Virus record (IMG/VR): IMGVR_UViG_3300020190_000032
Coordinates: 20,316-84,315 of that record
DNA: 64,000 nt
Reading direction: 5' to 3' (one strand)
Source: a virus
The notes under the pieces were generated by a model, which ran no database searches, was not told where the DNA came from, and saw nothing but the letters and a program-made list of their open reading frames with translations. Shown here piece after piece: positions 1-64,000 of this stretch. Every line of letters starts with the position of its first letter. Position 1 is the first letter of the stretch. A program made the position numbers and the translations under genes.

Positions 1-2
1 AT

Positions 3-602
3 GGCGACGGAATACCTGATTCCGACGATCCTGACCGAGATGGAGATGGAGATCCAAATTCATCCGATCCCGATCCAGATGACCCTACGGTTAATTCTTA
101 TACTGAATTGACGGGCTGTAATATCCCAACTGAACAAAGGGAAGTTATATACAGGATGACATTAGGAAACAGGACTCAGACTCTTCCTGGGTCATGGCTG
201 GGCGGGTTCTCACCGAGTCCGGAGGAAATCTCAATGCCGATTAGCTTTAAACCCTTAATACCTGAAGAGCTTCAGGATAAAACAGATGAAGACATGACAA
301 AATTAAACTGTAATATTCTTACTAATAAATTCATCAGCACTGCTACATCCAATATGCGTAACTATGAAAAATATATAAACAAGTATTTAGCTGTTGAGGT
401 TGCAAAAAGAAGAATGGACAATCGCGGCGTTAGAGTTGTTGAAAAAATGCGTCCCGAGTTATTTGAATACTATCCATTTATGCCAATCACAGTTGTTATT
501 AATGCAAACAAGAAAAAACTTTTGACTAGAACAAGTGCGGCGACTTGGGCTTTTGACTCAACAAATGCCCTTTGTTCGCTTGATTGTTATGTACTAAATT
601 AA
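3..602 (+). CDS. Virion-associated protein with Ca-binding-type repeat, 5' truncated
   Basis: The reading frame is open through the left edge, so the gene starts outside the window; the ATG at base 1 is in another frame that stops at 109-111. The first ~30 visible residues read as Asp-rich DGDGIPDSDDPD and DGDGDPNSSDPDPDD, the pattern of thrombospondin type-3-like calcium-binding repeats. The rest (about 165 aa) has no recognised domain. It lies one base upstream of the next ATG, in a run of structural genes, so a tail or surface role is inferred. Confidence 0.75.
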   Translation, partial: GDGIPDSDDPDRDGDGDPNSSDPDPDDPTVNSYTELTGCNIPTEQREVIYRMTLGNRTQTLPGSWLGGFSPSPEEISMPISFKPLIPEELQDKTDEDMTKLNCNILTNKFISTATSNMRNYEKYINKYLAVEVAKRRMDNRGVRVVEKMRPELFEYYPFMPITVVINANKKKLLTRTSAATWAFDSTNALCSLDCYVLN

Positions 603-1469
603 ATGACTACTGCAATCAGCCCAGATCTATTTAATATTTATGCACCAGTTGCGACTGGGTCAACTGGAGTTGTCTTGATTTCTCCTGCATTGCTGCATTT
701 GCCAGCAAAAGCAACATATGTAGTTTTCAATGAGGTTCCTACCGCAGGGGTTATTAAGCTTGACGGTGTCAATATAGTGGCTGGTGTAACAGAGATCTCA
801 AAAGCAGACGTACAGGCAAATAAGCTTCAATGGCATAGCAACCTTCCTAATACTACGCAATTCCTTGATGTATCGTATTTTGGATTTGACGAGAATGATC
901 AAATAGTTTCATTGCTTCAGGTATATTATCCGCCTGACATCGTTAGTGATATAACCATCAATGTAGTCAATGGTGGTAATTTTTTAACTGGTGAAGAAGG
1001 CTTTGGCATAGCTCCAGATGGCGGTGATTTTGACGCTGGAGGATTTGTTATTAATGGTTACTCATATGATGGTGGTGATTTTAATACTGGCGACAGAGTT
1101 GGCGTCGCTCCACCGCCATTAAGTAATTATAATTTCTATGCTGACGGAGAACTGGATCCCGAGGTCGAAAACATCGTAATGCTCTTGGATGAGGATTTGA
1201 TGCCCATCCAAACATCTCAGTTGCCAAATACGCAATTTATTGATTCTGGTGTAATCATGCCGGATCTGCTGTTCAATCTGGATTATACTATTGAGTTGCA
1301 GATTAGCTATGTAACCAAGTTCTTTGAAGGATTTAACTATGGATCAATCGTACCTAATGCTGGCTATGATATCGACTATGGTGCAATTACGTCTGAGCCC
1401 GATGAAGGCTATGACTTCAATAGTATTGTGAATTATGAAGAGCCGGTGCCCGGCAACGTAGCAACCTAA
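603..1469 (+). CDS. Probable virion protein, 288 aa
   Basis: The start follows the upstream stop directly (TAA then ATG), indicating translational coupling. The protein is acidic, rich in Asn, Gly, Asp and Tyr, with beta-type composition. It has a GGDFDAGGF / GGDFNTGDR pair near residues 140-165 and a Tyr/Gly/Asp-rich C-terminus (YDIDYG, YDFNSI). No enzyme motif and no membrane segment were seen. Position at the head of the fibre block suggests a tail or baseplate role; the family is not recognised. Confidence 0.75.
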   Translation: MTTAISPDLFNIYAPVATGSTGVVLISPALLHLPAKATYVVFNEVPTAGVIKLDGVNIVAGVTEISKADVQANKLQWHSNLPNTTQFLDVSYFGFDENDQIVSLLQVYYPPDIVSDITINVVNGGNFLTGEEGFGIAPDGGDFDAGGFVINGYSYDGGDFNTGDRVGVAPPPLSNYNFYADGELDPEVENIVMLLDEDLMPIQTSQLPNTQFIDSGVIMPDLLFNLDYTIELQISYVTKFFEGFNYGSIVPNAGYDIDYGAITSEPDEGYDFNSIVNYEEPVPGNVAT

Positions 1470-1471
1470 TA

Positions 1472-1480
1472 GGCACACTA
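1472..1480 (+). promoter_or_regulatory. Putative phage -10 element GGCACACTA
   Basis: GGCACACTA ends 20 nt before the ATG at 1501, in a 31-nt gap. It belongs to a motif family recurring at the same distance before other genes here. No -35 hexamer and no Shine-Dalgarno are visible. Confidence 0.55.
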
Positions 1481-1500
1481 GTTGAGAAAAATCCGGTCGG

Positions 1501-1929
1501 ATGTCAATTATTAGTACGACCGAATTACAGAGGCAGGCTGTAACAGCGGTCACGGATAGAGACTTTGAGGCAATACTCTTAAACAGCACAAAGCCTTATA
1601 ATTCAACAACGACATACGCATCTTATATCGAAGACGAGCTTGAAACTACTGCCGGTGGATACACTCGCATTCCCTTTACGTTTAACACTTCAGATATAAC
1701 AGTTACGGCAACTGGTGTTCATACTGTTAGCCGGTATTTGACATGGTTTCACAATGGCAATGCAGAAGCCATGAATTTCGATCATATTCTTGTTGTTGAA
1801 AAGGAGTTTGCGCAACCACTTAATTTTTATTATGTTGTTGGCGTCTACAATCTTGGTGTTGGTTATACTTTAAGGCTCTTTGGCGAAAGAGCAAGATTTT
1901 CACTACGTTTTAATGTTAAGAACAAATGA
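1501..1929 (+). CDS. Probable virion structural protein, 142 aa
   Basis: A 142-aa protein without recognised catalytic motif, beta-strand-like throughout (for example GVHTVSRYLTWFHNG and FYYVVGVYNLGVGYTLRL). The ATG has no Shine-Dalgarno but follows the GGCACACTA element by 20 nt. The stop overlaps the next start by 4 bp (ATGA). Its place between structural genes suggests a tail component; function unknown. Confidence 0.75.
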   Translation: MSIISTTELQRQAVTAVTDRDFEAILLNSTKPYNSTTTYASYIEDELETTAGGYTRIPFTFNTSDITVTATGVHTVSRYLTWFHNGNAEAMNFDHILVVEKEFAQPLNFYYVVGVYNLGVGYTLRLFGERARFSLRFNVKNK

Positions 1930-2201
1930 GTAACACAAGTGGCAAGACTTTACTGGACCTAGTAAATGAGTCCGCTCAGGCCAATCGTTTAAACACGGTT
2001 GAAAATGCTTTAGCCGGCGGCGGATTAGGGCAAAAGAATTTCAATGCAACCTGGCGCGGTTTTGAGCTTAACGGGCGCCCTACGGTCAAATACAAAGGAT
2101 CCCTTTACAATGTAAACGGAGACGGCTTCACGGGGCTCCCAATGAATTCTAGCGTGACTTTAAGAGTCGGGAAGAATACGCTGTCTGCTTCCTGGCGATA
2201 A
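1926..2201 (+). CDS. Small structural protein sharing a domain with the next gene
   Basis: A 91-aa protein that starts in a 4-bp ATGA overlap and ends in a TAATG overlap with the 994-aa gene downstream. Residues ~43-85 (W-x-GF-x-LNGRPTVKYKG ... LPMNSSVTLRVG) match the pattern of residues ~38-75 of the downstream protein (EWMGYNSANKPTVKKNG ... LPIGSKVYID). This suggests a duplicated small beta domain. Function is unknown; a virion role is inferred. Confidence 0.75.
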   Translation: MSNTSGKTLLDLVNESAQANRLNTVENALAGGGLGQKNFNATWRGFELNGRPTVKYKGSLYNVNGDGFTGLPMNSSVTLRVGKNTLSASWR

Positions 2202-5185
2202 TGGGTGCATTTGAAGAGCTTCAGAAAAAATTAGACGCTCTTGCCAAGGAAGCCAGAGCTATCCTTCAAGCCAAGAAGGTTAGCGAGATCAAGGGCATTC
2301 CAGGTGAAGCTGAATGGATGGGATACAATTCAGCAAATAAACCAACTGTAAAAAAGAATGGCGAAATACTTATCGTAAAAGCGACATCTTCGATTAATTT
2401 GCCTATTGGCTCTAAAGTTTATATTGATGAAACTTTTACCATACAATATAAAACTAAAAAGCCTCCCAAGAAAGATAAGGCAGACGAAAGGAAACAGGCT
2501 AATTATGACCGCAGGCCATTCAAAAGAAGAAGAAAGGTTCCAATTCCCCCTAAAGTCATCAAGACTGTCAAAGGTTCAACTTGGTTGGTTTACCATGAAT
2601 ACCTTAAAGAATTAAATCTTACAACTGAAGCACAAATAGGTACAAACCCTCAGCTTTTTGGGTGGAGTCTTTTTCTGTCACTGGCCCCGCTAGCGATTCT
2701 TAGCGGAGGCTTACTACTTGGAGTTATCTACTGGACATTGTTTGAATTTAAAATTGAACCAGTTGATCCAATCATTGTAAACGATTTATCTAAGCAAGAA
2801 AATCATCCTGATATTTTAACTAACACAAATTTAAATGCTGATGACTATAATTATTTTCTAATTCTCCAGGGTGTCGTCGATCAACTATTTACAAGTAGCG
2901 GTTTACTGGCTTACCCCCCCAGCCAAGCAGATGGTTTTTGGTTAGGCAAGAATTTAGCAATATCTAATAACATTTTCTTTATTGGCCAAACCAATCAGAC
3001 GAGTGTTGAAACATTTACACCTGGTGCAGGATTAACATTTAGCGACAAGATATTTATTAGGCCTTGGACCTACAATGCTGCTGACAAGTTGGTTGGATTG
3101 TTGACTCATTTTGGTCCAGGCAAAGTTCAAGCTTGTCTATATCGTGTGGTTGGCGTTTTTCCTCCAAAGAGATTTAAGATCAATATTCACGCTTGGCAGA
3201 CACCTGATAGAGAACTGCCTGATTTAAATCCTGCAAGCGAGAATTATTATCAAACTCTGAACGAACTGCTTCCAATGAAGCATAAGCAATTTGTGATTCC
3301 GGATGACATAACAGAGTGGAATTCCTTGCTTGGGAGTGGTATAGTATCAGAAAATGAACAAGATGTTTCCGAGGTGATTCCATATGAGATTATTCCTGCG
3401 CATGACTTCCAGACCTATGATAATCCAGAGGCAGCTTATGATTTGACAAAGTTTGCAGCTTATTCGCAGAATAATTTATATCTAAATTATGTAGTAAAAG
3501 CTTATGCTCCTTGGACTGATTTAGGTGATACCTTTAGGATTAATTATTACGCTTTAAACATTAAAGCGACTAACCTTCCTGATGATGGTGGGATTGAAGT
3601 AAGTTATTCATTCAAACCATGCACGCTTGATTTGCCGGAGGAATTTAAATTTGATGGGAAAATTTATCTTGAAGATCCAAAATTTCCATTGCAGGGTGGT
3701 GAGCGGAATGTAGCCAGAAGGCAGATAACTTATACAATTAAAGGAACTGATGACCCAACCGCAAATGTTAGCCAAGTTGTAATATCAGCGATCAGGGGTG
3801 ATACAGAAAAAAGAGGTCTTCTTTCTGGAAGCGATCCTGACGCAATCCCAGTTTCAATTGATCAGGAGACAGGAAAGTATAAGTATGTCCCTGGACAGAA
3901 TTTAAAGTTTGAGGTTTCAGGCGCACCACAGGGCTTTTTATTGGATACAAATACTGGTGAATATGTGTTTGATCAAAATATCTCACCCTATGCTGTGTAT
4001 AATAACGGCCAAGGAACACAGTTTGATTTTGAATACACGGTGGAGGATTCGGTTGGAACAAAATCGACAGGAATTATTACAATTTATTTGATTGGCGGAA
4101 ACACTGGATTTGTATCAAGTGGATCAGAATTGATAGGATCTATTGCGAGCAGTAGTACTGGCGATGGAGGCGCTCCACCATTAAATGAATGGGACCCGGA
4201 TCCTATTATTGAATCTACCGAAACAGGAGAAGAGCAAACCTTTGAAAAGATTACCACTACGATACCATTGCCGAATGAAGACACTCAAGGTAATGTTTGG
4301 GGTTACGCCGGAAGAAGGGCTCAAGTAAAAATAAAAGATACAGCCCCGCCAATTATTAAACTTAAAGTGGGAGGTCAGTATTTTGATAACCCAGCAGGCT
4401 TTAGTGAAGAAGATTTTATCTTCTCTGTAAAGACTGATCAAGGGCGGATCGGCAGTGCAAACAATTTTATTGCTGATTTTACAGTCAAAAAAGCTAACTA
4501 TGATCGTCTTGGCCCAGACCAAGAACTTACAATTACCTACACGATTGAAGGATTGCTGAACAATGCGCCGTTCGTAGGTAATTTTGAAAATTTGATTGAT
4601 TACCAGAAGAGAAAAATTAGAAGTGATTTTATTAAGTTTGCTTTTGCTGGAGATTGGAGAAAGAATATATTCAATGAAAGACAAGAACAGCCCGCTAATA
4701 ATATTTTTGCTGATGTGGTAGGCGATTCTCCGACTAGAGATACATTAAACTTACCGGAACTGAATATTGATATTACGGAAAGAGATGTGACGGCAAATTG
4801 GATCAGAGAATTTACATGGTATAGCGAAGAAGAGGGCAAAGAAGATCCAAAGTATGCATTGAGATTTCAACAATCTGATGACAGTTCGACTACATATGAA
4901 GATGAGTACGTCAAGATTGTCCCCTTAGCCTGGGATTTTTCAAGCCAGTATAAAGAATTACTGTTTTATGCCGCAGATGATGTAAACAAGATTGAAGCAC
5001 TTGACGAGGAATCGGTCTTGGAGGCGATTGCAAACGCTAGTCAGGTACAAATAAAGAAGAAATGGCTATGGGACGCACTGCCTTTCGGGATGGATCGGAA
5101 TGACCAAACTGGTAAGAAATGGAGGCTTGACAGAGAAAGAACACAACCTCTAAAAGGCTATATGATCTTTGGTTGGTCTAGTTAG
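2201..5185 (+). CDS. Large virion protein with membrane segment and cadherin-like region
   Basis: A 994-aa protein. Its N-terminus begins with a helical stretch and the beta module shared with the preceding gene, followed by a strongly basic linker (residues ~85-120, rich in KKDK and KRRRK). A hydrophobic segment lies at residues ~152-185 (LFLSLAPLAILSGGLLLGV). The middle (~500-640) looks like cadherin/VCBS-type repeats (TYTIKGTDDPTANVSQVVI, FDFEYTVEDSVGT, ITIYLIGG). The membrane segment plus extracellular-type repeats fit a tail or surface protein that may meet the cell envelope. Exact role unknown. Confidence 0.75.
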   Translation: MGAFEELQKKLDALAKEARAILQAKKVSEIKGIPGEAEWMGYNSANKPTVKKNGEILIVKATSSINLPIGSKVYIDETFTIQYKTKKPPKKDKADERKQANYDRRPFKRRRKVPIPPKVIKTVKGSTWLVYHEYLKELNLTTEAQIGTNPQLFGWSLFLSLAPLAILSGGLLLGVIYWTLFEFKIEPVDPIIVNDLSKQENHPDILTNTNLNADDYNYFLILQGVVDQLFTSSGLLAYPPSQADGFWLGKNLAISNNIFFIGQTNQTSVETFTPGAGLTFSDKIFIRPWTYNAADKLVGLLTHFGPGKVQACLYRVVGVFPPKRFKINIHAWQTPDRELPDLNPASENYYQTLNELLPMKHKQFVIPDDITEWNSLLGSGIVSENEQDVSEVIPYEIIPAHDFQTYDNPEAAYDLTKFAAYSQNNLYLNYVVKAYAPWTDLGDTFRINYYALNIKATNLPDDGGIEVSYSFKPCTLDLPEEFKFDGKIYLEDPKFPLQGGERNVARRQITYTIKGTDDPTANVSQVVISAIRGDTEKRGLLSGSDPDAIPVSIDQETGKYKYVPGQNLKFEVSGAPQGFLLDTNTGEYVFDQNISPYAVYNNGQGTQFDFEYTVEDSVGTKSTGIITIYLIGGNTGFVSSGSELIGSIASSSTGDGGAPPLNEWDPDPIIESTETGEEQTFEKITTTIPLPNEDTQGNVWGYAGRRAQVKIKDTAPPIIKLKVGGQYFDNPAGFSEEDFIFSVKTDQGRIGSANNFIADFTVKKANYDRLGPDQELTITYTIEGLLNNAPFVGNFENLIDYQKRKIRSDFIKFAFAGDWRKNIFNERQEQPANNIFADVVGDSPTRDTLNLPELNIDITERDVTANWIREFTWYSEEEGKEDPKYALRFQQSDDSSTTYEDEYVKIVPLAWDFSSQYKELLFYAADDVNKIEALDEESVLEAIANASQVQIKKKWLWDALPFGMDRNDQTGKKWRLDRERTQPLKGYMIFGWSS

Positions 5186-5191
5186 ACGAGC

Positions 5192-5200
5192 GGTATCCTA
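5192..5200 (+). promoter_or_regulatory. Putative phage -10 element GGTATCCTA
   Basis: GGTATCCTA ends 20 nt before the ATG at 5221 in a 35-nt intergenic gap. Same motif family and spacing as before 1501; no Shine-Dalgarno in the leader. Confidence 0.5.
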
Positions 5201-5220
5201 ATGGCAGATTGGCTTTATGA

Positions 5221-8200
5221 ATGGCTCTGCAGATAAGGAGGGTAACAGAAGCGCAGCGCCCTTTGATTACACCTGTTATAGGAGAGCCGGTATATGCATA
5301 CGATTCCAATAAGCTCTATGTTGGGGATGGTACTACACCAGGTGGGATTAATGTCATTGAGACTATCCTTGTGCAGGATTTTCTCGATGCCGAACTGGAA
5401 AATGAAGATTTAATTCATGGTACGTTTATATATTATTCAGACGCCGAGAATAAATGGAAAATTGGCAAGCCAATAATTACGACAAGCGACCTTGAAGATG
5501 TAACCGAAGCAGAGGATCTTGAGCCTGGCTTCATGATCGTTTATAATTCTACGACTGAAAAATGGGTTATTCGAGAACAATTGCCTAAGGCTATCACAGA
5601 TATTGATGGCATCTCTATTGAAGAAAACCTAGCGGTTGATAGTCTTTTAGAGTATAACGAAGAGACCCAGAACTTTGAATCAAAACCAATTCCGCCAGTA
5701 CCTTCAATTGGCGATTTACTTGGTGTTGAAATTACGGATCCCGAGAAGAGGGGTCACATGCTTTTCTTGGATGAAACCACGAATAACTTTTTTAACGAAT
5801 ATGTTTTAAGTACAACCAAGGCAAATTATCACGCAAATTTGTCTAATTTAAATAATCTTGATACCATCAAATATAACGGGACTAGTGGTCTTTTTGAAAA
5901 GAGCACACCGTTTCTTAAAGATGTAAACCTGGTGAGCCTTGATGGCCTTGAGGAACCGCCTCCGGATGATGTCACAATTGAGGTAATCATTAATGACGGA
6001 AAATTTATCTTTGATGAAGTCAGGGTAGCGCCTATCCTCAAACTTTTTAATGATCGTGATTATATCTTTGACCTCTCAGATCCATCTTTACTTGGTAAAA
6101 CATTTAGGTTCTCTACGACACTTGACGGCACACATAGTATTGACCCTCCTGGGGTAATACTGGAAAGTAACAGATTTGTAATTACGGGAACTCCTGGTGT
6201 TGATGGCGAGTTCAGAATAAACTTTACAGGATTTGGAGAAAATCCCCCGCCAAATGACTTTTTCTATTTTTGTGTAGAGGAGCCGGAATTCGGAAATGCA
6301 GTTCAGGTGACGCCACCGCCAGCTCCCAAGCCTTTTGTTATGCAATGGGATGATACGCTGGAAGCTTTTAATGCAAAAAGATTTAGCTATACACTTGGAG
6401 AGTTTGGCAATGTTTTAATCACTTCTGATGAAGAAGGTAATATAGCCAACTATCAAATGTTGAGCTGGGATGCTGGATTACAGAAGTGGACAACTCCTCT
6501 TGACAGAGTTGCTGGTGTTGGCATTGGCAATTCACTGCCTAGGACCAGGACGCAATTCTCAAATGCAATGTGGAGAGGTGGCGTACAGGGCTTAGGGACT
6601 TTTGACTTAAATTTAGAAGACGGAGAAGAACTTAAAAGTATCAAGATTAATCTTGATGAGCTTGAAATTGAAGGACAAGAGGAAGAATTTGATGCATTCT
6701 TCTTTGATAGCGAAGAAGAGCGCGAAGAGTTCATGGAAGCTCTTGAGGAGGCCGAGCGAGCATTAGGTCCTGGTGGGATCTTATCGAGAGAGGCAATTGA
6801 TGCAATTGCCAAAGAAAAAGGCGCAAAAGTAGCGCGAATGAAAACAAATAAAAAGGAATACACTCGTACTGGTAAATCAGCTTTAAATAGACCTGGATTA
6901 GAAGTCGTCGGCGGCGGCGGCGGCGGTTTTGGAGGCGGATTTGGTGGTCTCTCTGGATTAGCTCTCGCCACGGTCGCGGCGGGAGGCGGCGGCGGTGGAG
7001 GCGGCGGCGGGGGCGGTGGTGGAGGTGCTGGATCTGATGAGCCTGGCCTTGACGCACTAACTACGCCAGTTCCAAGTCCGGAAGAAGAGGCTGAGGCATT
7101 TAAAGATGCTTACAAAAATCTTGGTAATAATTTAAAAAAAGTCTTTGGCGCTTTAATGGCAAGGCGTCGTTTATTAAAGAAGTTACTGCCTGATTCACTT
7201 GCTGGTGGTGGCAGTGGCGGTGGGCTTGAACTTGAATTTGAAACCGTAGATCCAACTGGTGCATCAAGTCAAGACAAGCCTCCAATTATGATGGGCTGGA
7301 GAGCTAGTACCGATGTCTATGGTTACTATTATTTCACCTATACCCAGCGTGCATCTGCATTAACTTATAACAGTAGAAATCATTGGCTGCTGGCTCAATC
7401 TTACATGCGACGTTGTGCTTGCACGATAAGCAGGCTGAATACATTTAAAGTTGTTTATTATTATGACGCTGATGATTCCCGCTTTATGGCGGGTGAATGG
7501 CTGCGAATTGTTGAGTGGCAAAATCCTTCATCTCTTTATACAGGACAATTAGACGAATTCACTTCTACAACTATTCGTGACACGCTTGAGGAGTGGGATC
7601 CAGGCACAACTTACAGAAAAGGATCAAGGGTAATTTATGATGATAAGGTTTGGGAATGTCTAATTGAAACCTCAACCGCATCAGCACCTGCTCCAGGTAC
7701 TAAGCCGGCACCGTTATCTGTTAGCGGTGAAACCGTACAAATGTTTGTTGAGATACCGGCATTCAGTGTAAAATCCCAATTGTTCGAAGGTGTTTATCAA
7801 TTAAGATGTACGCCAGGAAAAAATACTTTTGGTGGAAAAACACACCCTGTCTTCAGATTTGGCGAACCTGGTGACGATGCCGACTTTGTTTACGTTGGCG
7901 TTAATTTGCAAACGCAAAGCGCCTTAAGTGTATTGCCAGAGGGTGCAGGCAATATCCAAATTCATGTTAACAATAAAGCTGCACACCGTCAGAATCTAGC
8001 CAATCAGAATGCAGACATTGGAGTCTTCATGTATGACATCAATGTTCATTCTGCGCTTCAGCATTTAATGGTTGCAGAATTTCAAACATTTAATATTGAG
8101 AAACGTCTTGGAGAATGCAATTTAGCCGCTAGTGTTTTACAGTATTCTAATGAACGTTCTTTTAGTCTTAGTCTTGGGAATAGCTCTGGGGCAACACCTC

Positions 8201-11200
8201 CCACGACCGGACAGAATTCCATGCCGGGCGGAATTGTCACCTATAGAGGTATCTTCAGACCATATGGCAACCAAGGTTATTTTATTGATGGCTTGAATGT
8301 TAATGCGGCAGATGGTGCTGCTTGTTTCAACCTGGATGGTGGCCTTCATAATGATGGGGCTGTTCAACCTGCTGGTTATACCTTCTTAGAAAACCTGCCT
8401 AGACCCATTTTGGATGCGAATGGAACTGGAGCATCGTTTATATCTAATTTTTATACATGGCGTAGAACTGATTACAGCGACTTTGTATTCTATTTGCCCA
8501 AAACACTTGGCGGAGGAAGAGATGCTTTACTGGGAGATAGAATTAAATATAGAAATGTTCCAAATACTTCAACCCTAATTGTTCCCAGCACTGGGTCTCC
8601 ATACGCCCCTCCCGTCAATCAAACATTGGGTGAGAATGGCCCATTTAATATGAATCTGCAACCTGCAGTTGGCTCGAATCATGTTTATGGCGTGAGATGG
8701 TGTGTCAAGAGACGTGGTGCTCCTTTGACCCCGAAGACCCAAAAGGTTGGAGAGAAAGACCTAGGTACAATTACAGATGCGAATGGTAACGTTATAGCTA
8801 CGAATGTAGAACAGTCAGCCGCAGAGCCGGGGCAGACTTGGACTAAAGACAAAACAGTTGATGTTTTGGAGGTTGTTGCAGGCAATGACATTAAGACTGG
8901 GGAAGCAGGCACTGCTACTGCAAGTCTTGGGCGAATCGTGGCAAGTAAGTCTGCGGTTTGTATTGGTCTCTGCGACGAAAGTTCAATCTTCCAATATGGA
9001 TCTTATCGCTATGATCGATGGCAAAGTTTTAGATCAGAGTTTCCCAATAGACCTCACTGGTTACTTGTGCCTAGTGAAGGTAATTCTATTTATACTGCAC
9101 CATTTCCACATTCAACGCTTGATTATGGTGCCTTAACAAACATAATAAGTCCTACGCAATTTGGTGGATCGGCCGGCGTAGTTGTTGCCAAAATACCTCC
9201 ACAAGGAAATGGTAGTGGCTTTGTAAATGCCAGTTGGGTTGGTGGTGGTTTTATTGGGAACACCTCCCAGCCAGTTCCAGATAATAGGGAAATTTTAATC
9301 TTAAGATTCCCTATGGGTACTGGAACTGATCAATCTACTCAGTGGACGTACCATTGGTACTATTTTGTTGATGGAACCACGGTTAGCAATACTTTTGTCG
9401 CTGGTTTAGTCCAAACTAGTGTGTTTTCTGAGCAGGCTGACAATAAATGGACATCTGTTGCATGGTCTCCTGGCCTTTCCCGTTATGTGGCTGTAGCTAA
9501 TTTGTATGGTAGCAATGATGTCATGTACAGCGCCAACGGTAAGCGCTGGACAGGGATCTTTGGTTCTTTTGTAAATGCTGGATCACATGGTACAGTCTTA
9601 TGGGCATCTAATATCAATAAGTTTGTATCTTTCTCCGGTTCAGACTCATTACATGGCAATATTTCTACTTCATCAAAGATCGCAACAAGTAGTGATGGTA
9701 TAACTTGGGTTCAGCAAAGCGTCGCGTTATCGCCAAATGCTCCAACGTTGTCATGGTATAAAGCAATAACATGCGCAGCATACTCACCTCAACTTGGATT
9801 AATTGTAGCCCTCTCTCCGCAGAGTGGTCAGCCCGGCGCATCTGTATTGAGAAGTACTAATGGTGTTGACTGGATTCATGGATCTTCTCCAAATAGTGAG
9901 TCATTGAACTGGTCTAGCATTTGCTGGTCGCCCGAAAAGAATTTATTTGTTGCTGTTCATGATACGAACAGTCCGAATTTCAACACTCCAGTGATGACGA
10001 GTCCAGATGGTATCAACTGGACTGCCAGAAGCGTTCCAAATAGTGAAGCAAATAGGTTCAAATCAGTTGTATGGGCTAAAGAACTTGGATTGTTTGTTGC
10101 CATTGGTATTTATGGAACAGCTAACAACGATGTAATGACAAGTCCAGATGGGATTACCTGGACCCTGAGATCTACAAATAAATTTTTGCCATGGAAATCA
10201 ATCGCCTACTCTTCAAAGTTGCAGTTATTAGTCGCAATTACAGATCAGCAAAATGTTAGTGGGGCAATTATTACCAGTCCTGATGGCATTGTTTGGACTA
10301 CCAGGTTAAATCCAGCCCCGGCAAATTCTTGGTCTTCTGTTATTTGGAATCCAGACAGAGAGGAATTTTTGGCTGTGGCTAGTTATGGTGTTGGTGATAG
10401 GGTTATGACAAGTATTGATGGTATCAACTGGTCGACTCAGACAAGCGTTTCTTGGCCGCCGTCAGGCACAATGGGTCAATACATACGATGGGATCACATT
10501 GTTAACGGTGTTGGCACCCAGATTACAACAGGGAATCCACCGGAAATACAAAAGTTTAACCCGATCAGCAAAAATCAAAAGAGTTCTCTGCCTCTTACTT
10601 ATACTTTATCTCCAGGATACAATCCAACCTGGACATCTGCCGGCAGTGAGTTCTTTAAAGCAAATATGGTTTGGATCGCCGATCCAGCCCTTGATGATGG
10701 AGGGGAAAGATCGCTCAAGAGCTTAGAGGACCAAGAGATTACAATTTCCTATCGGATGAGGATACCTTCTGGTATCAGCAGCTTGACTCAGAGCTTGAAG
10801 ATCAAAGGTGCTGCTGACAATCAGATGACCGTTCAAGTCTTAAATCCAGTCACAAATGTAACTTATACTTTGTTGCAGTCTACAAGTTTTGCAAATACGA
10901 CAGAAGTAACCATCCCACTTATACAGGTTGAACAATACTTTAGTCCTCAGCAGGTACATACTCAAGGTAAGTGGCTTGTTTTGATGGTAAAACTTAAAAA
11001 CTTGCCGAGGCCAGGCTTACCACTTACCGAGTTATACAATGTAAATTCATCAGCCTTTGCGCTATCAATTAATGCCACAATTTATGGAACTGAATATACA
11101 TTATTCAACGCAAAGGAATGGGCAAGCATACAACACGCTATCTATGGTCAAGGACTCCATAATCAAATGGGTACGCCAACAAATAGAATGATTGAAGCGG

Positions 11201-11475
11201 CATTGGGGGCTCCAAGCTATGGTCCGTATGCAGTGGTTAGAGATAATGGTAATAATACTAATATTACGGACTGGTTTGCAATGTGCGGTTTAGAAGGAAG
11301 ACCAGTTGGAACTGTGATTGGTCTCTTTGTTGATAGATCTGGTTCCATGACACAAAGTACAATTCAAGCATCTTATACTTATTTTTATGAAAGGTGTCAG
11401 CAAGCCGGATTAATTATCAATGAGGTTCAGAATTCAAATGAAGACTGGATAACTCCATTTATTACTGAAATTTAG
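5221..11475 (+). CDS. Giant tail fibre/adhesin, 2084 aa
   Basis: The N-terminus (LQIRR ... IGEPVYAYDSNKLYVGDGTT) is the Mtd/hyaluronidase-type N-terminal module common in phage fibres. A poly-glycine region spans residues ~560-605 and is followed by a helical basic stretch. Residues ~1400-1745 hold seven S-x-[DN]-G-x-x-W repeats (for example SPDGITW), the BNR/Asp-box pattern of a seven-bladed beta-propeller. The last ~55 residues contain VDRSGSM, a MIDAS-like DxSGS motif of von Willebrand A domains, but the domain looks too short to be complete. The role is host recognition or adhesion by inference. Confidence 0.85.
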   Translation: MALQIRRVTEAQRPLITPVIGEPVYAYDSNKLYVGDGTTPGGINVIETILVQDFLDAELENEDLIHGTFIYYSDAENKWKIGKPIITTSDLEDVTEAEDLEPGFMIVYNSTTEKWVIREQLPKAITDIDGISIEENLAVDSLLEYNEETQNFESKPIPPVPSIGDLLGVEITDPEKRGHMLFLDETTNNFFNEYVLSTTKANYHANLSNLNNLDTIKYNGTSGLFEKSTPFLKDVNLVSLDGLEEPPPDDVTIEVIINDGKFIFDEVRVAPILKLFNDRDYIFDLSDPSLLGKTFRFSTTLDGTHSIDPPGVILESNRFVITGTPGVDGEFRINFTGFGENPPPNDFFYFCVEEPEFGNAVQVTPPPAPKPFVMQWDDTLEAFNAKRFSYTLGEFGNVLITSDEEGNIANYQMLSWDAGLQKWTTPLDRVAGVGIGNSLPRTRTQFSNAMWRGGVQGLGTFDLNLEDGEELKSIKINLDELEIEGQEEEFDAFFFDSEEEREEFMEALEEAERALGPGGILSREAIDAIAKEKGAKVARMKTNKKEYTRTGKSALNRPGLEVVGGGGGGFGGGFGGLSGLALATVAAGGGGGGGGGGGGGGGAGSDEPGLDALTTPVPSPEEEAEAFKDAYKNLGNNLKKVFGALMARRRLLKKLLPDSLAGGGSGGGLELEFETVDPTGASSQDKPPIMMGWRASTDVYGYYYFTYTQRASALTYNSRNHWLLAQSYMRRCACTISRLNTFKVVYYYDADDSRFMAGEWLRIVEWQNPSSLYTGQLDEFTSTTIRDTLEEWDPGTTYRKGSRVIYDDKVWECLIETSTASAPAPGTKPAPLSVSGETVQMFVEIPAFSVKSQLFEGVYQLRCTPGKNTFGGKTHPVFRFGEPGDDADFVYVGVNLQTQSALSVLPEGAGNIQIHVNNKAAHRQNLANQNADIGVFMYDINVHSALQHLMVAEFQTFNIEKRLGECNLAASVLQYSNERSFSLSLGNSSGATPPTTGQNSMPGGIVTYRGIFRPYGNQGYFIDGLNVNAADGAACFNLDGGLHNDGAVQPAGYTFLENLPRPILDANGTGASFISNFYTWRRTDYSDFVFYLPKTLGGGRDALLGDRIKYRNVPNTSTLIVPSTGSPYAPPVNQTLGENGPFNMNLQPAVGSNHVYGVRWCVKRRGAPLTPKTQKVGEKDLGTITDANGNVIATNVEQSAAEPGQTWTKDKTVDVLEVVAGNDIKTGEAGTATASLGRIVASKSAVCIGLCDESSIFQYGSYRYDRWQSFRSEFPNRPHWLLVPSEGNSIYTAPFPHSTLDYGALTNIISPTQFGGSAGVVVAKIPPQGNGSGFVNASWVGGGFIGNTSQPVPDNREILILRFPMGTGTDQSTQWTYHWYYFVDGTTVSNTFVAGLVQTSVFSEQADNKWTSVAWSPGLSRYVAVANLYGSNDVMYSANGKRWTGIFGSFVNAGSHGTVLWASNINKFVSFSGSDSLHGNISTSSKIATSSDGITWVQQSVALSPNAPTLSWYKAITCAAYSPQLGLIVALSPQSGQPGASVLRSTNGVDWIHGSSPNSESLNWSSICWSPEKNLFVAVHDTNSPNFNTPVMTSPDGINWTARSVPNSEANRFKSVVWAKELGLFVAIGIYGTANNDVMTSPDGITWTLRSTNKFLPWKSIAYSSKLQLLVAITDQQNVSGAIITSPDGIVWTTRLNPAPANSWSSVIWNPDREEFLAVASYGVGDRVMTSIDGINWSTQTSVSWPPSGTMGQYIRWDHIVNGVGTQITTGNPPEIQKFNPISKNQKSSLPLTYTLSPGYNPTWTSAGSEFFKANMVWIADPALDDGGERSLKSLEDQEITISYRMRIPSGISSLTQSLKIKGAADNQMTVQVLNPVTNVTYTLLQSTSFANTTEVTIPLIQVEQYFSPQQVHTQGKWLVLMVKLKNLPRPGLPLTELYNVNSSAFALSINATIYGTEYTLFNAKEWASIQHAIYGQGLHNQMGTPTNRMIEAALGAPSYGPYAVVRDNGNNTNITDWFAMCGLEGRPVGTVIGLFVDRSGSMTQSTIQASYTYFYERCQQAGLIINEVQNSNEDWITPFITEI

Positions 11476-11479
11476 GGAG

Positions 11480-11488
11480 GGAATACTA
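11480..11488 (+). promoter_or_regulatory. Putative phage -10 element GGAATACTA
   Basis: GGAATACTA ends 19 nt before the GTG start at 11508. It recurs identically at 16935. Confidence 0.5.
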
Positions 11489-11507
11489 TTTTGACTTAGG
11501 ATTCGCC

Positions 11508-13517
11508 GTGGCACTTCAGTTTCGCAGGGGCACAGAAGAAGAACGGGAGCAAACTACTTTTGTCCCCCTGCTTGGGGAGCCGGTATATACAACTGATACC
11601 AAACGTCTTTATGTCGGAGACGGTAGTACGGCTGGAGGGAATCCTGTTGGCTTTAATAATAAATTAAGTGATTTACAGGATGTAGAATTAATATCGGAAG
11701 TAAGCATTCCTATCTCCGCTATCGCCGCGACCGCTGGCGTTGTATCGATAGTTACTACCTTGCCGCACGGATTAGAGACTGGTCAATTTCTGTATGTTTA
11801 TTCAACGTCTCGCGCAGCAGTTAATGGCGTAAGACAGATAACGGTTACCGGAATCACCTCGTTAACATTTCAAGCTGCTACACCAGATTTTCCAAGTACA
11901 AATGACGCAGGCGCCGTAAAATACGAACCACAAGATAAAGCGATACTTGCTTGGGATCAAGCAACTGGAAAATGGGGTGAGCAGGTTTATGTTTATAAGC
12001 TTGAAGATTTGGGTGATGTTCGAATTACAAATCCCCAACAAAATCATATTATTCAATACACAGCAATTCCTGTTGGGAACATAACAGACGAAGAAGATCA
12101 GATTGTTGAATCTGGTGTTGAAGAGCCGGATAATATTCCAGAAGGGTTGACATGGACTCAAACAGGAACAATCTCAAAATTCTTAAATAAGCAATTTGGT
12201 ATTGGGATTGACAATTTAACTGATGTACTTATAAACCAATCTACTCTTTCGGATAACCAAATTCTTGCCTATGATTCTACGCTAACAATATGGAAGAACC
12301 AAGATTATGTGAATGATATCAACGATCTTGCCGATGTAGATTTAACAGCGTTACCTGATCTAACACAAAATCTTGCAAGAATTTACATTGGAGGATCTTT
12401 TGCTAAAAATGACAAAGTTAATGTTCAGATTACTGGAACCTTGTACACTTATACAGTTACTCAGCAAGATATAAACAATATTGAGGAAACCACCAGCACA
12501 GATGCGCAGTTTGATGCAGAGATGTTGCTGCTGATTGCTGGTCGGATTCGTGATCAAATAAATGCTGACGAAGATTGTCCTGTCGTTGCGACTAGGTCAA
12601 ATGGTGTAATCACGTTAACTCCAAAAACAGCTCCAGTAAATCTAAATTTAACAGTAAGTATTGATGAAGCAGATCCAACGGATGCTTTTGTTCCCACAAT
12701 AACCAAATTTGAACCAATAACTTCTCAAGTTTTATCATATGATGGAACAAAGTGGACTAACAAAGCTCTTGAAATAAATAATTTCAGTCTTAATGCTTTA
12801 AATGATGTTGATATTGATAATCCTGAGAATGGTCAGATCCTGCAATATAACTCTACTAGTTCTACATGGAAAAACGTAGCGAACTTTATCAGCTTAAGTC
12901 AATTTGCGGATGTAGAAATAATTGATCCGGAGAATGGTAATGCACTTATTTATAATGATACAAACGATAAGTTTGAAACAAGGTCTTTTATACTTGATGA
13001 CCTAATAGATGTTAACGACCCAAGCTTTACAGAAATTATACCTGATGGCGCCATTCTGGCGTATGACGAAGCAGCGGAAGCCTGGACACCTCAACAGTTT
13101 TCAAGTTTGTCTTCCAGGACTGAAGTAAGTTTTTATAGTGGCCCACTTGAAAACCTTGAAGTAACAACTGTAGATTTTGAAGCGTTTACTGGGTACGCTT
13201 TATTCAAGATGAAAGCTTCAGCCCCGTGTACCGTTACGTTCTATGTAAGTGACTATGAGCGCGAATTTGACCTTGATAGAGCTGAAGATGAACTGCCAAG
13301 AGTTGGGGCTGGAATTTTTGCTGAACTTACTCCAACTGACACATCTTGGAGGAGAGTAGCGCCTGTGATTTATGGTTTTAATGATGATGTACCGATCACA
13401 AGGACTGCATATGCTAAGGTAAGAAATAGAAGTGGTTATTACCAGCAAAATATACAAATTTCATTGGTGATACTTCAAATTGAAGAAGATCCCGAGCAGG
13501 CTGGCGAGGGAGACTAG
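11508..13517 (+). CDS. Tail fibre protein, 669 aa
   Basis: Starts with GTG. The N-terminal module FRRGTEEEREQTTF ... LGEPVYTTDTKRLYVGDGST is paralogous to that of the 2084-aa fibre upstream. The body contains repeated segments of the form LxDLxDVxIxxPxNGQxLxYNSxTxxW (for example NDVDIDNPENGQILQY), a repeat style typical of phage fibre shafts. The C-terminal ~130 residues look like a separate beta domain. Probable fibre; receptor unknown. Confidence 0.85.
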   Translation: MALQFRRGTEEEREQTTFVPLLGEPVYTTDTKRLYVGDGSTAGGNPVGFNNKLSDLQDVELISEVSIPISAIAATAGVVSIVTTLPHGLETGQFLYVYSTSRAAVNGVRQITVTGITSLTFQAATPDFPSTNDAGAVKYEPQDKAILAWDQATGKWGEQVYVYKLEDLGDVRITNPQQNHIIQYTAIPVGNITDEEDQIVESGVEEPDNIPEGLTWTQTGTISKFLNKQFGIGIDNLTDVLINQSTLSDNQILAYDSTLTIWKNQDYVNDINDLADVDLTALPDLTQNLARIYIGGSFAKNDKVNVQITGTLYTYTVTQQDINNIEETTSTDAQFDAEMLLLIAGRIRDQINADEDCPVVATRSNGVITLTPKTAPVNLNLTVSIDEADPTDAFVPTITKFEPITSQVLSYDGTKWTNKALEINNFSLNALNDVDIDNPENGQILQYNSTSSTWKNVANFISLSQFADVEIIDPENGNALIYNDTNDKFETRSFILDDLIDVNDPSFTEIIPDGAILAYDEAAEAWTPQQFSSLSSRTEVSFYSGPLENLEVTTVDFEAFTGYALFKMKASAPCTVTFYVSDYEREFDLDRAEDELPRVGAGIFAELTPTDTSWRRVAPVIYGFNDDVPITRTAYAKVRNRSGYYQQNIQISLVILQIEEDPEQAGEGD

Positions 13518-13531
13518 ACGCCTTAACAATA

Positions 13532-13540
13532 GGTATCCTA
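13532..13540 (+). promoter_or_regulatory. Putative phage -10 element GGTATCCTA (long spacing)
   Basis: GGTATCCTA, identical to the element at 5192, lies 38 nt before the scaffold ATG at 13579. The leader is longer than usual because a hairpin sits between. Confidence 0.45.
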
Positions 13541-13556
13541 CGTCGCACTAAACAAG

Positions 13557-13576
13557 GAGCAGTGATTGCTCTTTTT
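13557..13576 (+). promoter_or_regulatory. Hairpin with T-tract directly before scaffold start
   Basis: GAGCA-GTGAT-TGCTC followed by TTTTT ends two bases before the ATG at 13579. It could be a weak terminator or attenuator; the only Shine-Dalgarno-like AAGGAG (from 13554) overlaps its 5' arm. Confidence 0.45.
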
Positions 13577-13578
13577 AT

Positions 13579-14307
13579 ATGAACGAAGAACTGAATCAGG
13601 CGACCGAGATGGAAGCCACGCAGGTTCCGGAAACAACTGTTGAAGAGACAGGGGTTGAAGAAAAAGAGGATATTCAAAATCTTCTTAAGGCATTAAAATC
13701 CGAAAGAGAAGCTCGTAAGACTTATGAGCGTCAAATTAAAGAGAAGGAAAAACAGTTAGAAAAGTTTAAAGAGTTTAATCCGGAAGAGTATCGCAAACTT
13801 CAGGCCGATGCCGCTCGCGCTGCGGAAATTGAATCGCGTTATGGCGAATCAATCCGTGCCATTGAAGAAAAATACGGCCGCCAAGCGGCAGAAGCAGAGC
13901 AAAGAGCGAAAGAGCTTGAATCAAAGAACCGAGAGTTCATTAAACGGTATGCATTAGAGAAAGTATTTAATTCCGCTGGTGGTAGAACTGATTCCGCTGA
14001 CGGTATTTCTTTCTTTGATATGTTTGCCAGTCAACTGAGCTCTCGTTTTCGGCAGGAACCTGACGGCAGTCTGACGCCACTTGACTCACAGGGGGACCCA
14101 ATCCTTGATACCGAGACAGGTAAGCGTTTGACGCCTGAAGAGTTTGTTGCGCAGTTTAAGTCTCATCCTGTTTATGGTACATTTTTTAAGGGTGTCAAAG
14201 GTTCTGGAGCTGGCTTGAATTATGGTGGCACTGATGCCAATGGTCAACCAATTGAGGATCTTTCGTCTTTATCTCGGGACGAATTATTCTTGAAAGCCTT
14301 TGGCTGA
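13579..14307 (+). CDS. Capsid scaffolding protein
   Basis: A 242-aa protein, highly charged, with a long coiled coil from about residues 30 to 125 rich in Glu, Lys, Arg and Ala. A smaller conserved-looking C-terminal part includes LTPEEFVAQFKSHPVYGTFF and ends DELFLKAFG. The size, coiled coil and position directly before the major capsid gene are classic for phage scaffolds, which guide prohead assembly and then leave. A strong terminator follows immediately. Confidence 0.85.
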   Translation: MNEELNQATEMEATQVPETTVEETGVEEKEDIQNLLKALKSEREARKTYERQIKEKEKQLEKFKEFNPEEYRKLQADAARAAEIESRYGESIRAIEEKYGRQAAEAEQRAKELESKNREFIKRYALEKVFNSAGGRTDSADGISFFDMFASQLSSRFRQEPDGSLTPLDSQGDPILDTETGKRLTPEEFVAQFKSHPVYGTFFKGVKGSGAGLNYGGTDANGQPIEDLSSLSRDELFLKAFG

Positions 14308-14312
14308 AGCGG

Positions 14313-14334
14313 AAGCCCCGAAAGGGGCTTTTTT
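14313..14334 (+). terminator. Intrinsic terminator after scaffold gene
   Basis: AAGCCCC-GAAA-GGGGCTT followed by TTTT: a 7-bp stem with a GNRA-type loop. Directly downstream reads TTTTATTG, a tail shared with other terminators here. Confidence 0.9.
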
Positions 14335-14340
14335 ATTGGG

Positions 14341-14488
14341 AAGAATAAATATTTTTGGAACTATATGATAGAAAGCACCCGGTTTTGGCTGGCCGAGATG
14401 GTTGGGCAGGCAGGGTGTTCCGATGTTGGGGCGTGAGGCCCTAAGCAACGTTTCACCTTTCCTTGTTCACATCTAAAGGAGTCTTAAA
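14341..14488 (+). promoter_or_regulatory. Promoter and structured leader of the capsid gene
   Basis: A 148-nt untranslated region. A TATGAT box at 14364-14369 and an upstream AATAAATA could serve as -10-type elements, with no good -35. Downstream, CACCC ... GGGTG and GGGC-GTGAG-GCCC can pair, suggesting a folded leader. The end carries AAAGGAG 8-9 nt before the ATG, the clearest Shine-Dalgarno of the structural genes, fitting high expression. Confidence 0.45.
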
Positions 14489-15391
14489 ATGGGCCTTAGT
14501 TTATCTGAAGCCAAAAAGCATGCTTCTAATCCCCAGGAGCTTGCCGTTATTTCTGAACTCTCCGCTGGTCCCCTGCTGAGCGTTCTGCCTTTCCGTGAGA
14601 TCCAGGGCAATGGCCTGTTCTGGAAGCGTGAAGAGTCCCTCGGTGACGTGGGTTTCCGTAACTATAATGCTAGCTACGGTGAAGCCTATGCTGAGGTGAG
14701 CCAGCAGTCTGAAAGCCTCCGTCTGTTCGGTGGCGACATCAAGATTGACCGTGCCATCCTGGACCTCGAGGGTTCTGAATCCCGCGCTTATCAGGTGCAG
14801 GCTAAGACCCGCGCAATGCGTCTTTCCTGGGAGTCGCTGTTCATCAACGGCGATTCGGATCAGTCCCCCAGCGAATTTGACGGCCTGGCTACTCGCCTGC
14901 CGGCTAGTGCCTATGCATCTAACAGCCAAGTGATCCGTAACGCAGCTTCCGCTGCTGCCCTGGACCTGAACGCTCTGGACGAAGCTATTGACGCTGTGGA
15001 CGCACAAGGCGGCACCAAGTATCTGGTGATGTCCAAGTCTGCTCGTCGTCACCTGACCAAGCAGGCTCGCACTTCTTCCCAGATTGATATCGCTCGCAAC
15101 GAGTTCGGCTACCAGCAAATGGTGTATGCCGGCCTGCCCGTGATTGAGCTGGATCGCGACCACCAGAATGCTCCCATCCTGGACGGCACCCCCGCTGATC
15201 AGTCGATCTATGTGGTGACCTTCGGCGGCGACCTGCTGACCGGTATCCAGAACGGTGGCATTCAGGTGCGTGACCTGGGTGAGTCCACTGCTTCTCCTCA
15301 GGTGGTGATCCGCGTTGAGTGGTACTGCGGTCTGGCCATGATCAATGGTCGCTCGGCTGCTCGCCTGTGCAACGTGAACGCTACTGCCTGA
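14489..15391 (+). CDS. Major capsid protein
   Basis: A 300-aa protein with a strong Shine-Dalgarno, flanked by terminators on both sides, so it is expressed as its own unit. The sequence (LPFREIQGNGLFWKRE, ESLRLFGGDIKIDRAI, TRAMRLSWESLFINGD) fits HK97-fold major capsid proteins in length and pattern. Base composition is clearly richer in G and C than the neighbours (about 55% in one sampled line against a third in the scaffold), with CTG, GGC and CGT codons, as expected for the most abundant virion protein. Confidence 0.9.
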   Translation: MGLSLSEAKKHASNPQELAVISELSAGPLLSVLPFREIQGNGLFWKREESLGDVGFRNYNASYGEAYAEVSQQSESLRLFGGDIKIDRAILDLEGSESRAYQVQAKTRAMRLSWESLFINGDSDQSPSEFDGLATRLPASAYASNSQVIRNAASAAALDLNALDEAIDAVDAQGGTKYLVMSKSARRHLTKQARTSSQIDIARNEFGYQQMVYAGLPVIELDRDHQNAPILDGTPADQSIYVVTFGGDLLTGIQNGGIQVRDLGESTASPQVVIRVEWYCGLAMINGRSAARLCNVNATA

Positions 15392-15419
15392 TCTTGATAG
15401 ACTGGTAAGTGTGGGGAAT

Positions 15420-15443
15420 GAGGGGCTTCGGCCCCTCTTTTTT
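15420..15443 (+). terminator. Intrinsic terminator after major capsid gene
   Basis: GAGGGGC-TTCG-GCCCCTC followed by TTTTTT; a 7-bp GC-rich stem closed by a UUCG tetraloop. Confidence 0.95.
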
Positions 15444-15523
15444 GCCTTTTAGGAAACATACTTTAGAACCACCAGCGCTTGTTCCTGATCTGCGCGTTGG
15501 TTTTTCCGTCGTTTTTATTAATT

Positions 15524-15874
15524 ATGGCACGTCGTTCTACTGGTATTTTCCCCCGCGAAAAATTTGATCTTGACGCAAATCTGGCTGTTACCACCAGCGA
15601 TGCTAATCTGGGTGTGACCCTGAAGTACATCAAGACCATCCGCGTGATTCTCGTTAATAGCGCAATCACAGGCAACGCTACCGTCACCTTCAACATTGGC
15701 GGCCGCGATGTTGTATTTGGTGCTAATGATCTGGATCTGAATGGTGTTGGTATTGCTCACGTCCGTGGCGCCCTGTGCGACGCTGACAACCTGGTGAAGT
15801 ACACCATTGCTGCTGGCACCGGCACCGCTACTGTTGGCGGCGCTTTCCTCGACGTGGTCGAGAACGTCGGCTGA
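15524..15874 (+). CDS. Probable head decoration/stabilisation protein
   Basis: A 116-aa protein starting at ATG 15524 (MARRSTGIFPREKFDL). The frame also extends upstream to a TTG at 15479, but that part is unlike protein. The sequence is Gly/Ala/Val-rich and beta-like (TVTFNIGGRDVVFG, AAGTGTATVGGAFLDVV) and shares the GC-rich codon use of the capsid gene, suggesting high expression. It lies between two terminators. Decoration protein is inferred from position, size and composition. Confidence 0.65.
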   Translation: MARRSTGIFPREKFDLDANLAVTTSDANLGVTLKYIKTIRVILVNSAITGNATVTFNIGGRDVVFGANDLDLNGVGIAHVRGALCDADNLVKYTIAAGTGTATVGGAFLDVVENVG

Positions 15875-15897
15875 TTTTTCCTCAAACGGAATAATAA

Positions 15898-15921
15898 GGG
15901 TGACTTTTGTCGCCCTTTTTT
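15898..15921 (+). terminator. Intrinsic terminator before next start codon
   Basis: GGGTGAC-TTTT-GTCGCCC followed by TTTTTT, then ATTGCC and an ATG at 15928. The next gene starts only 6 nt beyond the T-tract. Confidence 0.85.
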
Positions 15922-15927
15922 ATTGCC

Positions 15928-16167
15928 ATGCATTTACCCAAACTGCCTACCATCTTTACAAAAGACGGGGAACAACGTAAGGTTTATCACACTGTTGAAG
16001 CCCGTGAATTATCTGCTGCTGGTTGGGTAGAGGTTGCCGCCCAGAAACCTGCTGACGCAGAAGTTACAAAACCATCAGAAGAGAAGGAGACAGTAGAGGA
16101 GAAGCCAAAAGCAGTCAAGCCTAAAACTGTGGCACTCAAAGAGACTGAAATCGAGGAGTTTAAGTGA
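15928..16167 (+). CDS. Small charged protein, unknown, 79 aa
   Basis: ATG at 15928 (MHLPKLPTIFTKDG) is preferred over an in-frame TTG at 15907 that lies inside the terminator. The N-terminal half has a short module (RKVYHTVEARELSAAGWVEV) reminiscent of phage head-tail small proteins; the C-terminal half is Lys/Glu/Pro-rich and probably disordered. It overlaps the next gene by GTGA. Confidence 0.65.
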   Translation: MHLPKLPTIFTKDGEQRKVYHTVEARELSAAGWVEVAAQKPADAEVTKPSEEKETVEEKPKAVKPKTVALKETEIEEFK

Positions 16168-16346
16168 ACGAGCCCGAATATTTAACAGGCCCGAGATATA
16201 TTGAAGGCGTTAATTTAGACGCCGATATTATTGCGTCTCAGCCTGTTATTCATAAAAGGCAAGTAACTGATCCCGTGAACGATGGCAGTCTTGGTAAGCC
16301 TGCATACGCTCCGGGATCCACGAACAAAGATGGATCACCTTTTTAG
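16164..16346 (+). CDS. Small unknown protein, 60 aa
   Basis: A GTG start overlaps the upstream stop by 4 bp (GTGA). No motif recognised; the sequence is polar, with PEYLTGPRYIEGVNLDAD at the front and a Gly/Pro/Asn-rich end. The coupling supports it as a real gene in the head-region operon. Confidence 0.55.
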   Translation: MNEPEYLTGPRYIEGVNLDADIIASQPVIHKRQVTDPVNDGSLGKPAYAPGSTNKDGSPF

Positions 16347-16348
16347 TC

Positions 16349-16477
16349 ATGCCATTTAAATCGGCAAAACAAAAAAGATTTTTATATGCTTTTGAGCCAG
16401 AAGTGGCTAAAAAGTTTCAACGTGAAGAAGATAAAGTAAAGGCAAAGCGGAAGACTAAGAAAAAGGGGAAGAAGTAA
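16349..16477 (+). CDS. Small basic protein (MPFKS-type), 42 aa
   Basis: A 42-aa protein beginning MPFKSAKQKRFLYAFEPEV and ending in a lysine-rich tail. The start resembles a small family recalled from tailed phages (MPFKSKAQ-like); no function is known to me. Its stop overlaps the next ATG (TAATG), so it belongs to a coupled run of three tiny basic genes. Confidence 0.65.
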   Translation: MPFKSAKQKRFLYAFEPEVAKKFQREEDKVKAKRKTKKKGKK

Positions 16478-16629
16478 TGGCTTTACCGCTATCTACGGCC
16501 AAGCAAGTATCGCGGAAGAAGTCTTCCTGTAAGGTCATTAGTGAGTATTCGTCTAAAGCTTCACCTAAAAGGACTAAGCCTTTTAATGGTGCTACTGATC
16601 GCTTTCGGCCTGCCAATAGGAAGAAGTAA
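16477..16629 (+). CDS. Small basic protein, 50 aa
   Basis: A 50-aa Lys/Arg/Ser-rich protein (MALPLSTAKQVSRKKSSCK ... RFRPANRKK) with TAATG overlaps at both ends. No domain recognised. Context and charge suggest a virion or DNA-associated role; this is inference only. Confidence 0.55.
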   Translation: MALPLSTAKQVSRKKSSCKVISEYSSKASPKRTKPFNGATDRFRPANRKK

Positions 16630-16928
16630 TGGCACAGAAGAAAAGATCTACCGCCGATTTTTACGCAAAAAATCCTGAGGCATATAAAAAGAAACTCGCC
16701 TACGACAAAAAACGTAACTCGAGCCCAGATCGCAAGGAATACCGGGCTGAACTGGCTCGTGAGCGACGTGCTAGAGGGATCATGGGCAAGGGCGGAAAAG
16801 ATGTCAGTCACGCTGCTGGAGGCGGGTTTAAACTTGAGGAACCGAGCAAAAACCGGGCTAGAAACGGACATGGCAACAATGGCAGACTTGCGCCGGGCAA
16901 GGGTAGCAGGAAATCCACCAAGAAGTAA
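16629..16928 (+). CDS. Conserved basic phage protein, 99 aa
   Basis: A 99-aa protein, strongly basic: an N-terminal YDKKRNSSPDRKEYRAELAR helix, then RRARGIMGKGGKDVSHAAGG and EEPSKNRARN. This order (KK-YDKK ... RKxYRAELxRERR ... GKGGxDVSH ... SKNRAR) is a pattern recalled from many cyanophages and other large phages, of unknown function. It is the third of the coupled small basic genes. Confidence 0.75.
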   Translation: MAQKKRSTADFYAKNPEAYKKKLAYDKKRNSSPDRKEYRAELARERRARGIMGKGGKDVSHAAGGGFKLEEPSKNRARNGHGNNGRLAPGKGSRKSTKK

Positions 16929-16934
16929 AGGGGC

Positions 16935-16943
16935 GGAATACTA
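16935..16943 (+). promoter_or_regulatory. Putative phage -10 element GGAATACTA
   Basis: GGAATACTA followed by GTTC, ending 19 nt before the ATG at 16963; identical to the element at 11480. Confidence 0.5.
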
Positions 16944-16962
16944 GTTCAGCTCTTAAACGGAA

Positions 16963-18492
16963 ATGCCGATTCCGGCCAATCGTGCGAAGATACAGCTTGC
17001 GCGAGGCAATTACAACAATCTACTTGCCAATGTAGGTGAGTTTGCCGAAGGCGAGCTTTCTTATGCAAAAGATGAAAATCTTTTATATATTAAAGAAGAA
17101 GGTCAATTAATCCGCCTCGAGTATGTTACTCGGGCCGATCTTGATCAGGCTGTAGAAGATTCTATTGATCTTGAGGTATATGGTGGCGATGGTCTTTTAA
17201 CCGTTAATGGTGGCGAAGGATCTTCCCCTACCACTACGTTATCTGTTGATGAAGTCTGGTTAAGAGATAAGGTTGGGATTACTGATTCAAAGGAACCTGC
17301 TGGATTTGTCGATAAGACAACGACGGTTATTGCCTATCGCCCTGTTGAGCAGCAATTTTGGCTTTATCCTACGGGAGCATCTGCGGCTGTATGGTGTCAA
17401 GGAGTAAAGCATACTTTTACGACATACAAGTCGGTTGCGGAACCAACGACAAGCGGTATTTATTATATTTATCTTGACAGTAGCGCTAATTTACAAATTA
17501 AATCAACTGAATTTAATTACAAACTAGACACTCCCGTTTGCCAGATTTACTGGAACGAGACGCTGGGTGCTCCACAATTGCTTGTTGATCACAGGCATGG
17601 AATTGCGATGAATTGGGCAACCCAGGAATTCCTGGAGTTAGCCACCAGTGCTGCTGTTAAGACAGGATTTACTATTTCTGGTATTACCAATAATCCAAAT
17701 GGTAATACCGACAGTCATGCAAAGTTTGCACTGACGGGTGGGACGGCACTGTTCCAAGACGTAAAGATTGAAGTTGATCATAGCGCAACACCTGCTCCGA
17801 ATGTTGCGTCAAATTTATTTCAGCAGATATTAAATCCAGTAGCAAAGTTACCTGTTTTTCATCAAGATGGATCGGAATGGAAGTATTCTACGCCTTCTGA
17901 TTATGCGTTTGTTGTTGAAACGGGAGTTCCTGTTTACAATAACTTTAATGTAACTTGGCAGAAACAGCAAGTAGGAAATGGTAAATACTTTATTTCTTAT
18001 ATTGCAGCGACTGGCAATACTGAATATCCCGCTGTAGCATTTTCTGGCCAGCAGCAATATAACGATTTAAGCGCTGCGGAAGCTGCTGTCTTTGGTGATT
18101 TAGATTTAAATGGTCTTGAGGTAATACCGATCAGAATATTATATAAAATTATTTATAAATACAGCACAGCTTATACGAGTACAGTTAAAGTTACAATTGA
18201 AGGATATCAAGACCTTAGATCATCTGGCGTCAACGGAGCAACTGCTGGAGTTACGGATCACGGTAGATTAGGTGGTCTTTTAGACGATGACCACAGCCAA
18301 TATGTTCATGTATCTATTGATAGAGTCATTAGCGCTGATCATAGTCATTCTGGCACAATTGACATTACAAATGAAACTCAAAGTACAAGTGCAGAGACTG
18401 GTGCCTTGCGGATTGCCGGTGGCGTAGGAATATCCGGTAATCTTAATGTTGCCGGTGATATTGGTGCTACTTTAGACGGCGGAAATTTTTGA
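16963..18492 (+). CDS. Tail fibre protein, 509 aa
   Basis: The N-terminus (IQLARGNYNNLLAN, VGEFAEGELSYAKDENLLYI) is a diverged version of the fibre N-terminal module seen at 5221 and 11508. The C-terminus contains HSHSGTIDITNETQST and LRIAGGVGISGNLNVAGDI, the repeat type found in shafts of phage fibres. No catalytic residues seen. Probably a trimeric fibre or fibre-connector. Confidence 0.8.
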   Translation: MPIPANRAKIQLARGNYNNLLANVGEFAEGELSYAKDENLLYIKEEGQLIRLEYVTRADLDQAVEDSIDLEVYGGDGLLTVNGGEGSSPTTTLSVDEVWLRDKVGITDSKEPAGFVDKTTTVIAYRPVEQQFWLYPTGASAAVWCQGVKHTFTTYKSVAEPTTSGIYYIYLDSSANLQIKSTEFNYKLDTPVCQIYWNETLGAPQLLVDHRHGIAMNWATQEFLELATSAAVKTGFTISGITNNPNGNTDSHAKFALTGGTALFQDVKIEVDHSATPAPNVASNLFQQILNPVAKLPVFHQDGSEWKYSTPSDYAFVVETGVPVYNNFNVTWQKQQVGNGKYFISYIAATGNTEYPAVAFSGQQQYNDLSAAEAAVFGDLDLNGLEVIPIRILYKIIYKYSTAYTSTVKVTIEGYQDLRSSGVNGATAGVTDHGRLGGLLDDDHSQYVHVSIDRVISADHSHSGTIDITNETQSTSAETGALRIAGGVGISGNLNVAGDIGATLDGGNF

Positions 18493-18502
18493 TAGTAGGA
18501 AT

Positions 18503-18511
18503 GATATAATG
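18503..18511 (+). promoter_or_regulatory. Putative -10 element (TATAAT)
   Basis: GATATAATG with a consensus TATAAT at 18505-18510, ending 18 nt before the ATG at 18530. Geometry matches the phage motif family but the hexamer is the standard one; no -35 match. Confidence 0.45.
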
Positions 18512-18529
18512 ACTGCTTAAGTTTTTAAA

Positions 18530-19681
18530 ATGGCTAGTGCCATCAGGATCAAGCGGAGAGACGCCAGTGGTGCCGCTGGAGCACCCGCAAATCTGCTTCA
18601 TGCCGAGTTGGCATTTAACGAAGCTGATAAAACACTTTATTATGGTTTTGGGTCTGGGGTCGGGAGCAACTCCAGTTCAATTATTTCAATAGCCGGCGAG
18701 GGTGCGTTTTTTTCCAAGAGTATTGTTCAGCAGGCTAATAAAGTTTTAGCAGGCCCTGCAAGTGGTGCAGATGCTGCGCCGACGTTTAGGACGCTTGTTG
18801 CTGATGATATCCCGTCGCTGACAGCATCAAAAATCAGCGATTTTGACACTCAGGTCAGAACAAATCGACTTGATCAGATGGCGGCTCCGACCGCCTCTGT
18901 TGCGTTTAACGCCCAAAAGATCACAGGTCTTGCGGATCCTACTGACGATCAAGATGCTGCAACAAAAGCATACGTTGATGCTGCCCGCAGTGGTCTTGAC
19001 GTAAAAGCAAGTGTCCGTGCTGCTACTATTGGCAATATCACTCTGTCTGGCACGCAGACAATTGACGGCGTTGCATTAGTTGCTGGCAACCGAGTCCTCG
19101 TCAAAAACCAATCTATTGCTGCCGACAACGGCATTTACGTTGTCGCATCGGGTTCTTGGTCTCGTTCCGATGATGCTAACAGTGATGTCGAGGTTACACC
19201 CGGCATGTTTACCTTCGTAGAAGAAGGTACTGCAAATGCTGATTCCGGCTGGGTTCTTACTAATAATGCGACCGTAAATCTTGGTCTTACCGGTCTAGCT
19301 TTTTCCCAGTTCTCCGGTGCTGGACAAATTACTGCTGGTGCCGGTCTTACCAAGACTGGCAATACTATTGATGTCGGCGGTACTACCAACCGAATCACAG
19401 TAAATGCTGATTCGATCGATATTGCTTCGACTTACGTCGGCCAGAGTTCAATTACAACACTTGGCACCGTAACCAGTGGCACATGGAACGGTACTACTAT
19501 TGGTGTTGCCTATGGTGGAACTGGTTTGACTTCCGCAACTAAAGGTTCTGTCCTGGTTGCAAATGCTGCTAATACCTTAAGCGCTTTGGATGGTGGTGGG
19601 GTCAATGATGGATTGCTTTTTTATACCGCAAGTTCAGACACAATCTCCTGGACTAACGAAATCGATGGCGGCACATACTAG
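18530..19681 (+). CDS. Tail fibre protein, 383 aa
   Basis: The N-terminus (IRIKRRDASGAAGAPANLLH, AELAFNEADKTLYYGFG) is another diverged fibre module. The middle has QKITGLADPTDDQDAATKAY and VAGNRVLVKNQSIAADNGIY, repeats very common in phage fibres. The C-terminus has TSGTWNGTTIGVAYGGTGL, also a typical fibre repeat. Receptor-binding or fibre shaft role inferred with good support. Confidence 0.85.
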   Translation: MASAIRIKRRDASGAAGAPANLLHAELAFNEADKTLYYGFGSGVGSNSSSIISIAGEGAFFSKSIVQQANKVLAGPASGADAAPTFRTLVADDIPSLTASKISDFDTQVRTNRLDQMAAPTASVAFNAQKITGLADPTDDQDAATKAYVDAARSGLDVKASVRAATIGNITLSGTQTIDGVALVAGNRVLVKNQSIAADNGIYVVASGSWSRSDDANSDVEVTPGMFTFVEEGTANADSGWVLTNNATVNLGLTGLAFSQFSGAGQITAGAGLTKTGNTIDVGGTTNRITVNADSIDIASTYVGQSSITTLGTVTSGTWNGTTIGVAYGGTGLTSATKGSVLVANAANTLSALDGGGVNDGLLFYTASSDTISWTNEIDGGTY

Positions 19682-19684
19682 GTA

Positions 19685-19693
19685 GGAACCCTA
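19685..19693 (+). promoter_or_regulatory. Motif GGAACCCTA upstream of fibre gene
   Basis: GGAACCCTA fits the -10-like family but ends 54 nt before the ATG at 19748, which has its own GGAG Shine-Dalgarno. A small CTATA ... TATAG dyad lies between. Confidence 0.35.
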
Positions 19694-19747
19694 GGACGCC
19701 ATTAGATAATGGCTCTATAGGGCTTTATAGCCGCCGGAGAATGCCAC

Positions 19748-20653
19748 ATGGCAGCGCCAGTTGTTAAGCTAAAGCGGTCTAGCGTACCAGGAAAAATACC
19801 GCTTACTACGGACATTGATCTGGGCGAAATTGCCATAAATACGTTTGATGGTAAAGCATATTTTAAAAAGGATAACGGCACTGAGTCTATCGTTGAGATT
19901 GGTACTGGTGCCGGTGGTGGCGGTGGAGGCAGTTACACCGCTCCTGCAATTTTAACTTTATATAATAAGAATAATTCTGGAGGTCCGGCAACATTTGACG
20001 GAACAGAAACAAGATTTCAGTTAAGGGATTCTCCCGGAAATATTGTTACCGTCAGCAGTGCTCTTCTGGCTGCAATTAGTGTAGATGGTGTTATCCAAAA
20101 ACCGAATAGTGGTATTCCTGTTGGTAGCTTTGAGGGATTTTATGTTACCACAAACGCAACATTAGGATATGATATTGTTTTTGGCTCTGCTCCTTCTAGC
20201 ACCTCTACATTTTTCGGTGTTTTAAGTGGTACGTTTGCTGCAACAAGCGGAACGACCGGGATAACAAAGCTTGATAGCCTTACCAGTCAATTCAACGGTA
20301 CTGCAACATCATTCACTTTAAAAGTAAACAATGTTGCGTATGCACCAGAATATGCAAATGCAGTCTTAATTATTGTTGGTGGCGTTGTTCAGATTCCAAC
20401 TTCTGCTTACACAATATCTGGTTCAACGATTGCGTTTACGTCAGCTCCACCAACTGGAACCAGTTTCTATGGAATCGATTTCAAAATAGGTGATAGTGGT
20501 GGCAGTGCATCACTGATCACAGAAAATAAAATTGTAATCGATCAGAATGTAACAATTGGAGTTGGGTATAATGGGTTAAGCGCTGGCCCGATTGAGGTTG
20601 CGGCAACCTATAGCGTTGAAGTTCCCTCCGGTGGCACCTGGGTGATTCTCTGA
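19748..20653 (+). CDS. Tail fibre protein, 301 aa
   Basis: The N-terminus (VVKLKRSSVPGKIP, IDLGEIAINTFDGKAYFKKD) is the fibre N-terminal module again, followed by a glycine-rich hinge and beta-rich repeats (FNGTATSFTLKVNNVAYAPE). The ATG has a GGAG 8 nt upstream. It overlaps the next gene by TGATG, indicating co-translation of a multi-subunit fibre. Confidence 0.8.
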   Translation: MAAPVVKLKRSSVPGKIPLTTDIDLGEIAINTFDGKAYFKKDNGTESIVEIGTGAGGGGGGSYTAPAILTLYNKNNSGGPATFDGTETRFQLRDSPGNIVTVSSALLAAISVDGVIQKPNSGIPVGSFEGFYVTTNATLGYDIVFGSAPSSTSTFFGVLSGTFAATSGTTGITKLDSLTSQFNGTATSFTLKVNNVAYAPEYANAVLIIVGGVVQIPTSAYTISGSTIAFTSAPPTGTSFYGIDFKIGDSGGSASLITENKIVIDQNVTIGVGYNGLSAGPIEVAATYSVEVPSGGTWVIL

Positions 20654-21315
20654 TGACTTACGGATCTGTCAAAATTGATTCTATTGTTACGAGCACTCAG
20701 ACCGTAACGGTAGACACCCTGAAGAGCGTTATAGACGCGGCTTTAGCTAAGTCCGGTGGGACGATGACTGGGGCGATTGTATTTGCCGCCGGACAGACTA
20801 CGCCTGCAGTTGCTGCAATTACAAGTGGCTCGATTAGTGGGATCAATGATCTTGCTATTGCCGATGGCGGAACTGGAGCTAGTTCCGCTTCTGCCGCAAG
20901 AACAAATTTAGGCTTGGTGATCAACACTGATGTTCAAGCATATGATGCTGATACAGCTAAAACAGATATTGTTCAGACGTTTACGGCTGGGCAACGCGGC
21001 GAAGTAACAACTGTGACGAGTTCTGCCGGTGCTTTGGCGATTAATTTTGATGACAGTAATAATTTTATTTGCACATTAAGTCAAAATATTACTTCCGTGA
21101 CATTTACGAATGCTACGGCCGGTCAGTCTGGTTCTATTTTTATCAAGCAGCCGGCGTCAGGTGGTCCTTACACGGTTGGCGGTTGGGGCAGTGGGTTTAA
21201 GTTTTCTGCCGGTACGGCGCCAACAATTACAGCTACAAGTTCGAAAACAGATAGAATTGATTATGTGGTGATTGGTGCATCCGAAGTGCAAGTTGTTTGG
21301 ACGGGTAACTACTGA
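20653..21315 (+). CDS. Tail fibre protein, 220 aa
   Basis: Starts in a TGATG overlap with the upstream fibre gene. It contains LAKSGGTMTGAIVFAAGQTT and ADGGTGASSASAARTNLGL, well-known fibre repeat signatures. The C-terminal ~80 residues form a small beta domain (DSNNFICTLSQNITSVTFTN). It also overlaps the following gene by TGATG. A fibre subunit is the likely role. Confidence 0.85.
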   Translation: MTYGSVKIDSIVTSTQTVTVDTLKSVIDAALAKSGGTMTGAIVFAAGQTTPAVAAITSGSISGINDLAIADGGTGASSASAARTNLGLVINTDVQAYDADTAKTDIVQTFTAGQRGEVTTVTSSAGALAINFDDSNNFICTLSQNITSVTFTNATAGQSGSIFIKQPASGGPYTVGGWGSGFKFSAGTAPTITATSSKTDRIDYVVIGASEVQVVWTGNY

Positions 21316-24098
21316 TGTCTATTGTTGGAAGCAACGTACTTGCTGGCGCAAGTGGTCAATCGAGAGGCATTAAAATCGAAAGAAGCCTTCGTTTCAATAG
21401 TATAGACAGTGCCTTCTTGTCCCGCCAACCATCAACGGCGGGCAATAGGAAGATCTTTACATTATCTTTTTGGTGGAAAAATACCGTCAGGTCAACAGGG
21501 CTTCAGCGACCTATTTTTGTCGCTCAGGAGGCTTCGCCGCGAAAGGAATATTGGACAAAGTTGGTAACAACCGACGGTAACATTCTTTCCTTTGCTTCAC
21601 GATCTGGCGGAGCAGATATTTTTAGCCTAGTTACCACACAAGTCTTTCGTGACCCTTCAGCTTGGTATCATATTGTTTTACAAGCAGACACTACGCAGGC
21701 AACCGCATCAAACCGCCTACGGCTTTATGTCAACGGCACGCAGGTTACTACGTTCAGTACAGCAACCTATCCATCTCCAAGTCTTGATATTGCTTACATC
21801 AACGAGTCTGGGGCGTCGCATTTCCTAGGCAGGTATTTAGACAATACATACGAGTATCTTGATTCCTATCTCGCCGACATCTGGTTCGTCGACTCACAAG
21901 CGTTGACCCCATCAGCATTTGGGGAGTTCGACACCAACAACGTCTGGCAGCCCAAGGCATACTCCGGCAGCTACTCAGGCAACTCCTTTCACCTCGACTT
22001 TGCCGACAACAGTGCAGCAACCGCCGCCGCATTAGGGAAGGACACTTCTGGCAACGGGCATAACTGGACGCCGAACAACCTATCGGTCACGGCTGGTGCA
22101 GGAAACGACAGCCTCGTAGACTCCCCCACTAATTACGGCACCGATACAGGCGCTGGTGGGGAGGTGAGGGGAAATTATGCGACGTTGAATCCGTTGGCTA
22201 AGGGCACAACCCAAGTGCTTGCCAATGGAAATCTCGATGTACTAGCACCTTCTGGTCACGGAACGACAAATGCAACGATTGCGGTTACCGCTGGACTCAA
22301 GGCATACATGGAGTTCACCCGCACGGGCGGCACAGAGGGTGGAGGGTGGGGATTTACTAGCAACTTAACCCCTTACTCTGGCTATCCAGGAAACGCGTCG
22401 AATCTCTGGTGGGTGTATGACAATGGCGGTAACTTTGTGTATGAAAACAATGGCACGACAACGCAATACGCATCAAAAACAACCAATGGGCAAATTCTTC
22501 AGCTTGCTATTGACTACGATGCTGGTAAAGCATGGATTGGCATAAATAATACCTGGTTCACTGCAGCCAACGCCACTACTGGTAATCCATCAACAGGCGC
22601 TAACCCTACCCTTACGTTTTCAACCACCCTGCCACTCTTCCCTTTGGTTGAAGCTGCGGGCTGGACAGTTGCTTGCAACTTCGGCCAACGCCCCTTCGCC
22701 TACACCGCCCCCAGCGGCTTCAAGGCACTCTGCACCGCCAACCTGCCGACGCCGACGATTGCCAAAGGCTCGGACTATATGGACGTAAAGCTCTACACCG
22801 GCAATGGCTCAACGCAGACCATTAGTGGGCTGAACTTCTCGCCTGACTTTGTTTGGTTGAAATCTAGAAGTTCTGGTTCCTATAGCCACAATATTTATGA
22901 CATTGTGCGTGGAGCGACAAAAATTATTTATAGCGACAGCACTTCAGCAGAAAATACAGATGCTAGTGGCCTGACTGCTTTCAACTCTGATGGTTTTAGC
23001 CTTGGAAGCACCGCTGCTACTAACGCAAGTAGTACAACTTATGTCGGCTGGTGCTGGGACGCCGGCGCCAACAGCAGCAAGACCTACACCGTCACCGTTG
23101 TCAGCGATAAGTTTCACATCGACGGCAAACAGCAACCCACGCTGAACCTAGAAGAAGGCAGCACATACACCTTTGATCTATCTGCTGCGTCTAACTCTGG
23201 GCATCCATTCCGGCTATCAGAATCAGCCAATGGACCTACGCAATACACAACAGGGGTGACGACTAGCGGTACTGCCGGCAATGCTGGCGCTACTTTGACA
23301 ATCGCCGTTGCATCAGGCGCACCCACGCTGTACTACTTCTGCACCAACCACAGTGGAATGGGCGGGCAGATCAATACGAACACCACCGCAGGCGCGTCCA
23401 ACTTCGCAGGCAGCATCACTTCTCAGGTGAGGGCTAATGCTAGTGCGGGGTTTTCGGTGGTTACTTATACGGGGACGGGTTCTGCTGGCACAGTGGGGCA
23501 TGGGTTGGGTGTGTCCCCCGAGTTCATCATTGTCAAAAGTAGAAGCAGTACAGCGGACTGGCACATTTGGCATCGCAGCTTGAACAATGGAGTCAGCGCT
23601 GGGCAGTATGTACTCATCTTTACAACTGCATCCACTTTTGGCCCAAACGCTACTTGGTGGAATAACACGACGCCATCTTCTACTGTTTTTAGTGTCGGTG
23701 GTGGTAGCGGAACAAGTGGTAGCAGTTCCACCTACGTCGCCTACTGCTTCGCCCCAGTAGCCGGGTACTCTTCTTTTGGCAGCTACACCGGCAACGGCAG
23801 CGCGAATGGTCCCTTTGTTTATACCGGGTTTAGGCCGAGGTGGATTCTGTTTAAAAACAGTTCCGTGGGCGTAGAAGATTGGTGGCTGCACGACACAGCG
23901 AGAAATACTTACAACGTCATGACAAGCCTATTGGTTCCAAACTCTAGTAACGCAGAAGCCACAAGCGCTGGCCACAGTGTTGATGCGTTATCCAATGGCT
24001 TCAAGATCAGGACTACGGCGCAAGGCGTTAATGGTTTGCACACCATTGTGTACGCCGCCTTCGCCGAGCACCCCTTCGCCTACGCTCGCGCTAGGTGA
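21315..24098 (+). CDS. Fibre/adhesin with LamG-, SPRY- and cupredoxin-like domains
   Basis: A 927-aa protein. Residues ~45-200 look like a LamG/concanavalin-type lectin (FTLSFWWKNT, WYHIVLQADTT, LYVNGTQVTTF). Residues ~325-475 resemble a SPRY domain (AYMEFTRTGGTEGGGWGFTS, KAWIGINNTWF). Residues ~585-695 are cupredoxin-like: GHPFRLSE supplies a His and YYFCTNHSGMGG supplies C-x2-H-x2-M, the order of a type 1 copper site. From about 21.9 kb onward the gene is noticeably more GC-rich than its 5' end, hinting at module acquisition. A carbohydrate-binding adhesin role is inferred. Confidence 0.8.
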   Translation: MSIVGSNVLAGASGQSRGIKIERSLRFNSIDSAFLSRQPSTAGNRKIFTLSFWWKNTVRSTGLQRPIFVAQEASPRKEYWTKLVTTDGNILSFASRSGGADIFSLVTTQVFRDPSAWYHIVLQADTTQATASNRLRLYVNGTQVTTFSTATYPSPSLDIAYINESGASHFLGRYLDNTYEYLDSYLADIWFVDSQALTPSAFGEFDTNNVWQPKAYSGSYSGNSFHLDFADNSAATAAALGKDTSGNGHNWTPNNLSVTAGAGNDSLVDSPTNYGTDTGAGGEVRGNYATLNPLAKGTTQVLANGNLDVLAPSGHGTTNATIAVTAGLKAYMEFTRTGGTEGGGWGFTSNLTPYSGYPGNASNLWWVYDNGGNFVYENNGTTTQYASKTTNGQILQLAIDYDAGKAWIGINNTWFTAANATTGNPSTGANPTLTFSTTLPLFPLVEAAGWTVACNFGQRPFAYTAPSGFKALCTANLPTPTIAKGSDYMDVKLYTGNGSTQTISGLNFSPDFVWLKSRSSGSYSHNIYDIVRGATKIIYSDSTSAENTDASGLTAFNSDGFSLGSTAATNASSTTYVGWCWDAGANSSKTYTVTVVSDKFHIDGKQQPTLNLEEGSTYTFDLSAASNSGHPFRLSESANGPTQYTTGVTTSGTAGNAGATLTIAVASGAPTLYYFCTNHSGMGGQINTNTTAGASNFAGSITSQVRANASAGFSVVTYTGTGSAGTVGHGLGVSPEFIIVKSRSSTADWHIWHRSLNNGVSAGQYVLIFTTASTFGPNATWWNNTTPSSTVFSVGGGSGTSGSSSTYVAYCFAPVAGYSSFGSYTGNGSANGPFVYTGFRPRWILFKNSSVGVEDWWLHDTARNTYNVMTSLLVPNSSNAEATSAGHSVDALSNGFKIRTTAQGVNGLHTIVYAAFAEHPFAYARAR

Positions 24099-24122
24099 CG
24101 TAAATACATTAAACTTTTACTT

Positions 24123-24131
24123 GGCACCCTA
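24123..24131 (+). promoter_or_regulatory. Putative phage -10 element GGCACCCTA
   Basis: GGCACCCTA ends 20 nt before the ATG at 24152 in a 53-nt intergenic gap. The upstream TTAAACTTTTACTT resembles the upstream flank of the element at 55887. Confidence 0.5.
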
Positions 24132-24151
24132 AATCGACTACCATTTCAATC

Positions 24152-24703
24152 ATGTTTTTACTGGACGGCAAACCTATTTCCTTGGATGCTCCATTCCAAA
24201 CAGAAGATGGTCGTCAGTTTCCTGCAAACTTCCTCCGTCTTGCAACACAAGAAGAACGTGAAGCTATTGGTATCACAGAAGGAAGTGATCCTCCGGTTTT
24301 TGATCAGAGGTATTACTGGGGTTACGATTCTGAGAATAATTTAATTCCAAAACAACTTGAAGACGAATCTATCTTGGACGAAGATGGTAATGATACTGGC
24401 AGTATTCAAACAGGATTAAAGACGCAACTAATCCGCCAACAGAAAGAAATCGCCGGTTCATTGCTCGCCTCAACCGACTGGTATGTAACCCGTAAAACTG
24501 AAACGGGGGCCGACATTCCTCAAGATGTGTTGGCTTACAGACAACAAGTAAGAGAAGTCAGCAACTTAAGAGAGCTTGAAATTTCTGAAGTTACAACTGT
24601 TGAAGAATTAGTGGTATTACTAAATAGCCAGCCAACTATTTTTGATCCGGAAACGGGAGAAACTGTTCCCAACACTGATTCGTTTATTACTCCTTGGCCG
24701 TAA
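24152..24703 (+). CDS. Tail fibre assembly/tail assembly chaperone-like protein
   Basis: A 183-aa protein. The first part (FLRLATQEEREAIGI, PPVFDQRYYWG) and the central AGSLLASTDWYVTRKTETG with DVLAYRQQVRE match the layout of phage tail assembly chaperones and fibre-assembly proteins that often follow fibre genes. Position right after five fibre genes supports this. No Shine-Dalgarno; the putative promoter sits 20 nt upstream. Confidence 0.7.
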   Translation: MFLLDGKPISLDAPFQTEDGRQFPANFLRLATQEEREAIGITEGSDPPVFDQRYYWGYDSENNLIPKQLEDESILDEDGNDTGSIQTGLKTQLIRQQKEIAGSLLASTDWYVTRKTETGADIPQDVLAYRQQVREVSNLRELEISEVTTVEELVVLLNSQPTIFDPETGETVPNTDSFITPWP

Positions 24704-24717
24704 ACCAATGGAAGCCT

Positions 24718-24843
24718 ATGCCTGTAGACTCACCAGGGTCCATGGCTGAAAAGTGGATTCAAAAAGCAATTAAGAAAAAAGGCGTGACTGGTCGCCGAGC
24801 ACACCTTGCTGAGACTCTCGGCAAGCCTCGCAAAGGTAAGTAA
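24718..24843 (+). CDS. Small basic protein, 41 aa
   Basis: A 41-aa protein, Lys/Arg-rich (MPVDSPGSMAEKWIQKAIKK ...). An in-frame Met (MAEKWIQK) could be the true start. The WIQKAIKKKGVTGRR segment resembles small phage proteins recalled from cyanophages; no function known. Confidence 0.55.
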   Translation: MPVDSPGSMAEKWIQKAIKKKGVTGRRAHLAETLGKPRKGK

Positions 24844-24845
24844 AA

Positions 24846-25088
24846 ATGCTTGAATTAATGGCTGCAATTACTGGTGGCTTAATTGGACTGAGTGGGATTG
24901 CCGCCGGGTCGATAATCAAAAGATCAGGTGATGGTAGGGACGCTATTGTCAAATTAAGCATGGGCATTGAACATATTGGCTCAGAGCTGCAGGCGTTAAG
25001 GCAAGACATGAAAGAAGATCGCCGCGAGATCTATGGTCGCCTTGGTACTGCCGAGCAAAGAATTTCTGCATTAGAAGCAAAGCAATAA
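24846..25088 (+). CDS. Holin- or spanin-like membrane protein, 80 aa
   Basis: One hydrophobic segment at residues ~3-24 (LMAAITGGLIGLSGIAAG) is followed by a charged coiled-coil C-terminus (ELQALRQDMKEDRREI ... AEQRISALEAKQ). This arrangement occurs in XhlA-type holin partners and other phage membrane effectors. It starts 2 nt after the preceding stop and lies just upstream of a second membrane protein and the endolysin, so a lysis role is likely. Confidence 0.6.
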   Translation: MLELMAAITGGLIGLSGIAAGSIIKRSGDGRDAIVKLSMGIEHIGSELQALRQDMKEDRREIYGRLGTAEQRISALEAKQ

Positions 25089-25103
25089 TTCGATAAATTT
25101 GTT

Positions 25104-25112
25104 GGCACACTA
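25104..25112 (+). promoter_or_regulatory. Putative phage -10 element GGCACACTA
   Basis: GGCACACTA ends exactly 20 nt before the ATG at 25133; identical to the element at 1472. No Shine-Dalgarno in the leader. Confidence 0.55.
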
Positions 25113-25132
25113 GGGCAACCGATAGATTTATC

Positions 25133-25321
25133 ATGTTGGGAATTACTGCTTGGTTCCTGGCTCATGGAACCGAAGTATTTGCTGCTTTATTTGCCGTTCA
25201 TGCAGCGGCTGTTGCTGTGGTGAACTTAACCCCAACACCAAAGGACGACGAAGCAGTCGCAAAGTATTATAGAATTATTGAATTTGCCGCTGGCCTTTTC
25301 ACCCGTCTAGCCAAGAAATGA
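25133..25321 (+). CDS. Holin-like small membrane protein, 62 aa
   Basis: A hydrophobic N-terminal segment (ITAWFLAHGTEVFAALFAVH, then AAAVAVVNL) is followed by PTPKDDEAVAKYYRIIEFAA and a basic end (RLAKK). The VNLTPTPKDDEAV motif is recalled from small phage holin-like proteins. Likely forms or regulates the membrane lesion for the endolysin. It overlaps the next gene by ATGA. Confidence 0.6.
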   Translation: MLGITAWFLAHGTEVFAALFAVHAAAVAVVNLTPTPKDDEAVAKYYRIIEFAAGLFTRLAKK

Positions 25322-25482
25322 TTGATAAAAACAAAAAAGATTTAACGCCATCCGAAAGGATGGCTATTTGTCGTAGCTGCATATATTTTGAAAGAAAGTT
25401 TGCTCGTTGCTCACAATGCAACTGCTGGATGAACGTCAAGACTCAAAAGCCAGATGAATCTTGTCCGCTTGAAAAATGGTAG
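25318..25482 (+). CDS. Small zinc-binding-type protein, 54 aa (copy 1)
   Basis: A 54-aa protein: SERMAICRSCIYF ... FARCSQCNCWM ... ESCPLEKW. The CxxC, CxxCxC and final CP cysteines suggest one or two zinc sites. This Cys layout ending in CPxxxW is a pattern recalled from phage proteins of unknown function. Start overlaps the holin stop (ATGA). Its neighbour is a clear paralog. Confidence 0.75.
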   Translation: MIDKNKKDLTPSERMAICRSCIYFERKFARCSQCNCWMNVKTQKPDESCPLEKW

Positions 25483-25491
25483 GATTTAAAA

Positions 25492-25656
25492 ATGGATAAT
25501 GAAAAGAAAAGAATTACTGACCCTGCTGAGCGGATGAAGATCTGCAAGCAATGTGAATACCTTACTAGTCAGTTTGCACGGTGTAAGATATGTGGATGTT
25601 TTATGGCAATCAAAACCAAGATTCCCATGACAAAATGCCCAGATGGGCGCTGGTGA
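25492..25656 (+). CDS. Small zinc-binding-type protein, 54 aa (copy 2)
   Basis: Same length and spacing as copy 1: AERMKICKQCEYL ... FARCKICGCFM ... TKCPDGRW. All Cys positions are kept while most other residues differ, so the tandem duplication is old and the Cys framework is under selection. Starts 9 nt after copy 1. Function unknown. Confidence 0.75.
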   Translation: MDNEKKRITDPAERMKICKQCEYLTSQFARCKICGCFMAIKTKIPMTKCPDGRW

Positions 25657-25657
25657 T

Positions 25658-25666
25658 GGTACACTA
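25658..25666 (+). promoter_or_regulatory. Putative phage -10 element GGTACACTA
   Basis: GGTACACTA followed by GTTC ends 19 nt before the endolysin ATG at 25686. It starts one base after the upstream stop; no Shine-Dalgarno. Confidence 0.5.
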
Positions 25667-25685
25667 GTTCGCATTATTTTTACCA

Positions 25686-26834
25686 ATGTCGGTAACATCT
25701 TGGCATCTAATTGCCGAGCTAGCTGTTAAAGCTGGCTGCAAATTTCCTGAGCTAGTTGCCGCACAATGGGCATGCGAATCAGGCTGGGGCCAGTATCAGT
25801 CTGGTAAAAATAATTTTTTTGGTATTAAAGGTCCTGGAACTAAGAAAGAAACTAAGGAGTGGGATGGTGCTAAATTTGTTACCATTGTGGATGAATTCAA
25901 GGACTATTCGTCTCCAGAAGAATGTGTCAATGACCTTGTCGAAAAATGGTATAAGGATTACAAGGGATATTCCGGCATCAATAACGCTCCAAACAGAGAA
26001 GAAGCTGCAAGGCAATTAGTGAAGCAGGGGTACGCCACGGATCCTGCGTATAGTTCAAAATTAATAGATATCATGAGTCGTAATGCTCCTCCCGATCCGA
26101 ACATGCGGAAACCGACTGAGGAGTATGTAAGGCTTGTTGACGCCGCTAAATATTTCCGTGGTGAAAAGCATCAGATTGAGGCTCTAGAGGCGCTAGAAGA
26201 CACATTAACTGAACAACAGAGGGAAGACTTCACAAAGAGCTTCAGAGGCCCTCAGAAGCCTCCTAGGGCGCCCCTACCGGCAAAGCCTAAATTCCCTTTG
26301 GATGTTGTTTATTTTTATCAAAGAGACAGTAAGACGGGTCACGGAGAAAGATCCTGTCAGTCGTCAGCTATTGCCATGGCGATTGAATACATTGACCCTG
26401 AAATCATCTTTGATGATGATGAATACTTAAGAAAAGTCTTCAAGTACGGTGATACCATCTCTCAGCTTGCTCAGAAAAAAGCGCTTGACAGTCTTGGTAT
26501 CAAAAACCAATTCAAAATGAATGGCTCTGAGCAAGATTTGATCAATTTATTGAACAAAGGTTATCCTGTTCCCATCGGGATTCTTCATAAAGGCAGTATT
26601 TTTGCCCCGACAGGTGGCGGACATTGGATAACCTTGATTGGCTTTGATGAAAAGCATTTTTATGTTCATGATCCGTTCGGCGAACTTGACTTAATTAATG
26701 GTGGATATCCAAAGACAGGTCCCACAGATGGTAAGTGCAAAAAATATACACGCACAAACCTGATGAAGCGTTGGCTGATTACCAGTAAGTCAGATGGCTG
26801 GCTTTGGGATTTTTCCGCTAATACAATTAAATGA
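25686..26834 (+). CDS. Bifunctional endolysin: glucosaminidase plus C39-like peptidase
   Basis: A 382-aa protein. The N-terminal ~135 residues match the FlgJ/LytG-type glucosaminidase fold: AAQWACESGWGQ with the candidate catalytic Glu at ~31, then NNFFGIKG and a DPAYSSKLIDIM end. The C-terminal part looks like a C39-type cysteine peptidase: Cys ~224 in RSCQSSAIAMAIEY, His ~313 in GGHWITLIGF and Asp ~329 in HDPFG. A Pro-rich linker lies at ~190-210. It should cut both glycan strands and peptide bonds of host peptidoglycan at lysis. No signal peptide, so it needs the holin. Confidence 0.9.
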   Translation: MSVTSWHLIAELAVKAGCKFPELVAAQWACESGWGQYQSGKNNFFGIKGPGTKKETKEWDGAKFVTIVDEFKDYSSPEECVNDLVEKWYKDYKGYSGINNAPNREEAARQLVKQGYATDPAYSSKLIDIMSRNAPPDPNMRKPTEEYVRLVDAAKYFRGEKHQIEALEALEDTLTEQQREDFTKSFRGPQKPPRAPLPAKPKFPLDVVYFYQRDSKTGHGERSCQSSAIAMAIEYIDPEIIFDDDEYLRKVFKYGDTISQLAQKKALDSLGIKNQFKMNGSEQDLINLLNKGYPVPIGILHKGSIFAPTGGGHWITLIGFDEKHFYVHDPFGELDLINGGYPKTGPTDGKCKKYTRTNLMKRWLITSKSDGWLWDFSANTIK

Positions 26835-27037
26835 CACAAGTAGTACTACCATTTTTGCCAGGATATTACTGGGATGGGAGAACGCTACGCAGTACAGGCG
26901 TAGCGATATATCCCAGTCAACATGTAAGTTTAAAGAATGGTGAGATTATGTATTATGTACGACCTATAGGCTGGGGGTGTTCTTGTTATATTCGACATCA
27001 GGGCATTCTTGATTACATTGCTGGACTGGATTTGTAA
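26831..27037 (+). CDS. Small unknown protein, 68 aa
   Basis: Starts in an ATGA overlap with the endolysin. No domain recognised. A large interrupted palindrome lies within its 5' half, and its 3' end overlaps a leftward gene by 74 bp, so either this or the antisense frame may be spurious. Confidence 0.4.
   Translation: MTQVVLPFLPGYYWDGRTLRSTGVAIYPSQHVSLKNGEIMYYVRPIGWGCSCYIRHQGILDYIAGLDL
26868..26917. repeat. Nested inverted repeat, 50 bp
   Basis: Outer arms ACTGGGAT / ATCCCAGT (26868-26875, 26910-26917) enclose perfect inner arms CGCTACGC / GCGTAGCG (26883-26890, 26898-26905) around a 7-nt loop. There is no T-tract. It sits near the meeting point of convergent transcription units. Confidence 0.7.
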
Positions 27038-27164
27038 TCCAGCAAACAGCGCCATTCTGAGCCCATTCGGCTCTTAGTCTATCAATCTCAGAAACTAAGA
27101 CTTCTTCGCTTCTTGTTATCCCGCAGGAATACCGATTTAAGATAGCAGTTTGCATGATCTCCAA
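26964..27164 (-). CDS. Small unknown protein, 66 aa
   Basis: Last member of the leftward replication operon, starting 9 nt after the preceding stop. The sequence (ITRSEEVLVSEIDRLRAEWA) looks like genuine protein; a second Met at residue 4 is an alternative start. Its C-terminal part overlaps the convergent gene at 26831-27037. Function unknown. Confidence 0.5.
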   Translation of the reverse strand: MEIMQTAILNRYSCGITRSEEVLVSEIDRLRAEWAQNGAVCWITNPVQQCNQECPDVEYNKNTPSL

Positions 27165-27173
27165 GCAACCCTA

Positions 27174-27554
27174 TCATTCTTCCTGATTTATTGCCGGGCC
27201 AGTAGCAATTACTTCGTGAAGGTATCGCTCAACATTTTCGACTTCCCAGTCATGTTCGTTGGCGAGAACATTGCCAAGAAGGTTTAAACTATCTTCATGA
27301 TCTTCGTTCCATTTGCCTGACTTAAGTGCATCATTTCTGATTTCATTGATACCTAACAGAACATTAAGTTCAGAGATTTCTTCTTCTTGCTCGCTTATGA
27401 CCTGCGCATGGCGCATTCTTTCTTTATCAATTAAAGTAAGCACTATCCAGCCAATTTTGCCATTTATAATAATTAAACCTTCTGCTATACCTTTGATTAT
27501 TTTAAGTATGAGCAGGTTAGTATGGCTAACAAGGCTGAATAGTGCGTTTTTCAC
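27174..27554 (-). CDS. Unknown protein of replication operon, 126 aa
   Basis: GTG start overlapping the helicase stop by 4 bp (GTGA), so translationally coupled. A hydrophobic N-terminal part (LLILKIIKGIAEGLIIING) is followed by an acidic helical region (QVISEQEEEISELNVLLG) and a C-terminal ENVERYLHEVI. An internal Met at ~47 would give a soluble 80-aa form. Role unknown; coupling suggests a function near the helicase. Confidence 0.65.
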   Translation of the reverse strand: MKNALFSLVSHTNLLILKIIKGIAEGLIIINGKIGWIVLTLIDKERMRHAQVISEQEEEISELNVLLGINEIRNDALKSGKWNEDHEDSLNLLGNVLANEHDWEVENVERYLHEVIATGPAINQEE

Positions 27555-29302
27555 ATCAATAATCCCATAGATCGTTTTCGTTGTTCGATATCACTAATCG
27601 TAGTATCTGATTCGATCGAGGTAGTTTCGTAATCGATCCTGATAATGCTTTTTTCATGGAAGCCTTTTATACTTTCAAGGATGTCCTCACCTTGCTTCCA
27701 TAGGGCTTGTCTGCCTCTTACTTTAGAGTGCCATACCTCAAGGTCTCTATTTATTTTATCGCCATCAGCTTTAACACGTCTGATTAGCCATGTTGCATGA
27801 GAGACATGCGCCAAAGCGTCAGTTCCGCGAATCTCATTAAGTTGGGGTTCGGCACTGGAAGTTGCATCCATTCCAACACGATTAAGCTGAGCAAGTACGA
27901 ATAAATCAATATCCAATTCTTTGGCAGCCGTCATAAGTTTATAGGCTCTGTCTTCAAGCATTGCACTAGGATTACTGGCTGAACCGCCTTTGTGCCTGGC
28001 CAGTGCGTGGAAGTGATCAAGAACAACGGCCCTAAGTTCAGGGTTCTTAGCTTTCATGCTTCTCATCGTGTTTATACATGTGTCTACACATGCGCCCCAA
28101 GGAGCCTCAATAAGCATTTTGCCACCAACCTCGTCGAGCCTCATTGAGACTTCGGCGACGATTCGTGCAATACGTTCTTGTGCTTGGGTCGCTCCCGGCA
28201 GTTCTAGTTCGCCAACCGTAACATGACCTATTTTGTCTGGGGTTGTTTTTCTCCAGTGGTAAGGAGAAATCAAACTTTTACTGAGATTTGCAATCAGACG
28301 TGCTTCGATTGCCCGATTTTCAAGTTCAGCAGAAATGAATCCAACCGTCAGACCACCTTTTGCAAGGGATGCGGCCACATGAACGCCAAGAGCAGTCTTG
28401 CCAACGCCAGTCCTTGCTCCGACAACCATTAATCTGCCTGCGCGAGGTGTGTGAGGTCTTGGCGGGGCAACGCCACCTTCAATATCAAGGTCAAAAGCGG
28501 GAACACCGGTAGAAACTGGTTGATCTTGGATCTTGGCATTCAGAATGTAATCAGCCCAATTGAGACGCCCCGTGCCGGGATCGCCAATGATTGATTGAAC
28601 CAAGTCAACAACCTGTCCTTGATTACCAATAGAACCGCTCAGCATTCCAATACCTTCAAGCGTTCTTTCGTGCAAGAACTCCAAGGCCTTGGAAAGATTG
28701 GGGTCTGTTTTTAGGAATTGATTGGAAAGGTAAAGTGTTTCCTTGAATAAACTTGAAACACGTTTTTGCTTAAGAATGTCAAGGGCCGTATTCCATTCAG
28801 ACGCAGCATCTCCATAAGCCTCTATCGTTTCCGAGTCTGCAAGTTCAGAAATAGTCTCACAAAAATCAGAAAAAGAAACATTATTATTATTTTTTATGAT
28901 AGATTCATAGCCAGTTATGATGCTATCTTTTGATATTGTTTTACCCGTTCTTTCGCCGATGAAAGTTAAGTCAATCTCTTTTGCAATTGCCCTGAAGACC
29001 ATTGACGACCATAGATTTTCAGGAAGTTCCTGCCCATGGCCAACACCAAAAGCGGTTCTGAGTTGAGACCATAGTTCCCTAGCTACACCAGAAACACTGC
29101 TGAGAACGCGACTTAAAACAATTGCTTCTTGATTTAATGTGTCTTCACGTTCTGCAATAGTTGTTGGCTGAAGCTTTTCAACCAATCTTGCAGATGCCAT
29201 GACGGTCTCAATAGCAGCTTGATTTGTTCCGCAAATTTTGTCATCTTGTACTTCAAGCAGCCCGAGATCAACTGCTTTCTGGATGTAAAAGGGAAGTGTC
29301 AT
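27551..29302 (-). CDS. dnaB: Replicative DNA helicase, DnaB-like
   Basis: A 583-aa protein. The RecA-like ATPase core is in the C-terminal half: Walker A GARTGVGKTALG at ~300, Walker B AVVLDHFHALA, and the LAQLNR motif expected of DnaB helicases. The long N-terminal ~270 residues are diverged from bacterial DnaB and hold no clear N-terminal domain signature. It should unwind duplex DNA 5'-3' at the fork and work with the DnaG-type primase at 39.1 kb. It is the second gene of a leftward operon whose first gene is the putative initiator, with an ATGA overlap. Confidence 0.9.
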   Translation of the reverse strand: MTLPFYIQKAVDLGLLEVQDDKICGTNQAAIETVMASARLVEKLQPTTIAEREDTLNQEAIVLSRVLSSVSGVARELWSQLRTAFGVGHGQELPENLWSSMVFRAIAKEIDLTFIGERTGKTISKDSIITGYESIIKNNNNVSFSDFCETISELADSETIEAYGDAASEWNTALDILKQKRVSSLFKETLYLSNQFLKTDPNLSKALEFLHERTLEGIGMLSGSIGNQGQVVDLVQSIIGDPGTGRLNWADYILNAKIQDQPVSTGVPAFDLDIEGGVAPPRPHTPRAGRLMVVGARTGVGKTALGVHVAASLAKGGLTVGFISAELENRAIEARLIANLSKSLISPYHWRKTTPDKIGHVTVGELELPGATQAQERIARIVAEVSMRLDEVGGKMLIEAPWGACVDTCINTMRSMKAKNPELRAVVLDHFHALARHKGGSASNPSAMLEDRAYKLMTAAKELDIDLFVLAQLNRVGMDATSSAEPQLNEIRGTDALAHVSHATWLIRRVKADGDKINRDLEVWHSKVRGRQALWKQGEDILESIKGFHEKSIIRIDYETTSIESDTTISDIEQRKRSMGLLM

Positions 29303-30309
29303 TGTTGAGACTCGATGAAGACGTTGTTCGATTGCAGTTGCTGATTTATAGTGTCAAGTTCTTCTTGCCAACGTTTAATATCTGCTTCGTTATTTCGATT
29401 GCGGGCTTTTTCATATTCAAACGAAATATATTTATAAGTTCTAATAAGATCCTTCTGCTCTTGGTTTAGTGTGTCGCTCTTATTTGTAGCCTCGGAATCA
29501 TCTTGTCCAAGTATAAAAAGATTCTCAACATTTTTTAATTTAGTATCATGCGGATTACCATAACCAAAGACCGCGCTAAAATTTCTACCACTTTGATCAA
29601 TTTTGTTTGACCAAAAATCGCTTCTTTCTATACCTTTGCACACATATTCTATTAAGTAACAAACATCTGATTGTTTTTGGCCAAGATTTTTAAGATGCTT
29701 GTTAATAGCTTCAAGTTGCTTCGACGAAAGTGTACGAATTTTAGAATAACTTTCTGGCTTATGAGAATTCCAGCATTGAATAATGCTTGCAACTGTTTGC
29801 GGCCTTACAGGTTCTTCTTTCTTTAACATTTCTTTTTTGCTACTCGAAGCAGGTTGATCTAATTTCTGTTCTACAGGAAGTGCAACAACATTAACCGGCA
29901 GTTCATCTTGGTCTGTATAACCGAATTCGAACTTCACGGTAGGTATGAATTCGTCAATAATATTTTTATAGGCCGCATAAGGATCATGCATTGTCACGGT
30001 GCCATTATCTTCAACGGTGACAAAACCTTCTTCAACAAGTTGCGCTAGGCAACTCCTTCGTGCTTTTGTTGCACATCTCATCATCTTTTCGCAGTCAGCC
30101 CAGGAAATATTTTGAGCAGCGGGGTGAACCGCCGCCAGCCAGAGCCAGAGAAGTCGGGCCTGCTTTGTAAGCCGATTATTAAAAACTATTTCATTTAAAG
30201 GCGCTCTGACGAAACCACCCTGGTAGTCCCAGGGCCTTGCAACTTTGTTCAGGCGGCCAACAGGCAAGGCGTCGACTTCAGGCATTGGTTCGACAGGGAT
30301 CGCAAGCAC
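29299..30309 (-). CDS. Replication initiator/helicase-loader-like protein with winged helix
   Basis: A 336-aa protein starting with GTG. Residues ~40-115 form a winged-helix candidate (LNEIVFNNRLTKQARLLWLW ... CEKMMRCATKARRSCLAQLV ... GFVTVEDNG), as in lambda O / DnaD-type replication proteins. A linker rich in Ser, Lys and Glu leads to a second helical domain (~185-255, WNSHKPESYSKIRTLSSKQL) and a charged coiled tail. It is immediately followed by DnaB and flanked upstream by four 17-bp repeats plus an AT-rich tract, just as lambda O sits with its origin. Initiator function is inferred. Confidence 0.7.
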   Translation of the reverse strand: MLAIPVEPMPEVDALPVGRLNKVARPWDYQGGFVRAPLNEIVFNNRLTKQARLLWLWLAAVHPAAQNISWADCEKMMRCATKARRSCLAQLVEEGFVTVEDNGTVTMHDPYAAYKNIIDEFIPTVKFEFGYTDQDELPVNVVALPVEQKLDQPASSSKKEMLKKEEPVRPQTVASIIQCWNSHKPESYSKIRTLSSKQLEAINKHLKNLGQKQSDVCYLIEYVCKGIERSDFWSNKIDQSGRNFSAVFGYGNPHDTKLKNVENLFILGQDDSEATNKSDTLNQEQKDLIRTYKYISFEYEKARNRNNEADIKRWQEELDTINQQLQSNNVFIESQQ

Positions 30310-30345
30310 CTTAAGGGGGTAGTCAAGGGGGGTTGTTTAAATACA

Positions 30346-30429
30346 GGTTGTCTTAAGCAACCTTTGGGGTTTCCTCAGGCTAGGTTTGGGGTATCCTTAG
30401 GCAACCTTTAGGGGTTTCCAAAGACCACC
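30346..30429 (+). repeat. Four 17-bp iteron-like repeats (array 1)
   Basis: Repeats start at 30346, 30368, 30390 and 30413 (22, 22, 23 bp period): GGTTGTCTTAAGCAACC, GGTTTCCTCAGGCTAGG, GGTATCCTTAGGCAACC and GGTTTCCAAAGACCACC. Each is an imperfect dyad with GGT ... ACC ends and a CTNAG-like centre. They lie between the initiator gene and the divergent AT-hook gene. The same repeat type recurs at 62806-62898. Confidence 0.85.
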
Positions 30430-30473
30430 CTACCTTTAATATATATATATAAGATTATTTTAGATTTTTTAAT
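30430..30473. other. AT-rich tract beside iteron array 1 (candidate unwinding element)
   Basis: After the last repeat the sequence is almost pure A/T, with a TATATATATATA run and TTTTAGATTTTTTAAT, up to the ATG at 30474. This is the layout of a DNA-unwinding element next to iterons; it also lies where the AT-hook gene promoter would be. Confidence 0.55.
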
Positions 30474-30752
30474 ATGGGAAAACGGGGAAGACCAAAAAGG
30501 GAAAAACCGCTGACGGACGAGGAACTGGCACAAAGGAGAGCCCGTTACAACTCAACCCGGAAGCAAGCCCGTAGGCTGGCCTCACAGCAGCTCAAGGAGG
30601 AGCGACGGGAGTGGGAGGAAGTCGGCTGGATTGTCAGAAAAATGAATCGGGAAGCTGGGTTGAGTCAGGAAAGAATTTGGGAGCTGCTTGGTGGACTGGT
30701 AATTCGAAAGAAAATAAAAAAATGGTGCTCTGATGACTTCTCACCTCGTTAG
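30474..30752 (+). CDS. AT-hook DNA-binding protein, 92 aa
   Basis: The N-terminus MGKRGRPKREK contains an RGRPK AT-hook core, a minor-groove binder of AT-rich DNA. A very basic helical middle follows (ARYNSTRKQARRLASQQLK), with a possible HTH-like end (MNREAGLSQERIWELLGG). The gene starts within the AT-rich tract next to the iteron array, so it could bind its own promoter or the origin; that is inference. It is the first gene of the rightward early block. Confidence 0.7.
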   Translation: MGKRGRPKREKPLTDEELAQRRARYNSTRKQARRLASQQLKEERREWEEVGWIVRKMNREAGLSQERIWELLGGLVIRKKIKKWCSDDFSPR

Positions 30753-30776
30753 CCTGTTTTCACTCACCTGATACCC

Positions 30777-31478
30777 ATGCCTCAGGAACTCCCTCAACTG
30801 GGTGGCATTGCCACCAAAGATCTGGTCGAACATATTGGTAGTGGCAGCTTTAAAGCTTCATATATCAACTGGAGCCGTACTATGGAATTGCTCCGTAAAC
30901 ATGCTCCAGGTTGGATGGTGGAGCAAATTTTTATGGAAGATGGCAATTCTTTGCATGCCTCTCCGGTCGGCGCAAAAATTTACTTAAGGTTTCGCCATCT
31001 AGACGGAACAGTTACGACCGCTGTTCCTCAGGCCGTGATGGACCATCGAAATAATTCGATCCCTTACGACAAAATTACTTCTCGTGACGAGACTGATACG
31101 CACAGAAGAGGTTCTTGCCTGTTAGCTGCCTACCAGTTCGGATTGGCTTATGAGCTTTGGGCCAAGATGCCCTTGGAGAATGGCTATCAAGTTGCTGATG
31201 AGCAGACGATTGAAAAAGCTCGTCAGGGAACTGGTGCCACTTCAGACCCCAAGCCAACTGCTGCTAAGCTTGCGGCTACTCCTGCGGCAGAGGCAACAGA
31301 AGCTGACTTCATTAAGGCTTGTATCGCCAAAGGGCTAAATGAAGAGGCAGCAAAGAGTCTTGTTTCCAAGCTTAAAGGTGACTTCGGCAACGGAATCAAA
31401 ACCATTGCAGACAAAGATGAAGTATTTGTATCAAAACTTAATGCCAAATTTCAGGCTAGTCCAGGAGAGGATTATTGA
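30777..31478 (+). CDS. Single-strand annealing protein, DUF1071/Sak3-like
   Basis: A 233-aa protein. The order of conserved-looking blocks, YINWSRTMELLRKHAPGW, VGAKIYLRFRHLDGT, PQAVMDHRNNSI and TDTHRRGSCLLAAYQFGLAY, resembles phage recombinases of the DUF1071/Sak3 group. The C-terminal ~80 residues form a linker and a small helical domain (AAKSLVSKLKGDFG). Neighbours SSB, RusA and a RecE-like nuclease make a recombination module. Family assignment is from recalled pattern only. Confidence 0.6.
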   Translation: MPQELPQLGGIATKDLVEHIGSGSFKASYINWSRTMELLRKHAPGWMVEQIFMEDGNSLHASPVGAKIYLRFRHLDGTVTTAVPQAVMDHRNNSIPYDKITSRDETDTHRRGSCLLAAYQFGLAYELWAKMPLENGYQVADEQTIEKARQGTGATSDPKPTAAKLAATPAAEATEADFIKACIAKGLNEEAAKSLVSKLKGDFGNGIKTIADKDEVFVSKLNAKFQASPGEDY

Positions 31479-31551
31479 TATTGACGACATAGCCAAAGAG
31501 CTTGCGCTGTTTTTTAATGGCGTTATCGTCAAAACTGAAGAAATCTTTTAG
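31474..31551 (+). CDS. Possible very small ORF, start uncertain
   Basis: A 25-codon stretch (IDDIAKELALFFNGVIVKTE) with protein-like character follows an AGGAG at the end of the preceding gene. The only start there would be a rare ATT. A similar phrase (DLCDQIAKELAIYYDGIENT) occurs in the protein at 50984. It stops exactly at the terminator. Confidence 0.3.
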   Translation: MDIDDIAKELALFFNGVIVKTEEIF

Positions 31552-31572
31552 GGGGCTTGACTGCCCCCTTTC
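31551..31572 (+). terminator. Intrinsic terminator before sigma factor gene
   Basis: GGGGGC-TTGACT-GCCCCC followed by TTTCT. It separates the annealing-protein unit from the sigma gene. TATCCT at 31580-31585, 22 nt before the ATG at 31608, may be the sigma gene's own -10 element. Confidence 0.75.
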
Positions 31573-31607
31573 TATTGATTATCCTCTACCTGAATCTTTT
31601 TCTTTCC

Positions 31608-32402
31608 ATGGCCGCCGACTGCGACACCGTCAAATTTTGGCTTGATGCTGCGGGTCGCTATCCAGTTCTAAAAACCGATCAAGTTTTATTGCTTGCTAAG
31701 CAGATCCAATCAAATTCTCCCGAGAGTCTTGCGTACAAAAAGGCATTACAAAAACTTGTACGACATAATCTTAAATTGATCCCAACGGTTGCTCGTCGGG
31801 CAATGAGAAATAAATATGGCAAAAACTTTGGTGGCAGTTACACGGAAGATGTATTTCAGTGTGGCGTTGTTGGATTAATGCGAGCTGCTCAAAAATTCGA
31901 TCCAACTCGTGGTTATGCTTTTAGCACTTACGCGGTTGGATGGATTTACCAAGCCATGCAACGTGATCTTTATAACAATATGTCCCCAATCCGTGTCCCT
32001 GAAAATACAATTAGAGAATATTACACAATATTTGTTAAGTCAAATGACAACCTTGCCCTTTCTGACGTAGACCCTAAAAAGATGATTCGATACATGGATA
32101 CGGCAAGTGCAATTCGCTGCAGATCATTGGATACCTATAGGCCCTCAGGGCACGCTGAAGATGGGCTTACAGAAGGCATTGAAGTCGCGTCCGATGACAG
32201 TCCTAAGGGTATTGAGCCTATTGACAAAATCATCGACATGTCTGACTGTTCAGACCTAGCCAAGCAAATGGTCTTGGATTACTACCAGGATAATTTGACG
32301 ATGCTTGAAATTGGTGAAAAAAATGGAGTTTCAAGGGGTCGGGTTTCCAAAATGATTCAAGCATGCCTCAAGGATCTCCGCGAGAAGTTATCGGCGGTAT
32401 AA
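31608..32402 (+). CDS. RNA polymerase sigma-70 family factor 1
   Basis: A 264-aa protein from ATG 31608; the frame upstream runs through the terminator and is not coding. Region 2 is clear (DVFQCGVVGLMRAAQKF, RGYAFSTYAVGWIYQAMQRD, PIRVPENTIREYY) and a region 4 helix-turn-helix lies at the C-terminus (NLTMLEIGEKNGVSRGRVSK). There is no region 1.1. In region 2.4 the E. coli W433 and T440 equivalents are replaced by G and Q while Q437 is kept, suggesting altered -10 recognition. It lies in the early block, so it could switch host RNA polymerase to phage promoters. Confidence 0.9.
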   Translation: MAADCDTVKFWLDAAGRYPVLKTDQVLLLAKQIQSNSPESLAYKKALQKLVRHNLKLIPTVARRAMRNKYGKNFGGSYTEDVFQCGVVGLMRAAQKFDPTRGYAFSTYAVGWIYQAMQRDLYNNMSPIRVPENTIREYYTIFVKSNDNLALSDVDPKKMIRYMDTASAIRCRSLDTYRPSGHAEDGLTEGIEVASDDSPKGIEPIDKIIDMSDCSDLAKQMVLDYYQDNLTMLEIGEKNGVSRGRVSKMIQACLKDLREKLSAV

Positions 32403-32432
32403 TTTAAGGTACTCGCCCTTTTGGGTAACGCA

Positions 32433-32789
32433 ATGGCATCTATCGCCCTCGCCGGCAAAGTGGTCGGCAAAAACGGTGAATCCCCTGTCTCTCTTAAAGA
32501 AGGCAAGGATTATACAATTGCTTCCTTTTCCATCAAGGACAGCACTTATTGCTACTTCAAGAATAAGGATGACAATCCCGGTCAGTTTTATCGCTGTGAG
32601 GTTCTCGGCAAGCAGGCAGCCCTGGCTGCAGAGCGCCTGAAGCGTGGAGACCGAGTTGCTGTGTCTGGTCAGCCTGTCTGGCGTGAATACAATGGCAACA
32701 AGTATCTTGATGTAAAGAATTGCCAGATCACCTTCCTGGAGGATCTTGCAAAAACTGGTACAAGCAGTTCTGGTGAAGACTTGTTCTGA
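32433..32789 (+). CDS. ssb: Single-stranded DNA-binding protein
   Basis: A 118-aa protein from ATG 32433 (MASIALAGKVVG); an in-frame TTG lies at 32421. The OB-fold pattern fits SSB: conserved-looking FYRCEVLGKQAALAAERLKR and RVAVSGQPVWREYNGNKYLD. The tail ends SSGEDLF, like the acidic protein-interaction tip of bacterial SSB. It covers ssDNA at forks and during annealing-based recombination. Confidence 0.85.
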   Translation: MASIALAGKVVGKNGESPVSLKEGKDYTIASFSIKDSTYCYFKNKDDNPGQFYRCEVLGKQAALAAERLKRGDRVAVSGQPVWREYNGNKYLDVKNCQITFLEDLAKTGTSSSGEDLF

Positions 32790-32833
32790 CTGAGGAATTC
32801 TGTAAAATTCCTTTGAAGAACTGGTAAACCACA

Positions 32834-32868
32834 TGGTGGGAGCAGCGATTGCTGTTCTCACCATTTTT
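32834..32868 (+). terminator. Intrinsic terminator after ssb
   Basis: TGGTGGGAGCAGC-GATT-GCTGTTCTCACCA pairs over 13 bp with two G-U pairs, then TTTTT. A smaller AGGAATT ... AATTCCT hairpin precedes it at 32793-32812. Confidence 0.85.
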
Positions 32869-32906
32869 ATTCCATTATCAGTTGTCTTGTTAGACAGCAA
32901 AGGGCC

Positions 32907-33326
32907 ATGCTCACAGCAAAACAACGGTCAATGTTACCTGGTGGACTAGGTCCATTGGTTGATGAAAATCCGTTGTTAACCCATGCCCATATTAGACCTT
33001 ACATTATTGCGATTTTATTACATCGTGGTGGTGTTCGTTTCGATGAAATTCTTTCAGCGCTTACTCCGCATGCCGCTCAAATTGACTTGAAGGTTGGAGC
33101 TTACGGAGAGCTTGATGATTGCGATCCCGATAAATCAAGGCTTGAACTGCTCACTGAAGAAGTGCTTGCGGAAATGCTAATAGAACGGCTGATTAGATAT
33201 AATGACGAAAAAGATCTCTGGGTCCTTTCCAACGGGAAAAAACAAAATAATTTGACAACCATTATTGCATGGGCTTCTGTTACTGGCGGACAAATTCCAC
33301 ACCATCTTTTAATTGATGTCGATTAA
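32907..33326 (+). CDS. Unknown protein, 139 aa
   Basis: A helical 139-aa protein with a possible winged-helix layout (IRPYIIAILLHRGGVRFDEI ... LLTEEVLAEMLIERLI ... DLWVLSNGKKQNNL). It is the first gene of a tightly packed run to ThyX. No recognised family; regulatory or DNA-binding by shape only. Confidence 0.65.
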   Translation: MLTAKQRSMLPGGLGPLVDENPLLTHAHIRPYIIAILLHRGGVRFDEILSALTPHAAQIDLKVGAYGELDDCDPDKSRLELLTEEVLAEMLIERLIRYNDEKDLWVLSNGKKQNNLTTIIAWASVTGGQIPHHLLIDVD

Positions 33327-33327
33327 A

Positions 33328-33579
33328 ATGAAAAAACTTGAAGCTAAAATTAAGCAGAAAAAATTACACCTTGAAACTGCAGCATGGATGAACAAGCATC
33401 CATACCCACTTCCTTTGTTTAGCAAGGGTCAAGAGGTTGAGGTTTACCGAGGAGCAGTTTGGAACCTTGGAACTGTGATTGAAAGCACAAGTAGGGGCTG
33501 TATTGTTAAAATGGAAGAACCTCTAGGCGATATTCGGGTTTACGACGCTCGTTGTATTCGACCGACTGCCAAGCTCTGA
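33328..33579 (+). CDS. Small SH3-like protein, unknown, 83 aa
   Basis: ATG 33328 follows the upstream stop by one base; ATG 33316 in the same frame would overlap it. The second half (KGQEVEVYRGAVWNLGTVIE ... GDIRVYDARCIRP) looks like a short SH3/KOW-type beta barrel. Function unknown. It abuts the next gene directly. Confidence 0.6.
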   Translation: MKKLEAKIKQKKLHLETAAWMNKHPYPLPLFSKGQEVEVYRGAVWNLGTVIESTSRGCIVKMEEPLGDIRVYDARCIRPTAKL

Positions 33580-34020
33580 ATGAAACGTCAACTGCAAATT
33601 GCGTCGGCATGCGACGAGATCAAAACCTTACTGATTGATAAAAATCTTCGCTACGGAGATAGCGCTTTAAATCCAGTTCGAATTTTTAGCAAATCGGACG
33701 CAGTCGAACAAATTCTAGTTCGTATCGACGACAAACTCAGCAGGATTCAACGTGGTGCGGGGCTGATAGCAAGTGATGAAGATGTTGTCAATGATCTCAT
33801 TGGCTATCTTATTCTTTTGAAAATTGCTCTTAAGGAAAATATTCAGCCGGAACATGATTCAATCACTGGCAGTTTTTTTACCTCAAGAAGCGAGTACGAT
33901 AATATTTTATTACGCAATAACTCTGATTCCATAAATCGTAATGACGTGTGGGACGGAGCTGATATTGACTCTCCATTTGATTTTTATATTGATACTATTA
34001 ATTCACGCAGTCCCGATTAA
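33580..34020 (+). CDS. DUF1599/Nmad1-like nucleotide-metabolism protein
   Basis: A 146-aa protein. The segment KNLRYGDSALNPVRIFSKSD ... ILVRIDDKLSRIQRG ... VVNDLIGYLILLKIAL matches the recalled pattern of small helical phage proteins grouped as DUF1599/nucleotide-modification-associated (K-x-YGDS, R-x-DDKLSR, DxxNDLIGY). Relatives resemble MazG/all-alpha NTP pyrophosphatases. With dCTP deaminase and ThyX present but no dUTPase seen, an NTP-hydrolysing role is attractive but unproven. Confidence 0.6.
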   Translation: MKRQLQIASACDEIKTLLIDKNLRYGDSALNPVRIFSKSDAVEQILVRIDDKLSRIQRGAGLIASDEDVVNDLIGYLILLKIALKENIQPEHDSITGSFFTSRSEYDNILLRNNSDSINRNDVWDGADIDSPFDFYIDTINSRSPD

Positions 34021-34379
34021 TGGACTACCCGGAAATCATACTGCCTTTGCGTTTAATGTCAAAGGCCAGGCCGAGAGTAACCAGCATGGGCACTTATATG
34101 CCAAAGCCTTATCAACTTTGGCGTAAAGAATGTGCTGATTTACTAAAAGAAGCTTGGCAAAGGCCTCCATTAGATCATCCTATAGCGGTAGAGATTGACT
34201 GTTATGGGACTGCTCGCGGTGATATTGATAATTATATGGGCGCTCTTTTTGATACTGCGAACGGAATAGTTTGGACAGACGACAGAGCTTCAATTATTCA
34301 ACGGGCGACAATCAGTTATTACAAGCGACCGATACTTGAGAGCTGCTGGAAGCTTAGGGTCTCAGACCTGCTAGAATAG
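34020..34379 (+). CDS. rusA: RusA-like Holliday junction resolvase
   Basis: A 119-aa protein starting in a TAATG overlap. It shows the RusA pattern: RLMSKARPRVTSMG near the N-terminus and GRG-like DIDNYMGALFDTANGIVWTD with the Asp residues that bind metal (D-x-DN ... DD). It should cut four-way junctions arising from recombination and replication before packaging. Length is usual for the family. Confidence 0.85.
   Translation: MDYPEIILPLRLMSKARPRVTSMGTYMPKPYQLWRKECADLLKEAWQRPPLDHPIAVEIDCYGTARGDIDNYMGALFDTANGIVWTDDRASIIQRATISYYKRPILESCWKLRVSDLLE
34370..34378 (+). promoter_or_regulatory. Putative -10 element GCTAGAATA
   Basis: TAGAAT at 34372-34377 at the very end of the resolvase gene, 18 nt before the ATG at 34397. 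A perfect GGTCT-C-AGACC dyad lies just upstream (about 34358-34368). Confidence 0.35.
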
Positions 34380-34396
34380 TCAGAGTTATCAAATTT

Positions 34397-35281
34397 ATGA
34401 CAGACTTCAAGGCGGAGGTTTGTTATTTTCAGCAAGACGGTGAATATCGTCGCCAAGCCGGTGAAAGCCAGTCGCACCTGAAATCAATACTGCTTAGTCC
34501 AGCCCATTACCAAGCCAACAGGAAACGTCGCTTTAGGGCGTCTTCTGTCATGACCATTGGCACTGCTACACATTGCAGGGCCTTAGAGGGCGACCAAACA
34601 TTTGAAAACAGTTTTGTCCTGAAGCCTGAAAATGTAAAATATACTACAAAAGAAGGCCGAGAGTGGCGTGACTCACAAGGGAATAAAACCATTCTCGTAA
34701 ATGACGGGATTGACCATCAATGGGATTGTGTAATGGGTATGACCGAGGCCCTGAGAAAGATGTCTTGGTTCGATCCGTCTCAGAAAGATTACAGAAAATA
34801 CAACGAAGTATCTTTCTACTGGGAAGAGATGGGCATTCCTTGTAAGGCAAGGCTTGATAGGATTCTTGTGACTGATGACGAAGTTCATGTTATCGACTTA
34901 AAGACCACGGATTCAATTTCTGTGGAAAAGTTTCAGAGTAAAGCAGTTGACCTTGGCTACGATTTTCAGGCGGGCTGGTATTCACATGCCGCTGAATTGG
35001 TGTACGAAAAGCCGGTCAGATTTACTTTTGTTGCAATTGAACGCAATGAGCCATGGTCTGTTGGCATTTTTGAGGTGCCACAAGACATGATGCAAGAAGC
35101 TAGGCGTAAAAACGAAAAAGCACTCAAGACCTTAAGGAAATGTTTGGATACTGGGGAGTGGCCAGGCATCCTTCCAGTCCCTAAAATCCTTGAGTACCCG
35201 CGCTGGTACACACCAATTTCCGATACAGTTAACCTAGAACCTGCCAACAGCAATAGCAATGACTTCGTCCCACTTTTCTGA
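34397..35281 (+). CDS. PD-(D/E)XK exonuclease, RecE/DUF3799-like
   Basis: A 294-aa protein. The nuclease core is visible as GIPCKARLDRILVTDDEVHV followed by IDLKTTDSIS, giving the D ... DxK catalytic pattern, then LGYDFQAGWYSHAA, a helix conserved in RecE/Cas4-like nucleases. N-terminal SHLKSILLSPAHYQ and IGTATHCRALEG also fit. It probably resects duplex ends for the annealing protein at 30.8 kb. Its end overlaps thyX by 23 bp. Confidence 0.8.
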   Translation: MTDFKAEVCYFQQDGEYRRQAGESQSHLKSILLSPAHYQANRKRRFRASSVMTIGTATHCRALEGDQTFENSFVLKPENVKYTTKEGREWRDSQGNKTILVNDGIDHQWDCVMGMTEALRKMSWFDPSQKDYRKYNEVSFYWEEMGIPCKARLDRILVTDDEVHVIDLKTTDSISVEKFQSKAVDLGYDFQAGWYSHAAELVYEKPVRFTFVAIERNEPWSVGIFEVPQDMMQEARRKNEKALKTLRKCLDTGEWPGILPVPKILEYPRWYTPISDTVNLEPANSNSNDFVPLF

Positions 35282-35924
35282 TTGCAAGCTCGTTAGCATT
35301 ACTCCCAATGCGGAAGAACAACTTGTGTTCTTTGCTCGGGTTAGTAATCCGAAGGGCCAAGACAACAAGGATACGGCTCCTAAATTAATTAAATACTTAA
35401 TCACTCATAAGCATTGGTCGCCATTTCAATTGGCAGACATGACCATTGAGATTAATACAACAAGAGCAATCTCTGCGCAGATTTTGCGACATAGGGCCTT
35501 TACATTCCAAGAATTTTCTCAGCGATATGCTGACGTTGGACTTCTTGGGGCACCAATTGTGCCGCACCTTAGAGCGCAAGATTTTAAAAACCGTCAAAAC
35601 AGTACGGATGACTTAGCGGAAAGACTTGGAGCGGAAAAGCTCAGCTCTTTCTATAGAAGAATTTCTAACTTATTTGAGGAATCGGAGCATCTTTACGGTG
35701 AGATGGTTTCTGTCGGCGTGGCAAAAGAATGCGCAAGGAGTATTTTACCCTTGGCATCGCGAACTCGCTTGTATATGCATGGTTCAGTGCGTGATTGGAT
35801 ACATTATCTACAGGTTCGCAGTGGAGTTGAAACTCAACTTGAACATCGGGAGATTGCTTTAGCAATTCTTGAGATCTTTAAGCAGCAATTACCAAACACC
35901 TATGAGGCCGCATTCGGATCCTGA
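35259..35924 (+). CDS. thyX: Flavin-dependent thymidylate synthase ThyX
   Basis: A 221-aa protein. It carries the signature RHRAFTFQEFSQRY (RHR-x7-S type motif) that binds FAD and dUMP, with HWSPFQLADMTIEI before it and RDWIHYLQVRSGVETQLEHR near the end. It makes dTMP from dUMP using methylene-tetrahydrofolate and FADH2. Length fits the family. With class II ribonucleotide reductase and dCTP deaminase it forms the phage DNA-precursor supply. Confidence 0.95.
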   Translation: MTSSHFSDCKLVSITPNAEEQLVFFARVSNPKGQDNKDTAPKLIKYLITHKHWSPFQLADMTIEINTTRAISAQILRHRAFTFQEFSQRYADVGLLGAPIVPHLRAQDFKNRQNSTDDLAERLGAEKLSSFYRRISNLFEESEHLYGEMVSVGVAKECARSILPLASRTRLYMHGSVRDWIHYLQVRSGVETQLEHREIALAILEIFKQQLPNTYEAAFGS

Positions 35925-35926
35925 AA

Positions 35927-36115
35927 ATGTTAAAACCCAAAGTTTATCCGGTTCTGCTGCAGGCAATTGAAGAAGGAGTTCTTTATGGTTATAACAGGGC
36001 TCATAAGCATGTTGAAAAACCAGATGATATTCTTCTTGTAGATACCATTGTTAAATGCACCATGGAAGCGGTGCTGGAGTGGTTTGAGATTGAGGATAGC
36101 AATATGGCATCCTAA
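35927..36115 (+). CDS. Small unknown phage protein, 62 aa
   Basis: A 62-aa protein starting 2 nt after thyX. The phrases VYPVLLQAIEEGVLYGYNRA and HKHVEKPDDILLVDTI are recalled from a small conserved cyanophage family near terminase genes. Helical; no catalytic motif. Function unknown. Confidence 0.7.
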   Translation: MLKPKVYPVLLQAIEEGVLYGYNRAHKHVEKPDDILLVDTIVKCTMEAVLEWFEIEDSNMAS

Positions 36116-36135
36116 CGGGATTCATAAATTAACTA

Positions 36136-36723
36136 GTGGCAGGTCATTGCTACGATTTCCGCAGGGGATACGAGATTAGAACCAAATATGGTAAGCATGA
36201 AAATGCTAACCAATTTAAAGCGTTCCAAGAATACTTAAGGATGGGCGCTAATCGCTCATTTGAACCTGTAGCAAAAACTGCAAGTGTAGATTCAAGTACA
36301 GTTCGTACTTGGGCTAAAAAGTTTGAATGGGAAAAAAGAGCAGCTCAATGGGATAAAGAGCAGGTTGCTATGACTTGGCGTGATGCAGATAAGATGCGCG
36401 AAAGGCGTCATAAGCAATCTATTATTGAATTTAGAGATGCATCTGAGCGGCAAGCTCGTATGATGATGGAAATCTCTGAAGACCTTCTTTGCGTTCTAAC
36501 TAAAAGAGTTAAAGATGCTCAAGATCGAGGCGAGGAGGTCCCAATGGCTCTTGTTTCTGGTTTGCTTCGTGCAACGGCTAACATCACAGAGCAATCGAGA
36601 CAAGCCTGGGCATCTGCCTTAGGTGTGGAGGATATGCTACAGCTTGTGGAGCAGGAACTTGAACGAGTTACAGTCGAAGAGATTGACGAAGTAGATGATG
36701 ATATAATTGAGTTAGACGAATAA
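36136..36723 (+). CDS. terS: Terminase small subunit
   Basis: A 195-aa protein with GTG start. A helix-turn-helix candidate at ~50-85 (SFEPVAKTASVDSSTVRTW then FEWEKRAAQWDKE) has the W ... FxWxxRAxxWD signature of phage small terminases. A long helical middle (oligomerisation) and a very acidic C-terminus follow. It recognises the packaging site and regulates the large subunit encoded just downstream. Confidence 0.8.
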   Translation: MAGHCYDFRRGYEIRTKYGKHENANQFKAFQEYLRMGANRSFEPVAKTASVDSSTVRTWAKKFEWEKRAAQWDKEQVAMTWRDADKMRERRHKQSIIEFRDASERQARMMMEISEDLLCVLTKRVKDAQDRGEEVPMALVSGLLRATANITEQSRQAWASALGVEDMLQLVEQELERVTVEEIDEVDDDIIELDE

Positions 36724-36728
36724 AACAA

Positions 36729-36899
36729 ATGGAAGATCAAAAATTAAGAGTCATTGAAAACGAAGACGGCAGTCTCACTATTGAATGGGACGAAGATCAT
36801 CCGTTTGCTTCCATTTTTGAAAGCTGGACTGAGGATGACTGGGTTGAATCTATTCGCCTTGGCAGTGAAAGAGCCAAGGAACTAGAAAATGGCCAATAA
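36729..36899 (+). CDS. Small acidic protein between terminase genes, 56 aa
   Basis: A 56-aa protein (MEDQKLRVIENEDGSLTIEW ...), very acidic, overlapping the terminase large-subunit start by 11 bp. The VIENEDGSLTIEWDE phrase is recalled from small proteins in many cyanophages. Function unknown; location suggests a packaging accessory role. Confidence 0.75.
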   Translation: MEDQKLRVIENEDGSLTIEWDEDHPFASIFESWTEDDWVESIRLGSERAKELENGQ

Positions 36900-38409
36900 A
36901 CTCGGCAGGGATTACTTACAAAAATCAGCAAGATCTCAGGGGATGCTTAAAGCCCTGAGAGAAAAGAAGCTGCAATTAAAAGAGAAAGGGGAACGAATAC
37001 TTCTTCATAAATTCATCAAAGAAGTTTATCCAAATTACAAGTTCTATAAATTTCACGCCGTATTAATTAAACAACTTCAACGGATTATTGACGGAGAATG
37101 CACAAGGCTAATTTTGCAGGTTCCGCCAAGAACGGGGAAAAGTCTTCTCAGTTCTCAGTTACTTCCTGCTGCATACCTGTTGGCGCATCCAGATCGGTTT
37201 GTAGGTATATCTTCTTATTCGGCAGAACTTAGTCAAGGATTCTCCCGCAAGGCTAGGGACTTCTTTAAAGAAGCTGGAGGGCAGCTAGACCCCACCTCTC
37301 AGGCCGTGAATGCCTGGGGGACCCAGGGCGGTGGTGGTTTATGGGCGGCAGGTGTTGGGGGTGCCATTACGGGCCGTTCTGGCCACCTCCTCATTATTGA
37401 TGACCCCGTTAAAAACAGGGAAGAAGCCGAAAGTCCTCGTTTGATGGAAAAGCTTTGGGACTGGTATGCATCAACCCTGTATACACGTTTGGAGCCTGAG
37501 GTTGGATCTATTGTTGTCATTCAGACTAGATGGTCTGAAACAGACATGATTGGACAACTTATTGAAAACGAGCTTAATGTAAGCGAACGAGGTAGAGAGA
37601 ATTGGACTATTGTTGATTTACCTGCATTGTTTGAGGATGAAGGAAGTCGTCCACCCTTACCTGGGCATTGTGAAGTAGTGCCCGATTGGCGAGAAGAAGA
37701 AGGTCAGGCATTATGTCCTCAAAGGTATGACGAGGAAGATTACGAAAGGATTAGGGAAGCAATTGGAGCGCGAGAATTTGCCTCGCTTTATCAACAAAGA
37801 CCCGCCCCGGTTGGCGGTAACATGTTCAATCCTGATTGGTGGCAATATTATGAACATGATACAATTATGCCGGATTTTAGCAGAATAATGCTTTCTGTTG
37901 ACTGTACCTTTACGGACGCAAATACGAGTGACTTTGTTGTCGGCGCTGTTATTGGCCAAGCGGGTAATTCATTTTATGTTTTAGATTTATTTAGGGAAAA
38001 AACTGACGTTATTGGCACTATGTCAATGATTTCAAGAATGTACAAACGACACGTCCTTGACGGAACAGTTATTGAACTTGCTGCAAGTGGTTATGCTGTT
38101 TATCAAATGGCCAAAAAGAAAATTCCAGGATTGATTGGATTCAAGCCAGAAAAGAGCAAAGAGGCTAGGGCTGCTGGCATTGTTCCTGTGGTTGAAGCTG
38201 GAAATGTCTATTTGCCCGCTAGCGCTCCTTGGCTTGATGCCTTTATATCAGAATTTAGTTTGTTCCCAGCGGCAAAAAATGACGACCAGGTTGACGCTGT
38301 GACAATGGCGATCAACTATTGCCTTCAAAGAACCGCACCTCAGTTGACTCAGGTTACTTGGGGTAGGGGCACAAGATATATTGATGAAGGCAGTATCTAT
38401 AACTCATAG
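36889..38409 (+). CDS. terL: Terminase large subunit
   Basis: A 506-aa protein. The ATPase part shows Walker A LQVPPRTGKSLLSSQ (~75-88) and Walker B HLLIIDDPVKNREEAES (~165). The nuclease part begins at MLSVDCTFTDANTSDFVVGA (~330) with the Asp residues of an RNaseH-like fold and ends with AKNDDQVDAVTMAINY. It pumps DNA into proheads and cuts concatemers. Full length for the family. Confidence 0.95.
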   Translation: MANKLGRDYLQKSARSQGMLKALREKKLQLKEKGERILLHKFIKEVYPNYKFYKFHAVLIKQLQRIIDGECTRLILQVPPRTGKSLLSSQLLPAAYLLAHPDRFVGISSYSAELSQGFSRKARDFFKEAGGQLDPTSQAVNAWGTQGGGGLWAAGVGGAITGRSGHLLIIDDPVKNREEAESPRLMEKLWDWYASTLYTRLEPEVGSIVVIQTRWSETDMIGQLIENELNVSERGRENWTIVDLPALFEDEGSRPPLPGHCEVVPDWREEEGQALCPQRYDEEDYERIREAIGAREFASLYQQRPAPVGGNMFNPDWWQYYEHDTIMPDFSRIMLSVDCTFTDANTSDFVVGAVIGQAGNSFYVLDLFREKTDVIGTMSMISRMYKRHVLDGTVIELAASGYAVYQMAKKKIPGLIGFKPEKSKEARAAGIVPVVEAGNVYLPASAPWLDAFISEFSLFPAAKNDDQVDAVTMAINYCLQRTAPQLTQVTWGRGTRYIDEGSIYNS

Positions 38410-38410
38410 T

Positions 38411-38419
38411 GATACACTG
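38411..38419 (+). promoter_or_regulatory. Putative phage -10 element GATACACTG
   Basis: GATACACTG ends 18 nt before the ATG at 38438 of sigma factor 2. A TATAAATA string, like the T4 late promoter box, directly follows at 38421-38428 but is too near the start to be a -10. Confidence 0.45.
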
Positions 38420-38437
38420 GTATAAATAGTTATTTAA

Positions 38438-39064
38438 ATGGCACGCAAAGCCAGGCAGTTTCAATTATCAAAAGAGCAACAAAAGTTAGCCTCTGATAAT
38501 ATCAACTTAGCTCGCCGTGAAGCTTGGCGGCTACAAAGAACAACTGACATCGATTACGATACCCTTGAGGGCGCTGCGCTGGAAGGATTATGCAAGGCGG
38601 CGTACAGATATGATCCTTCTTCTGGTTATAAGTTCAGCAGCTTAGCGGTCCCCACAATTAGAGGAGAACTTCTTCACTGGATTAGAGATAAAACATATTC
38701 AATGCGTTTGACGCACAAGATGCGTGAGACATGGATCAGAGGCAGAAAGTTATTATATAAAGGATTCTTGGATGACGAGATTGCAAAGGCTCTGGAAATA
38801 ACCTCTGAAGAATGGCAGGAAATTAAAGGCGTTTGCTCCGGCCCGCCACTTGAGTTGAACGATCAAGCCAATCCAACAGAGTCACTTGAGCCAGAGGAAA
38901 TTAATTTTGCAGAAAGGTTTCAGGTATTAACCAAAATGGGATGGAGTCAAATGACGGAGCAGGAGCAGCAAATGATTTCAAATTATTTCAACAACCCTTC
39001 GACTCGCATACCGTACAATCAGGTAAAGGCTTTTACTGAAAACTCAATTCGATTTGATGTCTAA
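38438..39064 (+). CDS. RNA polymerase sigma factor 2, SigF/SigB-like
   Basis: A 208-aa protein. Region 2 is visible at ~25-95: DYDTLEGAALEGLCKAAYRY, SSGYKFSSLAVPTIRGELLH and WIRDKTYSMRLTHKMRE, with the FSSxAVPxIRG phrase of alternative (SigF/B-type) factors. Region 4 is short and degenerate (SQMTEQEQQMISNYF), so promoter -35 contact may be weak. It probably drives late transcription; this is inference from having two different phage sigma factors. Confidence 0.8.
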   Translation: MARKARQFQLSKEQQKLASDNINLARREAWRLQRTTDIDYDTLEGAALEGLCKAAYRYDPSSGYKFSSLAVPTIRGELLHWIRDKTYSMRLTHKMRETWIRGRKLLYKGFLDDEIAKALEITSEEWQEIKGVCSGPPLELNDQANPTESLEPEEINFAERFQVLTKMGWSQMTEQEQQMISNYFNNPSTRIPYNQVKAFTENSIRFDV

Positions 39065-39078
39065 AATCTTTATTTAGT

Positions 39079-39091
39079 CTCACTTTGAGAC
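39079..39091. repeat. Inverted repeat sharing a 13-mer with the right end
   Basis: Within GTCTCA-CTT-TGAGAC in the 45-nt gap before the primase. The reverse complement GTCTCAAAGTGAG occurs exactly at 63740-63752. Confidence 0.55.
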
Positions 39092-39109
39092 GTTGCAGTC
39101 CGCGATGAC

Positions 39110-40717
39110 GTGGATACACTGCAAATATTAAAAGGACTCGGTTTGGCGCTTTCAGAGGAAACGATAGAAAAGATTAAGAGCCTGACGGTTTCTGCCGTTC
39201 TTGAAAAAGAAGGTGTATTTCTTAAAAGAGTAGGAAGAGAATTCGTTACACATTGTATTTGGCATAAAGATAAAAATCCATCTCTTACGATCTCAGACGA
39301 AAAAGGTTTCACTTTTTGTCACGTCTGCAGAGAGGGTGGTGATGTAATCAGTTTCATTAAGAAGAAGTATGGCTTAAATTTCAGGGAGGCTTGTGAAAGG
39401 ATTGCAGCATCAAATAATATACAGGTTATCTACAAGGACGAAGATCCCGGTGTAGCAATTGAGAAAAAGAAAAAAATCGATGCCGCATTGCATGAAGCTC
39501 ATCAAAAACACGAGTATTTTAGGTCGACATTAAAGCAGAGTGAAACTGCTATTAATTTTATTAAACAGCGTGGTATTTTACCTGAAACTTCTAGGCAGTT
39601 CAGTCTCGGTTATGACCCAAAAGAAAATCGACTTGTAATACCTATTAAAGATTACATGGGTAGAGTTGTTGGCTTTAGCAGAAGAGCAATCGGAGATGAT
39701 AGGCCAAAATATAAAAACACTGAAAATAATCTCATTTTCAATAAGTCAGAAATTGTTTTCAACGAATATGATGCAATGGAGTCGATGCGCTCCGAAGGGC
39801 AATGTATTTTCGTAGAAGGTCATATTGATGTCATTTCGATGTGGCAAGCTGGCATTAAAAATGTTGTTGCTTTGCAGGGTACTGCTTCTCCATCTGACAA
39901 TGTTATACAGCGAATGATGCGCAGAACAAATAGTTTTGTTCTTTGCATGGATGCTGATGAGGGCGGTGAAAAAGCTATAGGAATATTTTTAAACGCAGTT
40001 AAGTCTTTGACGTTATCTGGAAAGCTTGACGTAAAAATAGCTTCAATATCCGGCGGCAAGGACCCAGATGAAGCAATAAAAAATGGTTTTAATATTCAGG
40101 ATGCTATTGACAATGCTATTCCATGGCTTGATTGGATTCTTGATAAATGGCTTTTAAATTTAGACTTTACTAATACATCAAAAATTCAAGAAGTTGAAAG
40201 TAAAGTCAAAGAACTTATTTCAAATATAACCAGTTCGGCTTTACGGGCTCATTATTTTGACAAGGCGGCAATTCGGCTTGCTCAGAACAAACAAAATGTC
40301 GCGGCGGAAATACTTAAAAATCTTCAGTCAGATACCTCTTGCACACCGGGACAAAGGGTTTGGAGAAGGCCGGATAAATATTGGACTCGCTCCATTGTGG
40401 AAAAAAGATTACTTCGTCTTTATATCCATCAGCCATCTTTGCGGTTTATGCTTGGATCATTAATGGATAACTTGATTAATCCGGATATGATCTGGCTTTG
40501 GAGTAGGATAAAAGAGCTTGAAGGGCAGTCTTTGGTTGACTGCACTCCTTATAGCGTTATGGCTATACTTGCAGTTGCTGAGCCTAGGTACTTACAAAAG
40601 TTAAGGCCACTTGCAAGGCCAACTGTGAAAGTTGACGATTCTGATCAAGTCTTGATTCATATTGAAGACGTAATGACAAAGTCGATTACTGAAGAAATCG
40701 AAGGCACACTATCCTGA
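39110..40717 (+). CDS. dnaG: DNA primase, DnaG-like
   Basis: A 535-aa protein. An N-terminal zinc finger (HCIWHKDKNPS ... FTFCHVCREGG, CHCC type) is followed by the RNA polymerase core and a TOPRIM domain (IFVEGHIDVISMWQAGI and FVLCMDADEGGEKA). The C-terminal ~130 residues are helical, possibly the helicase contact. Annotated from GTG 39110; TTG 39143 is an alternative with AAAAGGA 7 nt upstream and a GATACACTG motif 21 nt upstream. It makes primers for the phage fork with the DnaB-like helicase. Confidence 0.9.
   Translation: MDTLQILKGLGLALSEETIEKIKSLTVSAVLEKEGVFLKRVGREFVTHCIWHKDKNPSLTISDEKGFTFCHVCREGGDVISFIKKKYGLNFREACERIAASNNIQVIYKDEDPGVAIEKKKKIDAALHEAHQKHEYFRSTLKQSETAINFIKQRGILPETSRQFSLGYDPKENRLVIPIKDYMGRVVGFSRRAIGDDRPKYKNTENNLIFNKSEIVFNEYDAMESMRSEGQCIFVEGHIDVISMWQAGIKNVVALQGTASPSDNVIQRMMRRTNSFVLCMDADEGGEKAIGIFLNAVKSLTLSGKLDVKIASISGGKDPDEAIKNGFNIQDAIDNAIPWLDWILDKWLLNLDFTNTSKIQEVESKVKELISNITSSALRAHYFDKAAIRLAQNKQNVAAEILKNLQSDTSCTPGQRVWRRPDKYWTRSIVEKRLLRLYIHQPSLRFMLGSLMDNLINPDMIWLWSRIKELEGQSLVDCTPYSVMAILAVAEPRYLQKLRPLARPTVKVDDSDQVLIHIEDVMTKSITEEIEGTLS
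40703..40711 (+). promoter_or_regulatory. Putative phage -10 element GGCACACTA
   Basis: GGCACACTA inside the last codons of the primase gene, 23 nt before the ATG at 40735. Identical to the elements at 1472 and 25104. Confidence 0.45.
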
Positions 40718-40734
40718 CGGTAACACCATGAACA

Positions 40735-40962
40735 ATGGGGCTGTACTTTCTTTATCTGACGCTCATCTGTTTAGCCATTTTTTATCCTGTCGATGCGGCC
40801 ATTGCTGCTGAGACCATCTGGTTGAAGGTGAAAATCTTTTTTCTGGATGCCGTTTTGCTTATTCAGTCCTACATTATTTACCGTAAACTGAAAGCGGATT
40901 TTGAGAGGATGCAAATTCCTGTTCCTCCTTTCCGCTTTACCTCAATACAGGAACGACACTAA
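40735..40962 (+). CDS. Small membrane protein, 75 aa
   Basis: Two hydrophobic stretches (LYFLYLTLICLAIFYPVDAA and IFFLDAVLLIQSYIIY) separated by a short polar loop, then a basic tail. Predicted inner-membrane protein of unknown role. The stop overlaps the next start (TAATG). Confidence 0.65.
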   Translation: MGLYFLYLTLICLAIFYPVDAAIAAETIWLKVKIFFLDAVLLIQSYIIYRKLKADFERMQIPVPPFRFTSIQERH

Positions 40963-41111
40963 TGTCCAAGAAGACTGCCACCGTATTTGAATCTGCGCCT
41001 CCTAAGCGAACAAGAATTGGTGACGGCCGAAGGGTCAGAACCCGTCTGGCACAAGGTCGTACAAAGCGCAGTCCTAAGCGTAAATTCTACAGAGGACAAG
41101 GTAAGGGTTGA
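40962..41111 (+). CDS. Small basic protein, 49 aa
   Basis: A 49-aa Arg/Lys-rich protein (MSKKTATVFESAPPKRTRIG ... KFYRGQGKG). The VFESxPPKRTRIGDG and YRGQGKG phrases are recalled from a small cyanophage family. TAATG overlap upstream. Function unknown; nucleic-acid binding possible from charge. Confidence 0.7.
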   Translation: MSKKTATVFESAPPKRTRIGDGRRVRTRLAQGRTKRSPKRKFYRGQGKG

Positions 41112-41114
41112 GTC

Positions 41115-41429
41115 ATGATTAGTAACGAGGGGCAGTACATCAAGAAAGTCTGTGACGAAGTTCATCTTCTGCTTTTAGAAGATCGAATTGCTGAGGCTGC
41201 CTCTCTGTTGTTTGAAATTAACAAAGAAGACAGCAGCTTTTGGTATAAAGCTAAAATTGCTTTATACAAATCTGCTGTAGGGCATCGCGAGCTATTCGTG
41301 ATAGCAAGCCTCATTGGCGTGGCAGAAAAGGACGAACTTGACCAGTCCTACCATTTAGTGCCAGGTCTATTTGCACTTCGCAAACAAAATCATGATCACT
41401 CAAAAGGATTCATCCCACCAAAAGGATGA
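41115..41429 (+). CDS. Unknown helical protein, 104 aa
   Basis: A 104-aa, mainly helical protein (KVCDEVHLLLLEDRIAEAAS ... FWYKAKIALYKSAVGHRELF). No motif recognised. Starts 3 nt after the preceding gene and overlaps the next by 38 bp. Confidence 0.6.
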   Translation: MISNEGQYIKKVCDEVHLLLLEDRIAEAASLLFEINKEDSSFWYKAKIALYKSAVGHRELFVIASLIGVAEKDELDQSYHLVPGLFALRKQNHDHSKGFIPPKG

Positions 41430-41526
41430 GCCAGTTAAGGATTTAGACCAAGAACGTGCTGACTTTTGGCAGAAAAAGTGCCTTGAAGAGCCAGCTTGCA
41501 TTGGTTGCAAAATTTATGATTTATAA
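41392..41526 (+). CDS. Small Cys-containing protein, 44 aa
   Basis: A 44-aa protein ending FWQKKCLEEPACIGCKIYDL. The C-terminal WQKxC-x-ACxxCxxYD pattern is recalled from cyanophage small proteins and may bind a metal. It overlaps the preceding gene in another frame; the recognisable ending argues that it is real. Confidence 0.6.
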   Translation: MITQKDSSHQKDEPVKDLDQERADFWQKKCLEEPACIGCKIYDL

Positions 41527-41546
41527 GGAAATTTGTAGCCAACGCC

Positions 41547-41564
41547 GGTAGACTGTATCTACCG
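41547..41564 (+). promoter_or_regulatory. Putative -10 element with overlapping dyad before RNR
   Basis: GGTAGACTG (41547-41555) ends 21 nt before the ATG at 41577. It lies inside a perfect 7-bp dyad CGGTAGA-CTGTA-TCTACCG (41546-41564), which could be an operator. Confidence 0.5.
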
Positions 41565-41576
41565 ATCATCACACGG

Positions 41577-43919
41577 ATGGCAGAATTTTCCAAGGCCGCT
41601 CCCAGTGCAGAGGCAGTTTTCTATCGCACTTACAGCCGCCGCAAGGCTGATGGGACAAGGGAGAATTTCAAGGAGGCTATGACCCGTTGTGTTAACTCAA
41701 TTGCAATAATCGGTCAGTTTACAAATGAAGAAAAGCATCTCGTTATCAAGCAAGCTCTAAAGCAGGCATGCTTCCCGTCTGGCAGAGCTTTTTGGGTCGC
41801 CGGTACGGAATGGGCTAAAAAGAAACAAAACTATAGTGGTTGGTACAATTGTACTAGTACTAGGGTTGTAGACCTAGAGGCCTTTGAGCTAATCATGGAG
41901 CTTGCCATGATGGGCTCAGGCACTGGAGCGATGCTTGAGACGCATGTTATTGATGCATTGCCTTCGGTTGAAAATTTTATTGATATTGTACTAACGACAG
42001 AAGTTGGCGGCATTGAACCTGCGCAGAGGCAGGATGAAACTTTTGTTGTTACTCCGGAAGAGAGTGGCGAGAATGAGTATGTATTGGTCGTTGGCGATAG
42101 CCGCCAAGGCTGGGTAAAAGCTTATCGGGCGATCCTCGATCTTGCTTGCAATCCTACTGGTAATGACGTTCAATTAATCATTGATCTTGGAAATATTCGT
42201 TCTGCAGGCGAAAAGTTAAAAGGTTTTGGTGGAACTGCCAATCCAATCAAGCTGCGAGAGATGTTCGAAAGGGTTGCAAAAATCCTTAACAAAGCAGTTG
42301 GTCGCAAGTTGACTGCCATCGAATGCTGCCTTATCATTGACGAGGCTGCAGCCTGCGTTGTTGCCGGCAACATTCGTCGCAGCGCAGGAATGAGACAATT
42401 CTCTTGGGATGATACCCAAGCAGTTAACTCCAAATCCGGTCTTTATTCCCAAGATGAAAACGGCAACTGGCGGGTCGACTCCGAAAAAGAAGCCCTTCGG
42501 ATGGCTAATCATACTTCCTGCTATCACTTTAAGCCTTCAAAAGATGAAGTAGAAGAGTCAATTCGCCAGCAGTTCTACAGCGGTGAAGGAGCTATTCAGT
42601 ATGTCCCGCAGGCTCTTTTGAGAGCCAATGCTGACTTGCTTGATACGGAAGAATCAAAACAGCGCTTCCTAAGGGAGTATGCAAAGGGGCGTGAATTTGC
42701 AGAATCATTCTTAGTTTTATACGGCTACGAGAAGGGAATCAAATTGCAAAAGAGAGAGGCTGAGCATCGGATTAGCCGGTACGGCCTTAATCCTTGCGGT
42801 GAAATCATTGGCAGCGACTTCCACTGCAATCTTTCTGAAGTACATTTGAATACAATTGATCCTAACGATCGTCAGGCTCAAATTGATGCTTTCAAGGCTG
42901 GGGCTTTACAAGTTGCTGCCTTACTGCACCATGAATTTAAAGATGAGCGCTATCAATACAGCCGTGAGATTGACCCCATTGTTGGCGTAAGTTTTACCGG
43001 TCTGTTTGATTTCTTTGTTCAAGCCTTTGGAGCCGAATGGCTTAGCTGGATGATGAAGGGTCGTCCTAATAATAACGCTGGCAGAAAGTATCAAGATTTA
43101 GAAATGAAATACTTGGCGCTTTGGCGTTCTATTGTTAGGGAAACGATTTCCGAATACTGCATTAAACACGGACTGCGCGTACCCAACCGTACAACAACCG
43201 TACAACCTGCTGGCACGAAAAGTTTGCTTACAGGTGCTTCTTCTGGATGGCATCCTCCCAAAGCTCAACGTTTCATCCGTCGTATTACTTTTGGCAAGAC
43301 CGACCCGTTGGTGTCAGCTTTGAGAGATTGGGGTTACAATGTTATCCCTGCTCAGTCAGCAAAAGATGAAAATGGCAATCTTTTGGATGACATCCTTGAC
43401 GATCGCGTTCAGGAAGTTTTGGTTGAAATTCCCACAGAGGTATCCTGGGCTAATCTTGAGGGATGTGATCAGTTTGAATTAAGCCAATTGCCTGCAGAAT
43501 CTCAATGGGGTCTGTATATGCAGGTTCAAAAGTATTACACTGAACACAATACAAGCGCCACCATTGAATATAGAGAAAACGAAATCCCAGTTCTGACTGA
43601 GTTAATTCACGACTCAATCAAGAATGATACTGGCTACATCTCTGCCGCCTTGCTAGCTCGGTTTGACGAAAATGAAACCTTCCCTCGTTTGCCGTTTGAG
43701 CCAATTGATAAGACGACCCTTGATAGACTGAATGGTATATCGGAGTCGTATCGATCTGTTTTGCCAGTCATTCTAGGCAAGGACGAGGTCAGTTTCCTTG
43801 ATGTTCTGAATCAGTACGACAAGCCTGATTACGAACTGAAAGGGGCCGCTGGTTGCGATAGCGACAAGTGCCTTTCTGAAGCGGAGAAGGATGGCGATCA
43901 GGTCGGTCAATCGATTTGA
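41577..43919 (+). CDS. nrdJ: Adenosylcobalamin-dependent (class II) ribonucleotide reductase
   Basis: A 780-aa protein of the monomeric RTPR type. Visible are the YNCTS cysteine (~91), the radical-site block RYGLNPCGEI (~402-410), MMGSGTGAMLE near the allosteric region and a C-terminal GCDSDKC (C-x4-C) that recycles the active-site disulfide. It reduces ribonucleoside triphosphates to dNTPs with B12 and no oxygen. It is followed directly by dCTP deaminase. Confidence 0.95.
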   Translation: MAEFSKAAPSAEAVFYRTYSRRKADGTRENFKEAMTRCVNSIAIIGQFTNEEKHLVIKQALKQACFPSGRAFWVAGTEWAKKKQNYSGWYNCTSTRVVDLEAFELIMELAMMGSGTGAMLETHVIDALPSVENFIDIVLTTEVGGIEPAQRQDETFVVTPEESGENEYVLVVGDSRQGWVKAYRAILDLACNPTGNDVQLIIDLGNIRSAGEKLKGFGGTANPIKLREMFERVAKILNKAVGRKLTAIECCLIIDEAAACVVAGNIRRSAGMRQFSWDDTQAVNSKSGLYSQDENGNWRVDSEKEALRMANHTSCYHFKPSKDEVEESIRQQFYSGEGAIQYVPQALLRANADLLDTEESKQRFLREYAKGREFAESFLVLYGYEKGIKLQKREAEHRISRYGLNPCGEIIGSDFHCNLSEVHLNTIDPNDRQAQIDAFKAGALQVAALLHHEFKDERYQYSREIDPIVGVSFTGLFDFFVQAFGAEWLSWMMKGRPNNNAGRKYQDLEMKYLALWRSIVRETISEYCIKHGLRVPNRTTTVQPAGTKSLLTGASSGWHPPKAQRFIRRITFGKTDPLVSALRDWGYNVIPAQSAKDENGNLLDDILDDRVQEVLVEIPTEVSWANLEGCDQFELSQLPAESQWGLYMQVQKYYTEHNTSATIEYRENEIPVLTELIHDSIKNDTGYISAALLARFDENETFPRLPFEPIDKTTLDRLNGISESYRSVLPVILGKDEVSFLDVLNQYDKPDYELKGAAGCDSDKCLSEAEKDGDQVGQSI

Positions 43920-43921
43920 TC

Positions 43922-44440
43922 ATGAGCACACTCGTAGACCATCAGATCAGAGATCTTTGCCGTAAATCTGGCCTCGTCGAACCTCTCGATGTTGACTTTA
44001 TCAATCCGGCGAGCATGGACGTTACTCTTGGTTCCGTAATACGGGTCGAGGGGCGAGTGTGCGGTCCCGCAAATGAAAGAGTGAGATGGCGCGAGGTTGA
44101 CATTACTAATGGCTACACACTGTCACCCGGTAATTTCATCCTCGCCCACACCGAAGAATGCGTTCGGATCCCTAATTGGGTTGAATGCCAATTTCAGTTG
44201 AAGAGTAGCAGGGCTAGGGAAGGCCTTGAACATCTTCTGGCTGGATACATCGACCCTGGATTTACGGGTCAAATCACCCTAGAGCTTTTAAATGTTAACC
44301 AACGTCACAATATTGAATTGTGGCCAGGAATGAGGATTGGACAGTTACGTTTTAACTCTTTAGACGTAGCCCCACTGAGATCTTATGCTGTCACGGGAAG
44401 GTACATGAATGACAAAGGTCCTGTCCCCAGCAAAGGTTGA
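43922..44440 (+). CDS. dcd: dCTP deaminase
   Basis: A 172-aa protein from ATG 43922, 2 nt past the reductase stop; TTG 43916 is an alternative. It shows LKSSRAREGLEHLLAGY and IDPGFTGQITLELLN, holding the Arg and catalytic Glu of the dUTPase/Dcd trimer fold, and the late WPGMRIGQLRF strand. It converts dCTP to dUTP, leading through dUMP to ThyX. It could be bifunctional with dUTPase activity, which the sequence alone cannot tell. Confidence 0.9.
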   Translation: MSTLVDHQIRDLCRKSGLVEPLDVDFINPASMDVTLGSVIRVEGRVCGPANERVRWREVDITNGYTLSPGNFILAHTEECVRIPNWVECQFQLKSSRAREGLEHLLAGYIDPGFTGQITLELLNVNQRHNIELWPGMRIGQLRFNSLDVAPLRSYAVTGRYMNDKGPVPSKG

Positions 44441-44451
44441 AGGTAGACTAA

Positions 44452-44460
44452 TAGGAGTCG
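44452..44460 (+). promoter_or_regulatory. Motif GGTAGACTA upstream of portal
   Basis: GGTAGACTA fits the -10-like family but ends 54 nt before the portal ATG at 44515. The 74-nt gap holds no other clear signal. Confidence 0.35.
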
Positions 44461-44514
44461 TGTGATACGACAAATAATATTCTGCCGTGAAGGCATCACT
44501 CCGCTGAGATAGCA

Positions 44515-46107
44515 ATGCTTGGAGTTCCTCATCCGACCAGCGATCCTAGTCTGGTTTCATATCATCGACCAGAACTCTTAAGACAATTACCATCGCTTGA
44601 AGTCGCCTCAGACTGCTGGTATTTGCTGGATTCAGTTTATACTAATAAAAAAGGAACAAATATTTCTGTAAAAGAAAAATATCTCCATAAAGAGCAAGCC
44701 GAGCCTCAGAAGGCTTACGAGGAAAGATTACATAGGGCAACTTATACTCCTATTTATAGGGACAGTATCAGAGCCTATGCAGGATTGTTAAATCGTTTTC
44801 AACTTGTCGACGCCCCCGTGTCGATGGCTGATTCCGAGAAAAATATTGACCTTCAAGGTGAGAGCATTCAGAGTTTTTGGAATCGTTGTGACGAAAGAGC
44901 GCTGAGAGATGGTGGTGTCTACATTATGGTAGACATGACACAAGAAGAAGAAGAATTAAATTTCCTAGATGAACAGCAAAGTGGAAGAAGACCATATTTA
45001 ATTATGATTGATCGCCAAGATGTGATCAATTGGTCGGTCGTTTATGAAAATGGTAGAGAAAGAATTGCTCATGCTACGATTCGGCAAATGCGTCAAATTC
45101 CAATTCCGAATGGATTCGGAGTAGAGCTTGAGGCAATTTACTATGTTGTTCGTCCAAACTTAGTTGAAACCTATCGCCTTGACAAAGTTGGCAATCAATG
45201 GCAACAGAAGAAGATCGGCGAAGTAAGAACATCTCTTCCTGTTGTCCCCCTTGTTTGGTATGGAGCCACTTCCCCTCATTTCGCTCAAGGTGAGTTACCG
45301 CTGAACGGATTAGCTGAACTCTCAATTCAGCATTTTCAAATGCGTTCTGACCTGCAGGAGCTTTTGCATAAATGCGCGATGCCAGTGCCTGTCAGAACCG
45401 GGGCAAGGATTGGCCCTGATGGCAGACCTGTACCTTTAGTCCTTGGTCCCAATACGGCTGTTGACCTTGATGCCGAAGGTGGTAAGTTTGAATTTGCGGA
45501 GCCATCGGGGAGAAGTTTAGAGCGCCATCAGGCTGAGATTAGACACGTTGAGGAGTTGATGGACCGTAGTGGTCTTAATTTCTTATACGGTGCAAATATC
45601 AAGACTGCTACCGAAGCATCTTTAAGGGCTTCCCAGATAGCCTCTCAGGTATCCGCGTTAGTTCGTAACAAGACGGCTGCTTTCAATATCATTATGAGGC
45701 TATGGGCGGCCTATAACGGCGAGTTAAAGCAGATTACATCTGAGTCTGGCATCGCCATGAATGACAGCCTGATCAATAAGCCCTTGGGCGCATCTGAAAT
45801 TGCTCAGCTCGTTAATCTTTACTCGCAAGGCATTCTTTCCAAGAGGACAATTCTTGATGAGCTACAACGTGGTGGTATTCTTGATCCAGACCTGAGGGTT
45901 GACGAAGAAATCAATCGGACTGATAAAGAAAGAAAAGATGAGCTTAAAAAGTCAATCGATGAGACTGTAAAGCGTCAAGAAGCTTTCCAGGAGTCCGCAC
46001 CAAACTCATCGGCTAGCCCGACCAGCCAAAACGAAAACCCAAGGGAGCCTATAAAGAATCAGCAATCTCCTGATCGATTACAAGCTGCGGCTCAAAGAGC
46101 TCAGTAA
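44515..46107 (+). CDS. Portal protein, DUF4055-like
   Basis: A 530-aa protein. Blocks such as YEERLHRATYTPIYRDSIRA, YAGLLNRFQL, LRDGGVYIMVDM, PVVPLVWYGA and MDRSGLNFLYGANIKTATEA fit DUF4055-type phage portals. The C-terminal ~70 residues are charged, Gln/Ser-rich and disordered. It forms the dodecameric ring through which the terminase packs DNA. It is separated from terL by about 6 kb of nucleotide and replication genes. Confidence 0.85.
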   Translation: MLGVPHPTSDPSLVSYHRPELLRQLPSLEVASDCWYLLDSVYTNKKGTNISVKEKYLHKEQAEPQKAYEERLHRATYTPIYRDSIRAYAGLLNRFQLVDAPVSMADSEKNIDLQGESIQSFWNRCDERALRDGGVYIMVDMTQEEEELNFLDEQQSGRRPYLIMIDRQDVINWSVVYENGRERIAHATIRQMRQIPIPNGFGVELEAIYYVVRPNLVETYRLDKVGNQWQQKKIGEVRTSLPVVPLVWYGATSPHFAQGELPLNGLAELSIQHFQMRSDLQELLHKCAMPVPVRTGARIGPDGRPVPLVLGPNTAVDLDAEGGKFEFAEPSGRSLERHQAEIRHVEELMDRSGLNFLYGANIKTATEASLRASQIASQVSALVRNKTAAFNIIMRLWAAYNGELKQITSESGIAMNDSLINKPLGASEIAQLVNLYSQGILSKRTILDELQRGGILDPDLRVDEEINRTDKERKDELKKSIDETVKRQEAFQESAPNSSASPTSQNENPREPIKNQQSPDRLQAAAQRAQ

Positions 46108-46137
46108 AACGATATATTGACAAAAAAGGACATCAAA

Positions 46138-46335
46138 ATGGTTATAGCACGTTTTGAATTTCATCCTGAACACGCCGATCAGTTTGCCTGGCAAGCTGGT
46201 CAGAATATTGTAGAGATGACCTTTGACAACGTTTTTGATTTAATTCAAGCGTGTCAGGAACTTGAAGATGCCATTAAGGATTGCACGGTTATCATGGATG
46301 GACATATGATTAATCTCCAGGCTTTATCTGTTTGA
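46138..46335 (+). CDS. Small unknown protein, 65 aa
   Basis: ATG 46138 is chosen because AAAAAGGA lies 8 nt upstream; TTG 46117 is in frame. Acidic sequence (ARFEFHPEHADQFAWQAGQN ... ACQELEDAIKDC). Not recognised. TTGA overlap with the next gene. Confidence 0.6.
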   Translation: MVIARFEFHPEHADQFAWQAGQNIVEMTFDNVFDLIQACQELEDAIKDCTVIMDGHMINLQALSV

Positions 46336-46733
46336 ACCATCCATTAATAAGCGGGAAGCTTATCCGGTCTCATGGTGGTTCGTTTGTCTATCAGATCATA
46401 GCTCCAGTCTGTAGGCTGTACGACAGGGAAGACCTCCCCTGGCCGTCTTGTTCTGTTACCTGGAAAGGTAAACAGCCGAGCTGGAATCGAATCGGTGCGA
46501 GATTGGTCCCTGATATGGCTGCAATGCGCTGCCCTTCTTATGTTGTTGAAGGTAGAGACTTACATGGGAATTGCTGGAATGAAGTTGTAATTTTTTACTG
46601 GGAGAGACTAGATGCAAGTACTAAAAATTGGTGGTACTATAAAGGACCCAAAAACAAGCCATACCCCGCTGCTCCATGGCAGGCTCGTTTGACCCAGGAT
46701 TTTGGTCCAGAGTGCTTGGAGAAAAAGGCCTAG
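46332..46733 (+). CDS. Unknown protein, 133 aa
   Basis: TTG start overlapping the upstream stop by 4 bp. Trp- and Tyr-rich beta-type protein (WNRIGARLVPDMAAMRCPSY, WNEVVIFYWERLDASTKNWW). No family recognised; the density of aromatics suggests a small folded domain. Overlaps the next gene by 58 bp. Confidence 0.6.
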   Translation: MNHPLISGKLIRSHGGSFVYQIIAPVCRLYDREDLPWPSCSVTWKGKQPSWNRIGARLVPDMAAMRCPSYVVEGRDLHGNCWNEVVIFYWERLDASTKNWWYYKGPKNKPYPAAPWQARLTQDFGPECLEKKA

Positions 46734-46855
46734 AGAGTCCAGGCAGAGAGGAGGCTGTTCGGAAGACGCTGGAACATGTGGCCAAGAAGAAGCAGGTGAA
46801 AGAAGAGGAGCGAAAGGAGAAACAGACTCAGAAGAGCGGGCGTAAGAAAAAATGA
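46676..46855 (+). CDS. Small basic phage protein, 59 aa
   Basis: A 59-aa protein MAGSFDPGFWSRVLGEKG ... with a Lys/Glu-rich tail. The FWSRVLGEKGLESPGREEA phrase is recalled from a small family seen in cyanophages. Overlaps the previous gene in another frame. Function unknown. Confidence 0.7.
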   Translation: MAGSFDPGFWSRVLGEKGLESPGREEAVRKTLEHVAKKKQVKEEERKEKQTQKSGRKKK

Positions 46856-46880
46856 TTCCTTTTAGTGCCGTTATTTTCGC

Positions 46881-46889
46881 TGTAAACTG
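46881..46889 (+). promoter_or_regulatory. Putative -10 element TGTAAACTG
   Basis: TAAACT with a downstream G ends 21 nt before the ATG at 46911; weaker member of the family. Confidence 0.35.
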
Positions 46890-46910
46890 GAGATATTATC
46901 GTATTTTAAA

Positions 46911-47138
46911 ATGCAAACTCCTAAGAGCCCTAAAAATAAATTTCCTCAAAGCGCCATTGGCCAATTTCTTGCCCTAGCAGCATTCAAGCCAGGTCGAGCA
47001 ACCTTTTATGCCCTATGTGCGTTTGGTTTTTATTTTGCTGTCTTTTTAGCCACAGGTAGCATTGTTTCGTCATTGTTTGGGGCTCCGTTTTGGCCCTCTG
47101 TAGGCCTTGTCTTTTTGCTTCGCCTGTGCTTTACTTGA
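46911..47138 (+). CDS. Small membrane protein, 75 aa
   Basis: Basic N-terminus, then two hydrophobic stretches (YALCAFGFYFAVFLATGSIV and WPSVGLVFLLRLCF). A possible additional holin or membrane effector; no family recognised. Lies just upstream of the tRNA cluster. Confidence 0.6.
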   Translation: MQTPKSPKNKFPQSAIGQFLALAAFKPGRATFYALCAFGFYFAVFLATGSIVSSLFGAPFWPSVGLVFLLRLCFT

Positions 47139-47146
47139 TGAGCTGC

Positions 47147-47219
47147 GGGCGCGTAGCATAATGGATAATGCAGCATCCTTCTAAGATGCCTTATGGGGGT
47201 TCGAGTCCCTCCGCGCCTG
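47147..47219 (+). tRNA. tRNA-Arg (anticodon TCT)
   Basis: Full cloverleaf: acceptor GGGCGCG/CGCGCCT, D-stem GCAT/ATGC, anticodon arm GCATC-CTTCTAA-GATGC, T-arm GGGGG-TTCGAGT-CCCTC, discriminator G and encoded CCA (47220-47222). Reads AGA. Confidence 0.93.
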
Positions 47220-47224
47220 CCACT

Positions 47225-47297
47225 GCTCCTTTAGCAATCTGGTGAATGCAGCGAACTCATAATTCGCCTTAGGTGAGTTCGATCCTCACAAGGAGCA
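47225..47297 (+). tRNA. tRNA-Met (anticodon CAT)
   Basis: Acceptor GCTCCTT/AAGGAGC, anticodon arm GCGAA-CTCATAA-TTCGC, T-arm GTGAG-TTCGATC-CTCAC, discriminator A and encoded CCA (47298-47300). CAT could also be a lysidine-modified Ile tRNA; the sequence does not settle this. Confidence 0.9.
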
Positions 47298-47303
47298 CCA
47301 CTA

Positions 47304-47376
47304 GCCCGAGTAGCCCAGCGGAAGAGGCAAACGATTTAAAATCGTTCCAGCGTGAGTTCGAATCTCACCTCGGGTA
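47304..47376 (+). tRNA. tRNA with anticodon TAA (Leu), short variable loop
   Basis: Acceptor GCCCGAG/CTCGGGT, D-arm GCCC ... GGCA, anticodon arm AACGA-TTTAAAA-TCGTT, variable loop of only 5 nt, T-arm GTGAG-TTCGAAT-CTCAC. Anticodon TAA reads Leu UUA, but leucine tRNAs normally have a long variable arm. No CCA is encoded, unlike its two neighbours. Confidence 0.85.
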
Positions 47377-47852
47377 TAAACAATCGATACATTGAACCAG
47401 AATTAGTTGATTCTTTGCATCGTCACCATATCTTGCCTCGATATAGAGGTGGATCTAATGAACCTTCGAATATTGTTGAGGTGACAGTTCGCCAGCATGC
47501 CATGTGGCATTTTTGTAACTGGCAGTTGTGGAATGACGATAGGGATTACTGTGCCTGGAAAGGACTGGCAGGACTGATAAATAAAAAGCAGATTCTTGGC
47601 CATTTGTCTGCTGCAAAGAGAAAAAGCTTAATTGATCCTCGTGTCGCTAAGATGGAGATCGATTGCGATGAGACCATGAAATGCGTGAAATGCGGATCTG
47701 TCAGCAACTTGATGGGATCAGAATCACTTGGTCATACGGTGCGTAGAATAAGGGTCTGTCCCAAGTGTGGACACAAATTTCTCACATATGAGATTGCTCA
47801 AATTGATCTCAGCGAGGCAGAGGAATTTGTCAAGTCTGGACACGCCCGGTAA
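47352..47852 (+). CDS. HNH endonuclease with NrdR-like zinc ribbon
   Basis: The coordinates give the maximal open frame; its GTG lies inside the upstream tRNA, so the true start is later, for example TTG 47415 or a rare ATT 47391. The HNH core reads HRHHILPRYRGGSNEPSNIV then VRQHAMWHF. The C-terminal third is a zinc ribbon (MKCVKCGS ... VRRIRVCPKCGHKFLTYE) closely following the NrdR N-terminal pattern C-x2-C ... RRxRxCxxCGxxFxTYE, without the ATP-cone. Probably a DNA-nicking or homing-type nuclease with a DNA-binding zinc ribbon. Confidence 0.75.
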   Translation: MSSNLTSGINNRYIEPELVDSLHRHHILPRYRGGSNEPSNIVEVTVRQHAMWHFCNWQLWNDDRDYCAWKGLAGLINKKQILGHLSAAKRKSLIDPRVAKMEIDCDETMKCVKCGSVSNLMGSESLGHTVRRIRVCPKCGHKFLTYEIAQIDLSEAEEFVKSGHAR

Positions 47853-47938
47853 ACTAGCCGAAGTGAGCTGCCCTGCAGCCACTCGGGCTTGCCCGCCCTG
47901 GCATTGGGGATCAATGTCGTTGAGTTCTGTTTTTATTA

Positions 47939-48310
47939 TTGCTTAAAAAAATTTATTCTACTGCTGTCCTGATCGGTTGCACTTTCACGACTGCAGTAGC
48001 CCCGGCAGAAGCCGGTAGCCTCGGCTGCTCTTATGTATCTCATTACGGAATTGGAGATGGTTACCATGGGCGCAGAACAGCTAACGGGGAATCATTCAAT
48101 GCTTACGGTCTATCAGCAGCCCATCGTTATTTGCCGTTTGGCACAAAATTGAAGATTACAGATCAAGCAACAGGAAAATCGGCAATTGTCCGAATTAATG
48201 ATCGAGGACCATACGTTTCTGGCCGCATCCTCGATTTGAGTTACGGAGCATTTGCCGCCATCACCAGTCCCTCAAGGGGTGTAACAAAAATTTGCATAGC
48301 CCAAATTTAA
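47939..48310 (+). CDS. Secreted RlpA-like double-psi beta-barrel protein
   Basis: A 123-aa protein from TTG 47939 (MLKKIYSTAVLIGCTFTTAV, a signal peptide with likely cleavage after AEA). The mature part matches RlpA: YHGRRTANGESFNAYGLSAA, HRYLPFGTKLKIT and VRINDRGPYVSGRILDLSYG. RlpA proteins are lytic transglycosylases or peptidoglycan binders of the envelope. Export suggests action from the periplasm, perhaps in lysis or superinfection exclusion; this is inference. The preceding 86 nt hold only small hairpins. Confidence 0.8.
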   Translation: MLKKIYSTAVLIGCTFTTAVAPAEAGSLGCSYVSHYGIGDGYHGRRTANGESFNAYGLSAAHRYLPFGTKLKITDQATGKSAIVRINDRGPYVSGRILDLSYGAFAAITSPSRGVTKICIAQI

Positions 48311-48321
48311 TACCTTGACAA

Positions 48322-48349
48322 GGGAGTTACGATGACGTGACTCCCTTCT
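48322..48349 (+). terminator. Intrinsic terminator after RlpA-like gene
   Basis: GGGAGTTACG-ATGA-CGTGACTCCC (10 bp with one G-U) followed by TTCTTT, four bases before the next ATG at 48354. Confidence 0.8.
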
Positions 48350-48353
48350 TTAT

Positions 48354-48884
48354 ATGATTTTTCGACTATCCGACGAGGAGCGGTTAATGGCTCTGCTGGA
48401 GGCGGCCAGACGCCAAGAGGTGAATGAGCAACGAAACGTCCTCGGACGCAATGGTGGAGCATCTACCGGTGAGCTGGCTCTCTTCTACCATAAGATAGGC
48501 GCAGCCGGAGAGGTGGCAGTAGCTTCCTATCTTGGCCTAAAGGATTATTTGTTTAAGGATAAAAATCCAACGAGAGATTCTTATGATTTACCATATAACA
48601 TTGATGTCAAGACGAGAGCTAGGCATAATTACGACCTTATTGTTCAGCTCGATGATAAGCCTGACAAGATTTACTGGTTAGTTACCATAGAGAACAGGGA
48701 GATTCAGATTCATGGTTGGATACCTCACTCGGAATGTGCTAAAACGGAGTACATAAAAGATCCCGCTGGTGGCAGGAAAGCGTATTTTGTGCCTAAAAAG
48801 GCGCTCTACCCACCTGAATTATTGAGTTTTATAGGTCAGAGCACTGAATCGGTTGACAATCAGGGTTTCACCTGCTACAGTTGA
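48354..48884 (+). CDS. PD-(D/E)XK-like nuclease-fold phage protein
   Basis: A 176-aa protein. The layout GEVAVASYLGLKDYLF ... YNIDVKTRARHNYDLIVQ ... YWLVTIENREIQIHGWIP ... RKAYFVPKKALYPPELL matches a recalled phage family with a restriction-endonuclease-like fold; E in GEVA and D-x-K in IDVKT would be the active site. Role in phage biology unknown, possibly DNA processing. The ATG abuts an intrinsic terminator. Confidence 0.65.
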   Translation: MIFRLSDEERLMALLEAARRQEVNEQRNVLGRNGGASTGELALFYHKIGAAGEVAVASYLGLKDYLFKDKNPTRDSYDLPYNIDVKTRARHNYDLIVQLDDKPDKIYWLVTIENREIQIHGWIPHSECAKTEYIKDPAGGRKAYFVPKKALYPPELLSFIGQSTESVDNQGFTCYS

Positions 48885-48907
48885 GAAGCTTTTAAGGGTT
48901 GATCCCC

Positions 48908-49423
48908 ATGCGTTCTAACACCTATCCTACACAGAAGGCAGTCTATGCCTTGCTCGATTTTATTCGTGAGATCCCTTTTTCGCGGAGATCCCTCGGAGAT
49001 ACTGTTGTTGATGTGCGTCGCAACGTTGATATAGCAGAACAGATTTTTTCCGTTACCGTTTTTGACCGCCTTGTTATGCAGGTAAGAAAAGAAGGAAACG
49101 AGATTGTTGATATCTATGTATTCTCAGGATTTTACTATGATGCTGACGGCAATCCAACAAGAACTGTAAGAGAGCGACTTAATGGTCTACTGGACACCCT
49201 TGGGGAAGAAGGGATTATTCCCCTTGGGGTCAGAGTCATTATGGACAAAGAATATAACATGTGCTACCTAGCTCTTAATGATGACATGGTTGCCTTGAAT
49301 AAGCATTATTGTGACATGATAGGCATCAAACCTTATCGTCATAGCCTTATCTTTGGCGCTCTTGATCCAACCAGAGACCAAAAAGAGTATAGTCTTGTAC
49401 ATTTAACAAAACAGGAAGCCTAA
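48908..49423 (+). CDS. Unknown protein, 171 aa
   Basis: ATG 48908 is preferred over TTG 48899. Mixed alpha/beta protein (YPTQKAVYALLDFIREIPFS, VSGFYYDADGNPTRTV-like middle, MDKEYNMCYLALNDDMVALN). No family recognised. Ends right at a small hairpin before the next gene. Confidence 0.65.
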   Translation: MRSNTYPTQKAVYALLDFIREIPFSRRSLGDTVVDVRRNVDIAEQIFSVTVFDRLVMQVRKEGNEIVDIYVFSGFYYDADGNPTRTVRERLNGLLDTLGEEGIIPLGVRVIMDKEYNMCYLALNDDMVALNKHYCDMIGIKPYRHSLIFGALDPTRDQKEYSLVHLTKQEA

Positions 49424-49440
49424 GTCAATCTCGGATTGAC
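49424..49440 (+). promoter_or_regulatory. Hairpin abutting a start codon
   Basis: GTCAATC-TCG-GATTGAC: perfect 7-bp stem, 3-nt loop, one base before the ATG at 49442. No T-tract and no Shine-Dalgarno. Confidence 0.55.
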
Positions 49441-49441
49441 G

Positions 49442-49603
49442 ATGGCTAAGCCTGGTCTTTATGCCAATATCCATGCTAAACGCAAAAGGATTGAGTCTGG
49501 CAGTGACGAAAGGATGCGTAGTCCCGGCGCCAAGGGTGCTCCGAGTGCTGCTGACTTCAAAGCTGCAGCAAAGACCGCTAAAAAGCGGAAGAAGAAAAAG
49601 TGA
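49442..49603 (+). CDS. Small conserved basic protein (YANIHAKRKRI type), 53 aa
   Basis: A 53-aa protein beginning MAKPGLYANIHAKRKRIESG and ending in a poly-lysine tail. This phrase is recalled from a small family frequent in cyanophages and other marine phages. Overlaps the next gene by GTGA. Function unknown. Confidence 0.8.
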   Translation: MAKPGLYANIHAKRKRIESGSDERMRSPGAKGAPSAADFKAAAKTAKKRKKKK

Positions 49604-49752
49604 AAAAGAAATCAGCAAAAATGACGACTGCTGACAAATATCAGTCGTTAAAGCGCCAGACAGAACAGGCTGGCATGACTGTTACTGAAAAAGCAGGAAA
49701 ACTTGTCGTATCAAAGAAGAACAATGGCAAGCAAAAAAGATCCAAGGCTTGA
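49600..49752 (+). CDS. Small basic protein, 50 aa
   Basis: GTG start in a GTGA overlap; MKKKSAKMTTADKYQSLKRQ ... KAGKLVVSKKNNG. Lysine-rich, no domain recognised. Overlaps the following gene by 29 bp. Confidence 0.55.
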   Translation: MKKKSAKMTTADKYQSLKRQTEQAGMTVTEKAGKLVVSKKNNGKQKRSKA

Positions 49753-50014
49753 GCGGGCAGGCGTTGATGGCTACAATAAGCCTAAGCGCACCCCTTCTCA
49801 CCCAACAAAAAGCCACATTGTTGTCGCGAAAGACGGTGAAAACATCAAGACGATCCGTTTTGGCGAACAAGGAGCGAAGACTGCTGGCAAGCCTAAGGCT
49901 GGCGAGAGCGAGGTGATGAAAGATAAACGAGCATCTTTCAAGGCACGCCATGCTAAAAATATTGCCAAGGGCAAGATGTCGGCTGCTTATTGGGCTGATC
50001 GCGTCAAATGGTGA
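49724..50014 (+). CDS. Conserved phage protein (MASKKDPRLERAG type), 96 aa
   Basis: A 96-aa basic protein from ATG 49724: DPRLERAGVDGYNKPKRTPS, HIVVAKDGENIKTIRFG and a C-terminal RHAKNIAKGKMSAAYWADRV. This pattern is recalled as a highly conserved cyanophage family of unknown function, possibly virion- or DNA-associated. Ends one base before the convergent gene at 50015. Confidence 0.8.
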   Translation: MASKKDPRLERAGVDGYNKPKRTPSHPTKSHIVVAKDGENIKTIRFGEQGAKTAGKPKAGESEVMKDKRASFKARHAKNIAKGKMSAAYWADRVKW

Positions 50015-50269
50015 CTACTCGGCGTTGCGGCTGAGAGAGATGAGCGTCGTTAATAATCCCATTAAAACGGCAATTGATCTGTTGTCTGCATCATTACAAC
50101 CCATAGGAGCTGGATCAATCTTTTCTGATTGCTCAGTTCCAATGTACTTGGCGTACCACGGCCACACTGTCGGTAGCACATAAAATCGACAAGAGGCCCA
50201 TTGTAAGGTGGTAACTAAGGCAATTACCGCTGACAATCCGACGATTGCCCTCCAAAGCCAGCCAGGCAC
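50015..50269 (-). CDS. Small membrane protein, 84 aa
   Basis: GTG start; a hydrophobic segment (AIVGLSAVIALVTTLQWA) and a second C-terminal one (IAVLMGLLTTLISL). The NDADNRSIAVLMGLLTTLIS phrase fits holin-associated or spanin-like phage membrane proteins recalled from cyanophages. On the minus strand a GGGATCCTA element ends 19 nt before the start, the same geometry as on the plus strand, which supports it as a real gene. Confidence 0.75.
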   Translation of the reverse strand: MPGWLWRAIVGLSAVIALVTTLQWASCRFYVLPTVWPWYAKYIGTEQSEKIDPAPMGCNDADNRSIAVLMGLLTTLISLSRNAE

Positions 50270-50288
50270 AATTGGACTCCAGTTAAGC

Positions 50289-50297
50289 TAGGATCCC
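50289..50297 (-). promoter_or_regulatory. Putative phage -10 element GGGATCCTA (leftward)
   Basis: Minus-strand GGGATCCTA ends 19 nt before the GTG at 50269; independent occurrence of the motif on the opposite strand. Confidence 0.45.
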
Positions 50298-50312
50298 AAC
50301 GGTAAACTTTAC

Positions 50313-50432
50313 TTGCGTCCGGTTATTATTTTGGAACTTCCTTGGGATATAATCATTGGATTATCGATAATTTTACTTGGTGTTCTTGCGTGCATTGTTT
50401 ATATATTACTGCTTGATAATATTGAATCATGA
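50313..50432 (+). CDS. Possible tiny membrane protein, 39 aa
   Basis: TTG start, one long hydrophobic segment (IIIGLSIILLGVLACIVYIL) and a short acidic end. It overlaps the next gene by ATGA. Small size and weak start make this tentative. Confidence 0.45.
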   Translation: MRPVIILELPWDIIIGLSIILLGVLACIVYILLLDNIES

Positions 50433-50608
50433 ATACTAAAGAGCAAGCCTTGTACGCCCTATTTCGTGGGCGAATGAATATTCCTGCAGCAGCCAAACAC
50501 TGTGGAATCGAGCCGGAGAGAATGAAGGATTACTTTAAAGAATATGCAGCCAATACACCTCCAGAGGACTGGGAGCTTGACATTGTTCTTTGCTGGCCTT
50601 ATGCTTGA
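50429..50608 (+). CDS. Small unknown phage protein, 59 aa
   Basis: A 59-aa protein with an HTH-like core (MNIPAAAKHCGIEPERMKDY) and a C-terminal WELDIVLCWPY phrase recalled from small cyanophage proteins. ATGA overlap upstream. Possibly DNA-binding. Confidence 0.65.
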   Translation: MNTKEQALYALFRGRMNIPAAAKHCGIEPERMKDYFKEYAANTPPEDWELDIVLCWPYA

Positions 50609-50627
50609 AGAGTCCGAGCGATAATGC

Positions 50628-50804
50628 ATGCCCAGTGACATGGCCTGCTGTCTTGACGACAGTTGCCCAATGAAACAAAACTGCCTTCGTTTTTTAATGA
50701 AAAAATCCAGTCCCTATCAATGGTACGCAGATTTTCCACGAAAAGAGGAATCATGTGAGTATCACATTCCCGTGCAACAAAGTGAACTATCCGCTCCGCG
50801 ATAA
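50628..50804 (+). CDS. Cys-rich small protein, 58 aa
   Basis: A 58-aa protein: ACCLDDSCPMKQNCLRF ... EESCEYHIP. Cysteines at ~7, 8, 13, 19 and 43 suggest a metal site or Fe-S-like cluster. The CP ... NCLRF ... C-x-x-H/F-IP layout is recalled from small phage proteins. Function unknown. Confidence 0.6.
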   Translation: MPSDMACCLDDSCPMKQNCLRFLMKKSSPYQWYADFPRKEESCEYHIPVQQSELSAPR

Positions 50805-50979
50805 GATTGCTAGGCACATGTGGCAAATGTGGAGCGAAGCAAATAGTCCTCACCTTGATGGATATAACTGCCCAAAAGAGTTTTATTTCATGGCCGAAAT
50901 TGCCATGAAGTGTGTATGTAAGGAACTCGATGAGATGATCCTTGACATTGTCAAACAACGTCTTGAAAAATTAGTTTAA
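50755..50979 (+). CDS. Small unknown protein, 74 aa
   Basis: GTG start overlapping the previous gene by 50 bp in another frame. Helical (LRDKIARHMWQMWSEANSPH ... MAEIAMKCVCKELDEMILDI). Not recognised. Confidence 0.55.
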   Translation: MSITFPCNKVNYPLRDKIARHMWQMWSEANSPHLDGYNCPKEFYFMAEIAMKCVCKELDEMILDIVKQRLEKLV

Positions 50980-50983
50980 ACAG

Positions 50984-51391
50984 ATGGAACCGATCAACCG
51001 GCTTCTGAAATTTGAGGATCTTTGCGATCAAATCGCAAAAGAGCTTGCCATTTATTATGATGGCATTGAAAATACTTCTGATGAATTCAAATCAGAAAGT
51101 CTTATCATTGCAAATTGTGTAAGGAAGCGCGTTGAGGGGGTGTTAACATTCACTAGCCCTTCTACCGTGCGCCGAGGGCTGGAGTTAATGTTTGACTTAC
51201 AGCCTCAAGTAAATTCTACCCACCATGATTCTCAACCAAAGATTCGTACTTCACTCCAAAGCCGGGTATCTCGCGACGGACGGACACTTCGTCGCCGATC
51301 TTCGGCAAGCAACATTGTTTATGTCGGAGTACAGCGCTCTAGCGGCGTGGAAGTGTATTCGCGGCAAAACCAATTCATCCGTAGAACTTAA
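50984..51391 (+). CDS. Unknown protein, 135 aa
   Basis: The first ~80 residues look genuine (FEDLCDQIAKELAIYYDGIE ... ANCVRKRVEGVLTF). The last ~50 residues are Arg/Ser-rich and overlap a better-looking frame at 51225, so an upstream stop may have been lost or the two frames truly overlap. Function unknown. Confidence 0.5.
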   Translation: MEPINRLLKFEDLCDQIAKELAIYYDGIENTSDEFKSESLIIANCVRKRVEGVLTFTSPSTVRRGLELMFDLQPQVNSTHHDSQPKIRTSLQSRVSRDGRTLRRRSSASNIVYVGVQRSSGVEVYSRQNQFIRRT

Positions 51392-51443
51392 ATTGATTAA
51401 TGTGCCTCGCGAATATTGTGCTTGGTCGAAATTTGCAACATGA
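51225..51443 (+). CDS. Small unknown protein, 72 aa
   Basis: Overlaps the previous gene in a different frame, but reads like protein (HSKAGYLATDGHFVADLRQA) and its stop couples to the next ATG (ATGA). Not recognised. Confidence 0.5.
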   Translation: MILNQRFVLHSKAGYLATDGHFVADLRQATLFMSEYSALAAWKCIRGKTNSSVELKLINVPREYCAWSKFAT

Positions 51444-51607
51444 AAAACAAATCTCTTCTTCTTGCGTTCCTTGCTGGAATGGCTTGTGTTTTTAGCCTGC
51501 ATCTTGCAGAAACAACTTTTCAGGATAAGTCTCATGAGAATATCATGAGAAAATATTGCTCTGAGAAGAAACTTAATTTAGAGGCGTGTGGTAAATATGT
51601 TAACTGA
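51440..51607 (+). CDS. Small exported or membrane-anchored protein, 55 aa
   Basis: MKNKSLLLAFLAGMACVFSL forms a signal peptide or single membrane anchor, followed by a charged part with two cysteines (YCSEKKLNLEACGK). ATGA overlap upstream. Possibly a lipoprotein- or spanin-like component; not proven. Confidence 0.6.
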   Translation: MKNKSLLLAFLAGMACVFSLHLAETTFQDKSHENIMRKYCSEKKLNLEACGKYVN

Positions 51608-51896
51608 AGAAGATTTCATTGCTTTGTGGAAAGATTTAAAATCTGATTTCCCAAAAGAATCAGAGGACACACTTGCTCCAATATTTGCCGTTGAAATTTT
51701 GAGACGCTGGGGTTGGCCTTATAAACCAACCTCGATCAGCGAATCATATCCACCAGTGAATCAAACTTTTCTTGGTTTTTACCCTGAAACCGGATGGATG
51801 ATGGCTCACTGGAAACAAGGATTTGTTCCTTTACCTGACGAGGTACCTACATATTGGCTTTCGATGAACATACTTCCCAATCCTGAGTCGAACTGA
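51597..51896 (+). CDS. Unknown protein, 99 aa
   Basis: ATG 51597, with GTG 51588 as alternative. Rich in Trp and Pro (RRWGWPYKPTSISESYPPVN, FYPETGWMMAHWKQGFVPLP). No family recognised. Its last base overlaps the next ATG. Confidence 0.55.
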   Translation: MLTEEDFIALWKDLKSDFPKESEDTLAPIFAVEILRRWGWPYKPTSISESYPPVNQTFLGFYPETGWMMAHWKQGFVPLPDEVPTYWLSMNILPNPESN

Positions 51897-52081
51897 TGTC
51901 TCAAACCAATCCAGGATCAGATGCAGCATTGCAGTCTGGTTGCACCTGTCCTGTCCTCGATAACTGTCGAGGCGAAGGCGCCTATGGCACAAAACATTTA
52001 TTTTTTATTAATCATCAATGTCCGTTGCACGGCATCAAATTTGACCGTAACAACCCTTGTCAAACCGCGAAGCACTGCTAA
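51896..52081 (+). CDS. Cys-containing small phage protein, 61 aa
   Basis: A 61-aa protein: NPGSDAALQSGCTCPVLDNC ... FFINHQCPLHG. The NPGSxxAxxxGCTCPVLDN plus CPLHG layout is recalled from small proteins in many phages; likely metal-binding, function unknown. Confidence 0.7.
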   Translation: MSQTNPGSDAALQSGCTCPVLDNCRGEGAYGTKHLFFINHQCPLHGIKFDRNNPCQTAKHC

Positions 52082-52123
52082 TATTTCGTCAGCAGCCTCC
52101 ACTGCACTCACCAGCTCCCACTC

Positions 52124-52588
52124 ATGGATCATTTCCAGTTTTCGAGCATTAAGCTTCTCCAGCTCAAGGCAGCCGATCAGCCAATCTTCTCTTTTAACGA
52201 AGGTAGTTTAACAATTACTGCGACAAGAGACGGGGCAACAATTATGATCAAAGCTCCAATGAAAAATATTGGAGAGATTAAAAATGGTGCTGCTGATTTG
52301 ATTCTTGCTCCCAAGCCTAAGCAGGATAAATCTATTAGGCAAACAAAACCTCGTCGCAGATATACTTATTCTGCAGCAGTTCGGCGCGGAGAGCGGCATC
52401 CTTTCTCTCGTTTAACCGAAGTTCAGGTTCGGCAAATCAAAGAACGCTTTGCTAGCCCAGTTTACATGAAGCAATTCAATTCACAGCTAGCCGCTTGGGA
52501 TGAAATTGCAAAAGAATATGGTGTCTCGATGGCATGTATTTCTCATATACATGCCGAAAGAACCTGGAGACATGTTCAAGTAGCTTGA
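52124..52588 (+). CDS. HTH DNA-binding protein, 154 aa
   Basis: The C-terminal half holds a clear helix-turn-helix: QVRQIKERFASPVYM ... WDEIAKEYGVSMACISHIHA then RTWRHVQ, as in HTH domains attached to phage regulators and HNH proteins. The N-terminal half is basic and variable. A strong terminator follows, so it closes its unit. Possible late regulator. Confidence 0.7.
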   Translation: MDHFQFSSIKLLQLKAADQPIFSFNEGSLTITATRDGATIMIKAPMKNIGEIKNGAADLILAPKPKQDKSIRQTKPRRRYTYSAAVRRGERHPFSRLTEVQVRQIKERFASPVYMKQFNSQLAAWDEIAKEYGVSMACISHIHAERTWRHVQVA

Positions 52589-52591
52589 TCA

Positions 52592-52617
52592 AAAAGCCAC
52601 CGAAAGGTGGCTTTTTT
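52592..52617 (+). terminator. Bidirectional intrinsic terminator
   Basis: AAAAGCCACC-GAAA-GGTGGCTTTTTT; A-tract on one side and T-tract on the other allow use from both strands between convergent units. Confidence 0.9.
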
Positions 52618-52753
52618 AATGGGCATCATTCCAATGCCTGATGACTCCAGCTACAATAAAAAAATTTGTTATAAAATACATCGCAAATATAGTTGTTCTT
52701 ATTATAGCAATATGATCAGCGATTTTATTTTCATTGTGAGCCTTTTCTCCCAA
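52616..52753 (-). CDS. Small membrane protein, start uncertain
   Basis: The open frame runs into the tRNA gene (its first ~19 codons are tRNA sequence and include the typical GSNPVR artefact). TTG 52753 is the first plausible start after the tRNA, although the upstream TLWEIWARAL also reads like protein. One hydrophobic segment (TIFAMYFITNFFIVAGVI) precedes a RHW end. Probably a real small membrane protein. Confidence 0.5.
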   Translation of the reverse strand: MGEKAHNENKIADHIAIIRTTIFAMYFITNFFIVAGVIRHWNDAH

Positions 52754-52791
52754 GGCTCTTGCCCATATTTCCCAGAGTGTTTTTCTTTTAG

Positions 52792-52865
52792 AGCCCCTGA
52801 CTGGATTCGAACCAGCAATCTTCGCTTTACAAGAGCGCTGCATCGCCACTTAATGCTTCAAGGGC
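52792..52865 (-). tRNA. tRNA-Thr (anticodon TGT)
   Basis: Acceptor GCCCTTG/CAGGGGC, D-arm GCAT ... ATGC, anticodon loop CTTGTAA, T-arm GCTGG-TTCGAAT-CCAGT. Oddities: A instead of U at position 8 and a G-A pair at the top of the anticodon stem; no encoded CCA. Confidence 0.85.
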
Positions 52866-52892
52866 ACCCTCCAGTTTACCGGAGGGTTTTGG

Positions 52893-53192
52893 TCACAGAA
52901 CGCGGATCAGGCGCTTGCGGGGTCGTAACAACTTGGCTTTAAATACTGGCTTCCGTAAACCCAGTTCTTCGCGTTTTTCAGGATTGACGACAAATACAGG
53001 ATTGCCTGTCTTACTGGAGATACCACGACGGGATAAAAGGCCCATCCGCTGACACCAGTTCATCGTGCGATGCTGGACGCTCCAGAGGTCTCTGAGGGAC
53101 TGGTATTCCTGAGGCTCTGTGCCTCGGCGGGTGTAAATGTCAAACTCTTCAATAAAACGCCGCTGGGCAGGCGTGAGACGAAGGTTGGTCAT
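52893..53192 (-). CDS. Winged-helix-like protein, 99 aa
   Basis: ATG 53192 (MTNLRLTPAQRRFIEEFDIY); a GTG at about 53234 is an alternative. Residues ~25-70 resemble a winged helix (EYQSLRDLWSVQHRTMNWCQ, MGLLSRRGISSKTGNPVFVV). The C-terminus is very basic. Possible leftward regulator upstream of tRNA-Thr. Confidence 0.6.
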   Translation of the reverse strand: MTNLRLTPAQRRFIEEFDIYTRRGTEPQEYQSLRDLWSVQHRTMNWCQRMGLLSRRGISSKTGNPVFVVNPEKREELGLRKPVFKAKLLRPRKRLIRVL

Positions 53193-53292
53193 GGCGTATG
53201 TGTGGAACGCGACATATTCAAGGTAGATACGCACGGGACCAGGTGTCAAGCCCTAAGACTGTCTCAATTATTGGTTTTGCTTATCAGAATCA

Positions 53293-53301
53293 GGAATCCT
53301 A
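53293..53301 (+). promoter_or_regulatory. Putative phage -10 element GGAATCCTA
   Basis: GGAATCCTA ends exactly 20 nt before the ATG at 53322; no Shine-Dalgarno. The 129-nt gap from 53193 holds nothing else clear. Confidence 0.5.
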
Positions 53302-53321
53302 TTGACAGCCTGGCCTCGGTA

Positions 53322-53522
53322 ATGGCGCTCACTCAAGCAGAGTTACTAAAAAACGAATCAATTGATGATCGCGTGAATTCTCTTCTGGTTGCTGGTACCG
53401 GTATTAATTTGACGTATGACGATAACGCAAATACATTAACAATCGCTGGCGCTGGAAACCTGGATTACGGGCTAATTACTGGCTCTGTTACTGGTACCAG
53501 CGATTACGGGAGCTTGACCTAA
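53322..53522 (+). CDS. Small fibre-associated protein, 66 aa
   Basis: MALTQAELLKNESIDDRVNS then GTGINLTYDDNANTLTIAGA, a short phage-fibre repeat. It couples to the following fibre gene by TAATG. Probably a fibre base or connector. Confidence 0.7.
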   Translation: MALTQAELLKNESIDDRVNSLLVAGTGINLTYDDNANTLTIAGAGNLDYGLITGSVTGTSDYGSLT

Positions 53523-55498
53523 TGGCACAACAAGTACAGTTCCGTCGTGGTACGACTGCAGAGCACAGTACTTTTACTGGTGCTGCTGGTGAAGTTACTG
53601 TAGACACTGACAAGGATGTCGTTGTCGTTCACGATGGTAATACGGCAGGCGGTGCGCCGTTGCTCAGGGAGAACGGCAGCCAGAACGCCGTTACTACTGG
53701 CGCCAACACCGCCGCACGGTTCATCCCCACCGGCAGCAGCGTCCCGACGAATGGCGTCTACCTACCTGCCGCAAACACCGTAGGGGTAGCAACTGGTGGG
53801 TCTGGCCGCCTCTTCATTAACAGTGACGGAACCATCTCGGCGGGAGCTGCAATCAGTGGAGGGGGTGGTGTTGTTTTGTTTAACAATGGCGGTCAAACGA
53901 CAGCTAATCTTTCTACGTCAAGCAACAACGATTCTTTTATTGTCGCTCGCCACAATAGCGCCAGCGCAGGAGCCGGGGGTGCTTTTATTGTCGGCGCTCA
54001 GGCAGGATCCTTTGCGGCGATCAAAGGTCTGCTAACCGATGGCAGCAACAACACAGCGGGTGATCTTGCTTTTGCCACTAGAACCACGTCATCAGCGTCA
54101 ACACTTACCGAACGCCTACGCATCACCTCCGCTGGCCTCGTGGGAGTGGGGACTTCAAGCCCTGGGGAAAACCTATCCATTTCTGGAACTGCAAACGTAT
54201 ATTTATCCTTGACTTCAAGTGGAGGTGTCAAGAGTCAGCTAAACGCTGCAGATGCTACAGGTGCTGCTGCTGTCGGTACAGTAACAAATCATCCATTACG
54301 GCTTGAAACTAACAACACCGAACGCCTGCGCGTGACCTCCGCTGGCCTCGTAGGCGTGGGGACTTCAAGCCCTGTCGCAAAGTTTCAAATCAATGTACAA
54401 GACGGCTTTCGCTTTGACGTTGGCGCCAATGCATATTCTTATATGCAGTTTGGATCTGCTGGAGCAGGAGAAGGCACAGCAGAAATTGGCTATGAAAGAA
54501 CTAGCGCCAAGGTCTTTCTTAAAAATACCATCAGCGGTTCCTTAACAACATTTCTAACCGGAGACAGCGTAGGCCGAGTAGGGATTGGCACTACGAGTCC
54601 TGTGGCGCGTGTTCATAGCGACTGGAATGGTGGCAATCAATTCAGAGCATCTAACGGATCAGCAACTTTCGACATACTGAATGATTCCACAAACAGCCTT
54701 CTTATCTCAAGCGGTCCCATGTTCTACCGGACAGGGACATCAGGGCCTCACATCTTTCAAAAAGATGGAGGCAGCAGCGAAGTAGCACGTATTGATGCAT
54801 CAGGACGCCTGTTAGTTGGCACGTCTAGTGTGTATGGCGTTGCAGGTTTATCCCATACAGATATTCAACTTTCACGGGCAAATGCCGATGCTGGCTATTC
54901 GGTTACGTGCTGGAAGGCGGACAACATTGGATTTAATCCAAGTCTAACCTTCATGAGATCCTATAACAATACAGCAGGATCTCACACAGCTCTGCCAAAC
55001 GGTGCGTTTCTTGGGGTTGTAAGGTTTACCGGCTCTGACGGTTCAGTATTTCGCGAGGGTGCTACTATTCGAGCAGACGCAGATGGTCAGGCGTGGGCGA
55101 ATGCTGACTGCCCAACAAAGCTAGTGTTCTCGGTTACCGCTGATGGTGCGTCATCACCAACTGAAGCACTTCGAATTAAAAATGATAGAAGCATCGCCGT
55201 CATTCAAGCTCCAGGCAAGTACACGATAAGTACTTCTGAAGGTGCGACCAGCGTTGCAAATAACGGCACAATAGATTTTTCTAGTTTTTCAGGTTTAATT
55301 TTAATAAATGATCATAGCAGCGGACACACTCAAGTCTTGATTGCTGGAGGCGGGAACGTAACCAGTCTTGGAACTGCAGGCGGTACAGTCGGAAGCCTTG
55401 CGTACAATGTTGGCATTGACGGTTACCGTTGGACAAATAATACTGGTGCAACACGAACTTTCGGGTTCTTCTGCGTGCGAACCCGTCCAAACGCTTGA
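53522..55498 (+). CDS. Tail fibre protein, 658 aa
   Basis: N-terminal fibre module (VQFRRGTTAEHSTFTGAAGE ... VVVHDGNTAGGAP), then beta-repeats centred on LRITSAGLVGVGTSSP, repeated several times with variation (GRVGIGTTSPVARVHS). The C-terminal ~120 residues form a compact beta domain. DNA of the repeats is nearly identical to parts of the fibre gene at 56452, including a 37-bp exact match. Probably a receptor-binding fibre. Confidence 0.85.
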   Translation: MAQQVQFRRGTTAEHSTFTGAAGEVTVDTDKDVVVVHDGNTAGGAPLLRENGSQNAVTTGANTAARFIPTGSSVPTNGVYLPAANTVGVATGGSGRLFINSDGTISAGAAISGGGGVVLFNNGGQTTANLSTSSNNDSFIVARHNSASAGAGGAFIVGAQAGSFAAIKGLLTDGSNNTAGDLAFATRTTSSASTLTERLRITSAGLVGVGTSSPGENLSISGTANVYLSLTSSGGVKSQLNAADATGAAAVGTVTNHPLRLETNNTERLRVTSAGLVGVGTSSPVAKFQINVQDGFRFDVGANAYSYMQFGSAGAGEGTAEIGYERTSAKVFLKNTISGSLTTFLTGDSVGRVGIGTTSPVARVHSDWNGGNQFRASNGSATFDILNDSTNSLLISSGPMFYRTGTSGPHIFQKDGGSSEVARIDASGRLLVGTSSVYGVAGLSHTDIQLSRANADAGYSVTCWKADNIGFNPSLTFMRSYNNTAGSHTALPNGAFLGVVRFTGSDGSVFREGATIRADADGQAWANADCPTKLVFSVTADGASSPTEALRIKNDRSIAVIQAPGKYTISTSEGATSVANNGTIDFSSFSGLILINDHSSGHTQVLIAGGGNVTSLGTAGGTVGSLAYNVGIDGYRWTNNTGATRTFGFFCVRTRPNA

Positions 55499-55517
55499 TC
55501 CAACTAGGAGTTTTCCC

Positions 55518-55790
55518 GTGAGCTACCAATCCCGGCAGATCGCCGATAACGCCTTTGAAATCACTGCTGACTTCCAAGGCAGTCCAGTTACATTTAACGT
55601 CATTGTCGCCAACGATGAATCCGAAGTACCGGAACTGGTTGAGCATCATCTCAACTATTTGAATAGCCCATCGCCGGTTTATTCGGAAACTATTGCCGCA
55701 AGACCCCCTGACCTTCAGCAAGTTATACAAGAGCAGTCAGCACAAATCCAAGCCTTAAATGACCGTCTTGCAGCCCTTGAAAACGCGTAG
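55518..55790 (+). CDS. Fibre-associated coiled-coil protein, 90 aa
   Basis: GTG 55518 has TAGGAG 7 nt upstream, which decides the start over longer frames. N-terminal beta part (NAFEITADFQGSPVTFNVIV) and a C-terminal coiled coil (LQQVIQEQSAQIQALNDRLA). Possibly a fibre chaperone or assembly factor by position. The next ~125 nt carry only promoter-like motifs. Confidence 0.7.
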   Translation: MSYQSRQIADNAFEITADFQGSPVTFNVIVANDESEVPELVEHHLNYLNSPSPVYSETIAARPPDLQQVIQEQSAQIQALNDRLAALENA

Positions 55791-55886
55791 TCCCCTTCAT
55801 CTGTGCGCCTGGCTCGGCATAGCAAACTGAGCCACCGTAGTCTTTGACACTAATCGGCTACCCGAACATTTCACTAAACTAACTTA

Positions 55887-55895
55887 GGCACACTG
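55887..55895 (+). promoter_or_regulatory. Putative phage -10 element GGCACACTG
   Basis: GGCACACTG ends 20 nt before the ATG at 55916. Upstream CTAAACTAACTTA resembles the flank of the element at 24123. Confidence 0.5.
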
Positions 55896-55915
55896 TACCG
55901 GATCCATTTCTAAAC

Positions 55916-56221
55916 ATGAGTACTGAATTTACCTGGAGTGTCTCCCAGCTCGAAAGAGAGACAAGTGACGGTTACGTCTATACAATTCATTATCAAATTG
56001 ATGCCAGTGATGATAGTTACTCTACAGGCGCATATGGCTCATTGGGCTTTGAGCGTCCTGAGTGTGATCTAATTCCTTATGATTCGTTGACGCCTGAGAT
56101 CTGCGTTGGCTGGGTGAAAGATCAGCTTGGCGAGGAGAAGGTTGCTGAGATCGAAGCAGCCCTGCAGGCTCAACTTGACGAAAAGCATGCACCGACTAAG
56201 GCTGTAGGCATTCCCTGGTAA
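55916..56221 (+). CDS. Conserved phage protein, 101 aa
   Basis: FTWSVSQLERETSDGYVYTI, then SDDSYSTGAYGSLGFERPE and a C-terminal VGWVKDQLGEEKVAEIEAAL with KHAPTKAVGIPW. This layout is recalled as a common small protein near fibre genes in cyanophages; function unknown, structural or fibre-linked by context. Confidence 0.8.
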   Translation: MSTEFTWSVSQLERETSDGYVYTIHYQIDASDDSYSTGAYGSLGFERPECDLIPYDSLTPEICVGWVKDQLGEEKVAEIEAALQAQLDEKHAPTKAVGIPW

Positions 56222-56238
56222 GGGATTAAGAAATAATT

Positions 56239-56270
56239 CCCTGCGGAAAACTATTTCCGTAGGGTTTTTT
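56239..56270 (+). terminator. Intrinsic terminator
   Basis: CCCTGCGGAAA-ACTA-TTTCCGTAGGG, 11-bp stem with one G-U, then TTTTTT and ATTGCC, just upstream of the ATG at 56285. Confidence 0.9.
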
Positions 56271-56284
56271 ATTGCCTACCGGTA

Positions 56285-56434
56285 ATGATTGAGCTGTTAG
56301 CTGCTATTGCTGGTGCTGCGATAATTGAAGCTACTGCAGATGCCGCTGAATTAAACGCTTACATTACCAGTCCAGATTATCCTGTATGGCCCAATGATCC
56401 TAGTGTAATTATTGCTTCCGATCCGGAAAGCTAA
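56285..56434 (+). CDS. Small unknown protein, 49 aa
   Basis: MIELLAAIAGAAIIEATADA followed by a polar, Pro/Asp-rich end. The N-terminal Ala/Ile stretch is weakly hydrophobic. Starts 14 nt after a terminator T-tract. Function unknown. Confidence 0.5.
   Translation: MIELLAAIAGAAIIEATADAAELNAYITSPDYPVWPNDPSVIIASDPES
56425..56433 (+). promoter_or_regulatory. Weak motif GGAAAGCTA before fibre gene
   Basis: GGAAAGCTA ends 18 nt before the ATG at 56452, inside the end of the preceding small gene; a weaker member of the family. Confidence 0.3.
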
Positions 56435-56451
56435 TACAGCTTGGTTTCATC

Positions 56452-58128
56452 ATGGCACTTACACAGGTATCTGGTGGAGGCGTTAAAGATGGCAGCATTA
56501 ATAATGTTGACATCAACGCAAGTGCTGCTATTGCTGGTAGTAAAGTAACTCCTGATTTCGGCAGTCAGAATGTAACAACAACTGGTACTGTAACAGGTGC
56601 CAGTTTAATTCCTGGTGGCAGCACCGTTCCCACCCTGGGCCTTTATCAACCCTCCGCAGGGGTTTTAGGGGTAGCAACTGGTGGGTCTGGCCGCCTCTTC
56701 ATTGATAGCAATGGGAATGTCGGAGTTGGTGTTGCTTCTCCGTCAGTTGCTTTTGATTGCAACGGAGCTGTGCGTTCAAGCACTGGTGTTATCCAGGCAA
56801 ACAGTGCAGATCAGTATAAGTACATTGAGTTTATGCACTCTGGTACGCGCCAGAGTCACATTTCTTGGGACAACACCAATAACTGGCTTTTTGTTCAGGC
56901 AAATGCCGCCAATAGCCAGATGCTTTTCTCGACAAATAATAGCGAGAAAATGCGCATCACCTCCGCTGGCCTTGTTGGCGTGGGAACTTCGAGTCCTACA
57001 GCTCGACTTGAATCAAGCCAAAATATTGGTTTTGGCACTGGCGGCACATTTGCCGCTGGACAGCTTTATTCTGATGCAAATTGGGGCGTTATTCTTAGCG
57101 CCAAGCAAGCCTCTCCTAACACTGCTGAGTTTGCATTTCAGAACGCTGGTGGCACAGAACGTTTTCGAGTTACAGGAACTGGAACGTTCAATATCAAAGG
57201 TGCTGGAGACGGTACGACAACTCAAGCCTATTCGTTTAACGGCAGCGCACCAGTCAACAGCCTCGTTGTTAACTCCAGTGGACAAGTAGGGATTGGCACT
57301 GCGAGCCCTGCCGCTGCGCTTGATGTCAATGGAGCTGCAAAAATTGGCGCGGCTACTGGAGACGCACAATTAGAAATTGGCGCGGGAGCCAGTGGCAATC
57401 GTAATGCTTATGTTGATCTTGTTGGTGATACAACTTATACCGATTACGGCTTACGGGTCATTCGTGAAGGTACTGGTGCCAATACCACTAGTGCGATTGC
57501 GCACAGAGGCACTGGCGAGTTGCGCCTCATTGCACAGGAAGCGGCCCCTATCGCTTTTCGGACGACTAACCAAGAGCGGATGAGGATTACAAGCGATGGA
57601 GAGGTGCTTATAGGCAGGACAACATTTGCAGCACCAGATACGACCATAGGTGTAATGTTGAATCCAACAGGTTTCCTGACATTAACATCTAGTGCAGAAG
57701 CTGGATCGTTTAATAGACAGGGCAGTGATGGAACTGTATTTCAATTTAGACGTGCAAATACAATCGTTGGATCGATTGGGGTAACTGCTACTGCAACATC
57801 ATATGCAACTTCTTCCGACTACCGCCTCAAGAAAAACGTCACTGCAGTTATTGACGGTATCACACGTCTGCGGCAACTCAAACCGAGCCGTTTTAACTTT
57901 ATTGCTACTCCCGATAAGACAGTTGATGGTTTTCTTGCTCATGAAGTGCAGGACGTAGTTCCCGAAGCCATCACTGGCACGAAGGATGAAGTCGATGCTG
58001 ACGGCACCCCCGTCTACCAGGGCATCGACCAGTCCAAGCTGGTGCCTTTGCTGACGGCTGCGCTGCAGGAAGCCATCAGTGAAATCGAATCACTAAAGGC
58101 TCGCGTTGCTGCACTTGAAGCCAACTAA
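56452..58128 (+). CDS. Tail spike/fibre with S74-type intramolecular chaperone
   Basis: A 558-aa protein. The N-terminal beta-repeats use the same LGVATGGSGRLFID and MRITSAGLVGVGTSSP units as the fibre at 53522. The last ~110 residues are an S74/endosialidase-type chaperone: SDYRLKKNVTAVIDGITRLR, KPSRFNFIATPDKTVDGFLA, HEVQDVVPEAITGTKDEVD, then a terminal coiled coil. Such domains trimerise the fibre and cut themselves off, with the Ser of SDYRLKK as the expected nucleophile. Receptor-binding spike inferred. Confidence 0.9.
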   Translation: MALTQVSGGGVKDGSINNVDINASAAIAGSKVTPDFGSQNVTTTGTVTGASLIPGGSTVPTLGLYQPSAGVLGVATGGSGRLFIDSNGNVGVGVASPSVAFDCNGAVRSSTGVIQANSADQYKYIEFMHSGTRQSHISWDNTNNWLFVQANAANSQMLFSTNNSEKMRITSAGLVGVGTSSPTARLESSQNIGFGTGGTFAAGQLYSDANWGVILSAKQASPNTAEFAFQNAGGTERFRVTGTGTFNIKGAGDGTTTQAYSFNGSAPVNSLVVNSSGQVGIGTASPAAALDVNGAAKIGAATGDAQLEIGAGASGNRNAYVDLVGDTTYTDYGLRVIREGTGANTTSAIAHRGTGELRLIAQEAAPIAFRTTNQERMRITSDGEVLIGRTTFAAPDTTIGVMLNPTGFLTLTSSAEAGSFNRQGSDGTVFQFRRANTIVGSIGVTATATSYATSSDYRLKKNVTAVIDGITRLRQLKPSRFNFIATPDKTVDGFLAHEVQDVVPEAITGTKDEVDADGTPVYQGIDQSKLVPLLTAALQEAISEIESLKARVAALEAN

Positions 58129-58147
58129 AGAAGTCCCCTTCACTAAG

Positions 58148-58178
58148 ACCTCATCATTAGGGATTCTAATGGTGGGGT
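58148..58178 (+). promoter_or_regulatory. 13-bp hairpin before small gene
   Basis: ACCTCATCATTAG-GGATT-CTAATGGTGGGGT pairs fully (13 bp, G-U pairs included) and ends 6 nt before the ATG at 58185. There is no T-tract, so control of translation or mRNA stability is as likely as termination. Confidence 0.65.
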
Positions 58179-58184
58179 CTACAA

Positions 58185-58409
58185 ATGTCTAAACGTGAAT
58201 TCAATACGCCCCATCGTGAGGCGTGGAATGCCCCGATTCATCAAATCCTGAAAGCAATTGATGAACATATGCGACTTTACATGGAGTCGCGTGATCCCTG
58301 GCATGTTGAAAAGGCTGAAGACTTGCGTGTATATCTCCATGAGCTGAAAACCTTCATCCACCGTCAGGAGGGTAAGATCAATGGCATCGAAAGACACGAT
58401 TTGGGGTGA
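58185..58409 (+). CDS. Small unknown helical protein, 74 aa
   Basis: REFNTPHREAWNAPIHQILK and HMRLYMESRDPWHVEKAEDL then a helical end. Charged, soluble. Recalled from small proteins next to fibre genes in cyanophages. Overlaps the next gene by 29 bp. Confidence 0.65.
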   Translation: MSKREFNTPHREAWNAPIHQILKAIDEHMRLYMESRDPWHVEKAEDLRVYLHELKTFIHRQEGKINGIERHDLG

Positions 58410-58719
58410 TTTAGAGTCCACTCCAACGAAATTAAAATTAAACATTTTTAAGGGAATTTACGATAGCTGCAAGACCAGAAATCCAATCATTGACTTCTTT
58501 ATTTTTTCTTTATTATTCTGGTTAGAAGAACGTTATATTGATTACAAAACCAAGGTTGCTATCGACGTAGCAGAGATTGAATATCACCACGAGATGGATA
58601 AGATTGAGAAGGACTGGAAAGAGTCCGCCGTGATCACTGAAACTAAGTCTCCTACATCTGAACTACTGCCCGAGATGCGGATTCGTGCGCCGTGGGTTGA
58701 AGGCGATAAACTGGACTGA
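58381..58719 (+). CDS. Unknown protein, 112 aa
   Basis: Amphipathic start, one hydrophobic stretch (PIIDFFIFSLLFWLEE) and a charged helical middle (AIDVAEIEYHHEMDKIEKDW). Possibly membrane-associated. Not recognised. Confidence 0.6.
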   Translation: MASKDTIWGDLESTPTKLKLNIFKGIYDSCKTRNPIIDFFIFSLLFWLEERYIDYKTKVAIDVAEIEYHHEMDKIEKDWKESAVITETKSPTSELLPEMRIRAPWVEGDKLD

Positions 58720-58732
58720 CTGCTTTCCTGTC

Positions 58733-58942
58733 ATGACTGTTTCGATCTCTAAGGAACGTGTTGGCGACATCATCGAAGTTGAGATGACGATCCGCATGCC
58801 GGAATTTAAGGTGTCACAATTTACTCATGTCGGCCAGTCATTTGATGACTACCGCTATGAAATCATTAATCAAGCTGAGTCCAAGCTTCGCTCCTACATC
58901 GAAGCAGCTTCTAAAGCTTATGAGGGCTGTGAAGATGAATGA
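58733..58942 (+). CDS. Small unknown protein, 69 aa
   Basis: ATG 58733 (MTVSISKERVGDIIEVEMTI) is preferred; an upstream GTG frame overlaps the previous gene. Mixed alpha/beta with an acidic end. ATGAATGA overlap with the next start. Confidence 0.6.
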   Translation: MTVSISKERVGDIIEVEMTIRMPEFKVSQFTHVGQSFDDYRYEIINQAESKLRSYIEAASKAYEGCEDE

Positions 58943-59114
58943 AGACGTGAAGTGGCTCAGGGATGAGTATGCAATGAAAGCTTTTGAATTTTTTATTCAG
59001 AAGTATTTTGACCGCGACTTTGAAAAGTTTGCTGCCGATTGCGAACTTGACATCCATGAAACCGTTGCATCCCTCAGCTACATGTTGGCTGATGAAATGA
59101 TCAAGCAACGATAA
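58935..59114 (+). CDS. Small unknown protein, 59 aa
   Basis: MNEDVKWLRDEYAMKAFEFF, then FDRDFEKFAADCELDIHETV. Acidic and helical. Starts in an 8-bp overlap. Not recognised. Confidence 0.6.
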   Translation: MNEDVKWLRDEYAMKAFEFFIQKYFDRDFEKFAADCELDIHETVASLSYMLADEMIKQR

Positions 59115-59126
59115 AACAATATCGTT

Positions 59127-59285
59127 ATGGATTATTTGCCGGCTTATGTCGTTGAACTGCATCGCGGTATTCGCCGTGAAACGGTCATTGTCAATGCGGA
59201 ATCCGCGTTTGAGGCACAGGAACTGGCCTTGAAGCGGTTTCCTGGCCATAAAATAACCTCAATCTCCCGAAAACTGGAAGACTGA
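59127..59285 (+). CDS. Small unknown protein, 52 aa
   Basis: MDYLPAYVVELHRGIRRETV then VNAESAFEAQELALKRFPGH: a beta-alpha pattern typical of small phage proteins with an AxxxALxxFPGHKIxSI end. Last rightward gene before a terminator and the leftward cluster. Confidence 0.6.
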   Translation: MDYLPAYVVELHRGIRRETVIVNAESAFEAQELALKRFPGHKITSISRKLED

Positions 59286-59304
59286 GGTGTTCGAGATGGA
59301 TCGG

Positions 59305-59326
59305 GGGAGCGAAAGCTCCCTTTTTT
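59305..59326 (+). terminator. Intrinsic terminator of the rightward block
   Basis: GGGAGC-GAAA-GCTCCC followed by TTTTTT, then ATTGG. It separates the rightward fibre block from the convergent leftward cluster. Confidence 0.9.
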
Positions 59327-59371
59327 ATTGGTTATGGGGAATGATTTCTCTCTCACTCTCTTTCTTGTTAG

Positions 59372-59572
59372 TTATACTGTTTCATCACTCCAATGATAAC
59401 GAAGTTTATCACCATCCGCAGAAATGTTCAGGTGATAGATTTTATCACTTTCAGTATAAACACCAATCCAAAGTGTGCGTTCATTCATGCTTTCCAGATG
59501 AAACATCTGAATGTCTTGAAGCACAATCTCATCAGGATTTTCTGTAAATCTGCTCACTTCAATATCCCTCAT
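59372..59572 (-). CDS. Small unknown protein, 66 aa
   Basis: MRDIEVSRFTENPDEIVLQD then WIGVYTESDKIYHLNISADG: beta-type protein. Met at 59572 fits better than 59581. Distal gene of the leftward cluster. Not recognised. Confidence 0.6.
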   Translation of the reverse strand: MRDIEVSRFTENPDEIVLQDIQMFHLESMNERTLWIGVYTESDKIYHLNISADGDKLRYHWSDETV

Positions 59573-59675
59573 AGGCATCAAGAATTGTTTTTGCTAATGC
59601 GATTGCTAAATCTTTTTGTCCAATACTAAGATCCTCGCGAGCACCACCAAAGGCTTTCATTTCAACTTCAGTCAT
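59559..59675 (-). CDS. Very small protein, 38 aa
   Basis: MTEVEMKAFGGAREDLSIGQ then KDLAIALAKTILDAYEGY. The frame is open further upstream, but the earlier part is unlike protein. Coupled by overlap to both neighbours. Unknown. Confidence 0.45.
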   Translation of the reverse strand: MTEVEMKAFGGAREDLSIGQKDLAIALAKTILDAYEGY

Positions 59676-59898
59676 TGTTGTCGAGCTCCAGATCAGTAGG
59701 GAAAACAATGTCGGACATAGCAGCCTCGTATTTTGCTTCACAATCTTGATAACCTGCCTGATAGCCCGCTCTAAAAGCTTCGACCAACAAGTCGCGAAGT
59801 TCTGGCTCTTCGTCAACCCATAGCGTCTCCCACTTTTCCAACAGCCAGAAAGCAGGATCTGGCAGATTAGTTGCAGAGGCAGTGTTCTCGTTTTTCAT
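59668..59898 (-). CDS. Small acidic protein, 76 aa
   Basis: MKNENTASATNLPDPAFWLL then ELRDLLVEAFRAGYQAGYQD. Acidic and helical, with an AGYQAGYQ repeat. Overlaps neighbours by a few bases. Unknown. Confidence 0.6.
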   Translation of the reverse strand: MKNENTASATNLPDPAFWLLEKWETLWVDEEPELRDLLVEAFRAGYQAGYQDCEAKYEAAMSDIVFPTDLELDNND

Positions 59899-60224
59899 TA
59901 GTAATCGTCTGGTGAAAGAATTGTTGTATAGCAACAGCTTACTCCCTCATCTTGCATCCCATAACCATCTGTAATAATCCATAACCTTTTATCATCTGTC
60001 AATTTGTAAGCACCCATCAGTCGCCCATTTGGTGTTTTTCGTCGAATCGTATCAATATTTGCCTGCCAATCGTCTTCGTCTAAGTCGCCCCAATCTCCGT
60101 CAATATACTGAACGAGATAATCATGAATTCGATAAAGGATCTCCGGTTTTTCCTTAACCCATCTATTTACAGTTTGAGTATAAAGAATTGGTCCAAGAGC
60201 AAGTGGATCTGGTTTCGTAATCAT
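59898..60224 (-). CDS. Small unknown protein, 108 aa
   Basis: YRIHDYLVQYIDGDWGDLDE and NGRLMGAYKLTDDKRLWIIT. The GRLMGAYKL ... RLWIITDG ... TTILSPDDY layout resembles DUF960-like plasmid and phage proteins of unknown function, from memory. Starts one base after the previous stop. Confidence 0.65.
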   Translation of the reverse strand: MITKPDPLALGPILYTQTVNRWVKEKPEILYRIHDYLVQYIDGDWGDLDEDDWQANIDTIRRKTPNGRLMGAYKLTDDKRLWIITDGYGMQDEGVSCCYTTILSPDDY

Positions 60225-60506
60225 TCAATTCTCCTGTTCGGGATCATTGCCATACGCCGATTCAATCTGACCAGAACAATGGTCACAGAATAAATCTTCT
60301 TCTTCCCAATTGATGTCAAGACCTAGAATACACCATCCATCTGAACCTGTGGTTGTTCCAATCGCTTCTCTTTCTGTTTTGCAACATTTATGACACAAGA
60401 CACCTGCATCACTTGTCATCGCAAACATTGGATAACCACCAGGCCAAGCAAATGGATTACTTGCCAACTCATCAGCAAATCGAAGGCTTTTTGATTGTGT
60501 CGTCAT
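60225..60506 (-). CDS. Cys-rich zinc-binding-type protein, 93 aa
   Basis: PFAWPGGYPMFAMTSDAGVL, CHKCCKTERE, then FCDHCSGQIESAYG. The two CxxC(C) pairs suggest one zinc site; the overall layout is recalled from marine phage genomes. The first ~10 residues (MTTQSKSLRF) nearly repeat those of the next upstream gene. Confidence 0.7.
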   Translation of the reverse strand: MTTQSKSLRFADELASNPFAWPGGYPMFAMTSDAGVLCHKCCKTEREAIGTTTGSDGWCILGLDINWEEEDLFCDHCSGQIESAYGNDPEQEN

Positions 60507-60507
60507 T

Positions 60508-60822
60508 TTAATTCATTAACTCCGAATAAATGGGATGTGCTTTTGCTTGTTCAAATTTCAATCCGACAAGCGCTAAAGGCCATCCAAACCGCGTAATTTT
60601 ATAAAGCGTTCCATTCTTCCATCTAACAAACGTAACCCTCTCCAAGGCCCAGGAAACGCCCGTTGGCGTCGTTACCACCTCGTCACTCATCGCTGCAGCG
60701 CGATAAATATGACCATAACGTGGATACCAGTCCTCACAAACATATTCATTAGGATGTGGATCATCCACAATGAATGATGGCATGGTCGCAAATCGAAAAT
60801 TTTTTGATTGTGTCGTCATCAT
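60508..60822 (-). CDS. Small unknown protein, 104 aa
   Basis: MMTTQSKNFRF then YVCEDWYPRYGHIYRAAAMS and ERVTFVRWKNGTLYKITRFG. Beta-type, no motif. The N-terminus matches that of the neighbouring gene at 60225. Either of two adjacent Met codons could start it. Unknown. Confidence 0.6.
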   Translation of the reverse strand: MMTTQSKNFRFATMPSFIVDDPHPNEYVCEDWYPRYGHIYRAAAMSDEVVTTPTGVSWALERVTFVRWKNGTLYKITRFGWPLALVGLKFEQAKAHPIYSELMN

Positions 60823-61190
60823 TTAAATCCTTTATTTGGCTTTTCAGAATACAAATCTAAAATATCCTTATTATCTATTGTTTTTTTTAGTGCTTCACGA
60901 GAGACAGGGAGCCTTGCATTTGTCACTTTATCGATATTACATACGAGAACAGCACAGAAATCTTCTTTTTTGCCTTTTTCTTGTGCTACTTGATCTTCGA
61001 AGAAATACTTTTCTCCAATGTCATTATAAAGTTTTCTCAACACTGCGCGTAAGCGACGCTTGGCAATTAGTTGTTCATATTTCTTGAATAACTTCAAGTC
61101 TCTTTTAAGAGCGATTAGTGAAATGTCTTTCACTTCGGGATGGAGTGAATGCTCTTTCCACTTTCCGTCTTTGATTTTGTAATCAGTCAT
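60819..61190 (-). CDS. Unknown basic protein, 123 aa
   Basis: From ATG 61190 (MTDYKIKDGKWKEHSLHPEV); the longer frame is less protein-like. Helical, Lys/Arg-rich middle (LIALKRDLKLFKKYEQLIAK, RRLRAVLRKLY). Nucleic-acid binding possible by charge only. Confidence 0.6.
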   Translation of the reverse strand: MTDYKIKDGKWKEHSLHPEVKDISLIALKRDLKLFKKYEQLIAKRRLRAVLRKLYNDIGEKYFFEDQVAQEKGKKEDFCAVLVCNIDKVTNARLPVSREALKKTIDNKDILDLYSEKPNKGFK

Positions 61191-61224
61191 CGATTTCAAT
61201 GATAAATTGCTTGATAAAAAACCT

Positions 61225-61524
61225 TCAGTTCTCAACTCTCTCCCAGATAGCCTCAGAACCATTTGCACGGATCCGCAGCACTCTGGTGGCATCAAAACTA
61301 CGCCATGTAGTCTTACCCTCCTCTTTGTTGTTTACTTCACGGATCCGGAAGATATTCGGATCATCGCAGGTACTACCAGTACCCTTGATCTCGTTCCAAT
61401 CACGGGGATTGAATGTGATCTGACGTTCAGTGCCATCCTTCTTTAGGAAGTTGACAGAAACCAACTTAGAACCAGCTTTTTGGATGATGTCACGGATGAT
61501 CTCGTGACGCGGTTTAATAGTCAT
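61225..61524 (-). CDS. WYL_2/DUF2693-like small protein, 99 aa
   Basis: VSVNFLKKDGTERQITFNPR, then NIFRIREVNNKEEGKTTWRS and SFDATRVLRIRANG. The F-x-KKDGTxR ... VxExx...TxWRSF pattern recalls the Sm-like SH3 barrel proteins (DUF2693/WYL_2) of T4-like phages. Possible regulator of transcription; unproven. Confidence 0.6.
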   Translation of the reverse strand: MTIKPRHEIIRDIIQKAGSKLVSVNFLKKDGTERQITFNPRDWNEIKGTGSTCDDPNIFRIREVNNKEEGKTTWRSFDATRVLRIRANGSEAIWERVEN

Positions 61525-61526
61525 GT

Positions 61527-61712
61527 TCAGTTCCAGTAATCAGAAATAAATTGGATGACTTGATCAAGAGTGTCAAAGTCAGGGCTGACCTGAAGTTCCG
61601 TGGATCGATCAATGATTTGATAGAAGGTCCCAGGCTGCCCTTCGAAGCAGGCTACGACCTCTTTGTCCTGTCTCTTTAGGGATCGATTGATCACCTCGAT
61701 GGTGGTGTTCAT
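61527..61712 (-). CDS. Small unknown protein, 61 aa
   Basis: From ATG 61712 (MNTTIEVINRSLKRQDKEVV); FYQIIDRSTELQVSPDFDTL. Mixed alpha/beta, no motif. Starts 38 nt after a GGGGT ... ACCCC hairpin. Confidence 0.55.
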   Translation of the reverse strand: MNTTIEVINRSLKRQDKEVVACFEGQPGTFYQIIDRSTELQVSPDFDTLDQVIQFISDYWN

Positions 61713-61750
61713 GGGGCTTGCCCTTGACGACTCCCTAATCATACAGCAAA

Positions 61751-61770
61751 GGGGTCGCTTGCGCAACCCC
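61751..61770 (-). terminator. Possible leftward terminator hairpin
   Basis: Minus strand GGGGTTGC-GCAA-GCGACCCC (8 bp, one G-U) then TTTGCTG. A weak T-tract makes it an attenuator or mRNA structure rather than a strong terminator. Confidence 0.4.
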
Positions 61771-61795
61771 TTCACAATTATTGACCTTTCAGGCC

Positions 61796-61984
61796 TCAGG
61801 CAAACTTGGCGACCCTGGCAGATGCCTCATGAATACTGTGAATCGTTTGCCCTTTTTGCTTTGCCCTATTGACAAATTTAATGCATTCATCCTCATCAAC
61901 GCAACCTGCAACAATCATCGTGGAATGACCGCCAACCTCTGCATCGAGAACAACGCGGTAGGCCTTGGGTTTTTGAATGGACAT
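61796..61984 (-). CDS. Small unknown protein, 62 aa
   Basis: KAYRVVLDAEVGGHSTMIVA then VDEDECIKFVNRAKQKGQTI. A beta-alpha protein of the kind common in early phage regions. Unknown. Confidence 0.6.
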   Translation of the reverse strand: MSIQKPKAYRVVLDAEVGGHSTMIVAGCVDEDECIKFVNRAKQKGQTIHSIHEASARVAKFA

Positions 61985-62062
61985 GGATTCGTCCTTGAGA
62001 ACCCAGCTACCGTAATGCCAAAACTTACCGCGTCGAGCACCTGTAACAATAAGTATAAATAC

Positions 62063-62338
62063 CTATTCTTCGGTATCATCAAATACATTGATCAGCGCAT
62101 GGTTTCCAATTACATGTAATGCCAACTTGTTCCATGCCTTCGCGGCATCAATCTCATTCTCAAATGCACCAATAAACCATCTTCTACCTTGATAAGCTAA
62201 TGATGCTCGATATGGTTTCTTCGGATTATTATTACTTGTTACTCCCTTGTATTTGCTAAATTTTTTTTTGCTATTTGGTCTGCTTGCAAGTTTAATATAA
62301 TACTCTTTCTCGTCGACATTCTTTGTGTAGTAGCTCAT
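62063..62338 (-). CDS. Stand-alone AP2-domain protein, 91 aa
   Basis: YKGVTSNNNPKKPYRASLAY, GRRWFIGAFENEIDAAKAWN and ALHVIGNHALINVFDD follow the AP2/ERF DNA-binding pattern (YxGV ... RA ... G ... xGxFxxExxAAxAxN ... N). In phages this domain usually sits on HNH homing endonucleases; here no nuclease part is present, so it may be a remnant or a free DNA-binding protein. Confidence 0.75.
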   Translation of the reverse strand: MSYYTKNVDEKEYYIKLASRPNSKKKFSKYKGVTSNNNPKKPYRASLAYQGRRWFIGAFENEIDAAKAWNKLALHVIGNHALINVFDDTEE

Positions 62339-62412
62339 TGAAAAAACAAAAGCCCATGGACTTTAGCACCACCCAATAATCCCCGTGGACCCTTTATGAT
62401 TTCTTAATTATC

Positions 62413-62727
62413 CTAATTACCCTCTCCCCTGAACCATCTCCTCTTATTCCCAAACCATTCAGCTAACGTAATTGGATCCTGTGGTCCAACTAAATGATCA
62501 CTCGGATCAGGTTCACCAATATCTAATGCTTGACAGAATTGATCCATATCACTTGGATCATCACCCTGTACAGCAGCTCTCCTTGCCTGTCTCAACATCT
62601 TATCAACAGTTGGATTTCTATCTGCCCATTTTTGAATCCAGGTCATATCATTGAACTCAACTGAAGCTCCAACCCTTATTCTTTCACAAATAAATTCAAC
62701 TCTTAAACGGGTTTGAGATGACAGCAT
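62413..62727 (-). CDS. Unknown early protein, 104 aa
   Basis: LSSQTRLRVEFICERIRVGA then FNDMTWIQKWADRNPTVDKM and RRAAVQGDDPSDMDQFCQAL. Helical and charged; the QTRLRxEFIC ... MTWxQKWA phrases are recalled from cyanophage small proteins. First gene of the leftward cluster. Preceded by a GGAACAATA motif at the usual distance. Confidence 0.65.
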   Translation of the reverse strand: MLSSQTRLRVEFICERIRVGASVEFNDMTWIQKWADRNPTVDKMLRQARRAAVQGDDPSDMDQFCQALDIGEPDPSDHLVGPQDPITLAEWFGNKRRWFRGEGN

Positions 62728-62746
62728 ATCCCATTCAAGGCTTGCA

Positions 62747-62755
62747 TATTGTTCC
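62747..62755 (-). promoter_or_regulatory. Putative leftward -10 element GGAACAATA
   Basis: Minus-strand GGAACAATA ends 19 nt before the ATG at 62727. Position fits the motif family but the C of the CT step is A. Confidence 0.35.
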
Positions 62756-62771
62756 GTTTGCCGTCTTATTT

Positions 62772-62802
62772 ATTCTCAATAAGAATTATTTTTCTCAATA
62801 AA
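62772..62802 (+). repeat. 31-bp direct repeat, copy 1
   Basis: ATTCTCAATAAGAATT, a T-run, then CTCAATAAA. A near-identical copy lies at 63007-63038; together they flank iteron array 2. Confidence 0.85.
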
Positions 62803-62805
62803 GGG

Positions 62806-62898
62806 GGTATCCTGAGACTACCTTTTATAGAGAGGGGGTATCCTGAGACTACCTTTAGGGTTTCCTAAGACTACCCCTAGGGGTTTCCTAAGACTACC
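62806..62898 (+). repeat. Four 17-bp iteron-like repeats (array 2)
   Basis: Starts at 62806, 62837, 62859 and 62882 (31, 22, 23 bp apart): GGTATCCTGAGACTACC twice, then GGTTTCCTAAGACTACC twice. Same length, dyad and orientation as array 1 at 30346. Spacing is near whole helical turns, so bound proteins would lie on one face. Confidence 0.9.
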
Positions 62899-62942
62899 CT
62901 TTGCTATTTAACTAATAGATTATTATATTATTAATTAAAACC
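62899..62942. other. AT-rich tract beside iteron array 2
   Basis: CTATTTAACTAATAGATTATTATATTATTAATTAAAA follows the last repeat directly, as at 30430-30473. Candidate DNA-unwinding element. Confidence 0.55.
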
Positions 62943-63006
62943 AAGATTGAAGAAAGATTCTTTTAGATTACCCCCTATAGTCCCCCACACCGTTTAGCCC
63001 TTAACC

Positions 63007-63038
63007 ATTCTCAATAAGAATTTTTTTTTCTCAATAAA
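63007..63038 (+). repeat. 32-bp direct repeat, copy 2
   Basis: Second copy of the ATTCTCAATAAGAATT ... CTCAATAAA repeat, differing by A/T content and length of the T-run; 235 bp from copy 1 start to start. Confidence 0.85.
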
Positions 63039-63282
63039 AACTATTTTTTGTAGCCAAAAGAACATTTCATAGGGTCTGCATGTAAGTCGTAGTGAAAGAT
63101 TGATCCTAGAATCCCCTGAGAGGTGTCTAGAAGCCCTTAGAAGACCTGTATAACCCTTGATGAACCCATTCCCCTATAAAGCCTTCTGAAAGCCTATTAG
63201 AGAGCCTTCTAGACCTTAGTTCTATTTTTGACCCCTAGTCTTAGACTGAGTCTCATAACTCTTATCCCATCTCACTCATACG

Positions 63283-63395
63283 AATTCCCCTCCCTACCTA
63301 TTTATCCCATCTTCCCCTTAACCCTAAAACCCTTACAATATCTACATCCTAACCCCTTATTAACTCTCTCTATTATCCAATTTATACCCCTAAAT
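63283..63395. other. 113-nt G-free tract
   Basis: No G on the plus strand over 113 bases, rich in C and T; the surrounding ~170 bases are also G-poor. No open frame of note. It lies in the gene-free region right of array 2. Confidence 0.8.
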
Positions 63396-63454
63396 GATAG
63401 CCTTTACTACTTCCCTTAGTACATTTTTGAAACCAATAACCCCTTAGGTAACAA

Positions 63455-63565
63455 GTCTTAATATAATATATATTATATAATATATAACTAATGGTTTATT
63501 ATTAACTAATAGTCTTAAATATTCAATTACAGAGTAATTGAATATTCTATTTAACTAACTAGTAA
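63455..63565. repeat. AT-rich palindromes
   Basis: A TATA-type self-complementary run at about 63458-63488. Then a perfect 13-bp inverted repeat AATATTCAATTAC-AGA-GTAATTGAATATT (63518-63546). Then two ACTAGT palindromes. Could form cruciforms or protein sites. Confidence 0.7.
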
Positions 63566-63739
63566 TAACTAGTTATAGTATATGCCTCTACACTACTCCT
63601 TCTCTCTCTCATCATTCATCCGCCGACTTCTTCACTGATCGGCAATTTTCTTAAAATTTGAAAATCTTTTCCCATAATTGAAAAATGGAAAATCTAATTT
63701 TCTTAAAATAAATCCGCTTGACGGGATACTTAATGCTCA

Positions 63740-63752
63740 GTCTCAAAGTGAG
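63740..63752 (+). repeat. 13-mer shared with primase promoter region
   Basis: GTCTCAAAGTGAG, exact reverse complement of 39079-39091; followed by a second GTCTCA. Between 63567 and 63740 no gene or other signal was seen. Confidence 0.5.
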
Positions 63753-63888
63753 TCTCAAAAAAGACTTGGCCAGGCTTTTGCGTACCTGTGTATGATGCAG
63801 GTACTCTGGCCCAAATGTTTCATTCCGCTCAGCAGGGTTGACAAAAGACCTAGACCGGGTCCGAAAAAAATCCACGCGCAAGCGCGAT

Positions 63889-63921
63889 CGTGAATGAAGG
63901 CCGCAACGCGGCTCATTCACG
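63889..63921. repeat. Long GC-rich hairpin
   Basis: CGTGAATGA and TCATTCACG pair, enclosing GCCGC-AAC-GCGGC: 14 bp with a 2-nt bulge. A smaller CGCGC-AA-GCGCG hairpin lies just upstream (63875-63886). No T-tract. Confidence 0.7.
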
Positions 63922-63938
63922 CTCACCATATTAAATAT

Positions 63939-63963
63939 AAAAAAAGGGGGGCAATCTGCCCCC
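63939..63963 (-). terminator. Leftward intrinsic terminator at right end
   Basis: On the minus strand GGGGGCA-GAT-TGCCCCC is followed by a long T-run. It would stop leftward transcription entering from beyond the window. Confidence 0.8.
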
Positions 63964-64000
63964 GTAAAAACTATTTAACTTTGCATAACCTTTCAGATAA

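Follow-up and report, generated by a model that had tools for sequence, protein, structure and literature searches.

In several replicons one initiator serves more than one cluster of iterons, as in P1 (oriR and incA), F (ori2 and incC) and R6K (alpha, beta and gamma), and the inc clusters of such plasmids are without an AT-rich unwinding element. In phages of the lambda type, the O-type initiators have an N-terminal part that binds DNA and a C-terminal part that binds partner proteins, and the iterons of related phages are type-specific. For phage SPP1, it has been proposed that the initiator bound at oriR stalls the replication fork, and that concatemers are then synthesized in a recombination-dependent manner (PMC6316719, PMC3485210); that is to say, the role of the second origin as fork barrier and concatemer switch is still a proposed model (PMC3485210). 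Vibrio phage ICP1 has also been reported to shift from theta to rolling-circle replication, the late peak of replication lying at a second site close to the packaging end (PMC7145576). The literature search found no description of dual iteron arrays in cyanophages.

The DNA analysed here (the window, 64,000 nucleotides) comprises bases 20316-84315 of a viral contig of 84315 bases, so the right end of the window is the end of the contig. Among named phages it comes closest to the Synechococcus siphoviruses S-CBS2 and S-CRES1-3, with an identity of 74-77% in the terminase and 50-54% in the helicase. The first iteron array (array 1), the genes for replication and recombination and a small gene beside the second array (array 2) are the following:

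27551-29302, minus strand: DnaB-type replicative helicase (DnaB_C 6e-16, phrog_19 1e-23)
29299-30309, minus strand: predicted replication initiator with N-terminal winged HTH, linker and helical C-terminal domain; homologues in S-CRES1 and S-CRES3 are annotated 'DNA replication protein'
about 30346-30430, plus strand: array 1, four degenerate iterons of the array 2 type (starts 30346, 30367, 30389 and 30412), in the same place in nearly all relatives
30433-30476: AT-rich tract of array 1, 95% AT over 40 bp
30777-31478, plus strand: Sak/Rad52-like single-strand annealing protein (SSAP), 54% identity to S-CRES1 gp6
32421-32789, plus strand: SSB (PF00436)
34020-34379, plus strand: RusA Holliday-junction resolvase (PF05866 7e-14)
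34397-35281, plus strand: PD-(D/E)XK nuclease, annotated Cas4-like in relatives
39110-40717, plus strand: DnaG-type primase
62413-62727, minus strand: small gene left of array 2 (phrog_507 4e-32, a family of unassigned function)

Array 1, the fourth site of which is best read on the minus strand (30346-30363), is located between the minus-strand pair of initiator and helicase and the plus-strand early operon, which encodes SSAP, sigma factor, SSB, RusA, PD-(D/E)XK nuclease, ThyX, terminase, primase and RNR. The SSAP homologue S-CRES1 gp6 matches SSAP_Sak above the cut-off. There are two phage sigma factors in the window (31557-32402 and 38438-39064), and likewise two in S-CBS2 and S-CRES1. Four tRNA genes are found at 47147-47376 and 52791-52865, for Arg, Met and Leu, and for Thr on the minus strand.

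The longest run of the window without genes holds array 2 together with its neighbouring elements:

62772-62802: left flanking repeat, 31 bp, holding TTCTCAATAA twice
62805-62898, plus strand: array 2, four 18-bp imperfectly palindromic iterons (62805-62822, 62836-62853, 62858-62875, 62881-62898), with own-type counterparts in relatives
about 62899-62945: AT-rich tract of array 2, candidate DNA-unwinding element, 90% AT over 40 bp, in the top 0.05% of the window
63007-63038: right flanking repeat, 32 bp, holding TTCTCAATAA twice

The near-identical repeats of 17-18 bp are GGTATCCTGAGACTACC at 62806 and 62837 and GGTTTCCTAAGACTACC at 62859 and 62882, exactly where a sequence-only reading of this DNA had placed four 17-bp repeats; they share one orientation, with a start-to-start spacing of 31, 22 and 23 bp. 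Since each iteron is an imperfect palindrome (GGTWTCCTRAGACTACC), this 'orientation' is defined by the asymmetric centre of the repeat and by which side the AT tract is on. When up to three mismatches are allowed, the iteron pattern has six matches in the window against 0.06 expected from shuffles, and a chain of four such 17-mers occurs once in the window (array 2) and in none of 20 Markov-1 simulations; thus array 2 as chance or artefact is ruled out. The same reading had described an AT-rich tract on the right, a region without genes and an earlier array of the same repeat type, and all three are borne out: the tract is present, there is no ORF of at least 70 aa in 62728-63650, and array 1 is real, more degenerate, with its AT tract on the same side. 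It had also framed the array by 31/32-bp direct repeats. These are real, differing by one gap and one mismatch, and their core 10-mer TTCTCAATAA has four copies in 64 kb, all within the two repeats; however, relatives do not keep them in this form, and they are not a conserved part of the system.

Relatives were gathered by a helicase-profile search, which gave 50 loci; the search with the window initiator protein alone recovered none, probably owing to its over-variable N-terminus. In most of the 50 loci a detector of palindromic arrays picked up one upstream of the initiator, and several others have shorter or irregular arrays by eye; in the distant relative PSS2, no obvious array upstream of the helicase operon was seen by eye. 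Array 1 is nearly always present, with an iteron spacing of mostly 21-24 bp, and the iteron sequence is wholly unlike between phage groups: GTGGACAAGGTGTCCAC in S-CRES1, TACCCAACCGTTGGGTA in S-CRES3 and TGCCCAGCCAGTGGGCA in S-CBS2, and among the uncultured contigs GCGACACCATTTGTCGC in G016, GGTTACATGATGTCACC in G001 and GGTTGCAAAATGCAACG in G009. In 11 phages a gene-free region holds another array, made up of the iteron type of that phage; these are the window phage and the following ten:

S-CRES1, 31517-31663: array 2, 7 copies
S-CRES3, 29696-29781: array 2, 4 copies
G001, locus L029, 14076-14192: array 2
G006, locus L079, 1025: array 2
G014, locus L087, 483: array 2
G016, locus L110, 532: array 2
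G019, locus L112, 17942: array 2
G021, locus L113, 19056: array 2
G022, locus L081, 7427: array 2
G023, about 20.4 kb on the contig: array 2

In these arrays the copy number ranges from 2 to 7, and in both arrays of the phages examined the spacing is mostly 21-24 bp, about two helical turns, as in iteron-type origins. The distance between the two arrays is 22-32 kb along the operon, and about 50 kb in G023, the contig of which breaks in the operon, so that it was measured the other way round. The comparison with complete relatives suggested with the earlier reading thus comes out in favour of both arrays being kept: this is so in S-CRES1 and S-CRES3, probably in S-CRES2, the annotated stretch and coordinates of which are identical to those of S-CRES1, and also in eight uncultured relatives, with matched iteron type and AT tract throughout. 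Array 2 went undetected in G009 (87 kb), G015, G012 and S-CBS2; the uncultured contigs are incomplete, the S-CBS2 record stops about where array 2 would be expected, and several other contigs do not clearly cover the site. The S-CRES1 genes gp59 and gp60 (L010 31417-31787, annotated on the minus strand) overlap array 2 of this phage and are unlikely to be real genes.

The two arrays of one phage are closely matched. The mean distance from array 2 to its own array 1 is 0.09, compared with 0.45 for shuffled pairings (p 1e-5). Six second arrays, several of them with only 2 clear copies, were found through a motif search with array 1, and because of this motif-led discovery two controls were run. 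On the one hand, five second arrays (window, S-CRES1, S-CRES3, G001 and G019) also came up with detectors that took no account of array 1; on the other hand, in a 12 x 12 cross-search, each of the ten two-array phages tested yielded exactly two clusters with its own query, and, except for the G016 query in G009, clusters from foreign queries were confined to phages of related type. In addition, an AT-rich 40-bp stretch lies within 120 bp of each of the 22 arrays of the 11 phages, mostly in the top 0.6% of its own contig or locus and at worst in about the top 1%. That is to say, in sequence both arrays of all 11 phages have the adjacent AT-rich element of an iteron-type origin. In S-CRES1 and G019 the similarity of arrays 1 and 2 extends beyond the iterons, and in G019 a 22-bp stretch beside the AT tract is identical in both copies (TAATACAAATCCAATACACGCG). 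The AT tract and this shared sequence outside the iterons favour a duplicated origin over mere extra binding sites.

By this evolutionary argument array 2 is real, conserved and functional: the two arrays stay matched within a virus despite wholly different repeats between viruses, so array 2 very probably matters for genome copying. On the same comparison of sequences, it is very probably a second origin-type site for the initiator of array 1, and binding of that one initiator to array 2 is highly likely.

As for the initiator itself, the AlphaFold2 model (mean pLDDT 84) has a winged helix at about residues 36-107, a disordered linker and a helical domain. Foldseek against the PDB with this model gave nothing at E below 0.07, just generic wHTH proteins and primosomal DnaB, and a RepA-like initiator is among the best viral structural matches (E 6e-5). 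By sequence the window initiator matched no known family, O-like and DnaD-like models included; other members of the family match HTH_36 and DnaD/O-like families, with L060 at 1e-10 to phrog_186 and L009 at 0.002 to phrog_678. Alignment of the initiators is poor over the N-terminal part and improves towards the C-terminus. Among 26 phages, iteron distance follows the distance of the initiator N-terminus (Mantel r 0.71; partial 0.62 given the C-terminus, p 0.0002), and given the N-terminus its correlation with C-terminal distance is only 0.04 (p 0.30). This covariation supports cognate binding, and these comparisons lend good support to the predicted N-terminal wHTH domain as the part that would bind the iterons.

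Of the known systems that come close, SPP1 agrees with the cyanophages in most features. Its oriL and oriR, bound by G38P, are like the cyanophage arrays two distant origins of similar build, with direct repeats and an AT-rich unwinding element (PMC6316719, PMC3485210). In both cases one of the sites is tied to the initiator gene, and the intergenic region that holds the other is among the longest; a single phage-encoded initiator serves the two sites in SPP1 and would do so in the cyanophage; and both phages encode a DnaB-type helicase, an SSAP, an SSB, a resolvase and an exonuclease (a nuclease in the cyanophage). The differences are that oriL lies inside gene 38 whereas array 1 is intergenic, that the SPP1 origins are 12-13 kb apart in a 44-kb genome against 22-50 kb in cyanophage genomes of 70-90 kb, and that SPP1 has a separate helicase loader, G39P, with none identified in the cyanophage. 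Common to both, then, are two arrays that lie far apart, match in repeat sequence within the phage and each have an AT-rich element, and the view that the cyanophage arrays may work like oriL and oriR is well supported in anatomy.

Lambdoid ori and its O protein are also similar, with four to six iterons beside an AT-rich tract and a phage initiator (PMC7466680). However, lambda has a single origin inside the O gene, not two intergenic arrays, and uses P and the host DnaB where the cyanophage has its own DnaB-type helicase. The plasmid inc clusters are close to the initiator gene, while array 2 is tens of kb away (22-50 kb) and always has an AT tract, so it does not have the form of incA, that is, extra iterons near the initiator gene without an unwinding element. 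ICP1 resembles the cyanophages in that array 2 is near recurrent contig ends, but it is an unrelated larger phage, and a link of iterons to its late origin was not found in PMC7145576.

Six of the nine uncultured contigs with array 2 (the window contig counted) end 0.5-1.6 kb from it, and two of them (the end of G001 and the start of G006) stop exactly at a homologous ..GCGCGAT site. Termini at or near this site, about 1 kb from array 2, are those of the window contig (end), G001 (end), and G006, G014 and G016 (starts); the G016 contig begins with Illumina adapter. The site may therefore be a genome end (cos, pac or terminal repeat), and an assembly effect at repeats is another possible cause. 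The elements mapped right of array 2 in the window are:

63118-63140: conserved box GAGAGGTGTCTAGAAGCCC, common to G023, with similar sequence in other relatives
63782-63804: inverted repeat GTACCTG-N9-CAGGTAC, common to G023, G006 and G001
63876-63925: GCGCGATCGTGAATG with hairpin arms, the homologous site being the end of contigs G001 and G006

The elements that the window has in common with G023, G001 and G006 in this region are a TCTAGAAGCC box, the GTACCTG-N9-CAGGTAC repeat, TTTTCTTAAAA-type repeats and the GCGCGATCGTGAATG hairpin. IMG/VR motif scans for the conserved GCGCGATCGTGAATG and CATTCACGCTCACCA boxes gave matches at chance level except in G023, and the sole Rfam match in 59-64 kb of the window had an E of 0.82, under the cut-off.

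The mechanism proposed is as follows. One initiator (29299-30309, minus strand) would bind both array 1 beside its own gene and array 2, and its dimers on each palindromic iteron would open the AT tract and load the DnaB-type helicase of the adjacent gene. Array 1 might start early circle-to-circle replication, while array 2, which lies where the early operon ends and close to the possible packaging end, might act as a late origin and/or a roadblock that stalls forks. There the annealing protein, nuclease, SSB and RusA could set replication going again, now yielding concatemers for packaging, in line with the proposal for SPP1 oriR. By this analogy, it is moderately likely that array 2 is an oriR-like second origin and/or fork barrier aiding the concatemer switch.

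The recombination genes required for an SPP1-type restart are present in the window phage. A minus-to-plus step in GC skew is found at or near array 2 in S-CRES1, S-CRES3, G021 and G022 (offset 3 kb in the last) and 4-6 kb from it in G023, with the skew peak 3-6 kb off across G022 and G023; no phage tested has such a step at array 1. GC skew is partly confounded by gene strand, which explains part of it in some phages, but in third codon positions of plus-strand genes only, the S-CRES1 step persists (-0.21 to +0.02), and in S-CRES3 the values there are -0.28 to -0.15. The skew shifts, the recombination genes and the contig ends about 1 kb away are consistent with the oriR-like model, which they fit but do not prove.

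Other roles of array 2 should be weighed against it. If both arrays were equivalent theta origins firing in parallel, array 2 having no special role in concatemer formation, iterons and an AT tract in like order and orientation would be seen at both, as they are, and the skew step at array 2 does look origin-like; since array 1 is nevertheless without a step in every phage tested, and some relatives lack array 2 or gave no sign of it, array 1 being nearly always there, this is considered unlikely. As a titration or handcuffing site comparable to P1 incA or F incC, array 2 would limit the initiator at array 1, which distant iterons of the same type, in two to seven copies, could do by absorbing or pairing it. 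Pure titration has no need of an AT tract, yet one stands beside every array 2, the arrays of S-CRES1 and G019 are alike beyond the iterons, and limitation of copy number would be of little use to a lytic phage; such a role is quite unlikely.

It is very unlikely that array 2 is an operator through which the initiator, or a regulator of the same sites, controls the promoter of the neighbouring small gene. In the window it begins 78 bp upstream of gene 62413-62727 (minus strand), an apparent counterpart of which, read by eye, also adjoins array 2 in G006 and G023 in a similar setting; but in S-CRES1, S-CRES3 and G021 the array lies just past the end of the plus-strand operon with no gene start on that side, in S-CRES3 it is between convergent genes, and promoter-like sites around array 2 are near the chance number. 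The sequence-only reading had named three options: a pair of origins, an origin together with an incompatibility-like site, or shared control of two early promoters. Of these, the retention of both arrays in relatives supports an origin-type function in which one initiator would bind both. A purely promoter-operator role is less in keeping with the position of array 2, which precedes a gene in some phages but follows directly on the operon end in others. Titration and operator roles fit less well than the oriR-like model. As for a packaging or genome-end element, with iterons that serve packaging and not replication, the contig ends described above (six of nine within 0.5-1.6 kb, two exactly at ..GCGCGAT) would agree with it, but trouble in assembly at repeats can yield such ends too, and the covariation of the iterons with the initiator N-terminus and the retained AT tract speak against it; it is considered highly improbable.

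To return to the oriR-like model, it is speculated, tentatively and with some doubt, that this clade of cyanobacterial siphoviruses carries two distant, concertedly evolving origin modules, the recognition sequence of which has been repeatedly replaced together with the DNA-binding domain of the initiator, the second module, close to the genome end, being a dedicated switch from circular to concatemeric replication that couples replication to packaging. The phages form a natural series in which the second site tracks several recognition sequences that are unrelated to one another; this argues strongly that the site is needed, and since S-CRES1-3 and S-CBS2 are in culture, the purpose of a second phage origin becomes testable. 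Furthermore, the results give a rule for spotting pairs of initiator and iterons in uncultured phages, and the matched binding domains and sites are a set for decoding wHTH specificity.

Some minor observations concern the non-coding DNA. About 800 bp right of array 2, ahead of the TCTCAAAGTGAG element, there is a further tandem array of AATTTTCTTAAAATGGGAAAAT with a 21-bp period, in at least 5 copies in G001 (L029 14912-15020) and in degenerate copies in the window (63644-63709). Some of the non-coding DNA is strongly strand-biased, with GC skew to -0.94 right of array 2 (window 63200-63500) and to +0.89 near the left end of the contig (L003 1200-2550). A 39-bp inverted match (85%) between L003 771-808, in the left part of the contig, and window 61708-61745, left of array 2, looks like a promoter and leader common to the two places.

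In the gene-free region of several phages, Fur-box-like TGAGAATNATTCTCA motifs are found (L081 7109-7210; L014 30252 and 30304; L113 19705; L084 850), and G022 has an exact TGATAATCATTATCA there. Such motifs were rejected as an account of the flanking repeats of array 2: they are enriched in the gene-free regions taken together, yet several phages have 0-1 per region. The 31-bp repeats of the window may be a variant of this motif. [AG]TTCTCA, a motif picked after the fact, is 5.6 times denser in the gene-free region than elsewhere.
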